The position numbers were made by a program, and so were the translations under genes. A stretch of 64,000 nt of DNA from Candidatus Planktophila vernalis (GTDB taxonomy: Bacteria > Actinomycetota > Actinomycetes > Nanopelagicales > Nanopelagicaceae): NCBI RefSeq assembly GCF_002288185.1, contig NZ_CP016776.1, positions 62,001 through 126,000 of the forward strand, read 5' to 3'. Every line of letters begins with the position of its first letter. The stretch's first letter is position 1. The notes beneath the pieces are model-generated. The model saw only the letters and a program-made list of their open reading frames with translations. It was not told the DNA's origin and made no database searches. Shown here in pieces: positions 1-64,000 of the stretch.

Positions 1-43
1 GTGTGAAGATCTACGTTCGACCGGAACTTCATCACTTAAGTAA
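1..43 (+). CDS. fba: Fructose-bisphosphate aldolase class II, C-terminal end (partial)
   Basis: Frame 2 is open from the window edge to a TAA at 41-43 and encodes CEDLRSTGTSSLK, preceded by the third base of a codon compatible with Ala. Actinobacterial class II aldolases end in a similar ACxDLxxxGxSL pattern (the M. tuberculosis enzyme ends ACNDLHCAGKSLTH), and fba lies near purA in that phylum. Only 13 codons are visible, so the call rests on this short tail and on gene order. The enzyme cleaves fructose-1,6-bisphosphate in glycolysis. Confidence 0.55.
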   Translation, partial: CEDLRSTGTSSLK

Positions 44-1357
<1,314 letters not shown>

Positions 1358-1360
1358 GAA

Positions 1361-2605
1361 ATGAAAATCCTCCTAGTCGGAAGCGGCGGTCGTGAACACG
1401 CCTTAGGACTAGGACTACACGCAGATCCAGAGTGCACAGAACTACATGCTGCACCAGGTAATCCAGGGATTGCACAGTTTGCAACATGTCATCCATTAGT
1501 AATAAGTGATAACCAAGCGATTCTAGATTTGGCACAAAAACTTGATGTCGAATTAGTAGTTATTGGCCCTGAAGTTCCTTTAGTAAACGGTGCTGCAGAC
1601 CTATTGCGGGCCGCTGGAATATCAGTCTTTGGCCCATCTAAAGCTGCAGCTCAGTTAGAAGGCTCTAAAAACTTTGCAAAAGAGGTGATGGCAGATGCTG
1701 GTGTGCCAACTGCCCATAGTTTTACTTGCACAAATCAAGCCGAGATTGAAAAAGCACTCGATACATTTGGTGCGCCATATGTAGTTAAAGATGATGGCTT
1801 AGCTGCAGGTAAAGGCGTTGTTGTTACAAGAGATCGCCAAGAAGCCTTAGATCACGCATTATCTTGCAAGCGAGTGGTTATTGAAGAGTTCTTAGATGGT
1901 CCAGAAGTTTCACTCTTTGGAATAAGCGATGGCAAAACAGTTATTCCAATGCAACCAGCGCAAGATTTTAAACGCGCACTCAATGGTGATCAGGGACCAA
2001 ATACTGGGGGAATGGGTGCTTACTCACCACTTCCTTGGGCGCCATCAGACATTATTGAAGATACATACATAAAAGTTCTAGCTCCGATGATTGCTGAAAT
2101 GGCAGCACGTGGCACACCATTTGTTGGTTTGCTCTATGCAGGTCTTGCATTAACAGATCACGGAACACGAGTGATTGAATTCAATGCGCGCTTTGGAGAT
2201 CCAGAAACTCAAGTGTTAATTCCCCTTTTGAAAACTCCATTGGCACAACTTCTCTATAAAGCGGCAACGAGAAATCTAGAGGGCGTTACTTTGCAGTGGA
2301 GTGATGAATCTGCCGTGACTGTTGTATTAGCAAGCGGTGGATATCCAACATCTCCTGCAGTAGGTGGCGTAATTGGAGAGTTCCCAACGATTGAAAAGGT
2401 TTCAATTTTTCATGCAGGCACAACTGATAGTGAAAAAGGCTTAGTTTCATCAGGTGGTCGAGTTCTCACTGTTACCGGCACGGGCAGTGACTTAACTGAA
2501 GCTCGCGATCGTGCTTACCGGGCAATCAGCCACATCTCACTTGATGGATCCTTCTATCGCACCGATATCGCGCTCAATGCGTCGGTGGCAGAGAAGGGCA
2601 ATTAA
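1361..2605 (+). CDS. purD: Phosphoribosylamine--glycine ligase (GAR synthetase)
   Basis: Second step of IMP synthesis: ATP-dependent ligation of glycine to phosphoribosylamine. The 414 residues match the monofunctional bacterial enzyme. The N-terminal GSGGREHAL (8-16) is the family signature. The central ATP-grasp fold includes the KDDGLAAGKGV segment and the metal-binding EFNARFGDPE stretch. It begins 3 nt after purA and its stop codon directly abuts the purB start, so it is co-transcribed and probably translationally coupled with both. Confidence 0.96.
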   Translation: MKILLVGSGGREHALGLGLHADPECTELHAAPGNPGIAQFATCHPLVISDNQAILDLAQKLDVELVVIGPEVPLVNGAADLLRAAGISVFGPSKAAAQLEGSKNFAKEVMADAGVPTAHSFTCTNQAEIEKALDTFGAPYVVKDDGLAAGKGVVVTRDRQEALDHALSCKRVVIEEFLDGPEVSLFGISDGKTVIPMQPAQDFKRALNGDQGPNTGGMGAYSPLPWAPSDIIEDTYIKVLAPMIAEMAARGTPFVGLLYAGLALTDHGTRVIEFNARFGDPETQVLIPLLKTPLAQLLYKAATRNLEGVTLQWSDESAVTVVLASGGYPTSPAVGGVIGEFPTIEKVSIFHAGTTDSEKGLVSSGGRVLTVTGTGSDLTEARDRAYRAISHISLDGSFYRTDIALNASVAEKGN

Positions 2606-4027
2606 ATGAAGGATAATTCGGGCGTGAGCCTTCTCGCTAATCGATATGCATCAGCTGCGATGCGTGAAATCTTCGCACCTGAAGCAAAAATCATCGCTGA
2701 AAGAAAGCTCTGGATCGCAGTAATGCGTGCTCAATCAACGTTGGGTCATGCAATATCCAAGGATGTAATTACAGATTACGAGAAGGTAATTACACAGGTG
2801 GATTTAGCTTCTATTGATGCGCGTGAAAAGAAGACGCGTCACGATGTGAAAGCCCGCATTGAAGAGTTCAATGCGCTAGCTGGCCATGAAGCAATCCATG
2901 CAGGTATGACAAGCCGAGATTTAACTGAAAACATTGAAGCGCTACAAATCCGCAATGGTCTTGATGTTGTTCATGACAAAGTTGTCACTGTGCTTGCACG
3001 ATTAGCAGAGCGCGCAACGCAGTATGCAGACCAACCAGTTGCAGGACGTTCACATAATGTTCCAGCACAGATCACAACTCTTGGAAAAAGATTTGCTTCA
3101 GCTGCAGAAGAATTACTTTTTGCTTATGAGCGCTTAACTGCTTTGCAAGATCGTTACCCAATGCGTGGCATAAAGGGTCCAGTTGGAACTGCCCAAGATT
3201 CAATTGACTTACTGGGATCAACAGATGCTCATGCAAAATTAGAAAGCACAATTGCAAAAGAGCTGGGCTTTAACCGTGTTCTAGATTCAACCGGTCAGAT
3301 CTATCCTCGCTCCTTTGATTATGATGTTGTAACAACACTTGTTCAGCTCGCTTCATCACCTTCATCTCTTGCCACATCAATTCGTTTGATGGCAGGCGCC
3401 GAACTTGTCACTGAAGGTTTCAAGGCCGGCCAAGTTGGAAGCAGCGCAATGCCACACAAGATGAACACACGCTCGTGTGAGCGAGTAAATGGTTTAGCCG
3501 TTGTGCTTCGCGGATATGCATCAATGGTCAGTGAACTAGCTGGGGATCAATGGAATGAAGGCGATGTTTCTTGTTCTGTAGTTCGCCGTGTGGCAATGCC
3601 TGATGCTTTCTATGCAATTGATGGCCTTCTAGAAACCATGCTCACAGTTCTAGATGAGTTCGGAGCATTCCCAGCCGTTATTGCTGCTGAATTAGAGCGT
3701 TATCTGCCTTTCTTGGCCACAACAAAGATTTTGATGGCAGCAGTTAAGGCCGGTGTTGGCCGCGAAGTTGCCCATGAAGTTATTAAAGAACATGCAGTTA
3801 AAGCAGCACTGGGAATGCGTGAAGGTAAGAAGAACTCGCTCCTTGATGATTTAGCTGCAGATAATCGCTTGCCACTTGATCGTGCGGCTTTGGATGTATT
3901 GATTAGTACCCCACTTGAATTTACTGGCGAAGCTCGCCAACAAGTTGCTCGAGTTGTTAGTCGCATTGGCGCGATTACTTCCGCGCACCCTGCCGCAGTG
4001 CAGTACAAGCCCGGCTCTATTAGGTGA
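2606..4027 (+). CDS. purB: Adenylosuccinate lyase
   Basis: Releases fumarate from SAICAR and from adenylosuccinate, so it acts twice in purine synthesis. The 473 residues contain the fumarase/aspartase signature GSSAMPHKMN near residues 278-288, whose Ser is the catalytic acid/base in this superfamily. The AGRSHNVPAQ segment upstream supplies the conserved His. The start abuts the purD stop with no spacer. The last 4 bases overlap the GTG start of purC (GTGA). The N terminus before the first conserved helix is short, so the annotated ATG fits well. Confidence 0.96.
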   Translation: MKDNSGVSLLANRYASAAMREIFAPEAKIIAERKLWIAVMRAQSTLGHAISKDVITDYEKVITQVDLASIDAREKKTRHDVKARIEEFNALAGHEAIHAGMTSRDLTENIEALQIRNGLDVVHDKVVTVLARLAERATQYADQPVAGRSHNVPAQITTLGKRFASAAEELLFAYERLTALQDRYPMRGIKGPVGTAQDSIDLLGSTDAHAKLESTIAKELGFNRVLDSTGQIYPRSFDYDVVTTLVQLASSPSSLATSIRLMAGAELVTEGFKAGQVGSSAMPHKMNTRSCERVNGLAVVLRGYASMVSELAGDQWNEGDVSCSVVRRVAMPDAFYAIDGLLETMLTVLDEFGAFPAVIAAELERYLPFLATTKILMAAVKAGVGREVAHEVIKEHAVKAALGMREGKKNSLLDDLAADNRLPLDRAALDVLISTPLEFTGEARQQVARVVSRIGAITSAHPAAVQYKPGSIR

Positions 4028-4905
4028 GCGGCTTCGGCTTAGCTGGTCCACCGCCAGCGCCTTCAATACCTGGGTGGACACATCTGCGCACCGGAAAAGT
4101 ACGTGACCTCTACACAAATGATTTAGGAGATATCTTACTTGTTGCATCTGATCGCATCTCTGCTTATGACTGGGTAATGCCGACAGAGATTCCAGGTAAG
4201 GGCGCAGTACTCACGCAACTATCTCTATTTTGGTTTGATCTACTAGAAGACATAATTCCTAACCATATTGTTTCAACTGATGTTCCAGAAATTGTGGAAG
4301 ATCGCGCAATTATTGTTCAACCACTAGAAATGTTTGCAATTGAATGTGTTGCACGTGGGTATTTAACTGGAAGTGGCTGGAGTGAATACAAGGAAAATAG
4401 TGCGGTATGTGGAAATGTTCTACCGGCAGGATTACTAGATGGATCAGAGCTTCCTAACAGCATTTTCACACCAGCAACAAAGGCAGAGATTGGTGATCAC
4501 GACATAAACATTGATTTTGAGGCGGCATCAAAGATTGTTGGTGCAAAGGATGCAGCCGAGCTGCGCGATTTAACTTTAAAGCTCTATGACACTGCAGCAG
4601 ATTTTGCCAAGAGCCGAGGCATTATTTTGGCTGATACTAAATTCGAATTTGGACGAAATTCAGATGGGGCAATTGTCTTGGGCGATGAGGCTCTAACCCC
4701 TGATTCATCTAGGTTTTGGGATCAATCCATATGGGTGCCAGGTGGCACACAGCCCTCATTTGATAAGCAGTTTTTACGTGACTACCTCGTAGCCAGCGGA
4801 TGGGATAGAAATAGCCCACCACCCGAGCTACCAGTAGAGATCGTAGAAAAAACTGCAGAGCGTTATGAAGAAGCTTTTTATCGTTTAACTGGCAGCAAGT
4901 TCTAA
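4024..4905 (+). CDS. purC: SAICAR synthetase (phosphoribosylaminoimidazole-succinocarboxamide synthase)
   Basis: Ligates aspartate to CAIR with ATP to form SAICAR. The 293-residue protein has the family features GKVRDLY near residue 22, SDRISAYD, the ECVARGYLTGSGW core and the ADTKFEFG segment that contacts ATP/Mg. This is the larger eukaryote-like form usual in Actinobacteria; the compact form is about 240 residues. The start is GTG inside the GTGA overlap with purB, indicating translational coupling. A 12-nt gap follows before purS. Confidence 0.96.
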   Translation: MSGFGLAGPPPAPSIPGWTHLRTGKVRDLYTNDLGDILLVASDRISAYDWVMPTEIPGKGAVLTQLSLFWFDLLEDIIPNHIVSTDVPEIVEDRAIIVQPLEMFAIECVARGYLTGSGWSEYKENSAVCGNVLPAGLLDGSELPNSIFTPATKAEIGDHDINIDFEAASKIVGAKDAAELRDLTLKLYDTAADFAKSRGIILADTKFEFGRNSDGAIVLGDEALTPDSSRFWDQSIWVPGGTQPSFDKQFLRDYLVASGWDRNSPPPELPVEIVEKTAERYEEAFYRLTGSKF

Positions 4906-4917
4906 CTAAGGGAGAAT

Positions 4918-5169
4918 ATGACAATGGCAAAGATTGTGGTTGATGTGATGTTGAAGCCAGAGATTCTTGACCCACAAGGTAACGCGGTTGCATCTGCCCT
5001 ACCTCGTCTTGGATTCTCCTTTGCTAAATCAGTGCGCCAAGGAAAGCGATTTGAAATTGAAGTTGAAGGCGAGCCAACGGCTGCTCAGTTAGCTGAAGTT
5101 GAAAAAGCTGCTGAAGTTCTACTTTCTAATCCAGTGATTGAAAACTATGTTGTGAGAGTTGAAAAGTAA
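4918..5169 (+). CDS. purS: FGAM synthase subunit PurS
   Basis: Small structural subunit of the three-part phosphoribosylformylglycinamidine synthase. It bridges the glutaminase PurQ and the synthetase PurL and helps channel ammonia. The 83 residues start [19 protein letters not shown] and contain the LPRLGF and [11 protein letters not shown] segments typical of PurS. Two in-frame ATGs lie 6 nt apart; the first has AAGGGAGA about 3-10 nt upstream. Its stop overlaps the purQ start (TAATG). Confidence 0.95.
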
Positions 5170-5837
5170 TGCGCGTTGGAGTCATAACTTTTCCGGGCAC
5201 ACTCGATGATCGAGATGCTGCACGGGCTGTTGTTGCCGGAGGATCAGAGGCAGTTTCACTCTGGCATGCAGATGCCGATTTAAAGAACGTGGATGCAGTT
5301 ATTTTGCCGGGTGGATTTTCATACGGTGACTATCTGCGCTGCGGTGCTATTTCTCGCTTTGCACCAGTAATGCAATTAGTAATTGAAGCTGCAGGTAAAG
5401 GAATGCCAGTTCTTGGTATCTGTAATGGTTTTCAAGTTCTTTGTGAATCACATTTGCTTCCAGGTGCGCTTACACGCAACTCAGACCTCCATTTCCTTTG
5501 CAGAGATCAAGAGATAGAAATAGTAAACAATTCAACACCTTGGACTTCTTCTTATAAGGCTGGCGAGAAGATTGTTATTCCACTTAAAAACGGTGAGGGA
5601 TCATTCCAATGTGATGATAAAACCCTTGCTGAACTAGAAGGTGAAGGAAGAGTCATTGCCAGGTATGTGGGTCAAAACCCTAACGGGTCAAGGAATTTGA
5701 TCGCAGGAATCACTAATGCACGCGGAAACGTTGTGGGGCTTATGCCTCACCCAGAGCATGCAATTGACGAGTTAACTGGGCCGTCTGCTCTAGGTCTTGG
5801 TTTCTTCACTTCAATCCTTAATGCGATGGTGAAGTAA
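5169..5837 (+). CDS. purQ: FGAM synthase glutaminase subunit PurQ
   Basis: Class I glutamine amidotransferase that hydrolyses glutamine and passes ammonia to PurL. The 222 residues include the nucleophile Cys85 in GICNGFQVL and the His/Glu pair in MPHPEHAID near residue 200, so the triad is complete. Both ends overlap the neighbouring subunits by one base (TAATG at purS and at purL), an arrangement expected for equimolar expression of the complex. Confidence 0.96.
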
Positions 5838-8062
5838 TGGCTCTAGATACTGTTGTCATTGCACAATCAACTCCAGATACAGTCCAACCATTTGCTGAAC
5901 TGGGGTTGAAACCTGATGAGTATGCACGTATCAAAGAAATCTTAGGTCGTCGCCCAACATCATCTGAATTGGCCATGTATTCCGTGATGTGGTCAGAACA
6001 CTGTTCTTATAAATCATCAAAAGTACATTTGAAGCAGTTTGGAGAAAAAGCACCAAAGTCTGATGCATTGTTAGTTGGTATTGGTGAAAATGCTGGCGTT
6101 GTTGATGTTGGTCAAGGTTATGCAGTTACTTTCAAAATTGAATCACACAACCACCCTTCATTTATCGAGCCGTATCAAGGTGCAGCAACTGGCGTTGGCG
6201 GAATTGTGAGAGATATTTTGACAATGGGTGCACGACCAATTGCAGTGATGGATCCTTTGCGATTTGGTCCAGCAGATGCTGCGGATACTCGCAGAGTTCT
6301 GCCGGGCATCGTTGCCGGTGTTGGTGGATACGGAAACTGCTTAGGGCTACCAAATATTGGTGGTGAAGTTGTCTTTGATGAGACTTATATTGGTAATCCG
6401 TTAGTTAACGCCTTATGTGTTGGCGTGATGAAACACAGCGATATTAAGTTAGCGAAAGCTGCTGGTGCTGGAAATCTTGTTGTTCTCTATGGCGCTAAGA
6501 CTGGCGGAGATGGAATTGGTGGAGTTTCAGTTTTAGCTTCTGAAACCTTTGGCGCTGGTGGTTCTACTAAGCGCCCAAGTGTTCAAGTGGGCGATCCATT
6601 TGTTGAAAAGGTTTTAATTGAATGTTCTCTTGAAATCTTTGCAGAAGACTTAGTGCTTGGCATCCAAGACCTTGGCGGGGCAGGCTTATCGTGTGCAACG
6701 AGTGAATTAGCCTCAGGTGGCAGTGGGGGTATGAAAGTAGCCCTGGACAAGGTTCCTTTGCGCGATCCATCCCTTTCTCCTGAAGAGATTTTGATGTCAG
6801 AGTCACAAGAGCGCATGTGTGCCATCGTTGAACCCAGCAAGATCAATCGATTCTTAGAAATCTGTAAGAAGTGGGATGTCACAGTTACTGTTATTGGTGA
6901 AGTAACTGATGGGGATAGATTAGAAATCACGTGGAATGGTGAAGTAATTGTCAATGTTCCACCACGCACGGTCGCTCATGAGGGTCCGGTTTATAACCGC
7001 CCTCTTGCACAGCCTGCATACATCGATCAAGTGAATTCACAAAAAGTAAATGTTCCTATGCCAAGTGGCGCAGCTGAAATCAAAGCTGCAGTTCTCAAAC
7101 TTGCAGGAGCGCCAAACTTGGCAGATAAATCCTGGGTTACCGCCCAATACGATAAATATGTTCAAGGAAATACTATTCAAGCCCAACCCGATGATTCAGG
7201 AATGGTTCGACTTGATGAGAGCACGCATTTAGGCGTTGCAATTTCAACGGATGCAAATGCGAATTGGTCATATTTAAATCCTTATCAAGGAGCAAAGCTT
7301 GCGTTAGCCGAGGCTGCGCGAAATATTGCAACAGCTGGTGCTAGACCACTTGCAGTTACTAACTGTCTTAACTTTGGATCTCCCGAAGATCCAGGAGTGA
7401 TGTGGCAGTTTGCTGAATCCGTTCGCGGTTTAGCCGATGGCTGTTTAGAGATGGGTTTGCCTGTTACGGGCGGCAATGTTTCTTTCTACAACCAGACCGG
7501 CGCAGTTGCTATCTTGCCAACACCAGTCATTGGTGTTTTGGGAGTAATTCAAGATGTTCGCAAGCGAACACCGATGAGTTATAAGACAAGCGGCCTGGAA
7601 CTATTCTTGCTGGGAGAGACAAAAGAAGATCTAGCGGGAAGTGAATGGGCTTTCTTGCATGGTCAGCGAGTTGGCCAGTCACCAGATGCTGATTTAGCCC
7701 GTGAAATGCGCCTTATTGAGCTGCTTCTAGAGGGGAATGCTTTCTTTAGCGCTGCTCATGATTTGAGCCAAGGCGGACTATCGGCCGGATTAACTGAAAT
7801 GGTTTTGCGCCATAGCGTTGGTGCCACTATTTCTCTTTCAAATCCAGCCGTTGATCTCTTGAGTGAAACTCCAGGACGAGTAATCGTGGCGATAGAGACA
7901 AGTAAAGTTTCGCAGTTGCAGGCCCTTGCTACCAAGTACTCGATAGCAATTTCAAAGCTGGGAACTACTGGTGGGGATTCACTGACGATTAATGACTCTG
8001 TCATTTCATTAGATGAACTTCGCACAGAACACACTTCGACATTCCCACGGTTGTTTGGATAG
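5837..8062 (+). CDS. purL: FGAM synthase synthetase subunit PurL (small type)
   Basis: ATP-dependent conversion of FGAR to FGAM with ammonia from PurQ. The 741 residues match the 'small' PurL that needs separate PurS and PurQ, consistent with the genes just upstream. Visible motifs are [12 protein letters not shown] near residue 50, the nucleotide-binding [17 protein letters not shown] near residue 97, and a second pseudo-duplicated half with [16 protein letters not shown]. The start overlaps the purQ stop by one base. Confidence 0.97.
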
Positions 8063-8067
8063 AAGAT

Positions 8068-8364
8068 ATGCGCGATCAAGAGGTCCTAGAAGAAGTTAAG
8101 AGCACACTTGCGCTGTTGACTGCCAAGGCCCCCGGTCGTGCAATTGAAGTTCGAGTTCCACCATATGCCGCCGTGCAATGTGGTGATGGACCAACTCACA
8201 CCCGTGGAACTCCAGCAAATGTTATTGAGATGAACGCCCCAACGTGGTTGGCGTTAGCAAAAGGTGAAATCAATTGGGCCGATGCGCTAATTAATGGCGA
8301 CATTATCGCTTCAGGAGTCCGTGCAGATCTTTCAGAGTACTTACCACTTAGGATTCAATCATGA
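8068..8364 (+). CDS. Sterol-carrier-family (SCP2-like) protein in the purine operon
   Basis: 98-residue protein resembling the actinobacterial 'sterol carrier family protein' commonly found between purL and purF. The sequence includes RVPPYAAVQCGDGPTHTRGTP and an EMNAPTWLALAKGEINWADA helix, as in SCP2-like domains that bind hydrophobic ligands. It has no signal peptide or membrane segment. It starts 5 nt after purL and its last 4 bases overlap the purF start (ATGA), so it is expressed with the purine enzymes. Its biochemical role is not known. Family assignment is from recall of this conserved gene order; a ligand cannot be inferred. Confidence 0.75.
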   Translation: MRDQEVLEEVKSTLALLTAKAPGRAIEVRVPPYAAVQCGDGPTHTRGTPANVIEMNAPTWLALAKGEINWADALINGDIIASGVRADLSEYLPLRIQS

Positions 8365-9830
8365 GACGCCCAGATGGATTACTCAATCACAACGTCTTGG
8401 GAGAAGACAAAGGCCCACAAGATGCCTGTGGAGTTTTTGGTGTGTGGGCACCGGGTGAAGAAGTTGCAAAGCTAACTTTCTATGGTCTCTATGCCTTGCA
8501 ACACCGCGGAACCGAATCTGCTGGAATTGCAACAAGTGATGGAAGCAGAATTCTTGTCTATAAAGATATGGGATTAGTATCTCAAGTCTTTACTGAAAGT
8601 GATCTAGCTACTCTTCCTGGAGATTTAGCAATTGGTCACTGCCGATACAGCACCACTGGATCAAGTACTTGGGTCAATGCCCAGCCAACGCTGCGCCCAA
8701 CTAAGTACGGCACACTGGCTTTAGCCCACAACGGCAACCTGACTAATACCGGCGATTTAGCTGAATTAGTACAAAAGCTTGAGCCAAGCAATGGCCGTGA
8801 GCGCGGAGCCACGACAGATACTGAAATTATGACTGCGCTCATCTCACTGCAAAATGAGAAAAATGTTGAAGCAAGTGCGATGTCAGTTTTGCCACAACTA
8901 GAAGGTGCTTTTTCTTTAGTGTTTATGGATGAGCACACGCTATATGCAGCCCGTGATCGCCACGGTGTTCGCCCATTAGTACTAGGTAAATTAGAAAATG
9001 GTTGGGTAGTTGCATCTGAGTCTGCAGCCTTAGACATTGTTGGCGCAGCTTTTGTTCGGGAGATTGAACCAGGAGAATTTGTAGCAATTAATGCAACTGG
9101 CGTTCGTTCAGAGCGCTGGGCGCCTGCAGAACCTAAGGGTTGTTTATTTGAATACGTTTATCTAGCTCGACCTGACACAACAATTGCAGGACAGGGAATT
9201 CATGCAACGCGCGTTCGCATTGGTGAGCGCTTAGCAAAAGAAGCACCCGTGGAGGCAGATCTTGTCATTCCAGTTCCTGAATCAGGAACACCTGCAGCAA
9301 TTGGATATGCAAAAGGTTCAGGAATTCCTTTTGGAATGGGATTAGTAAAGAACTCATACGTCGGGCGTACATTTATCCAACCTTCACAAACCATTCGCCA
9401 ATTAGGTATTCGTTTGAAGCTCAACCCACTGCGTGAAATTATTGAAGGCAAGCGCATTGTGGTTGTCGATGACTCTATTGTGCGCGGAAATACCCAACGG
9501 GCAATTGTTCGCATGCTGCGCGAAGCCGGAGCACGTGAGATTCACGTTCGAATCTCTTCACCACCAGTTAAATGGCCATGCTTCTATGGAATTGATTTTG
9601 CTACTCGCGCTGAACTAGTGGCGAGTGGTTTAGAAGTTGAAGAGATTAGACGCTCTATCGGTGCAGATTCTCTGGGCTATGTCTCACTTGAAGGTCTCAT
9701 TGAATCCACCCAGGTGGAGGAAAATAAGCTATGCGGGGCATGCTTTACGGGCCAATACCCAATCCGTATTCCTGCCGATATGTCTGAAGGCAAGATGCGC
9801 CTTGAAATCACAGAAGTACATGGCCATTAA
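8361..9830 (+). CDS. purF: Amidophosphoribosyltransferase
   Basis: First committed step of purine synthesis: PRPP plus glutamine gives phosphoribosylamine. The 489-residue precursor has a 22-residue propeptide ending DA before the N-terminal nucleophile Cys23 of the Ntn glutaminase domain. The PRPP-binding loop VVVDDSIVRGNT lies near residue 370. Cysteines in CLFEYVYLARPDT and CGACFTGQYP fit the [4Fe-4S] B. subtilis-type enzyme rather than the cluster-free E. coli type. The start overlaps the upstream SCP2-like gene by 4 bp, and purM follows with no gap. Confidence 0.96.
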   Translation: MRRPDGLLNHNVLGEDKGPQDACGVFGVWAPGEEVAKLTFYGLYALQHRGTESAGIATSDGSRILVYKDMGLVSQVFTESDLATLPGDLAIGHCRYSTTGSSTWVNAQPTLRPTKYGTLALAHNGNLTNTGDLAELVQKLEPSNGRERGATTDTEIMTALISLQNEKNVEASAMSVLPQLEGAFSLVFMDEHTLYAARDRHGVRPLVLGKLENGWVVASESAALDIVGAAFVREIEPGEFVAINATGVRSERWAPAEPKGCLFEYVYLARPDTTIAGQGIHATRVRIGERLAKEAPVEADLVIPVPESGTPAAIGYAKGSGIPFGMGLVKNSYVGRTFIQPSQTIRQLGIRLKLNPLREIIEGKRIVVVDDSIVRGNTQRAIVRMLREAGAREIHVRISSPPVKWPCFYGIDFATRAELVASGLEVEEIRRSIGADSLGYVSLEGLIESTQVEENKLCGACFTGQYPIRIPADMSEGKMRLEITEVHGH

Positions 9831-10889
9831 ATGAGTACATACAAAGATGCTGGCGTTGATATCGATGCAGGAGATCGCGCCGTTGAATTGATGAAGGCAT
9901 CAATTGCCAAAGCTTCACGCCCAGAAGTAATGGGCGGTATCGGTGGCTTTGCCGGTTTATTTGATGCAAGTGCGCTCAAGAATATGAAAAAGCCATTGCT
10001 TGCTACTTCAACTGATGGTGTGGGAACGAAGACTGAAATTGCACGCGCAATTGGTAAATACGACACCATTGGTGAAGATTTAGTAGCGATGGTTGTTGAT
10101 GACTTAGTTGTGTGCGGAGCAGAACCATTATTTATGACTGATTACATCGCAGTTGGAAAAGTTATCCCAGAGCGCATTGCTGAGATTGTTTCTGGAATTG
10201 CACGTGGTTGTGAAAAAGCAGGCACAGCATTAATTGGGGGAGAGACTGCTGAACACCCAGGGCTACTTGCTGATGATGAGTTTGATGTTGCCGGTGCTGC
10301 AACAGGAGTTGTTGATGCAGATCTACAACTTGGCGCACACCTTGTTCAAAAAGGTGATGTGTTAATTGCAATGCCATCAAGTGGTTTCCATGCTAATGGC
10401 TTTTCATTAGTGCGACACATTATTAAAACTGCCAAGCTCTCACTTGATGCCCACGTCAGTGAGTATGGCAAAACATCTGGGGAGGTCTTTTTAACACCCA
10501 CTGAAATCTATGCTTTAGATTGCTTAGCTTTGATTAGATCTATGCAAGGAAAGCTGCGCGGATTTTCACATATTACTGGTGGTGGAATTGCAGAAAATAC
10601 TGCTCGCGTTATTCCAGAACACTTGAGTGCAATTTATGATCGCTCGACATGGTCGATTCCAGTTGAGATGGAGTACTTATCTAAAGTTGGCGGCGTGCCC
10701 CAGGCAGACATGGAACGAACATGGAACTGCGGCATCGGAATGAGCGCGATAGTTTCGCCTGATTCAGCCGATTTAGCCCTTCGATCCCTGGCTGCCCGGG
10801 GAATGAAAGCATGGGTCGCAGGCGTTGTAGAGGAGCGGGAGCCCTCCCAAGCACGCTCAACTTTGGAAGGCACCTACAGAGCGCGATAA
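9831..10889 (+). CDS. purM: Phosphoribosylformylglycinamidine cyclo-ligase (AIR synthetase)
   Basis: ATP-dependent closure of FGAM to AIR. The 352 residues start TYKDAGVDIDAGD, the expected N terminus, followed by the STDGVGTKTEIA and VVDDLVVCGAEPLFMTDY metal/ATP segments, GGETAEHPG, and FSHITGGGIAENTARV near the C terminus. It abuts purF directly and is the last gene of the purine run. No clear hairpin terminator follows; DUF3073 begins 43 nt later on the same strand. Confidence 0.97.
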   Translation: MSTYKDAGVDIDAGDRAVELMKASIAKASRPEVMGGIGGFAGLFDASALKNMKKPLLATSTDGVGTKTEIARAIGKYDTIGEDLVAMVVDDLVVCGAEPLFMTDYIAVGKVIPERIAEIVSGIARGCEKAGTALIGGETAEHPGLLADDEFDVAGAATGVVDADLQLGAHLVQKGDVLIAMPSSGFHANGFSLVRHIIKTAKLSLDAHVSEYGKTSGEVFLTPTEIYALDCLALIRSMQGKLRGFSHITGGGIAENTARVIPEHLSAIYDRSTWSIPVEMEYLSKVGGVPQADMERTWNCGIGMSAIVSPDSADLALRSLAARGMKAWVAGVVEEREPSQARSTLEGTYRAR

Positions 10890-10932
10890 CCTACGCCTCT
10901 GACGAACACGTACTTAGTTAAGGAGCTCGCAT

Positions 10933-11109
10933 ATGGGTCGCGGCCGAGCCAAAGCAAAACAAACCAAAGTTGCACGTGATTTGAAATATAACTCACAAGA
11001 TATGGATTTAGATCGTCTTGCGAAAGAACTTCATGGCGACGTTGAACCTTCACGTAATCGGGATGACGATGATCCCTTTGCTGAAGGCAATTACATTCCA
11101 CGTGCGTGA
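10933..11109 (+). CDS. DUF3073 family small protein
   Basis: 58-residue protein starting MGRGRAKAKQTKVARDLKY, which is the conserved basic N terminus of DUF3073. An acidic middle (RNRDDDDPFAE) follows. AAGGAG about 10 nt upstream supports the ATG at 10933. Its stop overlaps the GTG start of the next gene (GTGA). The family is nearly restricted to Actinobacteria and often sits next to purM. Function unknown; the mixed basic/acidic composition suggests nucleic-acid contact, but that is only inference. Confidence 0.85.
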   Translation: MGRGRAKAKQTKVARDLKYNSQDMDLDRLAKELHGDVEPSRNRDDDDPFAEGNYIPRA

Positions 11110-11921
11110 GACCTACACCGTACGTAGCATCCCTGAGAGTTTACGAACCTCTTTCTGCATTTGAACCTGCCGACCGTTTGCGTTGGCAGTCAATTGATAT
11201 CAGTGAACAGAGTTATGTAAACGAAGAAGCCTTTGCTCTGCATCGCACCGTAGTTCCAGAACCACCTGCTGGTCGCCCCGATGGTGTTCATATTTTAGAT
11301 ATTGAAGGCGAACGCTATGTTGCACCGTGGTCAACTGCAACACGTTGCTGGGCAGCACTAGATAACTTTAAAGATTCACTACCAAGTAGTGTCGTTCCAT
11401 ATTTTGTTTCACCTGCAATGGAAGATGTCATTACAGCAGGTGTTGATTTGTTAGACGATAAAGTGCCACATATTTTAAATGAGACGTGGGTCATTCCACC
11501 ACGTTGGTTCCTACTGTTTATGCCAGAAGAGCGAACTCGTGGTGAGAATAAGGATGGGCTTTTCACAATTGCACGTGCAACTATTGCAAATGCAAAAGCT
11601 CGTGCAGAAGTTGCACACACCACCGTTGTTAATGCTTTTGGTGAAGGTCCTGTAGAACAAGATCTAGAAAACTTACTGGCTTGGTTAGAAATGTTTCACC
11701 CAAAGTCATATGTTGAATTAGATTACGGCGGTCTTGCACAGTATTTAAATAAAGCGCTGCGAGATAACAATGAAGATGGATTACTCTCGGACACATCTAT
11801 TGAAGATGTCTTGCAATCTCTCTCTGGTCTTGCTGCAGCAGATGGTTCATTAGCTGGTCAGGGATATGAGCGTTTGATGTCACGCTGGCGCAGGGTTCAA
11901 GCCCTTGAATCAGCCAATTAA
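11106..11921 (+). CDS. Conserved actinobacterial hypothetical protein
   Basis: 271-residue protein, translationally coupled to DUF3073 through a GTGA overlap. No signal peptide or membrane segment is visible, so it is likely cytosolic. It is acidic, with Trp/Pro-rich stretches such as NETWVIPPRWFLLFMPEERT near residue 125 and a helical, Ala-rich second half. I recognise a protein of this size in the same position (near bldC and DUF3073) in other Actinobacteria, but no catalytic motif and no named function. A role connected with DUF3073 is suggested only by the coupling. Confidence 0.7.
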   Translation: MRPTPYVASLRVYEPLSAFEPADRLRWQSIDISEQSYVNEEAFALHRTVVPEPPAGRPDGVHILDIEGERYVAPWSTATRCWAALDNFKDSLPSSVVPYFVSPAMEDVITAGVDLLDDKVPHILNETWVIPPRWFLLFMPEERTRGENKDGLFTIARATIANAKARAEVAHTTVVNAFGEGPVEQDLENLLAWLEMFHPKSYVELDYGGLAQYLNKALRDNNEDGLLSDTSIEDVLQSLSGLAAADGSLAGQGYERLMSRWRRVQALESAN

Positions 11922-12019
11922 TTCATCTTTGACGTATTGCATCCCAACGACTTAATCGGAATACTTCACCACAATACGGAGCAATTCGGACATACTCACT
12001 AGCTCTTAAGGAGATCACA

Positions 12020-12217
12020 ATGGCACGTTTGCCTGATGCTGAAGTTCTCCTGACTCCCAAAGAGGTCGCAGCCCGTTTCCACGTTAATCCAAAGACTGTG
12101 ACTAGATGGGCAAAGGCCGGCAAGCTAACTGCAATCCGCACCCTTGGTGGGCATCGTCGATACCGTGAATCTGAAGTTCTTGAGCGTCTGCGTGAGTACA
12201 AAGAGAGTTCAAGTTAA
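12020..12217 (+). CDS. bldC: BldC-like MerR-type DNA-binding regulator
   Basis: 65-residue single-domain regulator, almost all a winged-helix MerR-like HTH: LLTPKEVAARFHVNPKTVTR (10-29) then WAKAGKLTAIRTLGGHRRYR, near-identical in pattern to Streptomyces BldC. BldC binds direct repeats cooperatively and lacks an effector domain, matching the short length. A strong AAGGAG lies 6-8 nt before the ATG. In Streptomyces it delays sporulation genes; here, in a probably unicellular organism, its targets are unknown. DUF5302 follows after 16 nt. Confidence 0.9.
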   Translation: MARLPDAEVLLTPKEVAARFHVNPKTVTRWAKAGKLTAIRTLGGHRRYRESEVLERLREYKESSS

Positions 12218-12233
12218 CTAGTAAGGTTGTCTC

Positions 12234-12425
12234 ATGAGCGAAAAGAATGATGACATGAAAGCAAGAATGCTTGCTGCCCTTGAAGCTAAGAAAAACAAAC
12301 CAGGTGCACCAGGTACTCAGACACATGCTGAAACTGGATCAAAGATTCGCGGCGGACAACGCAGTGGAGGAGCTCCACAGGTACAGCGCAAAGCCGGTCC
12401 GTCAGGTTCTGGCTCTGCTGGCTAA
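12234..12425 (+). CDS. DUF5302 family small protein
   Basis: 63 residues: an N-terminal helix rich in Lys/Ala (MKARMLAALEAKKNK) followed by a low-complexity Gly/Ser/Lys tail. This matches the actinobacterial DUF5302 layout of a short helix plus a basic, disordered tail. Function unknown. It follows bldC by 16 nt and its stop directly precedes the GTG of the DUF167 gene, so the three may be co-expressed. Confidence 0.75.
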   Translation: MSEKNDDMKARMLAALEAKKNKPGAPGTQTHAETGSKIRGGQRSGGAPQVQRKAGPSGSGSAG

Positions 12426-12737
12426 GTGTCAGATCAACTCTTAATTGAAATTAGAGTTCGTCCAAATTCTTCACGAAACAAAGTTGGTGGAATCGCTGGC
12501 GACCCTCCACGATTAGTTGTTGCAGTCCAAGCACCTGCAGTTGATGGCAAAGCAAATGATGCAGTCGTAAAAGAGTTAGCGAAAGCTTTTGATTGTCGCG
12601 CTCGCGATTTCACCATTGTTTATGGCGAATTAGGTCGCGACAAACGTTTACTTATTACCGGTGATGTTGCAGCTCTAGAAAAGAAGTATCTAGAACTACA
12701 GCAGACCGCGACGCTTCAACAGCGGCTCGATCTTTGA
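12426..12737 (+). CDS. DUF167 (YggU-type) protein
   Basis: 103 residues with the DUF167 hallmarks IRVRPNSSRNKVGG (8-21), the VQAPAVDGKAND core and a C-terminal GELGRDKRLLITGD strand-turn. The fold is small and compact and the molecular function is unknown. The start is GTG immediately after the DUF5302 stop. The 3' end overlaps the convergent M3 peptidase gene by 42 bp. Both C termini look like genuine family ends, although this one runs slightly longer than usual. Confidence 0.85.
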   Translation: MSDQLLIEIRVRPNSSRNKVGGIAGDPPRLVVAVQAPAVDGKANDAVVKELAKAFDCRARDFTIVYGELGRDKRLLITGDVAALEKKYLELQQTATLQQRLDL

Positions 12738-14729
12738 ATCACGCCCGCGGAAATTGCGGAACATCTGCATTGAATCAATAGATCCACCACGTCCAAGCAA
12801 AGTGTTTCTAAAGTGCTCACCGTTCTTGCGTTGTAATCCACCGTTTTCTTTAAACCAATCAACAGTGTCAGCATCTAGTACTTCTGACCAGATGTAGCCG
12901 TAGTAGCCAGCAGAGTATCCGCCAGCAAAGATGTGTGAGAAATAGGTAGAGCGGTAACGAGTTGGAACCGGGGCAAAATCAAGTCCATAGTCCTTAATTG
13001 CTTGGGCTTCAAAGGCCTCTACATCAGTAACTTTTGCTGCCTCTTCACTATCTAATGAGTGCCAGGCAAGATCCAAAATAGCTGCAGCTAAGTAACTTGT
13101 TGTTGCATGCCCTTCGTTAAAAGTTGATGCAGCATCAAGGTTATCAATCCACTCTTGTGGCAATTTCTCACCAGTTTCAAAGTGACGGGCGTAGTTCTCA
13201 ACAACTTCAGGCCATAAAATCCACATCTCATTAACTTGAGAAGGGAATTCAACAAAGTCACGCTGAACACTTGTTCCTGAAACACGTGGGTACTTAACTT
13301 GTGAGAGAAGACCATGCAAAGCATGACCGAATTCATGGAACAGGGTTGTTGTTTCAGAGAAAGTCAGCAATGTTGGTTTTCCAGCTGGAGGCTTTGGGAT
13401 ATTGAGGTTGTTAACCACCACAGGAAGTTGATTGCACAGGAAATTCTGATCAACCAAAGTATTCATCCAAGCACCACCACGCTTTGAATCACGTGTGTAG
13501 AAATCACCTATGAAGAGTCCTAGCTTTGAGCCGTCTTCATTGAATACTTCAAAAGCACGGGCCTCTGGGTGATAAGTAACTAAATCAGGACGCTCTTTAA
13601 AAGTGATACCAAAGAGTTTGTTTGCAGCAAAGAAGATTCCATTGGCAAGCACTGATTCAAGTTCAAAGTAAGGACGCATCTTGCTGGTATCAATATTGTA
13701 TTTTTCAAGGCGAACTTGTTCTGTATAAAAGCCCCAGTCCCAACTTTCAATCTCAGTGCCTGCAGATTTTTTGAGGTCTTGTGCTTCTGCCTGTGCATTT
13801 CGCACAGCAGCAGGCGCGATCTTTCGGAGCATGGCATGGACGTTGTCTGGATGCTCTGCAGTTTGCACGGCGATTACATGCTCAGCATGTGTATTTTTAC
13901 CAAACAACTTGGCACGCTCTGCACGTAGCTTTACTACTTTTAGAATGACCGGCTTGTTGTCATTTTCGTTAGCACGATTACCTTTTAGAAGAGAATCTTG
14001 CATAATTTTCTTGCGAAGAGCCCTGTTAGTTAGAGAATCCAGGACAGGGTTTCCAGAGAAATTCACCATTCCGATAAGCCACTTACCTTCATGACCGCGA
14101 TCTTTTGCGGCAGCTGCAGCTGATGCGATTTCATTCTCACTCAAACCATCTAGCTCATCGATTGTGTCAACTAAAACAGCCAAGTCATTTGTGTCAGCTA
14201 AAACATTTTTAGAGAACTGTGTTTCTAGCTTTGAGAGTTCTTCATTGAGCTCTTTTAGGCGATCGCGTTGAGATTCGGATAGGTGAGCACCGGCGTGGAT
14301 GAGATCTTTGTAGTAGCGCTCAAGTAGCCAAGCATCTTCAGTGTTTAGGCCGATAGATTCACGGTTGTCATATAGTGATTTGATGCGGGCATAGAGAGCA
14401 GGATTTAGATTGATTGCATCCTGATGAGCGGCAAGCTTGGGTGCCATCTCTTCTTCAATTTTATCCATTGCATCGTTGGTATCACTCGATGACTTGTTAA
14501 AGAAAACTAAAAGTGTGCGCATTAGCATCTGGCCACTTTTTTCCAAAGCAACAATCGTGTTTTCAAAAGTCGCAGCACCTGGTGTGTCCAGGATTGCCTG
14601 AACTTCTGCTAATTGTTGTGTGCAGCCTTCATAGAAAGCAGGGAGGTAGTGCTCTTCTTTTATAAGTGCAAAAGGTGGCAGCTCAAAATCTAGGTCACTT
14701 CTTTGGGCAAATGGGTTCGCGATTGTCAT
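12696..14729 (-). CDS. M3 family zinc metallopeptidase (Dcp/oligopeptidase A type)
   Basis: 677-residue cytosolic thimet-like oligopeptidase that trims short peptides. The zinc motif is in TTLFHEFGHALHGLLS near residue 465, with the downstream Glu in FVEFPSQVNEMW. The C-terminal substrate-binding His/Tyr region is in the FSHIFAGGYSAGYYGYIW segment. No signal peptide. A TAGGGT hexamer lies 7 nt before the ATG with no Shine-Dalgarno, suggesting a leaderless transcript. The 3' end overlaps DUF167. Whether it is a dipeptidyl carboxypeptidase or an oligopeptidase cannot be told from sequence alone. Confidence 0.93.
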   Translation of the reverse strand: MTIANPFAQRSDLDFELPPFALIKEEHYLPAFYEGCTQQLAEVQAILDTPGAATFENTIVALEKSGQMLMRTLLVFFNKSSSDTNDAMDKIEEEMAPKLAAHQDAINLNPALYARIKSLYDNRESIGLNTEDAWLLERYYKDLIHAGAHLSESQRDRLKELNEELSKLETQFSKNVLADTNDLAVLVDTIDELDGLSENEIASAAAAAKDRGHEGKWLIGMVNFSGNPVLDSLTNRALRKKIMQDSLLKGNRANENDNKPVILKVVKLRAERAKLFGKNTHAEHVIAVQTAEHPDNVHAMLRKIAPAAVRNAQAEAQDLKKSAGTEIESWDWGFYTEQVRLEKYNIDTSKMRPYFELESVLANGIFFAANKLFGITFKERPDLVTYHPEARAFEVFNEDGSKLGLFIGDFYTRDSKRGGAWMNTLVDQNFLCNQLPVVVNNLNIPKPPAGKPTLLTFSETTTLFHEFGHALHGLLSQVKYPRVSGTSVQRDFVEFPSQVNEMWILWPEVVENYARHFETGEKLPQEWIDNLDAASTFNEGHATTSYLAAAILDLAWHSLDSEEAAKVTDVEAFEAQAIKDYGLDFAPVPTRYRSTYFSHIFAGGYSAGYYGYIWSEVLDADTVDWFKENGGLQRKNGEHFRNTLLGRGGSIDSMQMFRNFRGRDSKIEPLLKRRGLL

Positions 14730-14756
14730 GGCGCAAACCCTATCGAGAATTTCTAG

Positions 14757-16850
14757 TTAACGAGGACGGCGGCGACGCTGACTTGAGTTCGGACGAGGGC
14801 GCTTATTGCCACCACTGCGTACTGACTTTTCAACGATTGGCTGGATGTATGGAACACCAGAAGGCTCCTGTGCACCAGTGATCTTCATTAACTCAGTACT
14901 CAAAGGGGTGACACCAACAAATTTTGGAGTAACGCCAGCACGTGAAGTAAGTCCACCAATTGATTTCTGCTGCTTGGTTGTAGCAATTGTTACAACAGTT
15001 CCAGCTTCACCAGCACGGGCTGTTCGGCCTGCGCGGTGTAGATAATCCTTGTGATCTGTAGGTGCATCAACGTGTACAACAAGTGAGATTCCATCAACGT
15101 GGATACCACGTGCAGCAACATCTGTTGCTACAAGTGCTGCATTAGCTGAATCCTTGAACAGTGCAAGTGTGCGAGTACGAACGGCTTGTGACTTACCACC
15201 GTGCAAAGCACCAACTGCAACACCTGCATGGGCAAGTTTGTCAGCTAAGCGATCAGCGCCGCGTTGAGTCTTAACGAACATAATCGTTTTACCGTTACGA
15301 GCAGCGATTTGGCTTGTGATGTCATCTTTATCGCCTGGGTTCATAACAAGAACAAAGTGCTCCATAGTTGAAACAGATGCACGGTCATTTTGAAGTGAGT
15401 GAGTCTTTGGGTTCTTCAAGTACTGACGAACCAATGAATCAACACCACGATCAAGAGTTGCTGAGAACAACAGACGCTGCCCATCGAGCTTTGCTTGATC
15501 CAAGATTTCCTTTACAACTGGCAAGAAGCCCATGTCAGCCATTTGATCAGCTTCATCTAGAACAGTGATCTGTAGGTGATCGAGTTGAACTTCACCCTTA
15601 TTAAGAAGATCAATTAAACGTCCAGGAGTTGCAACTAAGATTGCTGTGCCACGGCGCATTGCAGTGATCTGCTTTGCATATGACATTCCACCGGCAACAA
15701 CAACTGATTCATGACCAATTGAGCGAGCAAGTGGCATTAATACTTCATGAATTTGCTGAGCAAGCTCACGTGTTGGTGTTAATACCAAAGCAAGTGGCTT
15801 GTGTGGCTTTGCAACCTTGCCGTTGAGGTTATTAAGAAGTGCTAAACCAAAAGCAAGAGTCTTACCTGAACCAGTTTGTCCACGGCCCAAGATGTCATGG
15901 CCAGCTAGTGCATCTGGCAATGTTGCAATCTGAATTGGGAATGGATGCATGATTCCCTGCTTTGCAAGGGCATTTACCAAAGGTGCTGCAATTCCAAGAT
16001 CACTGAAAGTCGTTGTGATTTCAGTGAGTGGAGTTGCATCAACCAAGTTGGCATCAGCTAAATTTGTTGAGATGTAGTTATCGTCAGCGCCAAAGTCGAT
16101 GGCAGCATTGGTGTGAGTCTTTGATGAGTGCTTGAAATCATCACGAGCATAAGCAGGTGAATCATTACGGCGATCACGAACTGGACGCTCTGTACGGAAG
16201 TTAGCTGCGCGAGTATCGGGTGCTTCGCTGCGCTTCTTTGGACGTGTTGGATCAAACTTTTCTACCTTACGTGGAACAAAGTTTGGACGACCATCATCAT
16301 TACGTGAAACCTTTGCTTTGGCTGCATCACGGCGATTGGTTGGGCGAGTATCTGAAGTCTTGTATTCGCTCTTTTTGAACGCTGGCTTCTTGTATTCAGA
16401 CTTCTTATTTTCTGGCTTAACAAACTCTTTTTTCTTATCAAAGGCACGCTTAGTGCGATCATCGCGCTGTGCTACAAACTTCTTAGCGCGACTTTCTGGG
16501 CGCTGTGATTGTTCAATGCGTGCTGCGCGCTCTTCTGGAGCCTCAATTGGACGTGGCTTTGAGGCAGTCTTTTCTTGGAAGCGCTTTGCACGAAGCTTTG
16601 AGCGATCAGTTAAACGTTCTTGCTTCTTTGATTGTGATGATGAATCAACATCTGAATAGCGACGAGTTGAAGCAGGCTTACCTGTTTTAGAAGTAGTTGC
16701 AGCGCTTTTACGTGCATTCTTTTGTGCAGTTGTATGACGAGCTTTTGGATCAGCTGCTTTAAATGCAGCTTTCTTCGCTCGCTTAGGCTTACCAACTGAT
16801 GCTGCGCGACGGGCTTTTCCGGGCGCTGAAGTACGAGGTGTTAATGACAT
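14757..16850 (-). CDS. DEAD-box ATP-dependent RNA helicase with long basic N-terminal extension
   Basis: About 697 residues from the ATG at 16850. An in-frame TTG at 16877 would add 9 residues but is less convincing. The first ~270 residues are Lys/Arg-rich low-complexity sequence, probably disordered and RNA-binding. The helicase core follows: Q-motif region (FSDLGIAAPLVNAL), Walker A GQTGSGKT near residue 320, DEAD near residue 430 (VLDEADQMADMGF), SAT, and motif VI HRAGRTARAG. The C terminus is again basic (RPRPNSSQRRRRPR). It is like RhlE/CsdA-type helicases in ribosome assembly or RNA decay. Its leader is unusually structured (see 16851-16995). Confidence 0.93.
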   Translation of the reverse strand: MSLTPRTSAPGKARRAASVGKPKRAKKAAFKAADPKARHTTAQKNARKSAATTSKTGKPASTRRYSDVDSSSQSKKQERLTDRSKLRAKRFQEKTASKPRPIEAPEERAARIEQSQRPESRAKKFVAQRDDRTKRAFDKKKEFVKPENKKSEYKKPAFKKSEYKTSDTRPTNRRDAAKAKVSRNDDGRPNFVPRKVEKFDPTRPKKRSEAPDTRAANFRTERPVRDRRNDSPAYARDDFKHSSKTHTNAAIDFGADDNYISTNLADANLVDATPLTEITTTFSDLGIAAPLVNALAKQGIMHPFPIQIATLPDALAGHDILGRGQTGSGKTLAFGLALLNNLNGKVAKPHKPLALVLTPTRELAQQIHEVLMPLARSIGHESVVVAGGMSYAKQITAMRRGTAILVATPGRLIDLLNKGEVQLDHLQITVLDEADQMADMGFLPVVKEILDQAKLDGQRLLFSATLDRGVDSLVRQYLKNPKTHSLQNDRASVSTMEHFVLVMNPGDKDDITSQIAARNGKTIMFVKTQRGADRLADKLAHAGVAVGALHGGKSQAVRTRTLALFKDSANAALVATDVAARGIHVDGISLVVHVDAPTDHKDYLHRAGRTARAGEAGTVVTIATTKQQKSIGGLTSRAGVTPKFVGVTPLSTELMKITGAQEPSGVPYIQPIVEKSVRSGGNKRPRPNSSQRRRRPR

Positions 16851-16995
16851 AGAAATACATACCAATCGAGACGACAAGCGCGTCTCGGGTGTGATCGGCG
16901 CTCAATGGCCGTCAGGGTGGTGATAAGACTCGCATGTAGTGCTGCGTGTGCAGCACTTGGGGGAAGTTCTTTGATGCGGTTGCATCAACGGGTTA
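16851..16995 (-). promoter_or_regulatory. Structured 5' leader of the DEAD-box helicase gene
   Basis: Between the helicase ATG and a TAGAAT -10-like hexamer (minus strand, 16996-17001) lie three perfect inverted repeats: 16971-16988 (7-bp arms, 4-nt loop), 16938-16957 (AGTGCTGC/GCAGCACT, 4-nt loop) and 16867-16887 (CGAGACG/CGTCTCG, 7-nt loop), the last 16 nt before the ATG. No Shine-Dalgarno is evident. Read on the minus strand this would be a ~140-nt leader with hairpins at both ends, a plausible autoregulatory or cold-responsive element. The promoter assignment is tentative; no -35 match is seen. Confidence 0.5.
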
Positions 16996-17071
16996 ATTCT
17001 ACCGTGGATTATTCCTTCTCTTTACCATCGGCTAAAGCAGCCGCTATCAATGCTTATGCCATCATTACCGG
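16996..17071. other. Divergent intergenic remainder between helicase and EamA genes
   Basis: Short gap holding the putative helicase -10 (TAGAAT, minus strand, 16996-17001). I see no Shine-Dalgarno and no TANNNT at leaderless distance before the EamA GTG at 17072, so the promoter of that gene is not identified. Open frames crossing this region have no recognisable protein features. Confidence 0.4.
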
Positions 17072-17980
17072 GTGCATTCACACTCGGCTACTCAAAAAAA
17101 CAGTTCAAGTTGGATCGGCGTGTATATCGCTTTGGGCATTGTTTGGGGATGCTCATTTATCTTCATCAAATTGGGTCTTGAGTTCCTAACCCCTATCGGC
17201 GTGGCTTTTGGCCGTGTTTCCCTAGGCGCACTCACCTTGGTTTTTTGGGCTCGCTATAAGGGAATTGAGCTTCCTAAAGATAAGAAGTTGTGGCTGCACC
17301 TATGGGTTGTGGCGTTGTTATTAAATGTAATTCCAGGATTCCTCTTTGCTTTTGCTGAAACAAAAGTCACTTCTATTTTGGCTGGAATTATCAATGCCGT
17401 CACACCATTAATGACTTTGCTAGCAATCATGATTGCATTTCGTGAAGAAAAACCTAAGAACTACCAAGTTGTAGGTCTACTACTCGGTTTTGTTGGCGTT
17501 CTAACGGTTCTTGGTGCCTGGAATGGCTTAGGTGCCAACCCAATCATTGCCGTCGTTGCTCTTCTCTTTGCAGTTACTTGCTATGGAGTTTCATTTCCTT
17601 ATTCACGCAAATATGTTTTGCCACACAAATTACAACCTGAAGCAATCGCAGCGGCACAAGTTTCTGCAGGTGCTCTCACGCTACTTCCCTTCTATCTCAT
17701 TGATGGAATTGCAAAAAATGAATATCGTCCTGGCCCGGTCTTAGCAATGATTGCACTAGGAGTCTTTGGAAGCGGTTTTGCCTATATCTGGAACTTTAGA
17801 ATTATGGAAGCAGCAGGTAGTGCTATTGCAAGCACTGTTACTTATGTGACGCCGGTAGTTGCCGTAATCGTTGGAATTATCTTCCTAGGTGAATCTATTG
17901 TTTGGAACGAACCAGTCGGAGCTTTGATTGTTTTACTCGGCGCAGCTATTGGCCAGCAGCGAATCAAATTGTTTAGATAA
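17072..17980 (+). CDS. EamA/DMT-family transporter
   Basis: 302-residue inner-membrane protein with ten hydrophobic segments arranged as two EamA repeats (roughly 15-145 and 155-298). Family features include GIVWGCSFIFIKLGLEF in helix 1 and the second-repeat FGSGFAYIWNFRIMEAAGS followed by a conserved Pro (YVTPVVAVIVG). DMT proteins export amino acids, metabolites or drugs; the substrate cannot be inferred here. The GTG start lacks a good ribosome site, so the start is uncertain. The 3' end overlaps the convergent cbiO by 8 bp. Confidence 0.85.
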   Translation: MHSHSATQKNSSSWIGVYIALGIVWGCSFIFIKLGLEFLTPIGVAFGRVSLGALTLVFWARYKGIELPKDKKLWLHLWVVALLLNVIPGFLFAFAETKVTSILAGIINAVTPLMTLLAIMIAFREEKPKNYQVVGLLLGFVGVLTVLGAWNGLGANPIIAVVALLFAVTCYGVSFPYSRKYVLPHKLQPEAIAAAQVSAGALTLLPFYLIDGIAKNEYRPGPVLAMIALGVFGSGFAYIWNFRIMEAAGSAIASTVTYVTPVVAVIVGIIFLGESIVWNEPVGALIVLLGAAIGQQRIKLFR

Positions 17981-18713
17981 CAAATCCCACGGGTAGTTCA
18001 AGACGATTTGCAGCTAAAAGGGCTGTGTTTGTAAGAATTGATTTAGTTGGTCCATCGGCAACAATGATGCCGCCATTTAAAATAACTGAGCGAGCACAAA
18101 TCTCATGAGCATATGGAAGATCATGGGTAACCATGACAATCGTGATGTCGAGTGAGCGCAAAATATCCGCTAATTCACGCCGGCTAGCTGGATCAAGATT
18201 TGATGATGGCTCATCTAAAACAAGGATTTCTGGCTTCATGGCAAGCACGGTTGCTACTGCAACTCTGCGTCGTTGCCCAAATGAAAGGTGATGCGGTGGT
18301 CGATCGCGAAATTCGAGCATTCCAACGAGCTCTAGCGCTTCATTAACTACTGCATTGAGTTCATCTGCCCGCAGCCCCATGTTGTAAGGACCAAATGCAA
18401 CATCCTCTGCAACTGTTGGCATGAACAGCTGGTCATCAGGATCTTGAAAAACGATTCCAACTTTCGAACGAATCTCTTTGATTGACTCTTTGTTCTTAGA
18501 ATCAACTAACTGTCCCGCAACATGAATTGAGCCATGAGATGTTGGGTGGATGCCATTCATATGCATTACAAGAGTTGTTTTACCAGCACCATTTGGCCCA
18601 AGAAGTGCAACACGTTCTCCCTTTTGGATGGAGAGGTTTACACCGAAAAGAGCTTGATTGCCATCAGGATATGCAAAGGCGAGCTCTTTGATTTCTAGGC
18701 TAGGCGTGTTCAT
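17973..18713 (-). CDS. cbiO: ECF transporter ATPase, nickel/cobalt type (CbiO/NikO)
   Basis: 246-residue ABC ATPase that powers metal import with CbiMNQ. Walker A GPNGAGKTT lies at about 39-47, the Q-loop in VFQDPDDQLF, the signature in LSFGQRRRVAV and Walker B in ILVLDEPSSNLDP; the switch His is in MVTHDLPYA. The FQDPDDQLF segment is typical of ECF A-components. The start overlaps the cbiQ stop (TAATG). It is the last gene of the minus-strand cbiMNQO operon. Confidence 0.92.
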   Translation of the reverse strand: MNTPSLEIKELAFAYPDGNQALFGVNLSIQKGERVALLGPNGAGKTTLVMHMNGIHPTSHGSIHVAGQLVDSKNKESIKEIRSKVGIVFQDPDDQLFMPTVAEDVAFGPYNMGLRADELNAVVNEALELVGMLEFRDRPPHHLSFGQRRRVAVATVLAMKPEILVLDEPSSNLDPASRRELADILRSLDITIVMVTHDLPYAHEICARSVILNGGIIVADGPTKSILTNTALLAANRLELPVGFVI

Positions 18714-19510
18714 TACATTTTTCCAATCAGTAATTGAGCGATAAAAATAGTTGCAGCAACAATCGGATACATCATTGCTTTGAGCCAGACTGTGGCTTTA
18801 TGTTCAATCTGCTCTTCATGGGGCAAAACCCCTTCATATCCACGAGACAACATAGAAAGGTGAACTCTTTCTCCTCGCTCATAAGAGCGAATGAATAATG
18901 CACTAGCAGCTGTTGCCAAGACTTTCCAGTGCTTAACTCCGGTTGCTTCAAAACCACGTGACTCGCGCGCAACCTTCATGCGCTCCATTTCATCGTTTAC
19001 AACATTTACATAGCGCAACATGAAAGAAGCGATCTGCACCATTAGAACCGGTAGTCGCAAGCGCTCAAGGCCCCGAAGAATTTCTCGGGCTGTTGTTGAT
19101 GTAGACAAAATAATTGCAGTCATAACACCGAGAGTTCCCTTAGCAACGATTCCAGAGCCGGCAATTAAACCTTCGCGATATAGATCAAAAGGACCGACTT
19201 GAATCTTTTCTCCCGTCCCAAAAAATGGCATCAGTATTGCGAAGAAGATAAAGGGAATTTCAATCAATGCGCGCTTAAAAAGAAGAGGAAAAGGAATTTT
19301 TGCAATAAAGACCACTGTTAGTAGCCACAGGAAGTAGGCGATGAATGCCCCCCATTGAGTAATGGGGGTAGAGACAACGATCAAAATAAATGCAATAGCA
19401 GCAATGATTTTAAGGTGAGATGGAAGGGAGTGAACTAAAGAGTGGCGATGTAGGTAGAGCCGCTCACCCACATCATGACCGTGGTGATGGCTCTCCTGCT
19501 CGACTCTAAT
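18713..19510 (-). CDS. cbiQ: ECF transporter transmembrane protein, nickel/cobalt type (CbiQ/NikQ)
   Basis: T-component of the metal ECF transporter, with about five to six membrane segments and the two cytoplasmic Ala-Arg-Gly coupling motifs in the ARESRGFEA and SRGYEG regions. The first ATG/GTG-type start (GTG at 19471) gives 252 residues but has no Shine-Dalgarno and removes an in-frame His-rich leader ESHHHGHD that fits actinobacterial CbiQ N termini. An ATT at 19508-19510 sits 5 nt after AAGGA and 2 nt after the cbiN stop, giving 265 residues. I favour this rare ATT start (see findings). Confidence 0.8.
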   Translation of the reverse strand: MRVEQESHHHGHDVGERLYLHRHSLVHSLPSHLKIIAAIAFILIVVSTPITQWGAFIAYFLWLLTVVFIAKIPFPLLFKRALIEIPFIFFAILMPFFGTGEKIQVGPFDLYREGLIAGSGIVAKGTLGVMTAIILSTSTTAREILRGLERLRLPVLMVQIASFMLRYVNVVNDEMERMKVARESRGFEATGVKHWKVLATAASALFIRSYERGERVHLSMLSRGYEGVLPHEEQIEHKATVWLKAMMYPIVAATIFIAQLLIGKM

Positions 19511-19512
19511 TT

Positions 19513-19815
19513 CTATCCTTTTTTTGGTTTACGCGCAAGCAACCTAAATCCAAAACCAGCAACAATTGCAGTTCCTACTACACCGATAACGCCAGCAACT
19601 CCCACGGATGCGCGCTCATTTTCAATTCCCTTAACTCCGTAATCTGCCAGAGTTCCCTTTGAATTTGTGTGCTCTTTAGCTGTTTGAATAAAGCCAATGT
19701 CCTCGGCGACTTTTTCTAAGCCATCAGGAGAAGATGAGGCATAAAAAGATATAACGCCTGCAAGAAAAAGAGAAACGACTAATCCAGAGAGATAAAATTT
19801 TCTATTAGTTAGCAC
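19513..19815 (-). CDS. cbiN: PDGLE-domain (CbiN-like) component of metal ECF transporter
   Basis: 100 residues from the GTG at 19815, preceded by GGAG; an upstream in-frame ATG at 19866 would run far into cbiM and is rejected. The protein has an N-terminal membrane helix (FYLSGLVVSLFLAGVISFY), an extracytoplasmic part with the ASSSPDGLE motif, and a C-terminal helix ending in basic residues. CbiN-like subunits stabilise or activate the CbiM substrate-binding component. It overlaps cbiM by 11 bp, and cbiQ follows at once. Confidence 0.85.
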   Translation of the reverse strand: MLTNRKFYLSGLVVSLFLAGVISFYASSSPDGLEKVAEDIGFIQTAKEHTNSKGTLADYGVKGIENERASVGVAGVIGVVGTAIVAGFGFRLLARKPKKG

Positions 19816-20482
19816 TTCGGATCTCCAACTTCTGAACACTGTTCTTCCATCCATAAACCAAATCACTTCTACTTGCTAAGACCGCACTCACTGTTAAGCC
19901 GGTAATAAAAGCTTCGCCAATACCAATCAAGATGTGTGTTCCAACCATTGCACCTAATACAGTGGATACCGAAAAAGTTGCAGTCGCGCCCATTGCATAT
20001 TGGATTGTGAATCCAACGGCTGCTGCTGGAACTGATAACAATCCACCAATTGCTGCAGCTAAAGAGATTGAAGATTTATTCTTTGGCAAAATCTTGCGCA
20101 GCACTAGGAAGATTCCATAGCCAGCCCACACACCAATTACTCCCATGTTAAAAACATTTAATCCAATTGCAGTTAATCCGCCGTCAGCAAATAAGAACCC
20201 CTGCATGATCAGTACAACAGCTAATGCCAATGTTGCAGCCCACGGCCCCACCAAAACGGCGGCAAGTGCGCCTCCGAGTAAGTGACCACTTGTTCCTGCA
20301 GCAACAGGGAAGTTGAGCATTTGAACAGCGAAGATAAAGACTGCGGTTAATCCGGCTAGAGGCGCGGTTTTTTCATCAAGTTGGGTGCGAGCGCCTTTGA
20401 GCGCAGTTGCAACTCCTGCGGCAGCTAAGCCTGCAAAGATTGCTGAAGTTTGGACATCAATAAAGCCATCAGGGATATGCAT
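19805..20482 (-). CDS. cbiM: Nickel/cobalt ECF substrate-binding membrane protein (CbiM/NikM)
   Basis: 225-residue S-component. The N terminus MHIPDGF is the defining metal-binding segment of CbiM/NikM (the N-terminal amine and His2 coordinate the ion), so the start is secure. Additional conserved features are LNFPVAAGTSGHLLGG with the second metal-contacting His, and GIGEAFITG. About seven hydrophobic helices. A TAAGAT hexamer 6 nt before the ATG marks a leaderless promoter, and a palindrome overlaps its -35 region. Ni versus Co specificity is not decidable from the protein alone. Confidence 0.93.
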   Translation of the reverse strand: MHIPDGFIDVQTSAIFAGLAAAGVATALKGARTQLDEKTAPLAGLTAVFIFAVQMLNFPVAAGTSGHLLGGALAAVLVGPWAATLALAVVLIMQGFLFADGGLTAIGLNVFNMGVIGVWAGYGIFLVLRKILPKNKSSISLAAAIGGLLSVPAAAVGFTIQYAMGATATFSVSTVLGAMVGTHILIGIGEAFITGLTVSAVLASRSDLVYGWKNSVQKLEIRSAN

Positions 20483-20488
20483 GCTTAG

Positions 20489-20494
20489 ATCTTA
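20489..20494 (-). promoter_or_regulatory. -10 hexamer TAAGAT of cbiM (leaderless)
   Basis: Minus-strand TAAGAT is separated from the cbiM ATG by 6 nt, the spacing expected when the transcript begins at or beside the start codon. No Shine-Dalgarno is present. Confidence 0.55.
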
Positions 20495-20498
20495 ACCT

Positions 20499-20519
20499 AG
20501 ATGCAAACCATTCGCATCT
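20499..20519. promoter_or_regulatory. Palindromic operator candidate (Nur-like box) upstream of cbiM
   Basis: The 21-bp palindrome has 9-bp arms with 8 matched pairs around a 3-bp centre. Its core TGCAA-N5-TCGCA is close to the Streptomyces Nur box (tTGCaA-N5-ttGCAA) described for nickel-responsive Fur-family repression. It covers the spacer and expected -35 region of the cbiM promoter, where a repressor would block polymerase. The regulator's identity is inferred. Confidence 0.5.
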
Positions 20520-20594
20520 GGAAAACAGCTATCCGGCTCTGTCCAAGCCTGCCCTTCTAGCTCAGCCCAGAGGGCCATCTATTTGAAACGAGTT

Positions 20595-20600
20595 TAAGGT
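20595..20600 (+). promoter_or_regulatory. -10 hexamer TAAGGT of the DMFase-like gene (leaderless)
   Basis: TAAGGT ends exactly 6 nt before the ATG at 20607, fitting a leaderless transcript. No convincing -35 is seen. Confidence 0.45.
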
Positions 20601-20606
20601 TGGCGG

Positions 20607-21938
20607 ATGCGCCTTGCCTTGGTTTCTCTCTTAGTCCTAGGGCTGATGGCACCGGTTTCTGCGCCGGCGCAAGAATGCAACTGGCAAGCCGGTTGGGTAA
20701 AGGCTGAGAATGCAAAGGCCGGAAACAAAAACTGGGATTCAGATGTCGTGATGCGCTTTAGCGCAGATTTCACTCGGCGCAAAGAAGTCAAACGGGTTGA
20801 AGGTTATTTCGATCAGGCAAGCATTGGTTGTGGCCAGAGTGCATCCTTGAAAATTATGGGTGCTAGATCAGTAGAAGTCTCGCTCTATCGCATTGGATAT
20901 TACAAAGGAGCTGGCGCTCGCTTAATCACAACAATTAAAAATGCAAAGCAAATTACAGCAACGCAATCAACCCCACCGGGTCAGTATCTAGTCAAATTAA
21001 AATCTTTAGGTTACCGATCTACATTTGTCCCACTTGTTATTACAGGACAAGTGCCAAGTGATGTGACTTTTGTTTCTTCAGTTCTCACGTGGCAGGCATA
21101 TAACCAGTGGGGTGGAGAGTCGCTCTATAAAGGTGCTGATGGACAGAGAGAAACCAGAGCCATTTCGGTTTCACTTGATCGTCCCTATGACGGTGATGGC
21201 TCTGGGCAATTTAGATATATGGAGCAACCTCTTGTTCAGTTGATGGAACAACTCAACTTAGATATCAATTACCTAACGGATATTGATTTAGATAAAACAC
21301 CTGAGATTAACTCTGCCTCAATTGTGCTGGGTGGACATAGCGAGTATTGGACTCAGGCGATGCGCGATGTGGTTGAGAGAGAAATCTATGAGGGCACGAA
21401 CTTATTAGTCTTTGGTGGCAATACGGCGTATGCAAAAACATTTCTAATTGACCGAACAATGAATGAGAGAATTCCTTATCGTGACATTAATCAACCGGAA
21501 TCTTTGTTTATGGGATCACAGTTTTTTGCAGTTGGAATTAAAAAAGATTTAGAAGTGCAGGGCGCACAAAGTTGGCCATTTGATACTCTCGGTAAAGCCG
21601 GCAAAATTAAGGGAATTTACGGCTACGAAGCCGATACGGCGATGGGAACGAGCGGTCCTGGCGTTGAAGTCTTGGCACGATCAACTATTAGCCCCACAGA
21701 GAAGGGCTTTGTTGCGATGAGCACCTACTACGCAGCACCTAGCGGGGCAGGAGTGTTAAACCTGGGCACTAATGCCTGGGTGTGCGCAATGGCCAATCGC
21801 TGCCCGTGGGGCCACAGCTTTGATGCAAAGACTGTGCAACAAATTCGAAAAGTAACCACAGCAATTATTGAGCAAGCCGGGCGAGAAAAGATTGGGAATT
21901 GGCGTGTGCCACAGATCGATATTCCCACTCGTCCCTAA
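20607..21938 (+). CDS. Secreted protein with N,N-dimethylformamidase beta-subunit-like domain
   Basis: 443 residues with a clear Sec signal peptide (about 1-22, ending VSAPAQ). A beta-rich region (to ~135) precedes the DMFase beta-subunit-like C-terminal domain: TWQAYNQWGG, SLDRPYDGDGSGQFRYMEQP, and the diagnostic GGHSEYWTQAMRD near residue 237. Related domains occur in N,N-dimethylformamidase large subunits, but most homologues are uncharacterised secreted proteins. The catalytic partner subunit is not nearby, so amidase activity is not established. The gene stands alone, divergent from the metal transporter. Confidence 0.7.
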   Translation: MRLALVSLLVLGLMAPVSAPAQECNWQAGWVKAENAKAGNKNWDSDVVMRFSADFTRRKEVKRVEGYFDQASIGCGQSASLKIMGARSVEVSLYRIGYYKGAGARLITTIKNAKQITATQSTPPGQYLVKLKSLGYRSTFVPLVITGQVPSDVTFVSSVLTWQAYNQWGGESLYKGADGQRETRAISVSLDRPYDGDGSGQFRYMEQPLVQLMEQLNLDINYLTDIDLDKTPEINSASIVLGGHSEYWTQAMRDVVEREIYEGTNLLVFGGNTAYAKTFLIDRTMNERIPYRDINQPESLFMGSQFFAVGIKKDLEVQGAQSWPFDTLGKAGKIKGIYGYEADTAMGTSGPGVEVLARSTISPTEKGFVAMSTYYAAPSGAGVLNLGTNAWVCAMANRCPWGHSFDAKTVQQIRKVTTAIIEQAGREKIGNWRVPQIDIPTRP

Positions 21939-21949
21939 GAGTTAGCGTA

Positions 21950-21955
21950 TAGAGT
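21950..21955 (+). promoter_or_regulatory. -10 hexamer TAGAGT of the TPR gene (leaderless)
   Basis: TAGAGT lies 7 nt before the GTG at 21963, inside GTATAGAGT. No Shine-Dalgarno is present between it and the start. Confidence 0.45.
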
Positions 21956-21962
21956 CACACTC

Positions 21963-22901
21963 GTGAGTGAAGATGACGACATGGAAGAACTCATCACCGA
22001 GGAAATGCTTTGGGATCGTATTCCTGAAGTAGATGGCGAAGAACGTGCCAGCACATATTATGAATTAAGTGCTCGAATTTATGCACGTGGACAATACGAC
22101 GAAGCATTAGCGTTAGCTGAAACTGCGCGCGATATTTACTCAACACTTGGAGACAGTGCGCCAAGTGAAGGCTTAGCTCAGGCATATTCTGCAATTGGTT
22201 ATAACTTAAATCAATTAAAGCGTATGGATGAAGCTGCAACTGCAATGAGTAAAGCAGTTGAAATTTTGCGCGAGAACAAGTCACCGATTGCACTAGAACT
22301 TGCTTGCACATTAGGTGAGTGGTGGTACACCTCAAAGCAGTATGACAAAGTTGTTGAAACAATGAATGAGTGCGCCCAAGAGCATTTAGTAGATGGAAAT
22401 GAAATTGGTGCAGCAAACGATCTACACCTCATAGGTTGCGCTGAGCGTGAACTGAAAAACTATGAAAGATCTATTGACGCATTTAAAGAGGCCCGCGCGC
22501 TATTTAAGCGCAATAAAGAAGTCATTCATGTTGCTCGCTGTGATCAAAAAATCGCATCATGCTTAATTGAATTAGGTGAGGGTGAATTAGCCCTTGAAAC
22601 TGCCCGTAAAGCAGTTGATGTCTTTGAAACTGGGCATGATCATCGTCGTGAGACTTTTGCTCAATTTGAATACGGCAAAGCACAGATTTTGCTCGAGAAA
22701 TTCGATGACGCATTAGCCACTTTGGAGCAGGTGCTCTCAGTGGTGAGTGAAGATGAGCCTAAAGACTTTGAATTTATCGTTGATGTTGAGACAAGAATTG
22801 CAAAGATTATTCGCATGCAGGGCCGTACTGATGAGGCCGATGAGATTGAACGTCGCCTGAAGTCAGTGCAGGAGACGCTAGATGAAGAGCCGCAGGCTTG
22901 A
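21963..22901 (+). CDS. Tetratricopeptide-repeat protein
   Basis: 312-residue acidic, all-helical cytosolic protein. About six TPR-like helix pairs are visible between residues 30 and 300, for example YYELSARIYARGQYDEALAL, AYSAIGYNLNQLKRMDEAAT and ERELKNYERSIDAFKEARAL. TPRs mediate protein-protein contact; no enzymatic domain is attached. The GTG start is supported by a -10 hexamer 7 nt upstream. The last 4 bases overlap the TTG start of the phosphatase gene, so it may work with that enzyme, but no direct evidence exists. Confidence 0.85.
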   Translation: MSEDDDMEELITEEMLWDRIPEVDGEERASTYYELSARIYARGQYDEALALAETARDIYSTLGDSAPSEGLAQAYSAIGYNLNQLKRMDEAATAMSKAVEILRENKSPIALELACTLGEWWYTSKQYDKVVETMNECAQEHLVDGNEIGAANDLHLIGCAERELKNYERSIDAFKEARALFKRNKEVIHVARCDQKIASCLIELGEGELALETARKAVDVFETGHDHRRETFAQFEYGKAQILLEKFDDALATLEQVLSVVSEDEPKDFEFIVDVETRIAKIIRMQGRTDEADEIERRLKSVQETLDEEPQA

Positions 22902-23416
22902 TTGAGCATCTAAAAACCCTGTCTGAAATCCGTATAACGATGGTTTGTATGGGAAATATCTGTCGCTCACCTATGGCTGCAGCTGTTCTATCAAATCGCA
23001 CAGCACAGTGGAGCTCACCCGAGATCATTGTTGATAGTTCTGGAACAAGTGCTTGGCATATCGGTCAAGGCGCACACCCAACTTCGCAAAAAACCTGGGA
23101 GAGAGCTGGATACAAATACTCCCACTCTGCGCGCCAATTTAAGTCAAGTGATTTCTTTGAATCAGATTTAATTTTGGTGATGGATTCAAATAACTATAAG
23201 AAGGTAATTGAACTTGCACCAGATAATGACTCTCGGAGCAAAGTTTTCTATTTACGTTGCTTTGATCCAGCTCTATCGGCAATTGATCCTGCGTCAGCGC
23301 AATTCAATGAATTAGAAGTTCCAGATCCGTATGACCAATCCAGTGAAGTCTATGAAGAGACGCTCGTTATGATCGAGCGCGCCGTAGATGGATTGTTGCA
23401 AGAACTATCGCACTAA
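22898..23416 (+). CDS. Low-molecular-weight protein-tyrosine phosphatase
   Basis: 172 residues with the active-site loop VCMGNICRSP (Cys17, Arg23; C-X5-R-S) at the N terminus and the catalytic Asp in VPDPYDQS near residue 148. Family members dephosphorylate phosphotyrosine or, in some cases, phosphoarginine. The start at TTG 22898 overlaps the TPR stop (TTGA). An in-frame ATG nearer to the motif would leave too little N-terminal strand, so I keep the TTG. The 3' end overlaps the convergent SpoU gene by 12 bp. Confidence 0.9.
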   Translation: MIEHLKTLSEIRITMVCMGNICRSPMAAAVLSNRTAQWSSPEIIVDSSGTSAWHIGQGAHPTSQKTWERAGYKYSHSARQFKSSDFFESDLILVMDSNNYKKVIELAPDNDSRSKVFYLRCFDPALSAIDPASAQFNELEVPDPYDQSSEVYEETLVMIERAVDGLLQELSH

Positions 23417-24055
23417 TAAGTGCTGTAACGCCCAGTGATACATAGCAATTGCTCCGGCAGCAGATGCGTTCATTGATCTTGTTGAGCCATATTGGTTAAT
23501 TTCATAAAGCACTTCACAGATGGCTATTCCTTCATCTGACATTCCTGCACCTTCTTGCCCAAACAAAAGGACGCATTTTTCAGGAAGCTGCGCGGATTCA
23601 AGTTGTTTAGAACCAGGAACGTTATCTATCCCAATAATTGGTAACTCATTTTCTTTACACCACACTGCAAAATCTTCAACAGTTGGGTGATGGTGCACAG
23701 TTAAATACCTATCTGTGACCATTGCGCCGCGCTTGTTCCAGTCGCGCTTTCCAACGATATGAACACCAGAGACGTTGAATGCATTTGCTGTTCTCACAAC
23801 TGAACCAATATTCAAATCGTGTTGCCAATTTTCAATAGCAATTTGCAGTTTATGTCGCTTAGAATCTAAATCTGCAACTATGGCTTCAACAGTCCAATAC
23901 CTGTAGTGATCTAAAACATTTCTGCGATCACCATTGAGTAATAACTCAGGATCAAACTGTGGACCTTCTGGCCATGGTTTTTCATGAGGCCCAACACCGA
24001 CTACTGGGAAAAATTCACCTGGGCCAATTGAGGCTGGGGTAGTTGGATTAGACAT
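23405..24055 (-). CDS. TrmH/SpoU-family RNA 2'-O-methyltransferase
   Basis: 216 residues with the three SPOUT motifs: NIGSVVRTANAF (motif 1, near residue 81), LLFGQEGAGMSDE (motif 2) and STRSMNASAAGAIAMYHW (motif 3) building the SAM-binding trefoil knot. It transfers a methyl group to a ribose 2'-OH in tRNA or rRNA; the target is unknown. The ~60-residue N-terminal extension lacks an L30e-type domain. A TAGAGT 6 nt before the ATG suggests a leaderless transcript. Confidence 0.88.
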   Translation of the reverse strand: MSNPTTPASIGPGEFFPVVGVGPHEKPWPEGPQFDPELLLNGDRRNVLDHYRYWTVEAIVADLDSKRHKLQIAIENWQHDLNIGSVVRTANAFNVSGVHIVGKRDWNKRGAMVTDRYLTVHHHPTVEDFAVWCKENELPIIGIDNVPGSKQLESAQLPEKCVLLFGQEGAGMSDEGIAICEVLYEINQYGSTRSMNASAAGAIAMYHWALQHLLVR

Positions 24056-24061
24056 GTATGC

Positions 24062-24067
24062 ACTCTA
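24062..24067 (-). promoter_or_regulatory. -10 hexamer TAGAGT of the SpoU gene (leaderless)
   Basis: Minus-strand TAGAGT ends 6 nt before the ATG at 24055; no Shine-Dalgarno is present. Confidence 0.5.
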
Positions 24068-24128
24068 AACTGAATGCATGTCACCTATCAATATGGTCCT
24101 TGTCGCCTCAATTGGCACTAATAGATAG

Positions 24129-25304
24129 ATGCGTGCTCCTAGATTCATAGTTCTACTTGCACTAGCTATGGTTGTTGCCGCAGCGCCTGCAAGTGCCGTG
24201 CTATCCCCAGCTTCGATTCCAGCGGCTTTTGAAGAACTCTTAAGTAAGCCGTCTCTTTCCAATCCGGCGATGGTTTTGATTGATGGCACAAGCGGTGAAG
24301 TAATTTATGAAAAAAACTCATATTCACAACGCAAACCAGCATCAGTTATGAAAATCTTTTCCGGAGCCGTTGCAATTAAATATTTGGATATGCAATCACG
24401 CTTTACTACCAATGTTTTCTTGGGTTTAGAAGAAAAAACTTTGGTAATTCAGGGGAGTAATGACCCTTGGATTAGTTTGAGCCATAGCGTTGCAAATAAA
24501 ATGGACCGCACCTCCTTACCTTATTTAGCATTCAATACGCTAACTGCCGTCAAAAAGAGTAATAAGGGTTCGCTCAAAGGGATGACAATTTTGTATTCAA
24601 ATCTATATTCTCAAGATGTCTCAAACCTGAAAGCATTTTGGGCAAAACGTGGTTTTAAACCAGTCATGAAAGCAGTGACTAATGATGAGACCTTACTTAA
24701 TGCAAATGAGTTCATAGTCGGGGACCAGTCCCCAGAGGTATCCAAAATTTTGGATTACATGATGTTATGGAGTGACAATAATTTGGCTGAGAGATTGGCT
24801 CGATTAGCTTCACGGGCCGCGGGAAATTCTTTTAATGACAAAGGTATAGCTGAAGAATTTGAGGCCTTACTAGTTGAATATGGAATCGACTCAAGCAAAT
24901 TAGTAACTAAAGATGCCAGTGGGTTGTCTAAAGAAAACCGGGTAACTGCGACCATGATGGGTCAACTTCTCTATCAACTGCGCAAAGATCCAAAGTACGC
25001 ACCTCTCTATGATTCACTTCCCATTGGAGGAATTTCTGGGACTCTACGTTCGCGTTTTCTCACTACAGCGCCAAATGCGGTGGGGTTAGTTCGAGCGAAG
25101 ACCGGGACATTAAATGGGACTGTGACCTTGGCGGGATATGTTGAGTCAACCGATCGCGAATACATCTTTGTCACTTTGGCTGATGACATCTCTCGTGGAA
25201 ATGCTGCTAGCGATAAGGCACGAGCAGCCATTGACAGAATATTAGGAAGAATTGCTGCTCCGAATATTCCTGCAGAGATTTCTGCTGTGCCAGCTACACC
25301 TTAA
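24129..25304 (+). CDS. dacB: D-alanyl-D-alanine carboxypeptidase/endopeptidase (PBP4 type, peptidase S13)
   Basis: 391 residues, exported by an N-terminal signal peptide (about 1-23, ending ASA). Penicillin-binding motifs are present in order: SxxK as S72-V-M-K75, SDN in MMLWSDNNLAERLA near residue 217, and KTGT near residue 327. These enzymes trim pentapeptide stems or cleave cross-links in peptidoglycan. The short insert between motifs 1 and 2 is compact, as in actinobacterial DacB. Transcribed divergently from the SpoU gene. The stop abuts the convergent YVTN gene. Confidence 0.92.
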   Translation: MRAPRFIVLLALAMVVAAAPASAVLSPASIPAAFEELLSKPSLSNPAMVLIDGTSGEVIYEKNSYSQRKPASVMKIFSGAVAIKYLDMQSRFTTNVFLGLEEKTLVIQGSNDPWISLSHSVANKMDRTSLPYLAFNTLTAVKKSNKGSLKGMTILYSNLYSQDVSNLKAFWAKRGFKPVMKAVTNDETLLNANEFIVGDQSPEVSKILDYMMLWSDNNLAERLARLASRAAGNSFNDKGIAEEFEALLVEYGIDSSKLVTKDASGLSKENRVTATMMGQLLYQLRKDPKYAPLYDSLPIGGISGTLRSRFLTTAPNAVGLVRAKTGTLNGTVTLAGYVESTDREYIFVTLADDISRGNAASDKARAAIDRILGRIAAPNIPAEISAVPATP

Positions 25305-26384
25305 TTATTTATTATCAAAAATCTTTATTGCGCCACCATAGCAAGCAACCCATGTGCGCGAGGTTGGTGAGTCATAGGTAATACCAATTGGTTCATTACA
25401 CACTTTTATATTTTGTAAGACTTTCATATCGCTTGTGCGCACTTTTGACATAGTGTCACTTACAAAATTGACTACAAAGAGCGCGGTGCCATCGCTAGAA
25501 ATGGCAAGGCTTCGCGCAGCTTTTCCAGTTTTCACGCTCTTACCGGCTTTGTTATTAATTAGATCCCACGAAGCAACTTTACCCGATAAATTCATCGTCA
25601 CGTACATCATTGCGTTATCTGGAGATAAAACAATTGCACGGGGATTACTACCAATTGGAATATAGGAGACAGAGAAATCTTCTAAGTTAATTACATGAAT
25701 TCGGCTGCCACCCATTTCGGCAACGTAAGCAAACTTGGAATCATTGCTCACTGCAACACCCCGCGGATATCGCCCGATTTTGATCGTCTTAACAACTTTT
25801 TGTGAGGCTACGGATATGACGTTGAGGTCATAAGAACACCAGTTCGAAACAAGCACAAACTTGTTATCAGGAGTTGTTTCAACAACTTTAGGGACTGAAC
25901 CAACTGGATAAACATTATCTATTTCGTAGCTAGCTAGATTAATTCGGTAAAGAAAGCTTGAGTCATATTTAGATGCAGGTGAGCAAGTGTCGTGGCCTTC
26001 ACGGTTAAAACCTTTGCCATACATCGCGTAGTTGGTTACATATAAATACTTGCCATCAGGTGAATAAGCGCCCTCTACAGGTGACCCTTTATAAATTGAT
26101 GTGTACTTGGAATACCCATATTGAGAGAGTTGAACAGAGTCTGGCACCGTCTTAACAAGCTCAAAAGTATTTGCGTCATAAATCGTGACGCTGTGTCTAT
26201 ACATCATGTTATGGGCACTTACTAGGCCGCTGCCGGATGATCGAACCGACTTAGGTGAGATATCACCTGTAATAGTCTTAACAAGTATCATCTTGGTATC
26301 AGCAGAAACAACCTCACTTTGTGCTGGTGTTGCAATGACACATAGTGAAGTTATCAATAGAACTGCTAAAAAGCTGCGGCGCAT
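25305..26384 (-). CDS. Secreted YVTN/YncE-like beta-propeller protein
   Basis: 359 residues with a signal peptide (1-23, ending PAQS). Multiple blade repeats follow the YVTN pattern, for example SPDGKYLYVTNYAM, TPDNKFVLVSNWCSYDL, SNDSKFAYVAEMGGS, SPDNAMMYVTMNLSG and SSDGTALFVVNFVSD, so a 6-7-bladed propeller is likely. Relatives include E. coli YncE and archaeal surface-layer proteins; functions are mostly binding. The 3' end abuts dacB. Upstream, TACAGT 6 nt before the ATG fits a leaderless promoter. Confidence 0.85.
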   Translation of the reverse strand: MRRSFLAVLLITSLCVIATPAQSEVVSADTKMILVKTITGDISPKSVRSSGSGLVSAHNMMYRHSVTIYDANTFELVKTVPDSVQLSQYGYSKYTSIYKGSPVEGAYSPDGKYLYVTNYAMYGKGFNREGHDTCSPASKYDSSFLYRINLASYEIDNVYPVGSVPKVVETTPDNKFVLVSNWCSYDLNVISVASQKVVKTIKIGRYPRGVAVSNDSKFAYVAEMGGSRIHVINLEDFSVSYIPIGSNPRAIVLSPDNAMMYVTMNLSGKVASWDLINNKAGKSVKTGKAARSLAISSDGTALFVVNFVSDTMSKVRTSDMKVLQNIKVCNEPIGITYDSPTSRTWVACYGGAIKIFDNK

Positions 26385-26390
26385 TCGCTA

Positions 26391-26396
26391 ACTGTA
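26391..26396 (-). promoter_or_regulatory. -10 hexamer TACAGT of the YVTN gene (leaderless)
   Basis: Minus-strand TACAGT is 6 nt from the ATG at 26384, with no Shine-Dalgarno between. Confidence 0.45.
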
Positions 26397-26526
26397 ATGG
26401 TAATCACTTAGTCGTCATCGCCTTCATCTCCACTACCCAGAGGCTCACTTGCGAGTGGATTAGTAACCCCAGGAGGAGTTGCTGAGGCTGAGAAGAAACT
26501 GGGAAGAATGCACGAGGTTGCTGAGT

Positions 26527-26532
26527 TAATCT
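26527..26532 (+). promoter_or_regulatory. -10 hexamer TAATCT of ctaB (leaderless)
   Basis: TAATCT lies 6 nt before the GTG at 26539, with no Shine-Dalgarno. The rest of the divergent gap (26397-26526) shows no convincing gene. Confidence 0.45.
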
Positions 26533-26538
26533 AAGGCA

Positions 26539-27408
26539 GTGAGCACAGTTATGCGGGGCTACCTCGATCTAATGAAGCTTCGAGTGGTTGAACTGCTCCT
26601 AGTCTCTACTTTACCCGCCATGATTTTGGCTGCCAAAGGCCTTCCATCATTTTCACTGGTTGCAGCCACAATTATTGCTGGAACGTTTGCTGCTGGAAGT
26701 GCAAATGCTTTTAATATGGTTATTGAAAGCGATATCGACAAATTAATGGAGCGTACTTCAAAGCGACCAATTGTCACCGGTGTCATCACAAAAACAAATG
26801 CAGCGATATTCGCAACCATAATCGGAGTTATTTCATTATTGATGTTTTGGTTTCTCACAACTTCACTCGCAACATTATTAGCATTTATCGCAATAGTTTT
26901 CTATGTTGTTGTTTACACAATGGCACTGAAGCAGAGAACCTCACAGAATATTGTTTGGGGCGGAGCGGCAGGATGTATGCCTGTTCTTATTGGTTGGGCT
27001 GCTGTTACAAACTCACTCTCAATGACTGCACTTGCATTCTTTATGGTTATCTTTTTTTGGACGCCGCCACACTTTTGGGCGCTAGCAATTAAATACAAAG
27101 ATGATTATTCAGCCGCTGGTATTCCAATGCTTCCTGTTGTTGCAACCAAGGCTCGAGTCCATAAAGAGATGTGGTTCCACACAATCATGATGATTGCTAG
27201 TTCGATCTGGCTAATTATTTCTGCCGATCTTTCATTATGGTCAATGGTTGTCACGATCTTGTTAGGTCTTGTTTTTGCCCGTGAATTAATTGCATTAAAA
27301 GAAGGATCTGAAAACTACACAAAGACTGCTGCCAAGATATTTCAGTGGTCGATCACTTACTTAAGTTTGCTATCAGTGGTCCTTGTGGCTGCTCAGCTCA
27401 CCGTTTGA
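26539..27408 (+). CDS. ctaB: Protoheme IX farnesyltransferase (heme O synthase)
   Basis: 289-residue UbiA-family membrane enzyme that adds a farnesyl group to heme b, giving heme o for terminal oxidases. The first Asp-rich motif is NMVIESDIDKLMERTSKRP (59-77); its first acidic residue is Glu rather than the more common Asp. The second is in KYKDDYSAAGIPMLP. About nine hydrophobic helices. The GTG start is supported by TAATCT 6 nt upstream. The partner ctaA and the oxidase genes are not in this window. Confidence 0.94.
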   Translation: MSTVMRGYLDLMKLRVVELLLVSTLPAMILAAKGLPSFSLVAATIIAGTFAAGSANAFNMVIESDIDKLMERTSKRPIVTGVITKTNAAIFATIIGVISLLMFWFLTTSLATLLAFIAIVFYVVVYTMALKQRTSQNIVWGGAAGCMPVLIGWAAVTNSLSMTALAFFMVIFFWTPPHFWALAIKYKDDYSAAGIPMLPVVATKARVHKEMWFHTIMMIASSIWLIISADLSLWSMVVTILLGLVFARELIALKEGSENYTKTAAKIFQWSITYLSLLSVVLVAAQLTV

Positions 27409-27458
27409 GCATATGTGGAAAATGTGGCTCCTAATCTCAATTTTAGGCTCGTTGATAA

Positions 27459-27478
27459 AGTATTAACAAGTAATTAAC
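27459..27478. repeat. Tandem near-direct repeat upstream of the ABC transporter
   Basis: AGTATTAAC (27459-27467) is followed after one base by AGTAATTAAC (27469-27478), about 33 nt before the ABC ATPase start. It could be an operator or just AT-rich promoter sequence. Confidence 0.3.
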
Positions 27479-27510
27479 TGTGCCTTGATTGATATGGCAG
27501 GATTGCACCC

Positions 27511-28416
27511 ATGTCCAATACGGCAATCTCAGTTACAGACCTAAGCAAGAAATATGGAGATCAAGTGGCGGTTTCCCATGCCACATTCGAAGTTCCCCTT
27601 GGAACTATCTGCGGCTTTGTCGGGCCTAATGGCTCAGGTAAAACAACGACGATGCGGATGCTCTTAGGGCTCATTACTCCAACAGGTGGCACCGGTGAAA
27701 TCTTGGGTGAATCAATTAAGCATCCAGAGAAGTATTTGCCCCGAGTTGGAGCAATGATTGAAGGACCTGCCTTCTATCCGGCGTTAAGTGGAAAAGAAAA
27801 TTTAAATGTTTTAGCCACCCTCGGCGGATTCTCAACAGATCGTGTCCAAGGATTGTTAGAACAAGTTGGTTTGGGTGATCGCGGGAAATCTAAATTTAAG
27901 ACATATTCACTTGGAATGAAACAGCGTTTAGGTATTGCGGCAGCATTGTTGCCCAATCCAAAGTTGTTGATGCTAGATGAACCAACAAACGGATTAGATC
28001 CAGAAGGAATCCAAGAAGTACGCGCGCTACTTCGCTCTCTAGCTAATGATGGAACATCCGTATTCGTTTCTTCTCACTTGCTTTCAGAGCTTGAATTGAT
28101 AAGTGATTACCTAGTCATGCTTCGCAAGGGTGAAGTTGTTTTCACTGGGAAAATGAGTGATTTAATGCTGAGCCAACAGCCAGTGATTATCGCTAAAGGT
28201 GAAAATGAGAATGACTTAACTTTGTTATTAGCAATTGCGCAGCAAGCAGGACACCATGCAACTATTCGAGATGGAGCCGTTCATGTTCAGGGTCCGGCTG
28301 ATTGGGCTATTGAGTTTAATCGCGCAGCCTTTAATGCTGGAATTACTCTTTCTCAGCTCACACCACAGTTACCAAACCTTGAAGAAACTTTCTTTGAAAT
28401 GACAGGTGACAAATAA
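27511..28416 (+). CDS. ABC transporter ATP-binding protein (ABC-2 type)
   Basis: 301 residues. Walker A GPNGSGKTTT is near residues 38-47, the signature YSLGMKQRLG near 134, Walker B LLMLDEPTNGLDPEG near 154 and the switch His in SSHLLSELE. The ~80 C-terminal residues form an extra domain common in DrrA/BcrA-like exporters. With the overlapping permease it should form an exporter for a peptide, lipid or antibiotic-like compound; the substrate is unknown. AGGA precedes the ATG by about 9 nt. Confidence 0.9.
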   Translation: MSNTAISVTDLSKKYGDQVAVSHATFEVPLGTICGFVGPNGSGKTTTMRMLLGLITPTGGTGEILGESIKHPEKYLPRVGAMIEGPAFYPALSGKENLNVLATLGGFSTDRVQGLLEQVGLGDRGKSKFKTYSLGMKQRLGIAAALLPNPKLLMLDEPTNGLDPEGIQEVRALLRSLANDGTSVFVSSHLLSELELISDYLVMLRKGEVVFTGKMSDLMLSQQPVIIAKGENENDLTLLLAIAQQAGHHATIRDGAVHVQGPADWAIEFNRAAFNAGITLSQLTPQLPNLEETFFEMTGDK

Positions 28417-29222
28417 TGTGGAATGTAGCTTTTGCAGAACTACGCAAACTCCGTCGCCCTACTTTGTTTTTTGGCACCATGGGAGCAGTTGTATTCTTCA
28501 GCGCACTCTTTTCATCACTCTTATTTCTACTCATTGATTCACCACAGGGAAACTCTGATCGTGGACGCACAGTTGGTCGCGAAGTACTAGGTCTTGCAAC
28601 AGGTGGGGTTCAGGGATTTAGCAATGTGGGTGGATTTTTAGGAATCATCGCCCTCTGTGTCTTTGCCGCGCAAACTGCTCAGGAATATACCTATGGAACT
28701 CTACGTAATTTATTAGTTCGACAACCTGGACGTCTGCGCATATTGCTTGGCAAATTCGTTGCGATGAAGTTGTTTGCATTGCTCATGATTGTTTTATCAG
28801 CCATTGTGAGTATCGGTGCTTCTGTGATTTTGGCCCCAGGGGCCGAAGTTTCAACTGATCTTTGGTTTGGCGCAGATGGTCGCCATGCAATCTTTACAAC
28901 CTTTATAAACGTCACAATTTCAGTCATTGGCTTTGGAACCATTGGAATGGTGCTTGGTTTGCTACTTCGCTCACCTATCAGTGCGATTTCATTTGGTGTT
29001 TTATGGTTACTGATCGTTGAAAACCTATTGATCGCAGTTAAAAACTCTTGGGAAAAGTGGCTACCAGGTGCACAGCTCAATGCAATCGCAACTGGCGGAG
29101 GCCCAACTGGACGTTCAGAGGGAATCGAATTTTCACAGGCACTTCTAGTTGGTGGAATCTATGTTGCTATTGGGGCAACGGTTGCATCATTCCTATTTGT
29201 GCGCCGTGATGTAGCTAATTAG
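28416..29222 (+). CDS. ABC-2 type transporter permease
   Basis: 268-residue membrane protein with about six hydrophobic segments. It begins inside the ATPase stop (TAATG), so the two are made together. The N terminus MWNVAFAELRKLRRP is the amphipathic elbow helix usual in ABC-2 permeases, and a conserved AQEYTYGTLRNLLVRQPGR stretch follows helix 2. Half-size, so a homodimer is expected. Substrate unknown. Confidence 0.88.
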   Translation: MWNVAFAELRKLRRPTLFFGTMGAVVFFSALFSSLLFLLIDSPQGNSDRGRTVGREVLGLATGGVQGFSNVGGFLGIIALCVFAAQTAQEYTYGTLRNLLVRQPGRLRILLGKFVAMKLFALLMIVLSAIVSIGASVILAPGAEVSTDLWFGADGRHAIFTTFINVTISVIGFGTIGMVLGLLLRSPISAISFGVLWLLIVENLLIAVKNSWEKWLPGAQLNAIATGGGPTGRSEGIEFSQALLVGGIYVAIGATVASFLFVRRDVAN

Positions 29223-29270
29223 AGACACCAGCACCTAAACACACGGTTTTCTAAAGAACACCATTTATTA

Positions 29271-29296
29271 TTAAGGCCTTCCCCCGGAGGTCTTAA
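29271..29296 (+). promoter_or_regulatory. Hairpin sequestering the Shine-Dalgarno of the NlpC/P60 gene
   Basis: Arms 29271-29281 and 29286-29296 form an 11-pair stem (9 Watson-Crick, 2 G-U) with a CCCC loop. GGAGG, the only ribosome-binding sequence before the TTG start at 29298, is entirely within the 3' arm. This would limit translation until the stem opens. It could act as a thermosensor-like or protein-controlled switch. A TATTAT at 29266-29271 is a possible -10; if used, the transcript would start within the stem, so the TSS matters. Confidence 0.55.
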
Positions 29297-29297
29297 C

Positions 29298-30500
29298 TTG
29301 AAAAAATACCGAGCGATTTCACTCGCTCTTGCCCTTGGTCTGACGCTCACAACAGCGCCGGCTTTGGCAAAGACCCCCAAACCAACATTGGCTGAAATTG
29401 AAGCTGCAAAAAAAGTTGAAGCTGCAAAGAAAAAAGCTGCTGATGCCCAGGCGGCAAAATTGGCTAAAGCCAATCAAAGTCTTAGAACTCTAACTGCGAA
29501 AGCAAATGCAGCTACTGCTCTTTATGTGAAAGCTCAAAGAGAGTTGGCGGTGGCCGTAGCAGCTGCGCGCGCTGCAGCTCAATATGCAGCAGAAACTGCC
29601 GCCTCAGTTTCAGAAGCGCATCAAGTTATTGGACGGCTTGCAACAAATGCTTACATTATGGGTGGAAGCATGACCGACATTGAACCGTTACTTAGTTCCA
29701 ATGGACCACAGGATTTAATAGATCAATTAAGCACACTCAGTAACTTAGGAACTAAGAATTCAATTGCACTCGATCGCTTTAAAGCCGCAGAAGTAATTGC
29801 GCGAGCCGCGAAAAAGGCAGCAGATGAAGCAAAGGCTGTGCAGGAAACTGCAACCGAAAAGGTGGAAGCTGCAAAGAAAGTTGCAGATGATGCAAAAGCT
29901 GAACAGGCAAAAGAAGTTGCAAAATTACAAAAGGTGCAAGATGCTTTAATGAAAGAGTTGATGAGTGCTAGAAAAGTTAGAACAACTCTAGAACAGCAGA
30001 GACAGTTGGCTTTGCTTGAAGAATCTCAAGCTAATCAAGCGACACAAACTGTTGGGCAAAAGAATGTGTGGCCAAATATTGGCTTCAAGGGGCGTTCGAC
30101 AATTAGAACTACACAAGCAGAGCGAGATAAAGCTGTGGCATTTGCTAAGACTCAAGTTCTTGCGCGAAAGCCATATGTTTGGGGCTCTGAGGGGCCAAAT
30201 ACTTTTGACTGCTCTGGTTTGGTTTATGCCGCATATAAATATGCAGGACTCGGATGGCCTAACTGGGATCGCCTGAACTCTGCGTTGTATTCGGGCTATA
30301 CAAAGCATGTTTCACTCAATGAGTTGGTGCCAGGAGATCTTCTGTTCTATTCCTACAAGGGAACAATTTCAACGATTCACCACATCACCATTTACGCTGG
30401 AAACGGCATGATGTGGGAGGCCAACTCCAAGGGCAAGGGCCTTTTGTACTCAAATATCTACAGCATTAAGGGCTTAATGCCATTTGGTGGTCGGGTCTAG
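29298..30500 (+). CDS. NlpC/P60 peptidoglycan hydrolase with coiled-coil N-terminal region
   Basis: 400 residues from a TTG start immediately after GGAGG. Signal peptide about 1-25 (ending PALAK). Residues ~30-250 are Ala/Lys/Glu-rich and strongly coiled-coil-like, as in RipA/CwlO-type hydrolases. The C-terminal NlpC/P60 domain has the catalytic Cys in FDCSGLVYA near residue 304 and His in TIHHITIYAG near residue 360. It cleaves peptide cross-bridges or stems at the cell wall during division or growth; the coiled coil probably holds it inactive until an activator binds. Confidence 0.9.
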   Translation: MKKYRAISLALALGLTLTTAPALAKTPKPTLAEIEAAKKVEAAKKKAADAQAAKLAKANQSLRTLTAKANAATALYVKAQRELAVAVAAARAAAQYAAETAASVSEAHQVIGRLATNAYIMGGSMTDIEPLLSSNGPQDLIDQLSTLSNLGTKNSIALDRFKAAEVIARAAKKAADEAKAVQETATEKVEAAKKVADDAKAEQAKEVAKLQKVQDALMKELMSARKVRTTLEQQRQLALLEESQANQATQTVGQKNVWPNIGFKGRSTIRTTQAERDKAVAFAKTQVLARKPYVWGSEGPNTFDCSGLVYAAYKYAGLGWPNWDRLNSALYSGYTKHVSLNELVPGDLLFYSYKGTISTIHHITIYAGNGMMWEANSKGKGLLYSNIYSIKGLMPFGGRV

Positions 30501-30503
30501 TCT
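30498..30503 (+). promoter_or_regulatory. -10 hexamer TAGTCT of tilS (leaderless)
   Basis: TAGTCT overlaps the NlpC/P60 stop codon and ends 6 nt before the tilS ATG at 30510. No Shine-Dalgarno is present, so tilS and downstream genes may have their own leaderless promoter. Confidence 0.5.
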
Positions 30504-30509
30504 TAAGGC

Positions 30510-31460
30510 ATGAGTTCACAGCTGCCAGCTATTCGCAGTGCAGTTCGCCTCTTCCTAGAGAAAATGGAAGCCGGTGATCGCACTGTTGTTGCTGTATCAG
30601 GTGGTGCAGATTCATTAGCTCTTGCTTATGCACTTTCTATGGAAGTCAAGAAGCTAGCGATTCAACTCTCTGCAGTAACAATAGATCACCAACTTCAAAG
30701 TAATTCTGGTGAACAAGCAAACCAAGTTGTTGTCCAAATGAAAGAACTTGGCATTGAGTGCAACGTTGTGAAAGTTAATGTTGAAATTACAGATGGTTTA
30801 GAAGCATCTGCGCGCAAGGCGCGATATGTTGCATTAGATGAGTTGCAGGCCGATGCAGTTTTCTTGGGTCACACTCACAACGATCAGGCTGAGAGTGTGT
30901 TGCTAGGACTTGCACGAGGCTCGGGTACACGATCACTTTCAGGTATGGCAGAGGTAAATGGAAAATACATCAGACCTTTTCTTGCTATTACTCGTGAGCA
31001 AACCGAAAGCGCTTGCAGTGAAATTGGTTTAACTCCATGGAATGATCCACACAACAACGATTCACAATTTGCCAGAGTGCGAGTGCGCACGCAGGCACTT
31101 CCAGTTTTAGAAGAAACAATTGGTCCAGGAATTTCAGATGCATTAGTTCGTAGCTCGCACTTACTCAGAGATGATGCAGATGCACTTGATCAATGGGCAG
31201 AAGAAGAGATTGTTGGATCAGATCTCCATGATTTAGATTGTTCCTACTTACAGGGCCTACCTAGAGCCATCCGATCTCGAATTATCCGCCGAGCCATCTA
31301 TGACACTGGCGCCCCAGCAGGATCTCTCACAGCTGAGCATGTGGGCGCAGTTGAGGCCCTGATTTGTGCGTGGAATGGCCAAGGTCCCGCTCATTTACCC
31401 GGCGGTGTGAAGGTTGAGCGTTTTTCGGGCAGACTTTCGCTCTCACGCCACCAACCATAG
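30510..31460 (+). CDS. tilS: tRNA(Ile)-lysidine synthetase
   Basis: Converts C34 of tRNA-Ile2 to lysidine so that AUA is read as Ile. The 316 residues carry the PP-loop AVSGGADSLALAYAL at about 28-42, then the GHTHNDQAESVLLGLARGSGTRSLSGM stretch (only partly quoted elsewhere as HNDQAES) and RVRTQALPVLEE typical of TilS. It is a short form without the long C-terminal tRNA-binding extension of E. coli TilS, normal in Actinobacteria. hpt follows after 8 nt, a conserved pairing. Confidence 0.94.
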   Translation: MSSQLPAIRSAVRLFLEKMEAGDRTVVAVSGGADSLALAYALSMEVKKLAIQLSAVTIDHQLQSNSGEQANQVVVQMKELGIECNVVKVNVEITDGLEASARKARYVALDELQADAVFLGHTHNDQAESVLLGLARGSGTRSLSGMAEVNGKYIRPFLAITREQTESACSEIGLTPWNDPHNNDSQFARVRVRTQALPVLEETIGPGISDALVRSSHLLRDDADALDQWAEEEIVGSDLHDLDCSYLQGLPRAIRSRIIRRAIYDTGAPAGSLTAEHVGAVEALICAWNGQGPAHLPGGVKVERFSGRLSLSRHQP

Positions 31461-31468
31461 GGAGCACC

Positions 31469-32020
31469 GTGGATTTAGCAGCAATCTCAGGCGATATCGA
31501 ACGCGTCATCGTCACCGAAGAAGCTTTGCAAGCACGCATTAAAGAACTTGCTGCACAGGTTGATAAAGATTACGAAGGCAAAGACCTTCTACTTGTCGGC
31601 GTATTAAAAGGTGCAGTAATGGCTGTTGCCGATCTTTCACGTGCACTTCAACGTCACGTTGAAATGGATTGGATGGCAGTTTCTTCATATGGCTCTGGAA
31701 CCAAATCAAGTGGAGTCGTTCGAATCTTGAAGGATTTAGATCGCGACATCACTGGCCGCAATGTTTTAATTGTTGAAGACATTGTTGATTCAGGCTTAAC
31801 GCTTTCTTGGCTTAAATCAAATCTTGAATCACGTGGTGTAGGAAGCGTTGAAATTCTTTCAATCTTGAGAAAACCAGAAGCCGCAAAGGTCCATGTAGAT
31901 GTTAAATATGTGGGATTTGAAATTCCACCTGATTTCGTAATCGGTTACGGACTAGATTTTGATGAGAAATATCGCAACCTTCCATTTATTGCTGTGCTTG
32001 CCAAGCATATGTATTCATAA
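31469..32020 (+). CDS. hpt: Hypoxanthine phosphoribosyltransferase
   Basis: Salvages hypoxanthine (and usually guanine) with PRPP to IMP/GMP. The 183 residues include the PRPP motif VLIVEDIVDSGLTL near residue 97, the flexible loop around VSSYGSGTKSSG and the base-binding KYVGFEIPPDFVIGYGLD segment. The start is GTG with AGGGAGC upstream. It lies between tilS and ftsH as in most Actinobacteria and Firmicutes, and complements the de novo purine cluster at the start of the window. Confidence 0.95.
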   Translation: MDLAAISGDIERVIVTEEALQARIKELAAQVDKDYEGKDLLLVGVLKGAVMAVADLSRALQRHVEMDWMAVSSYGSGTKSSGVVRILKDLDRDITGRNVLIVEDIVDSGLTLSWLKSNLESRGVGSVEILSILRKPEAAKVHVDVKYVGFEIPPDFVIGYGLDFDEKYRNLPFIAVLAKHMYS

Positions 32021-32054
32021 GAATTCATTCCCCACGAAACGAGACTATTAAGTT

Positions 32055-34109
32055 ATGACTGACGCTAAGAAATCAAAGAAGAAGAGCCCTGTAAAAAAGA
32101 GCTTTTCGGGCAAAGCACCGTCTAAGAAGCCAACAACTCGTTCTGGCCGTATTCTTCGTGGACCATTGTTTTGGATTCTTGTCGCAATACTTGGTGTTTC
32201 AGTCTTTGGTCAGATCAGTGCTGCAGGAAATCGCTATACACAAATCGAAACTTCACAAGCACTTGATGCAATTGCACGCTCTTCAGTGGAGTCAGCAGTC
32301 ATTGTTGATAAAGATCAAAAGATTCGCTTGATACTTAAGCCAAGTTCTCCAATTAACGGTGCAACAAAGGTAGAAGCCTCATATGTGGCTCGCCAAGAAC
32401 CCACGATTATCGATGCTTTAACGGGGAATCCACCTACAAAAGGCTGGAATGTAAAGGTCCCATCACAGTCATTATTAGTTTCATTCTTGATGTCAATCGT
32501 TCCTTTCTTACTTATCGGATTCCTGTTCTTCTGGATGATGAGCCAGGCTCAAGGTGGAAATAAGGTATTCCAATTTGGAAGATCGAGAGCAAAACTTCAA
32601 AGTAACGATGTTCCAAAAACAACATTTAAAGATGTAGCTGGCGCTGAAGAAGCTATTGCTGAACTTGATGAGATCAAGGATTTTCTGGCTAACCCAGATA
32701 AGTACGGCGCGCTAGGTGCGAAAATTCCAAAGGGTGTTCTGCTCTTTGGTCCTCCAGGAACAGGAAAGACTCTTCTTGCTCGCGCAGTTGCCGGTGAAGC
32801 AAATGTTCCTTTCTATTCAATCTCAGGTTCTGATTTCGTAGAAATGTTTGTTGGTGTTGGAGCCGCACGTGTTCGCGATCTATTTAATCAAGCCAAAGAG
32901 AATGCACCTGCAATTGTCTTTGTAGATGAAATCGATGCCGTTGGTCGCCAGCGTGGTGCAGGCATGGGTGGCGGTCATGATGAGCGCGAACAAACTCTTA
33001 ACCAGTTACTAGTTGAGATGGATGGCTTTGAAGAAAATACTAAAGTTATTTTGATTGCCGCAACTAACCGACCAGATGTTTTGGATCCAGCTCTGCTTCG
33101 TCCAGGACGCTTTGATCGCCAAATTGCTGTTGATCGCCCAGATCTTAAAGGACGTGAAGCAATTCTTGCTGTGCACGCGAAGGGCAAACCATTAAGTGAT
33201 GATGTCAAGCTTTTGGATTACGCACGTCGTACACCAGGATTTACAGGAGCAGATCTAGCTAACGTTCTAAACGAAGCCGCTTTGCTCACAGCGCGTGAAG
33301 AGAAGAAGTTAATTACTAACAAAGAACTTGATGAGTCAATTGACCGCGTTATGGCTGGACCGCAGCGTAAATCAAGGATTATGAGTGATTCTGAGCGCCG
33401 AGTAACGGCTTATCACGAGGCAGGCCATGCACTTGTCGCACATGCCTTGCCACATACTGATCCAGTTCACAAAATTACAATCATGCCTCGCGGTCGCGCA
33501 CTTGGTTACACCATGGTGCTACCTGATGAAGATAAGTACTCAACCACTCGCAATGAACTATTAGACCAATTGGCATATTCATTAGGTGGTCGCGCAGCAG
33601 AAGAATTGATTTTCCATGATCCATCAACTGGTGCATCAAATGATATTGAAAAGGCAACTGCGCTTGCCCGTAACATGGTCACTCAATATGGAATGACTGA
33701 AGCAATTGGTGCAATCAAACTTGGTGGTGGAAGTACTGAGCCGTTCATGGGTCGTGACTACGGACATCAACGTGACTATTCAGAAAACATTGCAGCTGTT
33801 GTTGACCGCGAAGTTCGCACACTTATTGAAAATGCTCATCAAGAAGCATTTGATATCTTGGTTGCAAATCGAAAGATTCTTGATGAGATGGTCTTAGAAC
33901 TACTTGAAAAGGAAACTCTCAACAAGGACGATATTGCCGTTATCTTTAAAAAGGTTCGTGCAGTCACACCACGTCCAGCCTGGACTGGTTCACCTACTCG
34001 AATTCCTTCAACACAACCTCCGGTTGATGTTCCCGAAAGAATTGTTGAAGAAGTAACTGAAACAAAGAAGCCAACACGTCGAAAGAAGTCTGCAAGTGAC
34101 GATAAGTAA
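32055..34109 (+). CDS. ftsH: ATP-dependent zinc metalloprotease FtsH
   Basis: 684-residue inner-membrane AAA+ protease that degrades misfolded membrane proteins. A basic N-terminal tail (1-35) precedes TM1 (about 36-55) and TM2 (about 141-163) flanking an extracytoplasmic loop. AAA domain: Walker A GPPGTGKT 232-239, Walker B IVFVDEID 287-294. The second region of homology is in RPGRFDRQI. Zinc site HEAGH 454-458. C-terminal ~60 residues are low-complexity and charged. Its last 14 bases overlap the folE start. Confidence 0.97.
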
Positions 34110-34698
34110 AGTCTCAGTGACCGATGGTCGCGCTTCAGGTCCTTATGACCAAGCGCGCGCAGAAAAAGCTGTGCGCGAACTACTTCTTGCTTTGGGTGAA
34201 GATCCAGATCGTGAAGGCCTAAAAGAAACTCCTGCGCGCGTAGCAAGGGCGATGAAAGAAAACTTTGAAGGCCTATGGCAATCACCAGAAGATGTTTTAA
34301 CTACAACTTTTGATATTGGCCATGAAGAGCTAGTAATTGTGCGCGATATTGAGGTCTTTTCACACTGTGAGCACCACCTAACGCCTTTCCATGGTGTTGC
34401 ACATGTTGGTTACATCCCAAGTGGGAAAATCACTGGGCTTTCCAAGATTGCCCGTTTAGTAGATATGTATTCACGCAGACCACAAGTGCAAGAGCGTCTG
34501 ACTACTCAGATTGCTGATGCAATGGTTGAAATCTTGAACCCACTGGGTGTAATTGTGATTATTGATTGCGAGCATTTGTGTATGTCAATGCGCGGAGTTA
34601 AGAAGTCCAATGCACGCACAACAACAAGTGCTGTGCGCGGAGTATTACAAAACACGGCAACTCGTGCTGAAGCGATTAGCTTAATTACAACTCGGTAA
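34096..34698 (+). CDS. folE: GTP cyclohydrolase I
   Basis: First step of folate synthesis: GTP to dihydroneopterin triphosphate. The 200 residues include the zinc-binding [11 protein letters not shown] segment near residue 92 and [11 protein letters not shown] near residue 157, plus the tetramerising [19 protein letters not shown]. The GTG at 34096 lies inside ftsH; a second in-frame GTG at 34117, just after the ftsH stop, would give a protein 7 residues shorter and is possible. folP follows after 5 nt. Confidence 0.95.
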
Positions 34699-34703
34699 AC
34701 ACC

Positions 34704-35459
34704 ATGATTGTCATGGGCATTTTAAATGTCACACCAGATTCTTTTGCTGACGGCGGACGTCATAATGATTTAGAAGCAGCAGTAAATCGTGGACACGAAA
34801 TGTTGGCTGAGGGCGTTGACATCATTGATATCGGTGGTGAATCAACTAAGCCAGGTGTTGATCGCGTGTCAGAGGAAGAAGAACTCGCTCGAGTAATCCC
34901 AGTAATAAAAGAGTTAGCAAAAGTTGGTGCACGAATTAGCATCGACACAATGCGAGCAAGTACGGCAAGAGCTGCAATTGAAGCTGGCGCTCAAATCATT
35001 AATGATGTCAGCGGTGGATTAGCCGATCCGGATATGTTGCCAACAGCAGCGAAATTAGGCGTGCCATACATAGCGATGCATTGGCGCGGGCACTCTAAAG
35101 ATATGAATTCACGGGCAGTGTATGGCGATGTAGTTAGAGATGTTATTTCAGAGATGCAGGAGAGAGTCAGTGCAGCTTTAGATGCTGGAATTACTAAAGA
35201 GAATTTGATTATTGATCCAGGCATAGGCTTTGCCAAAGATGCCCATCACAACTGGGAAATCATTGATTCCATTGATGAATTCGTGGCCCTTGGCTATCCG
35301 GTGCTAATCGGGGCATCGCGTAAGCGCTTTCTTGGTGGAGACAATCCCGATGAGCGCGAAGCAGCAACTATCGAGCTAACTAAACGCCTATCCACATCAG
35401 GCATCTGGGGAGTTAGAGTTCACTCTGTGAAACCTCACAAGGAAGTTCTTAACTCATGA
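34704..35459 (+). CDS. folP: Dihydropteroate synthase
   Basis: Joins pABA to dihydropterin pyrophosphate; the target of sulfonamides. The 251 residues hold motif 1 GILNVTPDSFADGG (5-18), motif 2 DIIDIGGESTKPG (38-50), DVSGG, and the phosphate-binding IGASRKRFLG near residue 209. The TIM barrel appears complete, though the protein is about 20-30 residues shorter than E. coli FolP, starting directly at strand 1. It ends in an ATGA overlap with folB. Confidence 0.95.
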   Translation: MIVMGILNVTPDSFADGGRHNDLEAAVNRGHEMLAEGVDIIDIGGESTKPGVDRVSEEEELARVIPVIKELAKVGARISIDTMRASTARAAIEAGAQIINDVSGGLADPDMLPTAAKLGVPYIAMHWRGHSKDMNSRAVYGDVVRDVISEMQERVSAALDAGITKENLIIDPGIGFAKDAHHNWEIIDSIDEFVALGYPVLIGASRKRFLGGDNPDEREAATIELTKRLSTSGIWGVRVHSVKPHKEVLNS

Positions 35460-35818
35460 GTGATCAGATATTTCTAACTGGTATTGCAGGTTTTGGATAT
35501 CACGGCCTCTTTGATCATGAGCGCCAAAATGGTCAGGATTTCTTTGTTGATATCGCATTGACGGTGGATTTAACCTCTGCCTCTAAAAGCGATGAAATTA
35601 GTGACACCGTGAATTATGCAGAGATTACGAACTTAGTTGTAGCTCACATAACCACTCAACCAGTTAACTTGATTGAGAAATTAGCTGGTCGCATTGCAGA
35701 TCACATTCTTAAAGACCACACTAAAGTTTTAGAAGCTACGGTTACTGTTCATAAGCCACAAGCCCCAGTAGATGCAGTGCTTAAAGATATTGCCGTGCAG
35801 GTTACACGTAAGCGATGA
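35456..35818 (+). CDS. folB: Dihydroneopterin aldolase
   Basis: Cleaves dihydroneopterin to 6-hydroxymethyl-dihydropterin plus glycolaldehyde. The 120 residues contain GFGYHGLFDHERQNGQDF near residue 12 with the catalytic/substrate residues, DTVNYAEI near residue 47 and NLIEKLAGRIAD. The C-terminal catalytic Lys is in VTVHKPQAPV. Coupled on both sides by ATGA overlaps (folP and folK), giving stoichiometric folate enzymes. Confidence 0.94.
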   Translation: MSDQIFLTGIAGFGYHGLFDHERQNGQDFFVDIALTVDLTSASKSDEISDTVNYAEITNLVVAHITTQPVNLIEKLAGRIADHILKDHTKVLEATVTVHKPQAPVDAVLKDIAVQVTRKR

Positions 35819-36264
35819 AGGCAGTTATTGCACTCGGTGCAAATATTGGAAATCCAAAAGAAAATCTAGATATCGCTGTTGCTCTATTGAAAGAGGCAAC
35901 TAATTTTCAAAGCCTCTCTTCTTATTACTCCACAGCACCGGTGGGTGGGCCAGAGCAGCCTGACTATCTCAATGCCGTGTGTATTGTTGAAAGTGAATTA
36001 CCAGCAACAGATTTGCTTTCACTTTTGCATGGTATTGAAAAATCTATGGGGCGAGAGAGAATTGAACACTGGGGACCAAGAACTATTGATTTAGATCTTA
36101 TTCAATACGGTTCACTATTAAGTAAAAGTGAAGAGCTAGAACTTCCACATCCACGGGCGCATGAGCGTCGCTTTGTTTTAGAGCCTTGGTTTGAAATAGA
36201 ACCCGATGCCATCCTGCTTACACATGGGAAAATAAGCCAGCTTTTGGAACAATTGCCTAAGTAA
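35815..36264 (+). CDS. folK: 6-hydroxymethyl-7,8-dihydropterin pyrophosphokinase
   Basis: Transfers pyrophosphate from ATP to hydroxymethyl-dihydropterin, supplying FolP. The 149 residues include ALGANIGNPKENL (6-18), STAPVGGPEQPDYLNAV and the HPPK signature WGPRTIDLDLIQYG near residue 82, whose two Asp residues bind Mg-ATP. It starts in an ATGA overlap with folB. A 51-nt gap then precedes panC; the DUF3180 gene often found here in Actinobacteria is absent. Confidence 0.95.
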   Translation: MKAVIALGANIGNPKENLDIAVALLKEATNFQSLSSYYSTAPVGGPEQPDYLNAVCIVESELPATDLLSLLHGIEKSMGRERIEHWGPRTIDLDLIQYGSLLSKSEELELPHPRAHERRFVLEPWFEIEPDAILLTHGKISQLLEQLPK

Positions 36265-36315
36265 GCGTAAACTTTTCACATCTTGCCCGGTACCTGAAAG
36301 GACTGGAGCCACACG

Positions 36316-37071
36316 ATGACTGTATTAGTGCCAACTATGGGCGCCTTGCATAAAGGCCACCAAGCGTTGATTAAGCGTGCTCGCAGCATGAGCAAAGAAG
36401 TTGTTGTGAGTATTTTTGTTAACCCACTTCAATTTGAAAATACAGATGATCTTAGAAATTATCCACGAAGTCCTGAAAGAGATATCCAGTTAGCAACTTT
36501 GGCTGGTGCTACAGAAGTGTGGATGCCTGAGTATGAAGAGATTTATCCAGCTGAGATTAAGAAGTTAAGTGCAGGCCCATTAGGTGCGCTCTATGAGGGC
36601 CAATCTCGTCCTGATCACTTTGATGGTGTTGTAACAGTTGTTAATCGCTTATTTGAAATTGTTAAACCAGAATCAGCAGTCTTTGGAGAAAAAGACTTTC
36701 AGCAATTAGCAATCATTAAAGCCATGAAGAGTAAAGTGGAGATTATTGGAGTGCCAACCGTTCGCGAATTTGATGGCCTTGCCCTTTCTTCTCGCAATGT
36801 TCGCTTGAGTGAACAAGGACGAGTAAGTGCAAATGTCATTCAAAGAGCTTTAGCTGCAGCCCATTTGGCACCAAGTGTTGTCATTGCTCAAGAGATCATT
36901 GATTCAACACTTGCTACTGAGACTGGATTTAAAAAGGACTATGCAGCAATTATCGATGAAGATTCATTTGAAATAGCAAGGGATGAAACACGTAATAAAC
37001 GGGCAATTATCGCGGGCTGGATAGATGGAGTTCGATTGATTGACAACATGAAAATGGGAGAGGGGCGTTAA
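36316..37071 (+). CDS. panC: Pantothenate synthetase
   Basis: ATP-dependent condensation of pantoate and beta-alanine to pantothenate. Motifs: PTMGALHKGHQAL (6-18, with the HxGH nucleotide site), NPLQF, GEKDFQQLAII and LSSRNVRLS (KMSKS-like). The 251 residues are shorter than usual: the protein starts at strand 1, without the ~20-residue N-terminal segment, and an in-frame TGA shortly upstream excludes extension. GGAG precedes the ATG by 9 nt. coaX follows without a gap; panD, usually between them in Actinobacteria, is missing here. Confidence 0.93.
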   Translation: MTVLVPTMGALHKGHQALIKRARSMSKEVVVSIFVNPLQFENTDDLRNYPRSPERDIQLATLAGATEVWMPEYEEIYPAEIKKLSAGPLGALYEGQSRPDHFDGVVTVVNRLFEIVKPESAVFGEKDFQQLAIIKAMKSKVEIIGVPTVREFDGLALSSRNVRLSEQGRVSANVIQRALAAAHLAPSVVIAQEIIDSTLATETGFKKDYAAIIDEDSFEIARDETRNKRAIIAGWIDGVRLIDNMKMGEGR

Positions 37072-37836
37072 GTGTTACTAACAATTGATGTGGGTAATAC
37101 CAATACCGTACTGGGAGTTTTCAAAGGGGATGAATTAGTGCGCTCATGGCGCGTTAAAACAGATCCACGCAGCACAGCTGATGAACTCTGGTTGCAATAC
37201 CGCTCACTTGTGGATGGCTATGAAATTACTGGCTTATCAGTGTGTTCAACTGTTCCAGCTACTTTGCGAGAACTACGCTCCATGATTGATGATTATTTCT
37301 CAGACATCAGAGTGACAATTGTTGAACCTGGAATCAAAACAGGTGTGCCACTTCTAGTTGATAACCCAAAAGAGATTGGCGCTGACAGAATTGTTAATAC
37401 ATTAGCTGCACACACCCTTTTTGGTGGTCCAGCAATTGTGGTTGATTTTGGTACTTCTACTAATTTGGATGTTGTTTCACCTAAAGGTGAATTCCTAGGA
37501 GGTGCACTTGCCCCAGGAATTGAGATCTCTGTTGATGCCCTAGCTGCTCGCGCTGCTCAACTTCGTAAAGTTGAATTAGTTCGCCCAAAGAATGTAATTG
37601 GTAAGAACACAGTTGAAGCTCTTCAATCCGGAACAATCTTTGGATTTGCCGGACAAGTAGATGGATTAGTCGATCGTATTTCAGCTGAACTTCTTGAAAG
37701 CTATTCACAAGCGCCAACAGTCATCGCCACAGGTGGCTTAGCCCCGCTGATAATTGGTGTTTCTGAAACTATCGACCATCATGAGCCAGATTTAACGCTC
37801 ATTGGCCTTCGTTTGATTCACGAACGAAATGCCTAA
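37072..37836 (+). CDS. coaX: Type III pantothenate kinase
   Basis: Phosphorylates pantothenate in the first step of CoA synthesis. The 254 residues begin with the ASKHA phosphate-1 motif TIDVGNTNT (4-12), then NPKEIGADRIVN, the IVVDFGTSTNLDV phosphate-2 motif near residue 124 and GGALAPGI. Asp/Thr residues for ATP and pantothenate binding are in place. The GTG start abuts the panC stop, so vitamin synthesis and activation are co-expressed. Confidence 0.94.
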   Translation: MLLTIDVGNTNTVLGVFKGDELVRSWRVKTDPRSTADELWLQYRSLVDGYEITGLSVCSTVPATLRELRSMIDDYFSDIRVTIVEPGIKTGVPLLVDNPKEIGADRIVNTLAAHTLFGGPAIVVDFGTSTNLDVVSPKGEFLGGALAPGIEISVDALAARAAQLRKVELVRPKNVIGKNTVEALQSGTIFGFAGQVDGLVDRISAELLESYSQAPTVIATGGLAPLIIGVSETIDHHEPDLTLIGLRLIHERNA

Positions 37837-37841
37837 CTCGG

Positions 37842-37847
37842 TAGACT
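37842..37847 (+). promoter_or_regulatory. Possible -10 hexamer TAGACT upstream of lysS
   Basis: TAGACT lies 10 nt before the lysS ATG at 37858, with no Shine-Dalgarno between. It would give a leader of only a few nucleotides. Confidence 0.35.
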
Positions 37848-37857
37848 TCGCCTCATT

Positions 37858-39363
37858 ATGAGCACAGAGAACGCACCTATTGAAGAGGATCTGCCAGAGC
37901 AGCTTCGCATCCGCCGTGAAAAGCGTGCATCGCTACTAGAGGGTGGAATTGAGCCATATCCAGTCTCTGTGCCAAGAACTAAAACTTTAAAAGAAGTTCG
38001 TGAAAAGTATTCAGCCCTTGAAATCGATGTTGCAACGGGTGATATCGAATCCTTAACGGGTCGCATTATCTTCAAGCGCGACACAGGAAAGCTTTGTTTT
38101 GCAACCCTTCGCGAAGGCGATGGAACTGAACTACAAGCAATGTTTTCACTGGACAAAATTGGTCAAGAATCAATTGACTCCTGGAAATCAGATATTGATT
38201 TAGGTGACATTGTTTCTGTTACTGGTGAAATCATTACATCAAAGCGCGGGGAACTTTCTATTCTTGCTAACTCATGGAAGTTAGCTTCTAAATCTCTTCG
38301 CCCACTTCCAAATGATCACAAGCCAATGTCTGAAGAGACTCGTGTTCGCATGCGTTATGTGGATTTGATTGTTCGCCCTGAAGCTCGCAGTAATGCACGT
38401 TTGCGTCCGCAGGTCATGCGCTCACTTCGCGAAACTTTCCATGACCAAAACTTCATTGAGGTAGAAACACCGATGCTGCAGGTTATGCATGGTGGGGCTG
38501 CTGCTCGACCATTTAAATCTTTCTCTAACGCCTATGACATGGATCTTTACCTACGTATTGCTCCAGAGCTCTTTCTTAAGCGCTGTGTTGTTGGTGGGAT
38601 AGAGCGCGTATTTGAAATTAACCGAAATTTCCGCAATGAAGGTGCTGACTCTTCTCACTCACCAGAGTTTGCAATGATCGAGAGCTATCAGGCATATGGT
38701 GATTGGCGCAGCATTGCTGACTTAACTCGTGAACTTGTTCAAAACGCTGCAATGGCAGTTGCTGGTTCACACGTTGTTACCCACCATGATGGTCGCCAAG
38801 CAGATCTAGGTGGAAAGTGGCGCGAAATATCCTTATACGACGCTATCTCTGAAGGCGTTGGCCAGAGCGTTACCGCGCTTACCCCTATTGCCGAACTAAA
38901 AACAATTGCCACAAAGCTAGGAATGAAGATTGATCCAAAGTGGATAACAGGCAAGTTAGCTGAAGAAATATTTGAGCACGTTGCTAAAGATCAGTTGATT
39001 GCACCTACTTTTGTGATGGGTTTCCCAGTTGATACTTCTCCACTGGTTCGTGCACATCGTGATATTCCTGGTGTAGCTGAAAAATGGGATCTCTATGTTG
39101 ATGGTTTTGAATTAGCAACTGGTTACTCAGAGTTAATTGATCCAGTTATTCAGAGAGATCGCTTAGTTGAGCAGGCAACACTTGGTGCTAAGGGAGATCT
39201 TGAAGCAATGCAAGTAGATGAAGATTTCTTGCGCGCTATGGAGTTTGGAATGCCACCTATGGGTGGAATGGGAATGGGCGTTGATCGTTTGTTAATGGCA
39301 CTAACTGGACTTGGAATTCGCGAGACTATTTTGTTCCCATTAGTAAAGCCTGAGGTTGAGTAA
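37858..39363 (+). CDS. lysS: Lysyl-tRNA synthetase, class II
   Basis: Charges tRNA-Lys. The 501 residues comprise an N-terminal OB-fold anticodon-binding domain (about 60-155; [16 protein letters not shown] region) and a class II catalytic domain with motif 2 ([20 protein letters not shown] near residue 256) and motif 3 [15 protein letters not shown] near residue 475. Preceded by coaX and followed by argA after 2 nt. The Lsr2 gene that often lies between lysS and clpC in Actinobacteria is not present. Confidence 0.96.
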
Positions 39364-39365
39364 GA

Positions 39366-39863
39366 ATGGTTCTTGTTCGCCCTGCAAAAACTAATGACGT
39401 GAAAGCTATTCGCGCACTTGTTGATTCCTATGCAGCCCCTGGGCAAATGCTCTCTAAGGAAACAGTTACATTGTATGAAAGCGTTCAAGAATTTATCGTT
39501 GCTGAAGTAGATGGTGTAGTTGTTGGTTGCGGAGCACTTCACATTCTTTGGGAAGATCTTGCAGAAGTTCGCACCATGGCTGTTAAGAAAGAGCTCAATC
39601 GCCAAGGTGTTGGTCATAAAATTTTGGAAGCGATTATTAAACGTGCTGGTGAAGTAGGCGTAGAAAAGCTTTTCTGCCTAACTTTCCAAACTGAGTTCTT
39701 TGGGGCCCATGGCTTTGAAGTCATTGAGGGAACCCCGGTTAACCCAACGGTCTATGCCGAGCTTCTGCGCTCCTATGACGCCGGTGTGGCTGAGTTCTTA
39801 GATCTTGAATCAGTGAAGCCAAATACCCTGGGCAACACCCGAATGCTCAAGAAACTGGCCTAG
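39366..39863 (+). CDS. argA: Amino-acid (glutamate) N-acetyltransferase, short actinobacterial type
   Basis: 165-residue GNAT protein. It closely follows the pattern of the short mycobacterial ArgA (Rv2747): N-terminal VRPAKTNDVKAIRALVDSYA, GCGALHILWEDLAEVRTMAV, and the acetyl-CoA loop RQGVGHKILEAI near residue 79. The C terminus has SYDAGVAEFLDLESVKPN, which is peculiar to this family. It would make N-acetylglutamate for arginine synthesis. It is the last gene of the run starting at tilS, 2 nt after lysS. Confidence 0.85.
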   Translation: MVLVRPAKTNDVKAIRALVDSYAAPGQMLSKETVTLYESVQEFIVAEVDGVVVGCGALHILWEDLAEVRTMAVKKELNRQGVGHKILEAIIKRAGEVGVEKLFCLTFQTEFFGAHGFEVIEGTPVNPTVYAELLRSYDAGVAEFLDLESVKPNTLGNTRMLKKLA

Positions 39864-39886
39864 ATATAGCCTCATCCGGGCATAAA

Positions 39887-39905
39887 TGACCCAGTTATTG
39901 GGTTG
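39887..39905. other. Inverted repeat between argA and clpC
   Basis: ACCCA-GTTAT-TGGGT (39889-39903), extended by wobble pairs at both sides, lies 24 nt after the argA stop. No long T-run follows, so it is a weak terminator candidate. It may equally be part of clpC regulation. Confidence 0.35.
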
Positions 39906-39951
39906 TAAAAGACAGTAGCAATCCACCTCGCGAGCGTAAGCCTGTAGGTAT

Positions 39952-39957
39952 TAGGCT
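39952..39957 (+). promoter_or_regulatory. Possible -10 hexamer TAGGCT of clpC
   Basis: TAGGCT lies 33 nt upstream of the clpC ATG, and GGAAGAGAG follows as a ribosome site, so this promoter would give a normal leader. No HAIR-type heat-shock inverted repeat is seen. Confidence 0.35.
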
Positions 39958-39990
39958 AAAGATAAGAGACAAAGGAAGAGAGCCCCGCCC

Positions 39991-42492
39991 ATGTTTGAGC
40001 GCTTTACAGATCGAGCCCGCCGAGTTGTTGTGCTGGCTCAAGAAGAAGCACGCATGCTCAATCACAACTACATCGGCACAGAGCACATCTTGCTCGGACT
40101 CATCCATGAAGGCGAAGGCGTTGCTGCAAAGGGCCTTGAGTCATTAGGTATTTCACTTGAAGGCGTTCGCGCGCAAGTAGAAGAAATCATTGGTCAAGGT
40201 CAGCAAGCACCAAGTGGTCATATTCCTTTCACACCTCGTGCAAAGAAAGTTCTAGAGCTTTCACTTCGTGAAGCTTTGCAACTTGGACACAACTACATTG
40301 GCACAGAACATATCTTGCTTGGTCTTATTCGCGAAGGTGAAGGCGTTGCCGCCCAGGTTCTCGTAAAGCTTGGCGCAGATTTGAATCGTGTTCGCCAACA
40401 AGTTATTCAATTACTTTCTGGTTACCAAGGAAAAGAAGCTGTACAAACTGGTGGACCTGCAGAGGGCACACCATCAACATCATTAGTTCTTGATCAATTC
40501 GGTCGCAACCTCACACAAGCTGCCCGTGAAGGAAAGCTTGATCCAGTTATTGGTCGCGAAAATGAAATCGAACGTGTGATGCAAGTTCTTTCACGTCGCA
40601 CAAAAAATAACCCAGTACTAATCGGTGAACCAGGTGTTGGTAAGACTGCAGTTGTTGAAGGTCTTGCACAAGCAATCTATAAGAACGATGTTCCAGAGAC
40701 TTTGAAAGATAAGCAGCTCTACTCTCTCGATCTTGGTGCACTTGTCGCCGGTAGCCGCTACCGCGGTGATTTCGAAGAGCGCTTGAAGAAAGTACTAAAA
40801 GAGATTAAAACTCGTGGAGACATCATTCTTTTCATCGATGAAATCCACACACTTGTAGGCGCTGGAGCTGCAGAAGGTGCAATTGATGCTGCCAGCATCT
40901 TGAAGCCAATGCTTGCTCGCGGTGAATTACAGACAATCGGTGCAACAACACTTGATGAGTATCGCAAGCATGTTGAAAAGGATGCAGCCCTTGAGCGCCG
41001 CTTCCAACCAATTCAAGTAAAAGAGCCATCAGTTGCTCACACCATTGAAATCTTGAAGGGTCTTCGCGATCGCTACGAAACTCACCACCGCGTTTCAATT
41101 ACAGATGGTGCGCTAGCTGCGGCAGCAAACCTTGCTGATCGTTATGTTTCAGACCGTTTCTTGCCGGATAAAGCAATCGATTTAATCGATGAAGCAGGTT
41201 CACGTCTTCGCATTAAGCGTATGACCGCTCCAGCTGAACTGCGTGAATTTGATGACAAAATCGCAAGTGCACGCAAGGAAAAAGAGTCTGCAATTGATGG
41301 TCAAGATTTTGAATTAGCAGCATCTCTTCGCGATAAGGAAAAAACCCTCATCACTGAAAAGCATGAAGCTGAAAAGAATTGGAAAGCAACTGACCTAGAT
41401 AAGGTAACTGAAGTTGATGAAGAACTCATTGCTCAGGTGCTTTCAATCTCAACCGGTATTCCAGTCTTTAAACTTACAGAAGAAGAAACTGCACGACTTC
41501 TTCGCATGGAAGATGAACTACACAACCGTGTGATTGGACAAGACCAAGCTATTAAGGCGCTATCACAAGCCATTCGCCGCACACGCGCAGGTCTAAAGGA
41601 TCCACGCCGTCCAGGTGGATCATTTATCTTCGCCGGTCCTTCAGGTGTTGGTAAGACTGAACTCTCTCGCACACTTGCATCATTCTTATTTGGTGATCAA
41701 GATGCATTGATTCAACTTGATATGTCTGAATACTCAGAGCGTCACACCGCATCTCGTTTGTTCGGTGCACCTCCAGGATATGTTGGATATGACGAGGGTG
41801 GACAGTTAACTGAAAAGGTTCGCCGTCGCCCATTCTCTGTTGTTCTTTTCGATGAAATCGAAAAAGCACACCCAGATATCTTTAACTCACTTCTTCAGGT
41901 TCTTGAAGATGGTCGCTTAACAGATGCGCAAGGTCGCACCGTTGACTTCAAAAACACTGTCATCATCATGACTACAAACCTTGGAACACGCGATATTTCA
42001 AAGAGCTTGGGCCTTGGTTTTGCTAACAGCGATGATGACCAAACAAACTATGAGCGCATGAAGGGCAAGGTAAGTGATGAACTTAAGTCTCACTTCCGTC
42101 CTGAGTTCCTCAACCGTATTGATGATGTCATCGTCTTCCACCAGTTGACTAAGGATCAGATTATTCAAATCGTTGATTTGATGATTAAGAACCTTGATGA
42201 TCGTCTGCAAGCAAAGGACATGGGAATTGAATTAACTCCTGCAGCTAAGGATCTTCTTGCTGCACGTGGTTATGACCCACTTCTTGGTGCACGTCCACTT
42301 CGTCGCACAATTCAACGTGAAATCGAAGATGCTCTTTCAGAGCGCATCTTGTTCGGTGAACTCAAGGCCGGGGAAATCATCGTTGTTGATGTTGAGGGAG
42401 TAGATGCAGAAGCAGTCTTCACATTTAAGGGTGCTACTAAGGCGCAAATGCCTGATTCACCTGAAGATCTTGCTGAAGCACCAACTGCTTAG
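39991..42492 (+). CDS. clpC: ATP-dependent Clp protease ATP-binding subunit ClpC
   Basis: 833-residue HSP100 unfoldase that feeds proteins to ClpP. It has two N-domain repeats (about 1-145, each with [13 protein letters not shown]), AAA-1 with Walker A GEPGVGKT near residue 212, and a UVR motif near residues 423-450 ([20 protein letters not shown]). AAA-2 has Walker A GPSGVGKT near residue 550, and GFAN loop sequence follows motif B. The N-domain repeats and UVR motif separate it from ClpA/ClpB. Shine-Dalgarno GGAAGAGAG. Highly conserved. Confidence 0.97.
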
Positions 42493-42499
42493 TAACTAA

Positions 42500-43021
42500 A
42501 TGACTAAGAGGCAAGAGTTCACGGTTTTAAAAACCTATCCAGGGTTTGAACTCCGTGAATATAAGCCCTGTGTAATTGCCGAAGTCAAAAGTTCTGCTAA
42601 TTACTCCGATGCTGGAAGTTCTGCTTTTGGTTCACTCTTTGGTTACATCTCTAAAGGCAATAAAGCTGAGCAGGCAATAGCTATGACTGCCCCTGTGATT
42701 ACTGCGAAAAGAAACGACAATCTCACTGAGGATCAATGGTTTGTCTCATTTGTGATGCCAGCAGGAAGCACGCTTGCCGATATGCCTCTCCCAATTAATT
42801 CTAAAGTTGTCTTGCGCGAACTTGCTGCAGAGATGTGTGTTGTTGCTTCATTTCGTGGCAAAGCAACTTCTGCCTTATCTGCGCAGAAAATCGCTGCACT
42901 TCGTGCTGCTGCCGAAAAGCAAAACGTGGCACTTTCTGCCGAGACTAGAGTCGCTCGCTTTGATCCACCCTTTAAACCTAGTTTCCTTCAGTACAACGAG
43001 ATTGTTATTCCAACTATTTAA
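42500..43021 (+). CDS. SOUL heme-binding family protein
   Basis: 173-residue soluble protein with the SOUL pattern: YPGFELREYKPCVIAEV at the N terminus, GSLFGYISKGNKAEQAIAMT followed by APVIT, then SFVMPAGSTLADMPLP. SOUL proteins bind heme or porphyrins, and bacterial members are little studied. It starts 7 nt after clpC, so it may be read from the clpC transcript. It has no signal peptide. The 3' end overlaps the convergent GNAT gene by 4 bp. Heme binding here is family-level inference. Confidence 0.85.
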   Translation: MTKRQEFTVLKTYPGFELREYKPCVIAEVKSSANYSDAGSSAFGSLFGYISKGNKAEQAIAMTAPVITAKRNDNLTEDQWFVSFVMPAGSTLADMPLPINSKVVLRELAAEMCVVASFRGKATSALSAQKIAALRAAAEKQNVALSAETRVARFDPPFKPSFLQYNEIVIPTI

Positions 43022-43491
43022 GCGTTACCAGCAAAATTCTTTAATGAATCTCCACTAAGTCTAAATACCGTCCATTCATCCATAGCCACTGCGCCTATGG
43101 ATTTGTAGAGCTCAATTGATGGTTCGTTCCAATCTAGAACCCACCACTGGAATCTTTCATACTCGCGTTCAACACAAATCTTTGCAAGAGTTTTTAGAAA
43201 ACCCATTCCTAAACCTTTACCGCGATGGGCAGGATCAACATAGAGATCTTCTAAATACAGACCTGGCTTTCCAAGCCATGTTGAGTAATTCAAGAACCAA
43301 ATTGCAATACCAATTACTTCACCATCAACTTCGGCAACATGGCAGAAAGCGCTTGGCTTGTCACCAAAGATTGTTTCTTCAATTTGTTGCAACGTTGCCT
43401 TTGCCTCCAGTGGGGCTTTTTCATACTCAGCTAAATCTTTAATGAGTTGCAGGATGCGTGGAGCATCTTGCTTTATAGCAACGCGGATCAT
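43018..43491 (-). CDS. GNAT acetyltransferase, diamine/SSAT-like
   Basis: 157 residues: a GNAT fold with the acetyl-CoA-binding loop DPAHRGKGLGMGFLKTLAK near residue 93. FLNYSTWLGKPGLYLEDLYV just before it is the characteristic segment of the spermidine/spermine and thialysine acetyltransferase group. The C-terminal WVLDWNEPSIELYKSIGA fits the same group. Probably acetylates a polyamine or lysine analogue; substrate not proven. It overlaps mutY by 4 bp at its start. Confidence 0.8.
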   Translation of the reverse strand: MIRVAIKQDAPRILQLIKDLAEYEKAPLEAKATLQQIEETIFGDKPSAFCHVAEVDGEVIGIAIWFLNYSTWLGKPGLYLEDLYVDPAHRGKGLGMGFLKTLAKICVEREYERFQWWVLDWNEPSIELYKSIGAVAMDEWTVFRLSGDSLKNFAGNA

Positions 43492-44339
43492 GCGGGCAGT
43501 CTATATCGCTTGCGGGGGATAGCTTCTATAAGTAAATCAGCCTGCAGAGTTTTAAGGGCTTTCTCTACTTGTGACTCATCTGGCCAGAGTTTTTTGATTG
43601 CGTTCTCAGTTAACGATTCATTCTCACGCAGAGCTTGAACGATTGTGCCACGGCACTTTCTATCGGTGCCATGCCAGTCTTGAGATTTACGCACTAGATC
43701 AGTTTTTGGATAACCATTCTTGCGCCAATTACATTGGCCAATAACTGGGCACTGCTCACAGATAGGGTTTTTAGATGTGCAGACGAGTGCACCAAGTTCC
43801 ATTGTTGCAGCAGCCCATATGTGAGCATTCTTTGGAGGTTGAAGAGCAAGGCGCGAAGCTCTCTCTCTAGTTGTTGGTGCAGGCTTTGGATGTTCATTTC
43901 CATCAACGATGCGGGTTAACAACCGTCTGATGTTCACATCCATCACAAGAGTTTGTTTTTCAAAAGCAAAAGCACCAATTGCAGCCGCGGTGTATTCACC
44001 GATGCCAGGAAGTGTCTGCAGAATGGCAGGATCTTCTGGTACTTCATTATTAAAATCTTCGGCAATGATTTGTGCTGCAGCATGTAGTCGAAGAGCGCGA
44101 CGTGGATAGCCAAGACGCCCCCACGCTGTAATAACTTCGGCCGGTGATGCCTTAGCTAAATCTTTTGGTGTTGGCCAGCGCTTCATCCATTCATCCCATT
44201 TAGGAAGAACACGATTGACTGGAGTTTGTTGCAACATGTATTCACTGACCATGACACCCCAAGGCGTGGTGTTTCGCCAAGGCAGATTGCGTTTGTTTTT
44301 CTTAAACCAGGAAACTATCGGTTTTTCTAACTGGTTCAT
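43488..44339 (-). CDS. mutY: A/G-specific adenine glycosylase
   Basis: Removes adenine mispaired with 8-oxoguanine. The 283 residues include catalytic Glu33 in VSEYMLQQT, the helix-hairpin-helix LPGIGEYTAAAIGAF (110-124), catalytic Asp134, and the [4Fe-4S] cysteines C187-X6-C194-X2-C197-X5-C203. The C-terminal 8-oxoG recognition domain is much reduced compared with E. coli (350 residues), ending in a short winged-helix-like tail instead. It overlaps radA and the GNAT gene by 4 bp on either side. Confidence 0.94.
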   Translation of the reverse strand: MNQLEKPIVSWFKKNKRNLPWRNTTPWGVMVSEYMLQQTPVNRVLPKWDEWMKRWPTPKDLAKASPAEVITAWGRLGYPRRALRLHAAAQIIAEDFNNEVPEDPAILQTLPGIGEYTAAAIGAFAFEKQTLVMDVNIRRLLTRIVDGNEHPKPAPTTRERASRLALQPPKNAHIWAAATMELGALVCTSKNPICEQCPVIGQCNWRKNGYPKTDLVRKSQDWHGTDRKCRGTIVQALRENESLTENAIKKLWPDESQVEKALKTLQADLLIEAIPRKRYRLPA

Positions 44340-45703
44340 TCGCCAGTGATTTTTACCCGTTTGAGTGCTTGATCAAGACGTGAAACTTCAACAATCTCCA
44401 TACCTGCAATCTTTGTCTCTGAACCCGTAGGAACTAACGCTCGCTTGAAACCTAGACGAAATGCTTCCTGCAGACGGCGATCAACGCCGCTCACCTTACG
44501 AATTTCACCAGCTAGACCAACTTCACCGATTGCAACTAAATCAGAGGGAAGAGCTAAACCTTTAGCTGCAGATGCAACGGCTAAGGCCAACGCTAAATCA
44601 GCGGCCGGCTCTGACATTTTCATGCCACCAACTGTTGCTGCATAAACATCACGGCCACCCACTCGCACTCCTGCGCGAAGTTCTAGAACAGCTAAAGTCA
44701 TTGATGTGCGGGCAGAATCAAGGCCAGAGACAACACGACGTGCATTTCCAAAATCATTCTCACGTCCCTGGCTAACAAGGGCTTGAATCTCTGCAAGTAA
44801 TGGGCGGCGACCTTCAAGAGTTACAGTCACACACGTTCCAGGAACTGGTTCTGCATGGCGGGATGTAAAGAGTCCAGTTGGGTCAAGCACGGATTCAATT
44901 CCTGAATCACTTAAATCAAAACAACCGACTTCATCAGATGCACCGAAGCGGTTTTTTATTGCACGAATAAGGCGAAGGCGTGAGTGACGCTCTCCTTCAA
45001 ACTGCAAAACAACATCAACGATGTGTTCAAGAAGTCTAGGACCTGCGATAGAGCCATCTTTTGTTACATGGCCAACTAGAAGCAAAGTAATGTCGCGATC
45101 TTTACAGATTCGAATAAGTGCTCCTGCAACTTCGCGTACTTGTGTCACACCACCAGGTGAACCATCTGCTGTGCTGCTACCTATTGTTTGTACTGAGTCA
45201 ATAATGAGTAACTGCGGTTTAACGGCGTCAATGTGAGCAATGACTGCGCCAAGATCTGTCTCTGATGCTAGAAATAACTGTGGATCAATTGCTTTAATGC
45301 GCTCTGCACGTAGTCGAACTTGTGATGCTGATTCTTCACCGCTGACATAGAGGGCAGGAATTCCTTTAGCTGCAGTTTGCGCCGCAACTGAGAGAAGTAG
45401 TGTTGATTTACCAACTCCAGGTTCACCTGCTAACAAGATTGCAGCACCTGGAACTAATCCGCCACCAAGTACGCGATCGAGCTCTGATACGCCCGTAGGA
45501 CGTGCATGTGCTGCAGATAGATCAACATCTCCAATAGGAGTTGCTTTACTTGTGACATTTCCAGGAACAAGTGAGAGTTTCTTAGGCGCAGCTAACTCTT
45601 CAACTGAGCCCCATGCTTGGCATTCACCGCAGCGGCCAACCCATTTTTGCGAGCTCCAACCGCATTCACTACAGCGGAATGGATCTTTCTCAACTTTGGC
45701 CAT
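44336..45703 (-). CDS. radA: DNA repair protein RadA
   Basis: 455-residue RecA-like branch-migration helicase for recombination. N-terminal zinc finger with Cys11, Cys14, Cys25 and Cys28; Walker A GEPGVGKST (93-101); the RadA-specific KNRFG in IKNRFGASDEVG; and a C-terminal Lon-like domain without the protease Ser/Lys dyad. The start is confirmed by TAGGCT 6 nt upstream. Operon order radA-mutY-GNAT puts two repair genes together. Confidence 0.95.
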   Translation of the reverse strand: MAKVEKDPFRCSECGWSSQKWVGRCGECQAWGSVEELAAPKKLSLVPGNVTSKATPIGDVDLSAAHARPTGVSELDRVLGGGLVPGAAILLAGEPGVGKSTLLLSVAAQTAAKGIPALYVSGEESASQVRLRAERIKAIDPQLFLASETDLGAVIAHIDAVKPQLLIIDSVQTIGSSTADGSPGGVTQVREVAGALIRICKDRDITLLLVGHVTKDGSIAGPRLLEHIVDVVLQFEGERHSRLRLIRAIKNRFGASDEVGCFDLSDSGIESVLDPTGLFTSRHAEPVPGTCVTVTLEGRRPLLAEIQALVSQGRENDFGNARRVVSGLDSARTSMTLAVLELRAGVRVGGRDVYAATVGGMKMSEPAADLALALAVASAAKGLALPSDLVAIGEVGLAGEIRKVSGVDRRLQEAFRLGFKRALVPTGSETKIAGMEIVEVSRLDQALKRVKITGE

Positions 45704-45709
45704 GGGTAG

Positions 45710-45715
45710 AGCCTA
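45710..45715 (-). promoter_or_regulatory. -10 hexamer TAGGCT of radA (leaderless)
   Basis: Minus-strand TAGGCT is separated from the radA ATG at 45703 by 6 nt (CTACCC). No Shine-Dalgarno. Confidence 0.55.
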
Positions 45716-45729
45716 GAACGAAGGACTGA

Positions 45730-46542
45730 CTATTTCTTCTGGGCAGCAAGTGTTGCTGGATGTTGGATAACAAAGAGGGGAAGTGAACGGGACTGAGCAT
45801 CCTTAATACCTGCAATTCGGATGTCACACAGGCGTGCCAGCTCGGCGTAAGCCTCTTCACCCATAAGTTTTTGGAGTTCATACTTATTGGAGATATACAC
45901 CGGCTCGGTTCCTATGTGTGCATCAGGATTACTTGTGCAGTACCAATCGAAATCTTCTCCGCCATCGCCCCATGCAAGGCGCTCGTATTCACCGATAACA
46001 GTAATTGAATATTCGCGCTCGCCGACTTCGCGAGTTTCAAAACTACGACGCAATGGCAACTGCCAGCAAACATCTGGCTTGGTATCTACAAAGTGTTTCT
46101 TTTCCTTGATTGCTAAGTGGTGCAATACGCAACCAAAGGAACCAGTGAAACCTTCTGCTTCATATCCTTTGCGGTTTAAGAAAATACATCCATCTTCAAC
46201 GCGACGGGTTTTGCGATCGCCATCTTCATCTTTTTCAGAAATACGTAAAGCTCCACCAGGCTTCTTTGGACGAGCCTCTGAATAAAACTGCCACATATCT
46301 GGAGTTAAGTAAGCGGCTGCTTTATCTGTGCGCTTCTCATCATCTTCATCTGTATACATCGCACCTTCAGTGCAGCAACCACTAAATGGTTGGCTCTTAA
46401 ATACTCCTTGGCAACCATCGCCATAAATACAGGTCCAATATGAGGTCAACCATGTGAGGTCGCACTTGAAGATTTCTTCTTCGTCATTGGGGTCGCTAAA
46501 TTCAACCCAATCACGCGCAAACCCAGGTTTTAATTCAGACAT
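45730..46542 (-). CDS. Cys-rich conserved protein, distant DUF3109/YkgJ-like metal-binding pattern
   Basis: 270 residues from the ATG at 46542. An upstream in-frame ATG at 46563 is less likely because TAGGCT lies 8 nt before 46542. Cysteines are ordered as FKCDL, GCQGVF, FSGCCTEGA, DGCIFL, FGCVLH and KPDVCWQLPLR. This order of a CC pair, GC-xxH and KPxxCxxxP echoes zinc- or iron-chelating DUF3109/YkgJ proteins. No signal peptide. It is conserved in Actinobacteria to my recollection, but function is unknown. The metal-binding idea is inference. Confidence 0.65.
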   Translation of the reverse strand: MSELKPGFARDWVEFSDPNDEEEIFKCDLTWLTSYWTCIYGDGCQGVFKSQPFSGCCTEGAMYTDEDDEKRTDKAAAYLTPDMWQFYSEARPKKPGGALRISEKDEDGDRKTRRVEDGCIFLNRKGYEAEGFTGSFGCVLHHLAIKEKKHFVDTKPDVCWQLPLRRSFETREVGEREYSITVIGEYERLAWGDGGEDFDWYCTSNPDAHIGTEPVYISNKYELQKLMGEEAYAELARLCDIRIAGIKDAQSRSLPLFVIQHPATLAAQKK

Positions 46543-46550
46543 AGTCGCAG

Positions 46551-46556
46551 AGCCTA
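46551..46556 (-). promoter_or_regulatory. -10 hexamer TAGGCT of the Cys-rich gene
   Basis: Minus-strand TAGGCT lies 8 nt before the ATG at 46542 and inside the coding frame of the alternative start at 46563, which favours the downstream start. Confidence 0.45.
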
Positions 46557-46568
46557 CAGGCATAAAGG

Positions 46569-46574
46569 TAGGCT
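46569..46574 (+). promoter_or_regulatory. -10 hexamer TAGGCT of proC (leaderless)
   Basis: TAGGCT ends 6 nt before the proC ATG at 46581 with no Shine-Dalgarno. It faces the divergent TAGGCT of the Cys-rich gene at 46551-46556. Confidence 0.55.
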
Positions 46575-46580
46575 TGTTAC

Positions 46581-47375
46581 ATGAATCAAGTTGGAGTAAT
46601 CGGGGCAGGAGTAATGGGCGAAGCCCTTATCGCTGCGCTGATTTCTTATGGCACTGCGCCAGGTTCCATCACTATCTCTGAAAAGCGCAAAGACCGCGCC
46701 GATGAACTACGCACGCGCTATGGAATCAAGGTTGAAGATGTTGCAACCAATGTTTCAAAAGCTGATGCGCTCCTTCTTGTCGTTAAGCCACAAGATATGG
46801 CTACAGTCCTTGATGAAATCAAGGGATCAATCAATAAATCAGCCGTAGTCATAACATTTGCAGCAGGCAAGAAGATCTCATTTATCGAACAGGGACTTGG
46901 AACGGGTAATCCAGTTGTTCGCGTAATGCCAAATACCCCAACTTTGGTTGGCGCGGGAATGGCTGCAATCTCACTTGGAGCAGGCGTAAGTGCAGATCAA
47001 TCTAAATTTGTCTCAGGCTTTCTAGCTGCAACTGGCAAAGTGATTGAAGTAAGTGAAGATCTACAAGATGCTGTCACTGCAACAAGTGGCTCAGGCCCTG
47101 CCTATTTCTTTAGATTCGTCGAAGCGATGGTTGATGGCGCTAAAGCCCTTGGTTTATCTGATGCTGATGCAACAACTCTTACGGTGCAAACAATTGTTGG
47201 CGCAGCTAAATTGCTCGATGAATCAGGAAAGAGTGCAACAACACTTCGCGAAAATGTCACAAGCCCAAATGGAACAACTGCTGCAGCACTGGCCTCTTTT
47301 GAATCACACCAACTGGGAGATGTTGTTGCCCAAGCTATGAAAGCCGCGCGCGATCGCTCGCAGGAATTAGCGTGA
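46581..47375 (+). CDS. proC: Pyrroline-5-carboxylate reductase
   Basis: NAD(P)H-dependent last step of proline synthesis. The 264 residues have the Rossmann motif GVIGAGVMGEAL (4-15), VMPNTPTLVGAGM near residue 118, and the family signature region from SGSGPAYFF to GRENVTSPNGTT-like sequence (here LRENVTSPNGTTAAAL). Normal length. The last 4 bases overlap the GTG of the next gene, a secreted protein, which is an odd pairing. Confidence 0.95.
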   Translation: MNQVGVIGAGVMGEALIAALISYGTAPGSITISEKRKDRADELRTRYGIKVEDVATNVSKADALLLVVKPQDMATVLDEIKGSINKSAVVITFAAGKKISFIEQGLGTGNPVVRVMPNTPTLVGAGMAAISLGAGVSADQSKFVSGFLAATGKVIEVSEDLQDAVTATSGSGPAYFFRFVEAMVDGAKALGLSDADATTLTVQTIVGAAKLLDESGKSATTLRENVTSPNGTTAAALASFESHQLGDVVAQAMKAARDRSQELA

Positions 47376-48538
47376 AACGCTTACTTTCACTCGTTGTAAT
47401 TTCCACTCTTTTCTTCACACCACTAGCGAACGCGGCACCTAAAAAACCTCTTGTTAAGTCGCTGAAATTACTCACAACAATTGCATCCGTTGATGAGTTT
47501 TCTGGAGTGGTTGCTTCAGGGCGAACCATCATTGTTTATGGCAACAAAGGCGATAAGTCATTTGCTAAAGCCCTAGATATAGCTGGAAAAGAGCTCTGGA
47601 CTGTGGAGCTGGATAAAGCTTCACCATCAGTAGTAACAGCGGCGGCAGTTGATAGCACTGGAGTTATTTGGCTTGCAGGTTCGACTTCTTTGGCGCGAGC
47701 AACGCCCGCACCTTCTCCTACAGTGACTGCACTTAATCCAGATAAAACCATTCCTGTTGCCGATATTTTTAGCGCTGACTTGGATGCTTATTCACTGTGG
47801 TCACTTAATCCAACTACTCAATTACTCACTCAGTACATATTGCAGTTAAGTGCACCGATTTTGATTAATTCCGTAGCGGTAGATAAAAATGGAATCACTG
47901 CCGTTGGAAGTTCAGGCACCATTATTACTTCAGATTTAGCAGGAAAAATTGCTAAGCCCATTAACGTTGGCACAGAAGCAACTGTTTTCGAGTCAGTTAT
48001 TAAGCATGCCGATGGATCTATAACGGTAGTTGGATCAAGTAGTGAAACTTTAGGCGGTAAAAAACTTGTAGGAAAAGTTGATGGAGTGATTATCAAGTTT
48101 TCAAAAGTGGGCAAAGTTGTTTCAGTGGTGCGAAGTAGCGCACCTAATGCTTCAAGAAACTGGTTAAGTGCAACTAATTCCCTTTTACTTGGCGGGGAAG
48201 TAATTACTGGGCCAAAGGTTGAAAGCGCAATCACCAAGTTTTCAAGTACCTATGTTCCATCGTGGACATATAGGTTTGCTTCATCAGGTAAGACATTTAC
48301 TGCAGGATCAACGTTTGTATTTTTTCAATCAAAAGGTGCCATTACACAGCTAGCTAATTGGGCACCTAAGAGCGCGCAAGCCTTAGTTCTAGCCTTTGAT
48401 GCCAAAGGTGTCATTACCGCCGCTCACAGCGCCCCAGCCGAGCAAAAAGAAGTACTAGGACTCTACCTTTCCAAGGATTTGGGTCCTTTGTGTATCACTT
48501 CAAGCGCAGAAACCGTTTCGATTTTTACCCTCAACTAG
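47372..48538 (+). CDS. Secreted hypothetical protein, probable beta-propeller
   Basis: 388 residues with a signal peptide (about 1-21, ending LANA), Lys-rich afterwards. The body is Ser/Thr/Val-rich with repeated short strands (VVASGRTIIVYGN, AAVDSTGVIWLAGS, VAVDKNGITAVGSSG, KHADGSITVVGSSSE, SATNSLLLGGEV), spaced like blades of a propeller but with no recognised family. No catalytic motif. The GTG start overlaps the proC stop (GTGA), so its translation is coupled to proC. Confidence 0.7.
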   Translation: MKRLLSLVVISTLFFTPLANAAPKKPLVKSLKLLTTIASVDEFSGVVASGRTIIVYGNKGDKSFAKALDIAGKELWTVELDKASPSVVTAAAVDSTGVIWLAGSTSLARATPAPSPTVTALNPDKTIPVADIFSADLDAYSLWSLNPTTQLLTQYILQLSAPILINSVAVDKNGITAVGSSGTIITSDLAGKIAKPINVGTEATVFESVIKHADGSITVVGSSSETLGGKKLVGKVDGVIIKFSKVGKVVSVVRSSAPNASRNWLSATNSLLLGGEVITGPKVESAITKFSSTYVPSWTYRFASSGKTFTAGSTFVFFQSKGAITQLANWAPKSAQALVLAFDAKGVITAAHSAPAEQKEVLGLYLSKDLGPLCITSSAETVSIFTLN

Positions 48539-48589
48539 AGGTAACCTAATTCCCTAAGCAATAACGATCTAGAGATGAGAGCGTGACAT

Positions 48590-48688
48590 ATGGGTTCCGT
48601 AATTAAAAAGCGACGCAAGCGCATGGCGAAGAAGAAGCATAAGAAACTTCTCAAGAAGACTCGCATTCAGCGCCGTAACGCTAAATAG
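48590..48688 (+). CDS. Small ribosomal protein bS22 (AURKAIP1/COX24-domain protein)
   Basis: 32 residues, more than half Lys/Arg, starting [19 protein letters not shown]. It matches almost residue for residue the 33-residue bS22 seen in mycobacterial 30S subunits, which lies near the decoding centre. The length, the start and the sequence make this a confident call even though the gene is only 99 bp. It lies alone, 3 nt from the end of the convergent metalloprotease gene. Confidence 0.93.
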
Positions 48689-48691
48689 TAA

Positions 48692-51070
48692 TTACGGTTT
48701 TAGTAAGGCCAGCTTTCCATTAACCGTGGCAAGCACATACTTAATTTTGTTAACGATCACCCAGGTGCTCTGAGTAGGTTCAGAGCCTTGGGTGCTTCTA
48801 ATTAAGCTGATTGCAGATTGGCCAAGATCTTTCTTGGTTGTATCAACTGAACACAGACGCTCTTGGCAGTTAAACAAAATTGTTTTTCCATCGGTAGATA
48901 AGTACTCACCTGGTATTCCAAAGTTCTCAGTAGTTATCTTTGAAATCTCAAGTGGCTTGCTCAGCATCGCCCAGCGCAGTTGGTTGGGCTTTGGGAATGT
49001 GGCTGCTGAGGTTGCAAGCCAGGTAATCAATACATCCCCGTTTACCTTAGACATTGCAACGTCATAACCAAAAACCGATGCTTCATCAGTTGCGATATCA
49101 AGAGTTTGATAGCTCCAAGTGTTTGCATCACTTCCGGTTCGAGTTGCCACACGAATTGCCCCAGAAGTTATCTCTTTCTTTTGATTCATTGTTACTACAG
49201 AATCATAAGCAACGTAAGTTTTAACTCCATCAAAGATTGCTTGGAGGTGGAAACCCACATCACCAGTTGTGCGACCGTCAGTTTTGCGATCCCCATCAAC
49301 CATTTCATAAGTCCAGCCTGGTGCTTTGGTTTTTACTGCTCCCAACAAGACGCCTTGGCTTTCATCACGATAGAAAACTTGAATAGCTGAAGCTGTTGCG
49401 ACACAAGCATTTGAAACGCTCACATCACTTGATGTGCGAACACGATTGGAATCCAAATAATCATTAACTGATGGCCCATCACCATCCACCACATTAAATG
49501 TAAAGCTCTTGCCGTTATAGGCGGCATAGCGCAGATCTTTATCTGTTGAGTCACTATAGAAAAGGTGCAATGTCTGCTTCTTACCACTTCCATTAACACA
49601 CATGGAAATTTCTCCTGATATTGGATGTGTAGTTCGACCGCTTGTTCCACCAGCGCCATCCACAGTGAGCTTCTTCCAAACTTTGCCATCGTATGTGGCA
49701 AGTTTTAAATCACCGCTCTTTGTGTCGGTGTATGCAACAGTTGGTTGGCCATTGAATACCGTGCTCGATACCGATTTACCATCAGCAGTTGAATCTAGGA
49801 CTGAGCTTCTCCAGCCCGCTTGTGGAGTTACGCTCTTGCTTGTTGCTGGCGCAGAAAGACCTAAAGAGTTCTTTGCAACAACAGAAAATGTGTAGGAAGT
49901 ACCATTCTTTAATCCAGTAATTACAACTGGGCTAGAAAGAGATTTCTTCTCAACTCCAGTTTTTAGGTTCTTAACAATGTATTCACTTACTTGGGCAGTA
50001 CGGATATTTACTGGCGGATCAAATGAAACAAGCACAGAAGTATCACCGATAAATGCTTGAACGTTACGTGGTGATTCAGGCAAACCAGTAGCAATACCGG
50101 CTGGAGGTTTATTGCGCATATCTTCCATCATCGCCAACAACAATGGCCCTGGTTCTTTAAAGATCTCACCTGGATCTAAATTAGGAGTCATTACCGAATC
50201 CAAACCAGTTTTAGAAAATGTTGCCTCATCTAAGTGACTAGTTGATGATCCAGATTGATAACGAGAAGGTGTGTAGAGCTTTGGCTTCACACCGTTATTG
50301 GCTTTAATTCCAAGAGGTCCTGACCAAACAAGTGAGGATGTAAGGGCTCTACCAAGTTCAAGTGATGGTGAAGGTAAATCGGCTAGGCGTCGACCATCTT
50401 CAGTTTGTGCATAGGCATCAAATGGAGTTGGTTGATCCAAGCTGGCAATTCCATAGAAAGCGTCATAAGCATCATTAGATAAAAAACCCAAGCCGTGTGC
50501 GATTTCGTGCAAGAAAACTGATTCTAAGTCGTATTCATTATTGCTGGGCATTCCATCCCCACGAGTATTCCAAGCCGCACTTGAGTTAACTTGAATAATC
50601 ATTTCTGGGTTAGCTTTATCTAAATCTTTACCAGCAAGAGCATTTGCTAATGCCGAGGTATACCAAAGAGATGGATCAGGTGCACCAGAAAAACCTGAGT
50701 AAAAACTTCCTGGTCGCGCACTCCCCAGAATTCCCCAAGAACTTGAGCGACCCCATGAAGCATCAATTTTGATTGTCACGGTAGATGCAAAATTAGCTGC
50801 CCAGACATCAACGGCTGCTTGTACTTCTTCTTTTGCCCAATCTGGGAAATTGTTGTATTTAACTTCAATTTTAGATTTTGCTTGCAGATTCTTAGCAGGA
50901 GCTCGCTGCTCAGGTTTTGCAAGTGTTGCAGTGCCCGCATAGATATGACCCCATTGAGTTGCTGGGATAACTTTATAGAGAGCTTCTGCAGATGGCGCAG
51001 AAAAAATCGAAGCAAGAAGGACAAGGGCAACAACGCTGACCCGCGCCTTTTTCAAGAGGATTTTTCGCAC
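48692..51070 (-). CDS. Secreted zinc metalloprotease with fibronectin type III domain
   Basis: 792 residues from a GTG start with TAGTGT 6 nt upstream. Signal peptide about 1-30 (ending AEA). The metzincin-like zinc motif LHEIAHGLGFLS (187-198; HExxHxxGF) follows a region like matrixin/PA-type secreted proteases. A fibronectin type III domain lies at about 330-420 (SPRNVQAFIGDTSVLVSFDPP, then SYTFSVVAKNSLG). The remaining ~370 residues have repeats beginning with SVAYTD/VQVFYRDES-type strands, perhaps a propeller. It probably degrades extracellular protein; no anchor is visible. Confidence 0.85.
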   Translation of the reverse strand: MRKILLKKARVSVVALVLLASIFSAPSAEALYKVIPATQWGHIYAGTATLAKPEQRAPAKNLQAKSKIEVKYNNFPDWAKEEVQAAVDVWAANFASTVTIKIDASWGRSSSWGILGSARPGSFYSGFSGAPDPSLWYTSALANALAGKDLDKANPEMIIQVNSSAAWNTRGDGMPSNNEYDLESVFLHEIAHGLGFLSNDAYDAFYGIASLDQPTPFDAYAQTEDGRRLADLPSPSLELGRALTSSLVWSGPLGIKANNGVKPKLYTPSRYQSGSSTSHLDEATFSKTGLDSVMTPNLDPGEIFKEPGPLLLAMMEDMRNKPPAGIATGLPESPRNVQAFIGDTSVLVSFDPPVNIRTAQVSEYIVKNLKTGVEKKSLSSPVVITGLKNGTSYTFSVVAKNSLGLSAPATSKSVTPQAGWRSSVLDSTADGKSVSSTVFNGQPTVAYTDTKSGDLKLATYDGKVWKKLTVDGAGGTSGRTTHPISGEISMCVNGSGKKQTLHLFYSDSTDKDLRYAAYNGKSFTFNVVDGDGPSVNDYLDSNRVRTSSDVSVSNACVATASAIQVFYRDESQGVLLGAVKTKAPGWTYEMVDGDRKTDGRTTGDVGFHLQAIFDGVKTYVAYDSVVTMNQKKEITSGAIRVATRTGSDANTWSYQTLDIATDEASVFGYDVAMSKVNGDVLITWLATSAATFPKPNQLRWAMLSKPLEISKITTENFGIPGEYLSTDGKTILFNCQERLCSVDTTKKDLGQSAISLIRSTQGSEPTQSTWVIVNKIKYVLATVNGKLALLKP

Positions 51071-51076
51071 AGGGGC

Positions 51077-51082
51077 ACACTA
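51077..51082 (-). promoter_or_regulatory. -10 hexamer TAGTGT of the metalloprotease gene (leaderless)
   Basis: Minus-strand TAGTGT lies 6 nt before the GTG at 51070; this supports GTG as the start. Confidence 0.5.
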
Positions 51083-51161
51083 TCAAGGTGAGATGATTGC
51101 TTCATAGCCCGAGGGTTGGATTAAGCATTCTCTAAGGAAACTGACAGGAAAGGCGAGGGCA

Positions 51162-51413
51162 ATGACAGTAATAACCGTATTCGGTAGACATAGTTGTCAT
51201 TTGTGTGAGGTTGCAGTAGAAGTTCTTGAAGGTATGCAAACCGAACTTAATTTTGAAATAGAAAAGATTTATATTGAGGGAAACACTGAATTAGAAAAAC
51301 TCTATAGTGAACAAGTTCCTGTAATTCATATCGATGGAATTCACCATGATTTCTTTAGAGTTGATCCTGAACGGTTTAAATCTTCCCTTGAAAAACATCG
51401 TCAGCGTCAATAA
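51162..51413 (+). CDS. Glutaredoxin-like protein (DUF836 family)
   Basis: 83-residue thioredoxin-fold protein with the redox motif RHSCHLCEVAVE (CxxC at about 12-15) and a cis-Pro in QVPVIHIDG. DUF836 members occur widely in Actinobacteria, often near rex/hemA; they are small disulfide reductases of uncertain partner. A ribosome site (GGCGAGGG) precedes the ATG. The 3' end overlaps the convergent XPB gene by 38 bp. Confidence 0.85.
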   Translation: MTVITVFGRHSCHLCEVAVEVLEGMQTELNFEIEKIYIEGNTELEKLYSEQVPVIHIDGIHHDFFRVDPERFKSSLEKHRQRQ

Positions 51414-53025
51414 TTTTGTAAGAGTAACCCTGCTCGGCTAAAAAGCGTTGGCGGTTCTGTGCAAAGTCTTGATCAATAGTGTCTCTGGAAACTACAGAAT
51501 AAAACGTTGCTGTTCGCCCATCTGATTTAGGTCGCAAGATGCGTCCCAAACGCTGTGCTTCTTCCTGGCGACTTCCAAAAGCACCGCTGACTTGAATAGC
51601 AATAGTTGCATCAGGCAAGTCAATTGAAAAGTTCGCGACCTTTGAAACAACAAGAGTTGTTAGTTCGCCAGTTCTAAATTTATTGAACAGGATTTCGCGT
51701 TCCTTAACAGGAGTTTCACCTTTAATCACTGGCACGCCTAGAACTTCAGAGAGCTCATCTAGTTGATCAATATATTGTCCAATAACCAATATCTGCTCGC
51801 CTTGATGTTTCTTAACTAGTGCCTCAACGACATCGCGCTTTGTGCGAGTGGTTGCGCAATAGCGATAGCGATTTTCAACTTCAGCAGTTGCATAGGTCAA
51901 GCGCTCGGTTTCAGTCAGGTTCACTCTTACTTCAATGCACTCAGCAGGTGCGATATATCCCTGGGATTCAATTTCTTTCCAAGGAACATCAAAGCGCTTA
52001 GGACCAATGAGTGAGAAAACTTCACCTTCCATTCCATCTTCGCGCACCAATGTGGCAGTTAAACCTAAGCGGCGGCGAGACTGGATATCTGCAGTAAAGC
52101 GAAAGATTGGTGCAGGTAGTAGGTGAACTTCATCGTAAATAATCAAACCCCAGTCATATGAATCAAAGAGATCCAGGTGGGCATAAACGCCGTTCTTTTT
52201 CTTTGTCATCACTTGGTATGTAGCAATAGTTACAGGGCGAATCTCTTTCTTAGCACCTGAATATTCACCAATTTCATCTTCATTTAAAGTTGTGCGCTTC
52301 AATAGCTCTTCACGCCACTGTCTTGCAGCCACAGTGTTTGTAACCAAAATTAAGGTTGTGGCCTTGGCATGTGCCATAGCTGCAGCGCCAACGATTGTCT
52401 TTCCGGCACCGCACGGCAAAACAACCACACCAGAGCCGCCATGCCAAAAACCTTCAGCGGCTAACTCTTGATATGGACGAATCTTCCAATCCTCTTGCTT
52501 GAGTGCAATCTCATGTGCTTGTCCATCAACGTAACCGGCAAAGTCTTCTGCGGGCCAACCAAGGCGAAGTAGTGATTGTTTAATCTGTCCGCGCTGACTT
52601 GGCAACACTGCAATAGTTTCTTTATCAATGCGAGCACCTAGCAACGGTTGAATCTTCTTAGCGCGAATTACTTCTTCCAAAACCGCTGAATCAGTTGTTA
52701 CAAGAATTAATCCGTGGACTGGATCTGCTTCAAGGCGCAGGCGTCCGTAGCGAGACATCGTTTCTGCAACGTCAATCAAAATTGAATGTGGAACTGCATA
52801 GCGCGAATACTTAATTAAAGTATCAATTACTTGCTCAGCATCATGGCCTGCAGCACGTGCATTCCATAAACCAAGTGGAGTTAGGCGGTAGGTATGAATA
52901 TGTTCAGGGGAGCGCTCTAATTCAGCGAAAGGTGCAATTGCACGTCGGCACTCTGTAGAAAGCGGGTGATCGATATCTAACAGCAGCGTTTTATCGCTTT
53001 GGACGATTAACGGGCCATCAGTCAT
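51376..53025 (-). CDS. XPB/Ssl2-type DNA helicase
   Basis: 549 residues: an N-terminal XPB-type damage-recognition region (to ~175), then superfamily-2 helicase domains with Walker A LPCGAGKT (203-210), DEVH (298-301), the SF2 TATLVREDG motif and motif VI QRLGRILRP. Bacterial XPB is a 3'-5' DNA helicase common in Actinobacteria (M. tuberculosis Rv0861c) and supports nucleotide-excision-type repair. The ATG overlaps the M20 gene by 8 bp. Rv0862c-like protein is encoded two genes upstream. Confidence 0.94.
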   Translation of the reverse strand: MTDGPLIVQSDKTLLLDIDHPLSTECRRAIAPFAELERSPEHIHTYRLTPLGLWNARAAGHDAEQVIDTLIKYSRYAVPHSILIDVAETMSRYGRLRLEADPVHGLILVTTDSAVLEEVIRAKKIQPLLGARIDKETIAVLPSQRGQIKQSLLRLGWPAEDFAGYVDGQAHEIALKQEDWKIRPYQELAAEGFWHGGSGVVVLPCGAGKTIVGAAAMAHAKATTLILVTNTVAARQWREELLKRTTLNEDEIGEYSGAKKEIRPVTIATYQVMTKKKNGVYAHLDLFDSYDWGLIIYDEVHLLPAPIFRFTADIQSRRRLGLTATLVREDGMEGEVFSLIGPKRFDVPWKEIESQGYIAPAECIEVRVNLTETERLTYATAEVENRYRYCATTRTKRDVVEALVKKHQGEQILVIGQYIDQLDELSEVLGVPVIKGETPVKEREILFNKFRTGELTTLVVSKVANFSIDLPDATIAIQVSGAFGSRQEEAQRLGRILRPKSDGRTATFYSVVSRDTIDQDFAQNRQRFLAEQGYSYKIIDADDVFQGKI

Positions 53026-54079
53026 CTAATAGATCCTTAATCAAGGCATTAAGTAACTTGCTTCTAATCTCAAGAGTGCTGATATCAACCCATTCATGGG
53101 CAGCATGGGCACCATCACCGATTGCGCCTAAGCCATCTAGAACTTGAGCACCGGCAGCTGCTGCAAAGTTGCCATCGCTAGCACCGCCAACGGAGGCGTG
53201 GCCAAGATGAGGCATTCCTAACTCTTTAGCAACTTTTTCTGCACGCTCATAGAGGGCCATAGTTGAAGAAGTCTCAAGTGGTGGTCGGTTAAATCCACCA
53301 GTGATTTCATAACGCGCATCGGCATTAACAGCCTTTAGATTTCTAATAGCTGCATCTACGCGCTTTAGATCATCCATTGAATATGAGCGGATATCTATAT
53401 CTAGAACAGCTAAATCTGGAACAGTGTTTGTTGAGTTTCCAGCGCGCAACATTGTTGGAACAACGGTGGTTCCATGCTCTTTATTTTCAAGAGCTGCAAC
53501 AGCGATAATTGCATGGGCCATCTCAACTGTGGAGTTGATTCCCTTTTCTGGTTCAAGGCCAGCATGTGATGCTTTGCCGTGAATCTTTATTTGATACATC
53601 GCCGTGCCCTTGCGGCCAGTCTTAACCATTCCGTTAAGTGATGCCTCTAAAACTAAAACTGCTTTAGCTTTCGCTGAAATCTCTTTGATGAATTCTCTAC
53701 TTGTTGCACTACCAGTTTCTTCATCTGTAGTTGCAACTAATGCTGCAGAACCAGTGATGCCCTTCATTGCATAGAGGGCTTGAATAAATCCTGCCTTCAT
53801 ATCGAAAATTCCAGGACCAGTTGCTTTGTTTCCTTCTACTTTCCACAGTGGAGTAAAAGAGCCTTTTGGCCAAACTGTATCTAAGTGAGCCAACACAACT
53901 ACGTCAGGATTTTCTGCGCCCCACCAAAAAACTGGACGACCGTTCACGTCACGGATTTGTGCAGGTGTTCCTAGAATTGTTGTTGCAAGTTCACTTGCTA
54001 ATCGCACTACGTCTTGGCATGCCGCTAGATCTTCAGTTGGTGATTCCAACTTCACTAGAGCTTCAAGGGCGGCCAACAT
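53018..54079 (-). CDS. M20 family metallopeptidase (carboxypeptidase G2/ArgE group)
   Basis: 353 residues. Metal-site motifs: VVLAHLDTVWPKG (first metal His/Asp near residue 68), FDMKAGFIQALYAM, TDEETGSATSREF with the general-base Glu, and the terminal DGLGAIGDGAHAAHEWVD His. A dimerisation domain is inserted between (KIHGKASHAGLEPEKGIN). It removes an amino acid from a peptide-like amide; substrate unknown. It lies between XPB and its presumed partner gene, with an 8-bp overlap to XPB, so the three are co-transcribed. Confidence 0.9.
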   Translation of the reverse strand: MLAALEALVKLESPTEDLAACQDVVRLASELATTILGTPAQIRDVNGRPVFWWGAENPDVVVLAHLDTVWPKGSFTPLWKVEGNKATGPGIFDMKAGFIQALYAMKGITGSAALVATTDEETGSATSREFIKEISAKAKAVLVLEASLNGMVKTGRKGTAMYQIKIHGKASHAGLEPEKGINSTVEMAHAIIAVAALENKEHGTTVVPTMLRAGNSTNTVPDLAVLDIDIRSYSMDDLKRVDAAIRNLKAVNADARYEITGGFNRPPLETSSTMALYERAEKVAKELGMPHLGHASVGGASDGNFAAAAGAQVLDGLGAIGDGAHAAHEWVDISTLEIRSKLLNALIKDLLDD

Positions 54080-54088
54080 GGGTTAATC

Positions 54089-56284
54089 CTATAGTGGCGC
54101 AACGCCGGTGATGCGGGGGATTCTGAAGGATTGGACTTCACCGGTTGCGTGATCGCGAGCAATTAAGGCACCTGCGCTTACACGTATTGGATCAATGATG
54201 CGGTGAGTAACCGCGCCATTGTTATCGGCATATCCAATAGAAAGTGATTTTTCCTCCAGGATGTATTTATTCACTAAATCCATAGTTTCATTTGCTGTGG
54301 TGCGAGGCAGGGCACCCAAAGCTTCATTGGCAGCTTGACGTAAATGAGTTTGCTTGTGAGTTGATTTTTCACCTGTTCGGATTGCTCGAATTGCTGCATT
54401 CAAATTCTCTTCGGTTGGTATTTCAATTTCACCAATTACTCGAGGAGGTCGAGGTTTAGTCAGTGCACGATTTGATCGTGGACCAGTAAGCATAATTCCT
54501 GTTGCTGATTCACCTGCAGGTAGATAACCAGCCTCACGCAGAATTCGCATTGTGTCTGTTGCATCATGATCACAGATGACAACTTCAGGTGCAATGCGGC
54601 GCAGTTCAAGAATCTCTAATCTTTTATCATTCATAATCTGAGAAATAAGAGCAGTGTCTTCGCAGCGAATGAAGGCCGAAGTATTTCCAACACGTAACTT
54701 GCCATGTTTTTTAGAAACATCGGCAATGAGATATTCCAAGGGTTGTGGCATGGGAGTCTTTGAGGTTTTAGTTAAGAAGACCTTAATCTCATCACCAGTT
54801 TTGCCATGATCAAGTGCGCGGCGAATCGTTGCTTCGCTAAAGCGATAAACCGTTGCACCTCCACGGCTTTCAATGTCGGCCATCATGGCAAGTTGCTGTG
54901 AAATTTCATGTTCTAGTGGACCGGGTGCAATTGCAGTGTTATCGCTTTGAATCAAAATATGGTCAACAGTTTTAGGTAGGTCTTCATTAATGATTGCTAA
55001 ATCTTCACCGCCCAAAAACTCAATACCGTATTTAGAGATTGCACCTTGCCCAGTAATTCCAAGCCATTCAGCCTCTCGCAGAGTCCAACTAGCTAGCTCT
55101 TCTTGCAGGGAAGAGTTGCGGCGCACAGGAGCACGCCAAGCAATGACTTCATTAAAGGATGCAAGCTCTGGTGCAATTCCCTGATTCTCATTGAGAATGG
55201 CCAGAGTTAATGCACGCACTTTCGATGCATTTACTCGGTCTAGCTCAGGACCAAGGGCTGCAACGTTTTTAGATTCAGCACGGCCAACTAATCCGCTAAC
55301 GCGCGAAGTAATAAGCCATTGGGAGGCAAGAACTTGCCAACGATCTGCTGGAGTTTGCATCAACCAGATATCAAATTTATTACTTGGCATTATTCGATCT
55401 TGTGCATCAAAACTAATAAGTGAAGCAAGATAAGCAAGCTCAGTGATGAAGGCTGTGCAGGATTCATCTACACCTAAGTGAGTAGAAAGAATCTTTAAAT
55501 CACGAACCCCTAACCCACCTGCACGGAGTGCATCTGAAGGTTCATCTGCCCAGAAATTAAGAAGTTCCTCTACCCAACGCAAAACCGTGGAGATATTCGC
55601 AATGGCTGCAAGGTTGACTTGTTGTTCATTGCGCTTAGCACCGGCTAGCTTTGGTTGAACAATAAAGTTCTCTTTATGAACTTTGCCACCACGTAGATGT
55701 ATTGCTACCTCGCGAGGCAAGATAACTGTTCGCTGATCAAGTGGAACAAGGAATTTTTGTTCTAACAACCACGCAACTCCTGGACCAGGATTCTTAATAT
55801 CTCCAACACTTCCGCGCGGAGGTCCCCAAATTAATCTTTCTAAGACTTTTTTGGACTCTGGTGGGGCTTTTTCAACTTCAGCTACTTTAATTTTTGCAAC
55901 TGATGCAGGTCCAAGACCGGCAGGCTCGTTACCAATGACATCGCGCAGTTGTGAAGGTAAACGCATTCCATCATCAGATGGATAGATCAGACCAATAGAA
56001 ATCAAGTGATCTAACGCTGAGGATGCAGCTTTATCTGTTATCGCAACAATACTTTTTAATGAAAAAGGCTCATTAAGTGCAGCAGCAGCTTCTAATACCT
56101 GGAACTGCCACTGATTCAGTGAATCAATTGCACGAGCCAAACTAGGAGCAGAGCATGCACGAACGGCAAGGGATGCGATGTCAGGAGGAACAGGAGTTAT
56201 TAGATCGGGGCGAGCAGAAAATAGATTGAGGAAGGCAGCATCATCGACACTACGTAAGTAGTCGGAGAAGGAGCGCATTTCCAT
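54089..56284 (-). CDS. XPB-associated protein (Rv0862c-like, helicase C-terminal-like and WYL-like domains)
   Basis: 731 residues, no Walker A, so not a helicase by itself. The N-terminal ~200 residues are helical. A central-to-late region (about 440-590; VDHILIQSDNTAIAPGPL to CDHDATDTMRILREAGYLP) resembles the helicase conserved C-terminal/XPB-associated domain. The last ~50 residues have a WYL-like pattern (LSIGYADNNGAVTHRIIDP, then ARDHATGEVQSFRIPRI). In mycobacteria the homologue sits directly next to XPB. It probably modulates XPB; function unproven. A second ATG lies 6 nt downstream. Confidence 0.75.
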   Translation of the reverse strand: MEMRSFSDYLRSVDDAAFLNLFSARPDLITPVPPDIASLAVRACSAPSLARAIDSLNQWQFQVLEAAAALNEPFSLKSIVAITDKAASSALDHLISIGLIYPSDDGMRLPSQLRDVIGNEPAGLGPASVAKIKVAEVEKAPPESKKVLERLIWGPPRGSVGDIKNPGPGVAWLLEQKFLVPLDQRTVILPREVAIHLRGGKVHKENFIVQPKLAGAKRNEQQVNLAAIANISTVLRWVEELLNFWADEPSDALRAGGLGVRDLKILSTHLGVDESCTAFITELAYLASLISFDAQDRIMPSNKFDIWLMQTPADRWQVLASQWLITSRVSGLVGRAESKNVAALGPELDRVNASKVRALTLAILNENQGIAPELASFNEVIAWRAPVRRNSSLQEELASWTLREAEWLGITGQGAISKYGIEFLGGEDLAIINEDLPKTVDHILIQSDNTAIAPGPLEHEISQQLAMMADIESRGGATVYRFSEATIRRALDHGKTGDEIKVFLTKTSKTPMPQPLEYLIADVSKKHGKLRVGNTSAFIRCEDTALISQIMNDKRLEILELRRIAPEVVICDHDATDTMRILREAGYLPAGESATGIMLTGPRSNRALTKPRPPRVIGEIEIPTEENLNAAIRAIRTGEKSTHKQTHLRQAANEALGALPRTTANETMDLVNKYILEEKSLSIGYADNNGAVTHRIIDPIRVSAGALIARDHATGEVQSFRIPRITGVAPL

Positions 56285-56324
56285 AACTTGCCTACATTAC
56301 TGGCATTTAGCGTTTAGGGGTTAA

Positions 56325-57092
56325 TCAACGTCGCTTTCTGCGCGGGGTCAACCATGTTCCAAGGGCTGCAAGTCGCACAACAACAGGAGAGACGATCTTG
56401 CCTAAATAACGGGCACGGCGGAAATCATGGATTGGCCAACCTTCTGCCATTGCGCGCAAGGACAAGATTGCATCTGGATTAATCGCTGATGGGTGTCCCA
56501 CGCATTGCAGTAATGGAAAGTCATTGTGGCTATCTGAATATGAATAACACTGGCTTAGATCTAAATTCTTTTTCTGTGCAAGTTCACGAACTGCAACTGC
56601 TTTTTCTTTTCCATGCAAGAGAAGTCCCAGCATTGCACCGGTGTATTTGCCATCTTTAGTTTCAGCTTTACTGCCAAGTGCTCCAGTAAAACCTAATCGC
56701 TTAGCCATGAGCACTGCCATATCTTCTGGCGCTGCAGTAACTAACCAAACTTCTTCACCTGCTGCTAAATGTTTTTGAGCAATATCAATTGTTCCTTGCC
56801 AAAGAGCAGGTGAGACATATTGATCATAAATCTCTTGAGCAATCTCTAATATGTCTTCAACACTGTGGCCACCAATAAAATCTGTAGCAGCATCTTGAAA
56901 GCGTTGAATCTCTTCTCTATTTTCTTTACCTGTTAGACGAAATCTAAGGTTGGCCAAAACGAAGCGCGAAATATCCTTCTTTGTGAAATAACCACGCTGA
57001 TACATGCCCTTACCCAGGAAGTAGAGGGTTGAGCCACGAATCAGGGTGTTATCTACATCAAAAAAGGCTGCCCGCTGAGCTGTGAGTGCCAT
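56325..57092 (-). CDS. HAD-superfamily IB hydrolase
   Basis: 255 residues with the HAD motif I FFDVDNTLIRGST (catalytic Asp pair near residues 11-13), motif II in WLVTAAPEDMA and motif III/IV in SYSDSHNDFPLLQ. The capped IB subfamily (phosphoserine phosphatase-like, TIGR01490-type) fits the helical cap around residues 25-110. A phosphomonoesterase is likely; substrate unknown. Leaderless promoter TAAGGT at 57099-57104. It is divergent from the histidine phosphatase gene. Confidence 0.85.
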   Translation of the reverse strand: MALTAQRAAFFDVDNTLIRGSTLYFLGKGMYQRGYFTKKDISRFVLANLRFRLTGKENREEIQRFQDAATDFIGGHSVEDILEIAQEIYDQYVSPALWQGTIDIAQKHLAAGEEVWLVTAAPEDMAVLMAKRLGFTGALGSKAETKDGKYTGAMLGLLLHGKEKAVAVRELAQKKNLDLSQCYSYSDSHNDFPLLQCVGHPSAINPDAILSLRAMAEGWPIHDFRRARYLGKIVSPVVVRLAALGTWLTPRRKRR

Positions 57093-57098
57093 GTCACT

Positions 57099-57104
57099 AC
57101 CTTA
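57099..57104 (-). promoter_or_regulatory. -10 hexamer TAAGGT of the HAD hydrolase gene (leaderless)
   Basis: Minus-strand TAAGGT is 6 nt from the ATG at 57092, with no Shine-Dalgarno. Confidence 0.5.
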
Positions 57105-57130
57105 ACGAACTTGCATCAATTGGGACGCTT

Positions 57131-57136
57131 TATGCT
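57131..57136 (+). promoter_or_regulatory. -10 hexamer TATGCT of the histidine phosphatase gene (leaderless)
   Basis: TATGCT lies 6 nt before the ATG at 57143. It also argues against an upstream in-frame start at 57086, which would place the promoter inside the gene. Confidence 0.5.
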
Positions 57137-57142
57137 TTACCA

Positions 57143-57766
57143 ATGAGTTCAACAGTCCATGTCGTCCGCCACGGTGAAGTAGAAAATCCCAACAAGATTC
57201 TCTATGGCCGCCAACCTGGTTGGGGTCTTTCTGCCCGCGGGCAAGAAATGGCACAAACATTGGGTGATTGGTCTCGAACTATTGATCTAGGCGCTCTCCA
57301 TGTTTCCCCACTGCAACGAGCACAAGAAACTGCTGCTCCAATTGCTGCCGCACATAAGATTGCAATTACTACGGATGAGCGTTTAATTGAAGCTGCAAAT
57401 GTTTTTGAAGGAAAACCTTTTGGCGTGGGAGATGGTGTTTTGAAGCATCCATCTTCATGGCGTCACTTATGGAATCCATGGAAACCATCATGGGGTGAAC
57501 CCTATGATCAACAAATCAACCGAATGCTGGCTGCAGTATTTGCTGCCCGAGATGCAGCTAATGGCAAAGATGCAATCGTTGTTTCACATCAACTTCCAAT
57601 TTGGATTCTAAGAAGTGCAATCGAGAATCGACGATTGCTCCATGATCCTCGCCGTCGTGAGTGTTCATTAGCTTCAGTTACTAGCGTTCATTTTGATGAT
57701 GAAGGTTTTATCTCAGGTCTTACCTACTCTGAACCAGCACGTCATTTGTTGCCAAAGAAGAATTGA
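57143..57766 (+). CDS. Histidine phosphatase (phosphoglycerate mutase-like) family protein
   Basis: 207 residues from the ATG at 57143, chosen because HVVRHGEVENP begins at residue 5 and a -10 hexamer lies 6 nt upstream. The RHGE motif carries the phospho-accepting His; the second His is in IVVSHQLPIWILR. The intervening ISPLQRAQETA-like stretch (here VSPLQRAQETAAPI) is typical. It precedes the cytochrome c maturation genes, as in other Actinobacteria, and its stop overlaps ccsX by 1 bp. Substrate unknown. Confidence 0.88.
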   Translation: MSSTVHVVRHGEVENPNKILYGRQPGWGLSARGQEMAQTLGDWSRTIDLGALHVSPLQRAQETAAPIAAAHKIAITTDERLIEAANVFEGKPFGVGDGVLKHPSSWRHLWNPWKPSWGEPYDQQINRMLAAVFAARDAANGKDAIVVSHQLPIWILRSAIENRRLLHDPRRRECSLASVTSVHFDDEGFISGLTYSEPARHLLPKKN

Positions 57767-58311
57767 TGAAATCTGGAATTAAGGCCGTAGCTCTTATAGC
57801 TACTGCGCTTTTGCTCACTTCTTGTGGAGGTGGTGGAACTTCTAGTTCGCAAGAATCCTTTGTTTCTGGAAATGGTTCTGTAACTTTTATTAAGCCAGAG
57901 AAAAGAATTGAAGCACCGGCTTTGTCTGGAATGACTTTATCTGGGACCAACTACACGTATTCAGTAGGCAAGGTCGCTGTGGTAAATGTCTGGGCTTCTT
58001 GGTGTTCACCATGCAGAGCAGAGGCTCCAACTCTTGCAGCACTTGCCAATAAATATAGCGATGTTGCATTTATAGGAATTTTGACGCGTGATAACCCTGC
58101 AACTGCTGAAGCATTCCAGAGACGTTTTTCACTTCCATATCCCACACTTATTGATGATTCACTATTAATTGGCTTTAAAGGATCACTTCCAGCAAATGCC
58201 ATCCCTTCAACAGTACTTATTGATAAGTCTGGCAAAGTCGCGGCTCGCATATCTGGCGTAGTAACTGTTGCCTCTCTTTCAGATTTGATTGAGCGGGTGA
58301 GCGGGGAATGA
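57766..58311 (+). CDS. TlpA/ResA-like thioredoxin lipoprotein (CcsX)
   Basis: 181 residues from the ATG at 57766. A TTG 3 nt earlier is possible. The N terminus is a lipoprotein signal with lipobox LTSC (Cys20), then a Gly/Ser linker, then a thioredoxin fold with WCSPC in NVWASWCSPCRAE near residue 77. It faces the outside of the membrane and keeps apocytochrome CxxCH cysteines reduced, with electrons from CcdA. It overlaps the upstream gene by 1 bp and ccdA by 4 bp. Confidence 0.9.
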   Translation: MKSGIKAVALIATALLLTSCGGGGTSSSQESFVSGNGSVTFIKPEKRIEAPALSGMTLSGTNYTYSVGKVAVVNVWASWCSPCRAEAPTLAALANKYSDVAFIGILTRDNPATAEAFQRRFSLPYPTLIDDSLLIGFKGSLPANAIPSTVLIDKSGKVAARISGVVTVASLSDLIERVSGE

Positions 58312-59033
58312 AAGATTTCTTTGTAGAGCAAATCATGAGTGGCTTCCTCATTACAGCACTGCCTGTGGCATTTATCGCTGGTGTGATTTCTTTTCTATCT
58401 CCATGTATTTTGCCTCTTGTTCCTGGCTACTTATCATTTGCCGCAGGGTTTTCTGCAAGTCGTGGCAAAGTATTTCTGGGTTCAATTTTGTTCGTCCTCG
58501 GTTTTAGCATTGTATTTGTCTCATTTGGTGCAATCTTTGGTGGGCTCGGAAATCAATTAGTTGCTAACGAGGGATTAATCTCAATAGTTCTGGGTGTAAT
58601 TACGATATTTCTCGGTTTTGTTTTTCTAGGAAAATTTCCATTTGCTCCAACATTTCGCCCCAGAATGAAAACAACAGGTGGCTTAATTGGTGCACCGATT
58701 TTAGGTTTTCTCTTTGGCGTGGGATGGACACCTTGTATTGGTCCAGCGTTAGCAGCGGTTCAAACATTAGCTTTTCAAGAATCAAGTGCGCTGCGTGGAG
58801 CGTTATTGTCTGTGGGTTATTGCTTTGGTTTAGGCCTTCCGTTTATAGCATCGGGTGTGTTCTTGGATCGCTCAGAGAAGTTGCGCAAGTATCTAGTCAA
58901 GCGCGGAGACTTGATTACAAAAATTGGTGGTGTTTTTTTAATTGCTCTGGGTCTATTACAAGTTACGGGCTTATGGGGTCAAATAATGAACTCACTGCGC
59001 TCTCTTATTTCAGATTTCATTCCGGTGGTTTAA
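58308..59033 (+). CDS. ccdA: Cytochrome c biogenesis protein CcdA
   Basis: 241-residue membrane protein with six hydrophobic segments. It carries electrons from cytosolic thioredoxin to ResA/CcsX. The two redox cysteines are in the paired motifs SFLSPCILPLVPGY (helix 1) and GVGWTPCIGPALAAV (helix 4). The start overlaps the ccsX stop (ATGA) and resB follows with no gap, so it is a central member of a System II operon. Confidence 0.93.
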   Translation: MKDFFVEQIMSGFLITALPVAFIAGVISFLSPCILPLVPGYLSFAAGFSASRGKVFLGSILFVLGFSIVFVSFGAIFGGLGNQLVANEGLISIVLGVITIFLGFVFLGKFPFAPTFRPRMKTTGGLIGAPILGFLFGVGWTPCIGPALAAVQTLAFQESSALRGALLSVGYCFGLGLPFIASGVFLDRSEKLRKYLVKRGDLITKIGGVFLIALGLLQVTGLWGQIMNSLRSLISDFIPVV

Positions 59034-60503
59034 ATGAGCAAAGAGATAGAAGTCCCAGAGCTCGGTAGCGTTGGTTTATTGCGCTATGGCTGGCGCCAAT
59101 TAACAAGTATGCGCACAGCGCTCATTTTGTTGTTATTACTTGGTGTTGCATCTATTCCTGGATCACTAGTTCCTCAGCGCACACAGAATCCCATTCAAGT
59201 AGGCGAATACTTCAAGAATTCACCAGAGCTATCTAAATGGATGGATCGTCTTTCACTCTTTGATGTCTATGGATCACCATGGTTTAGCGCGATCTATATC
59301 TTGCTTTTCATCTCACTTATCGGCTGTGTTCTACCTAGAACATTCGAGCATTTTCACGCAGCACGTGCGCTCCCGCCGGTCACACCAAAGAACCTTGATC
59401 GCATGGAGCATTTCTCCTCTTGGAGTTCACAAGGCGATGAATTGGACAAAGCCCGGGCTTGGTTTAAATCAAAGCGATTTAGAGTTCTAGAAAAAGATGG
59501 CTCTATTTCTGCTGAAAAAGGATTTATGCGAGAGACAGGAAATCTCTTTTTCCACTTGGCTCTCATTCTAGTTTTACTAGGAATCTCCTTTAGTTCTCTA
59601 TTTGGTATGCGAGGAATGGCAATTGTAAATGTGGGTGAGCGCTTCGTGAACACCACAACTAGTTACGATTCTTTGAGCTTCGGCAAGTTGTTTAATGAGA
59701 ATAATCTTCCTGATTTTGCACTCACTGTTGATAAATTTACTGCCAAATATAACGTGGTAACGAGTGCACCTGAGGACTACACCCTCGATATTACTTTTGC
59801 TAAGCAAGATTTGAATAAAACAGAGAAGCGCACAATAAAAGTAAACTCACCATTGAAATTAGGTAATACCAGCATTTACTTACAGGCAAATGGTTATTCA
59901 CCAGTTGTGACTGTGAGGGATTCAAAGGGCAATGTTGCAATGCAAGGTCCAGTGCCGTTCTTGCCACAGGATGGAAACCTACGATCTATCGGTGCTATTA
60001 AGGTTCCAGATGCAGATCCGCAGATCGGTTTTGTGGGTTCATTTGTGCCAACATATTCGCGCAGTGGCGCAGATGGTGCAGTGAGTGTTTTTCCTGAAGC
60101 TCTAGATCCACGGCTTTTGTTAGCAGCATGGTTGGGTGATTTAGGTCTCGATAGTGGAGTTCCACAATCTGTGTATCGCATTGACACATCAAAGATGAAT
60201 CAAGTTGGTCTTAAGTCATTAAAGCCAGGTGAGACTTTTACATACCCACAAGGTTCTTTAACCTTCGAGGGATATCTGCAGTGGGTCAATATTGAGATAG
60301 TCAATGATCCTGGGAAGAACTATGCCCTCCTCGGCAGTATTGTTGCCATCCTGGGCTTGCTTGCATCACTGTTTACAAGACGCCGCCGAATCTGGATTCG
60401 TGTTGGTAAGTCTGTAGAAGTTGCAGGTTTAGCTAAAAATGCAGCACCAGGTTTAGAGAATGAAATGGCGGAATTTGTAGCGATGTTAAAGGGAGAGAAA
60501 TAG
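59034..60503 (+). CDS. resB: Cytochrome c biogenesis protein ResB/Ccs1
   Basis: 489 residues with three N-terminal membrane segments (around 22-45, 75-95 and 170-190), a large outside domain (~200-430) and a fourth segment near 437-455. Together with CcsA it forms the System II heme-delivery and ligation complex that attaches heme to CxxCH cytochromes. LVPQRTQNP after helix 1 is typical of actinobacterial ResB. ccdA and ccsA abut it on both sides without gaps. Confidence 0.92.
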   Translation: MSKEIEVPELGSVGLLRYGWRQLTSMRTALILLLLLGVASIPGSLVPQRTQNPIQVGEYFKNSPELSKWMDRLSLFDVYGSPWFSAIYILLFISLIGCVLPRTFEHFHAARALPPVTPKNLDRMEHFSSWSSQGDELDKARAWFKSKRFRVLEKDGSISAEKGFMRETGNLFFHLALILVLLGISFSSLFGMRGMAIVNVGERFVNTTTSYDSLSFGKLFNENNLPDFALTVDKFTAKYNVVTSAPEDYTLDITFAKQDLNKTEKRTIKVNSPLKLGNTSIYLQANGYSPVVTVRDSKGNVAMQGPVPFLPQDGNLRSIGAIKVPDADPQIGFVGSFVPTYSRSGADGAVSVFPEALDPRLLLAAWLGDLGLDSGVPQSVYRIDTSKMNQVGLKSLKPGETFTYPQGSLTFEGYLQWVNIEIVNDPGKNYALLGSIVAILGLLASLFTRRRRIWIRVGKSVEVAGLAKNAAPGLENEMAEFVAMLKGEK

Positions 60504-61397
60504 ATGTCACGCACTTGGGCTTATCTCTCTAACTACCTTGTGTATTCATCAATGGCCGTTTACACCCTTTCATTTTTTGCACATGCGATTGAAACAGCGT
60601 GGGCTGTTCGAGTAACGACCGAAGATTCAAAGAAGAACATGGATTACAAGCGCACGGAGAAAGTTGCTCGTATTGCAACTGCGATGATGATTTTAGGATT
60701 CGTTTTGCTCTTTGCTGGTGTTGTTGCTCGCGGAGTCTCTGCTGGTCGTGTTCCTTGGGGCAACATGTATGAGTTCTCAATTACAGGTGCTCTTGCATTT
60801 TCTGGTGCATACCTTGTCGCACTGCGTAAATATGATCTGCGTTGGTTGGGATTATTAGTCTCAATCGCAGTATTACTTACTCTTGGAACTGCTGTTGCAG
60901 TTCTCTATCGCCCAAGTGCACCCCTAGTGCCTGCACTTAAGTCAACATGGTTAGTTATTCACGTATCTGCAGCGATTATCTCCGGTGGTGTTTTCTTACT
61001 GGCAAATGCGATTGCCGCTGCATATCTGTATTTAGATGCAATGGAGTCTCGCGGAGAAAGAACAGCTTGGGCAAAACGTTTGCCATCACTTGAAGTTCTA
61101 GATCAACTCTCATATCGCTTAGTTGCATTTGTATTTCCACTATGGACATTTGCAGTTATTGCAGGTGCTATTTGGGCAGAAAGTGCTTGGGGCCGCTATT
61201 GGGGCTGGGATCCAAAAGAGACGTGGGCATTTATTACCTGGGTGGCATATGCGGCATATCTGCATGCACGTGTAACTGTTGGCTGGCGAGGACGAAAAGC
61301 TGCGTGGTTGTGCTTGTTTGCAGGTTCAACATTCCTATTTAACTATGTATACATAAACATCTGGGGCACAGGAAAGCACACCTACTCAGGTTTATAG
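60504..61397 (+). CDS. ccsA: c-type cytochrome biogenesis protein CcsA/CcsB (ResC)
   Basis: 297 residues with about eight membrane helices. The WWD heme-handling motif is in WGRYWGWDPKETWAFITW near residue 231, flanked by conserved His residues (HVSAAI, and YLHAR after the motif). It is the heme channel partner of ResB. It is the last gene of the run and ends 3 nt before a convergent gene. Some authors name this actinobacterial protein CcsB. Confidence 0.93.
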   Translation: MSRTWAYLSNYLVYSSMAVYTLSFFAHAIETAWAVRVTTEDSKKNMDYKRTEKVARIATAMMILGFVLLFAGVVARGVSAGRVPWGNMYEFSITGALAFSGAYLVALRKYDLRWLGLLVSIAVLLTLGTAVAVLYRPSAPLVPALKSTWLVIHVSAAIISGGVFLLANAIAAAYLYLDAMESRGERTAWAKRLPSLEVLDQLSYRLVAFVFPLWTFAVIAGAIWAESAWGRYWGWDPKETWAFITWVAYAAYLHARVTVGWRGRKAAWLCLFAGSTFLFNYVYINIWGTGKHTYSGL

Positions 61398-61400
61398 AGG

Positions 61401-61664
61401 TTAAAGCTTCCTCAAGAAATCTGGATCATCATCTGGCGGCAAGATACGACGCTTAGGTTTGCGTCCACCACTCTTGCGATTTCTTCCAGCAATCAAATAA
61501 GCAATTGGGCCAATAGCAAGTGCCTGTGGACCAATCAAAATAATTACGAGTAACCAACCCCATTTTGGCAAAGTCTTAATCTCTGACTCATCTTTACGTG
61601 CACAATCTATTAACGCATAGATAGTGATTCCAAAGACTAGAAAAAGAAGAATGAATCTGCCCAT
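61401..61664 (-). CDS. PLDc_N domain membrane protein
   Basis: 87 residues with two hydrophobic helices (about 3-19 and 35-57) and a basic C-terminal tail. The pattern YALIDCARKDESEIKTLPKW followed by a GP-rich second helix is the phospholipase D N-terminal-like (PLDc_N) domain, which here stands alone. Function unknown. It is just downstream of menA on the same strand (4-nt gap), a frequent arrangement in Actinobacteria. Confidence 0.8.
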   Translation of the reverse strand: MGRFILLFLVFGITIYALIDCARKDESEIKTLPKWGWLLVIILIGPQALAIGPIAYLIAGRNRKSGGRKPKRRILPPDDDPDFLRKL

Positions 61665-61668
61665 GGGA

Positions 61669-62517
61669 TTATTGTATCGCTAGAGCGAGTGCAAAGAGCG
61701 CCCCAAAAAACATCTGAAGTTTGCCGGTCTTGCCCAGCAACGGAATGAGGTTAGGCCCACTTGCACCGGACAAAACTGCGCGCGATAGTGAGATTGTTAA
61801 TGGAAGAACGGCCAGAGTCAGTAAAGAGCTAGGAACCAAAGTTGCAAGTGCGCTTATATGTGCGATGGCTAGCAATGCCACAAAACCTTTGCGAGCTTTT
61901 GAATCACCTAGTCTTACGGCAAGAGTTCGCTTTCCGACTAACTCATCTTGAGCACGATCACGTAAATTGTTAACTGCCAAGATCGCACAAGACAGAGCGC
62001 CCATAGGTATGGCACACAAAACACTCAGGGCGGTGACACGACCAGTTTGTGCATAGAACGTACCAACTGTTGCAGTCAAACCGAAAAAGACAAATACTGA
62101 AACTTCACCCAAACCGCTATAGCCATATGGATTCTTTCCGCCGGTGTAACCCCATGCTGCAGCAATAGCTGCAATACCCACAACTATTAACCATGGTGAA
62201 CTAAGTAGCGATAGCCAGATTCCGGCGATAGAGGCGATACCAAAAGATATGAATGCTGCCCGTTTTACTTGCGCAGCTGTTGCTAAACCACTTGCAACTA
62301 AACGTGTTGGCCCAATGCGATTGTCATCGCTTCCCTTAACGCCATCTGAATAATCGTTGGCATAGTTAACGCCGATCTGAAGCCAAACTCCCACCTTTAG
62401 AGCAAGAGCTGCTCGAAACCAGTTCCAATCACTACCTGCTAGAGCAGTTGCAACAAATACTGGTGCGATTGCTGCGGGCAGTGTGCGCGGGCGCGCACCG
62501 AGAATCCATTTATTCAT
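61669..62517 (-). CDS. menA: 1,4-dihydroxy-2-naphthoate polyprenyltransferase
   Basis: 282 residues from the ATG at 62517 (MNKWILGARPRTLP is the usual N terminus). A start 18 nt upstream would lengthen the overlap with menE. The UbiA-type Asp-rich motif is NYANDYSDGVKGSDDNR near residue 54, and the second is in NNLRDRAQDELVGKRTLA. It attaches the isoprenoid tail to make demethylmenaquinone. About eight membrane helices. It overlaps menE by 8 bp. Confidence 0.93.
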   Translation of the reverse strand: MNKWILGARPRTLPAAIAPVFVATALAGSDWNWFRAALALKVGVWLQIGVNYANDYSDGVKGSDDNRIGPTRLVASGLATAAQVKRAAFISFGIASIAGIWLSLLSSPWLIVVGIAAIAAAWGYTGGKNPYGYSGLGEVSVFVFFGLTATVGTFYAQTGRVTALSVLCAIPMGALSCAILAVNNLRDRAQDELVGKRTLAVRLGDSKARKGFVALLAIAHISALATLVPSSLLTLAVLPLTISLSRAVLSGASGPNLIPLLGKTGKLQMFFGALFALALAIQ

Positions 62518-63586
62518 GTCCCACCATTTTCGCAAGGGCTATGCGATCGACTTTGCCGATACCGAGCAAGGGTAACTGTTCTAAGTGATGAATTCCTTTT
62601 GGCTTTGATGCAGCCCCTAACGCTGCCTCTAAATAATGCGCAATTTCACTCTCACCGATTTCACCAACGACAGCTAGGTGCAAAGCATGTCCCCACTGAA
62701 TGTCATTGACTGCAAAGGCAGCAAATTCAATCTCTGGATAACGAATTGAAAGCGTTGCTTCTATGGCAGTGAGTGAGACATTCTCTCCACCTGAAATGAT
62801 TACATCATCGGCTCGTCCCAAGATATGAAGCTTGCCATTTATGATTTCACCAAGATCATTTGTAACAAACCATCCATCGCTAAGAATATAGAGCTCTGGA
62901 GCGTTCAGGTAAGTCTCTGACATTACCGAACCACGGATTTGAACTAAAGATTTTTCATTGAGGCAATATTCAACACCTTCAATTGCTTGACCGTTATAAA
63001 TACAGCCACCAGAAGTTTCAGTCATTCCGTAGGTTTCAACAACATTGATTCCAGCATCTTTCGCTTGCTGGCTAAGAGCTGGTGATATTGCTGCGCCTCC
63101 CACTAATACTGCTTGTGCACTTTGTAGATGGCGCAGTAAACGCTCATCACTATTGAGAGCTCTAAATAACTGTGTCGGAACAATTGACGTGAAATCAACT
63201 TTTGGATATTTACCTTGGTGTTCACGCAAATCAATAGGAAGTGTTCCAAGTTCCATTGATCGAATAATTACATTAACCGCGGCAATATGTGTTAACGGTA
63301 AGAACAAAGACCACTGCTGGCCAGACTTTGCTTCTAAGAACTTATTTGATGCCCGCGCAGATGCAAGTAATGCCGAAGCTGTGAAAGCAACCTCTTTACT
63401 CATTCCAGTAGTGCCACTAGTGCCAATAACTAATGCGATACGTGAAGGGGCGCTAGTTGATCGAACTTCGCCAAGACCTAAGGCTGGGCCAGTACCAGCC
63501 AGGGCTGCTGTGATTTCTCCCGCTAAATCAGGGATTGCGCACGCAGGGCTGACCCGGTGAATATCTCGTTGTGACGTCATCTCCAT
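62510..63586 (-). CDS. menE: 2-succinylbenzoate--CoA ligase
   Basis: 358-residue acyl-CoA synthetase, the short MenE form usual in Actinobacteria (others are ~480). AMP-binding motif IGTSGTTGMSKEVAF near residue 53, then VVETYGMTETSGG near residue 182 and ILGRADDVIISGGENVS, with the C-terminal catalytic Lys in LGIGKVDR. A second ATG lies 6 nt after the first. It activates succinylbenzoate for the naphthoate synthase encoded by divergent menB. Confidence 0.92.
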   Translation of the reverse strand: MEMTSQRDIHRVSPACAIPDLAGEITAALAGTGPALGLGEVRSTSAPSRIALVIGTSGTTGMSKEVAFTASALLASARASNKFLEAKSGQQWSLFLPLTHIAAVNVIIRSMELGTLPIDLREHQGKYPKVDFTSIVPTQLFRALNSDERLLRHLQSAQAVLVGGAAISPALSQQAKDAGINVVETYGMTETSGGCIYNGQAIEGVEYCLNEKSLVQIRGSVMSETYLNAPELYILSDGWFVTNDLGEIINGKLHILGRADDVIISGGENVSLTAIEATLSIRYPEIEFAAFAVNDIQWGHALHLAVVGEIGESEIAHYLEAALGAASKPKGIHHLEQLPLLGIGKVDRIALAKMVGHE

Positions 63587-63627
63587 TGCACCCGTAGGGT
63601 ATCCCTTGTAAAGACAATGGAGGAAAT

Positions 63628-64000
63628 GTGAGCAAGCCCTTTAAGCGTGATTTTGGTAGCCGTGAGATACCTCATTGGATAACTGCGCCCGGCGGTGAAG
63701 AGTTCGTTGATATTAAATATCAAATGGGTGATGGCATTGCCAAGATCACAATTAATCGACCTCAAGTTCGTAATGCATTTCGTCCTCAAACAATTATTGA
63801 ATTAATTGAAGCTTTTCATTTAGCGCGAGATAACGAAGAAGTTGGCGTCATTATCTTTACTGGCGAAGGTACTGAAGCTTTTTGTTCAGGTGGCGATATA
63901 AATGTGCGCGGTGACGACGGATATCTTGGCGATGACAAATTAGCTAAAAAGGGTATTGGCCGTCTTAATGTTTTAGATTTACAGGTACAAATCCGTCGCA
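63628..64000 (+). CDS. menB: 1,4-dihydroxy-2-naphthoyl-CoA synthase (naphthoate synthase), N-terminal part
   Basis: Starts at GTG 63628 after GGAGG and runs off the window end; 124 codons are visible. The protein begins [16 protein letters not shown] and has the crotonase-fold sequence [15 protein letters not shown] and [23 protein letters not shown] (both quoted in part), the MenB oxyanion-hole region. It closes the naphthoate ring from succinylbenzoyl-CoA, the product of MenE. A small palindrome AGGGTATCCCT (63596-63606) lies between the divergent men genes. Confidence 0.93.

Follow-up and report, generated by a model that had tools for sequence, protein, structure and literature searches.

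An 11-pair hairpin overlaps the putative promoter and contains the ribosome-binding site of a chromosomal NlpC/P60 hydrolase gene in Candidatus Planktophila vernalis, and the preferred reading, to which we give a probability of roughly 0.6, is that it acts as a read-through guard of the T4-lysozyme type, by which transcripts that enter from the preceding permease gene would be kept from translation. The broader proposal, that in a family of lake actinobacteria a lock against read-through arose on one wall hydrolase and was then rebuilt and replaced, with its 5' half in the untranscribed -10/+1 spacer and with the lineages that dropped the SD turning leaderless, is held more tentatively, at a little short of even odds. 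The window (the whole stretch of DNA analysed, 64,000 nucleotides) belongs to a genome of 1.36 Mb in a single contig, and the features discussed are listed in Table 1.

Table 1. Positions, in window coordinates, of the hairpin, the promoter elements and the neighbouring genes.
Feature	Position	Strand	Remarks
ABC ATPase gene (presumed)	27511..28416	+	partner of permease in upstream pair
ABC-2-type permease-like gene (presumed)	28416..29222	+	source of read-through RNA in the proposed model
GACAC box after permease stop	29224..29228	+	conserved 5' of promoter
-10 box TATTAT	29266..29271	+	conserved in relatives; putative promoter
Hairpin, 11 pairs	29271..29296	+	CCCC loop 29282-29285
5' arm	29271..29281	+	covers final base of -10 box plus -10/+1 spacer
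Predicted transcription start	29278	+	box + N6, calibrated on leaderless relatives
3' arm	29286..29296	+	holds SD GGAGG (29286-29290) with SD-start spacer
NlpC/P60 peptidoglycan hydrolase, TTG start	29298..30500	+	400 aa; Pfam NLPC_P60

The inverted repeat is composed of TTAAGGCCTTC-CCCC-GGAGGTCTTAA, with two G-U pairs among the 11, and the GGAGG lies entirely within the 3' arm, seven bases ahead of the TTG at 29298-29300. The initial annotation had described this arrangement (an 11-pair stem with a CCCC loop that buries the whole GGAGG before a TTG-start gene), and the sequence, the folding and the shuffles agree with it: the hairpin is real, with an MFE of -12.9 kcal/mol for 29271-29310 (z -3.17; none of 200 shuffles equally stable) and a z of -3.46 in a 118-nt context (1/200 shuffles equally stable). 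Masking was ranked among 17 strong-SD genes, the hydrolase included, drawn from 60 crude gene calls in the window. The hydrolase gene is the most masked of them in the -32/+15 context, where opening its SD-to-start region costs 12.9 kcal/mol (mean 6.8, sd 2.9), and ranks second with 72 bases upstream (-72/+30; 13.0 kcal/mol), while for the SD alone it ranks first of 17 in both contexts. The reading frame itself matches Pfam NLPC_P60 (E 5.5e-19; domain at residues 291-388), which upholds the cell-wall hydrolase identity first given to it, and its N-terminus appears, on our reading, signal-peptide-like. Among the carriers of close relatives of this gene are Candidatus Planktophila and other freshwater actinobacteria.

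Directly 5' of the hydrolase lies a gene on the same strand that we take, from its sequence, to be ABC-2-type permease-like, following a presumed ABC ATPase gene. A same-strand permease holds this position in 180 of the 186 loci with enough upstream sequence, a set that includes copies of one genome from two collections; the six exceptions are five paralogue loci and L200. The intergenic stretch between permease and hydrolase is 75 bases long, and a simple pattern scan of the + strand from 28309 to 30182 found no terminator-like site. The permease stop codon ends 48 bases 5' of the stem, a gap that should exceed the reach of a ribosome stopping there. The GACAC box that follows this stop codon was found in 129 of 150 unique promoters, against 10/150 after one shuffle each, and in 98 of the 129 the distance from its first base to the end of the -10 box is 46-50 bases; it is found in leaderless lineages too and is possibly an activator site. 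An MtrA-type GTTRC repeat near -35 was also considered and dropped, as few sequences carry it (2/150).

The putative promoter is placed by the -10 box, which reads TATTCT or TATCCT in many relatives and stands just 5' of the stem. Start codons in the relatives were chosen by a score with a bonus for the box-N6 spacing, and the boxes of non-canonical lineages were placed by hand from TANNNT patterns. Among 126 unique upstreams, 22 have the box followed by exactly N6 and then ATG or GTG, with no case of N4, N5, N7 or N8, and a recheck found no in-frame start upstream of the chosen one in any of the 22; judged by this geometry, they look like leaderless genes. Because these relatives place the RNA start seven bases after the box, the start in the window is expected near 29278, and our best estimate is that the gene's own RNA begins there, inside the 5' arm. 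The predicted +1 is a C, whereas purines are usual, and the purines at 29275 and 29276 are possible alternative starts. For M. tuberculosis, the available text describes TANNNT -10 boxes and many leaderless genes, with the -10 motif centred 7-12 bp before the start, which would allow 29276 here (PMC3898074). The relatives studied here resemble those leaderless mRNAs in having TANNNT boxes and leaderless genes (PMC3898074), unlike the window's hydrolase gene, which has a leader and for which the leaderless genes serve as a yardstick. That the TATTAT at 29266 might start an RNA near 29278 had been raised as a doubt about the hairpin; the conserved box and the box-N6-start geometry of the relatives bear out the start, which, in our best estimate, leaves the hairpin with a meaning but a different one, that of a guard against read-through. 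The 5' arm occupies the -10/+1 region of the putative promoter, and transcription from there therefore probably omits most of it.

The two RNAs predicted in this way differ widely in the folding model. Opening the region from SD to start falls from 12.9 kcal/mol with the 5' arm to 3.9 kcal/mol in an RNA from 29278, which ranks 14th of 17 at equal length (SD alone 3.8, rank 5/17). At 37 C this shorter RNA retains only a weak inner stem (-3.6), and given this remnant and the openings of 3.9 vs 12.9, the full hairpin is probably confined to RNA that enters from the upstream permease gene. Over 99 upstreams, the median opening is 9.2 with the upstream part and 4.3 in the own RNA, a comparison in which the RNAs differ in length as well, the longer one including additional upstream sequence. 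At 15 C, the modelled SD opening is 14.8 for the full form and 7.1 for the own RNA, in which the SD is still mostly closed, and the model suggests that at the temperatures of lakes the own RNA is far from fully open.

In the proposed explanation, RNA reading through from the permease gene would carry both arms, fold the 11-pair hairpin and hide the GGAGG, so that the hydrolase would hardly be made from it. RNA from the own promoter, starting near 29278, would be without most of the 5' arm, would have a far more open SD and would be translated. Even with no terminator seen after the preceding gene, the output of the enzyme would thus depend on the promoter of its own gene. Relatives may attain the same end by other stem sequences, by leaderless mRNAs or by the start/stop overlap found in genus g25, and leaderless lineages would need no guard because they have no SD to hide.

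The closest known system is gene e (lysozyme) of phage T4, in which, according to the available text, upstream-initiated RNA folds an SD-hiding stem, and late promoters just 5' of the gene give RNA that lacks the 5' strand and is translated efficiently, the difference being put at 100-fold (PMC3014915). Similar leaders occur in related phages, some phages being without the structure (PMC3014915), and the layout of I-TevI is described as the same (PMC3014915; PMC2988022). The hydrolase gene shares with gene e the wall-lytic product, the SD hairpin in upstream RNA and the own promoter over the 5' strand, as far as sequence goes (PMC3014915). Taken element by element, an SD-hiding stem in upstream-initiated RNA is found by the folding model, the promoter over the 5' strand by sequence only, the same-strand upstream genes without a terminator by the simple pattern scan, and the pairing is retained despite altered sequence in 14/19 lineages, with exceptions. 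Unlike gene e, the gene here is a bacterial chromosomal one with a sigma-A-like -10 and no early/late programme known, and its stems occur in changing letters over a bacterial family together with leaderless replacements.

Selection on the arms was assessed by a lineage-swap test on 116 sequences, in which 9 bases (from the last box base to +2) were paired with up to 17 bases lying directly 5' of the start codon, and the native pairing was compared with pairing to the partners of other lineages. The native pairing was better in 34/51, 24/38, 14/19 and 7/10 lineages at four clustering depths (p 0.00004, 0.00006, 0.0003 and 0.0007, respectively). Covariation of the arms in related genomes, which the initial annotation had proposed as a check, is thus found between lineages. 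The seven bases missing from the own RNA gave a surplus by themselves (p 0.0008 with 38 lineages; 0.005 with 19), and in a 19-lineage scan that began 40 bases upstream and took sixteen 7-base pieces, the surplus appeared solely at two positions spanning the spacer and +3. The segment +1..+5 was null (p 0.95, 19 lineages), as were pieces further upstream, and capping the energies left the swap results nearly unchanged. With a start at N4 instead, the result for the untranscribed bases by themselves would be borderline (p 0.04; 0.085 with capped energies).

When the upstream piece was dinucleotide-shuffled, the native SD opening was higher in 17/20 lineages (p 0.001). The swap test on opening energies was weak (14/21 lineages, p 0.09), and the opening energies gave p 0.065 against shuffles (13/21 lineages) and, when leaderless spacers were the comparison, p 0.011. 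For nlpC, scanning at fixed distances reached a best p of 0.023, weaker than the promoter-aligned scan. The control start regions of abcATP, tilS and hpt were null; for ftsH, one of ten scan windows reached p 0.003, so that some unevenness exists among the controls, and that of the permease consisted of one lineage only and hence was empty. Identical upstreams were counted once, and repeated genomes or leaders were not re-entered; L180-L199 were unused because the same genomes are covered by L200-L253, and L254-L280 were inspected only. Left out were the paralogues (L002, L003, L004, L033, L169, L176, L177, L251 and L252), partial genes (L031, L032 and L250), L112 and L234 with too little upstream, sequences in which the leader after the box exceeds 37 bases (L147-L151, L157, L160, L161, L210-L212 and L229), operon-type loci (L165-L167 and L178) and loci without a clear box (L168, L201 and L204); L126 was left out of the swap test.

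Within the clade of the window, the five innermost pairs, which join 29277-29281 to 29286-29290, are unbroken in 23/23 sequences and the outer six are kept in 15 to 22 of the 23, the lowest count belonging to 29276/29291, which pairs in only 15. The changes in this clade are mostly one-sided, with one double change (29275/29292 in L129), which makes this clade little informative on selection. The clearest single case of re-made arms is, from the sequences, that of the sister species L103 and L107 (SH-aLRT 100), which differ at 4/6 spacer bases, 6/11 last leader bases and only 3/8 bases between, so that the differences fall mainly in the arms; their stems from the box reach -13.2 and -10.1 kcal/mol, respectively, and neither is present in the own RNA. 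L254 shares the leader of L107, and its protein is 92% identical to that of L103. Similarly, genus g31 has six species with a TAAAAT box (L154, L155, L156, L179, L206 and L208) and six different spacers, and 5/6 fold a stem of -5.4 kcal/mol or better, L179 reaching only -2.6; the group of L179 and L206 fails the duplex swap test. Stable folds are absent from the own RNA of L103, L107, L070 and L208 and almost absent from that of L156.

On this sequence record, the guard would be common but not universal among the relatives. Five of 19 lineages are without a better-than-swapped stem, namely the groups of L014 (11 sequences), L086 (10), L109 (2), L179 (2) and L215 (1). At the g25 loci L165, L166, L167 and L178, the hydrolase ATG overlaps the stop of an apparent permease tail, which leaves no room for a promoter, and the hydrolase there looks fused into the permease operon. 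In the long-leader loci L147-L151, L160 and L161, the SD is costly to open in the own RNA too (5.3-8.9 kcal/mol).

This SD-near structure within a long leader is one of the points that speak for an attenuator or switch in the gene's own transcript, by which a start between 29272 and 29276 would leave 6-10 pairs in the mRNA to set the level of translation or to sense a protein, an RNA or temperature. If transcription began at G29275 or G29276, 7 or 6 pairs would remain, with openings of 8.5 or 6.2 kcal/mol, and the unbroken inner pairs of the window clade would suit such a role; the box-to-start distance of seven bases in 22/22 leaderless relatives and the missing folds in the own RNAs listed above do not. 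A search of 29000-29500 against Rfam gave no match at E<=1, and the full stem stays unmelted from 4 to 50 C in the model. On balance, the attenuator is unlikely. For an RNA thermosensor in particular, the SD was unpaired only 0.3-1.1% over that range in the full stem (model only), and this candidate was rejected. Of the deliberate translational control first suggested for the hairpin, the burial of the SD in a real, co-varying stem stands, whereas a switch within the hydrolase mRNA itself, driven by temperature or by a protein, is unsupported, given the lack of melting and of an Rfam match and the position of the 5' arm in the promoter.

A neutral by-product is a more improbable account, in which a C/U-rich leader start would pair with the purine-rich SD by composition and the outer pairs would stem from the T/A-rich -10 box and spacer. 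It would accommodate the five lineages without the stem, the mainly one-sided changes of the window clade, where an invariant CTTCC explains the inner pairs, and the weak swap test on opening energies. The surplus nevertheless persists in swap and shuffle tests that keep composition, it is confined to one place in the swap scan, and the start regions of neighbouring genes are mostly null. It is very improbable that the repeat is a DNA operator with incidental RNA pairing, since sister species differ in the letters of the arms: L103 and L107 keep the pairing with changed arms, whereas operators are conserved by sequence, and the window stem contains G-U pairs. The repeat over -10/+1 does lie where a repressor would act, and in the 19-lineage test the antisense surplus is similar to the sense one (-1.11 vs -1.16). 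With 38 lineages, the sense gain is the larger (-1.10 vs -0.67, p 0.09), and the sense MFE lies below the antisense in 23/38 representatives (p 0.023), so that the surplus of sense over antisense pairing is suggestive and weak.

If the read-through guard is true, one short DNA segment would be both a promoter spacer and an anti-read-through RNA arm, and a -10/+1 spacer would be selected for RNA pairing never used by the gene's own transcript. Small genomes could then separate neighbouring genes without a terminator, and compact genomes may often be insulated by SD locks of this kind, encoded in promoter spacers and so far overlooked. A phage timing trick, that of T4 lysozyme, would have been carried to a chromosomal wall hydrolase of freshwater bacteria, which are widespread. 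The gene also occurs in leadered, leaderless and stop/start-overlapping versions, which together form a natural series. The setting is what is new, namely a chromosomal wall hydrolase, the bacterial family, the re-lettered stems and the 5' half in the promoter spacer, and the principle is already known; a limited search of the open-licence literature found no bacterial chromosomal gene with such a device, which does not prove that there is none.

In the transposase genes of IS10 and IS50, read-through RNA masks its own start and RNA from the internal promoter does not, and the proposed guard resembles this protection from outside transcription in that the read-through RNA would be masked, unlike those systems in that they belong to the ends of mobile elements and the gene here is a host gene. 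In C. glutamicum, nlpC is described as being under a ydaO-type c-di-AMP riboswitch, with control at the RNA level and probably of translation (PMC9960051). The likeness is that of an actinobacterial NlpC gene with proposed RNA-level control (PMC9960051), unlike which the present locus has a 75-base intergenic stretch with no aptamer and no Rfam match; a ydaO riboswitch was accordingly rejected (no match at the gathering score). As described in the available text, similar predicted SD-hiding hairpins of PvuII had no effect when broken (PMC2997769), which calls for caution with the predicted SD-hiding stem here.

A few further observations concern individual loci. The g31 sequences L209, L210, L211, L212 and L229 have long leaders, and inspection by eye suggests in them a further stem around a CCCC-containing loop 5' of the SD, with letters that differ between the species. 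In L126, the GGAGG of the leader is itself the predicted RNA start, and its complement CCTCC lies in the -10/+1 spacer. L002 and L003 (G000:C1:410797-411969 and 410135-410749) represent a 61% identical paralogue closely preceded by a second NlpC-like match, and the upstream region of this locus differs.
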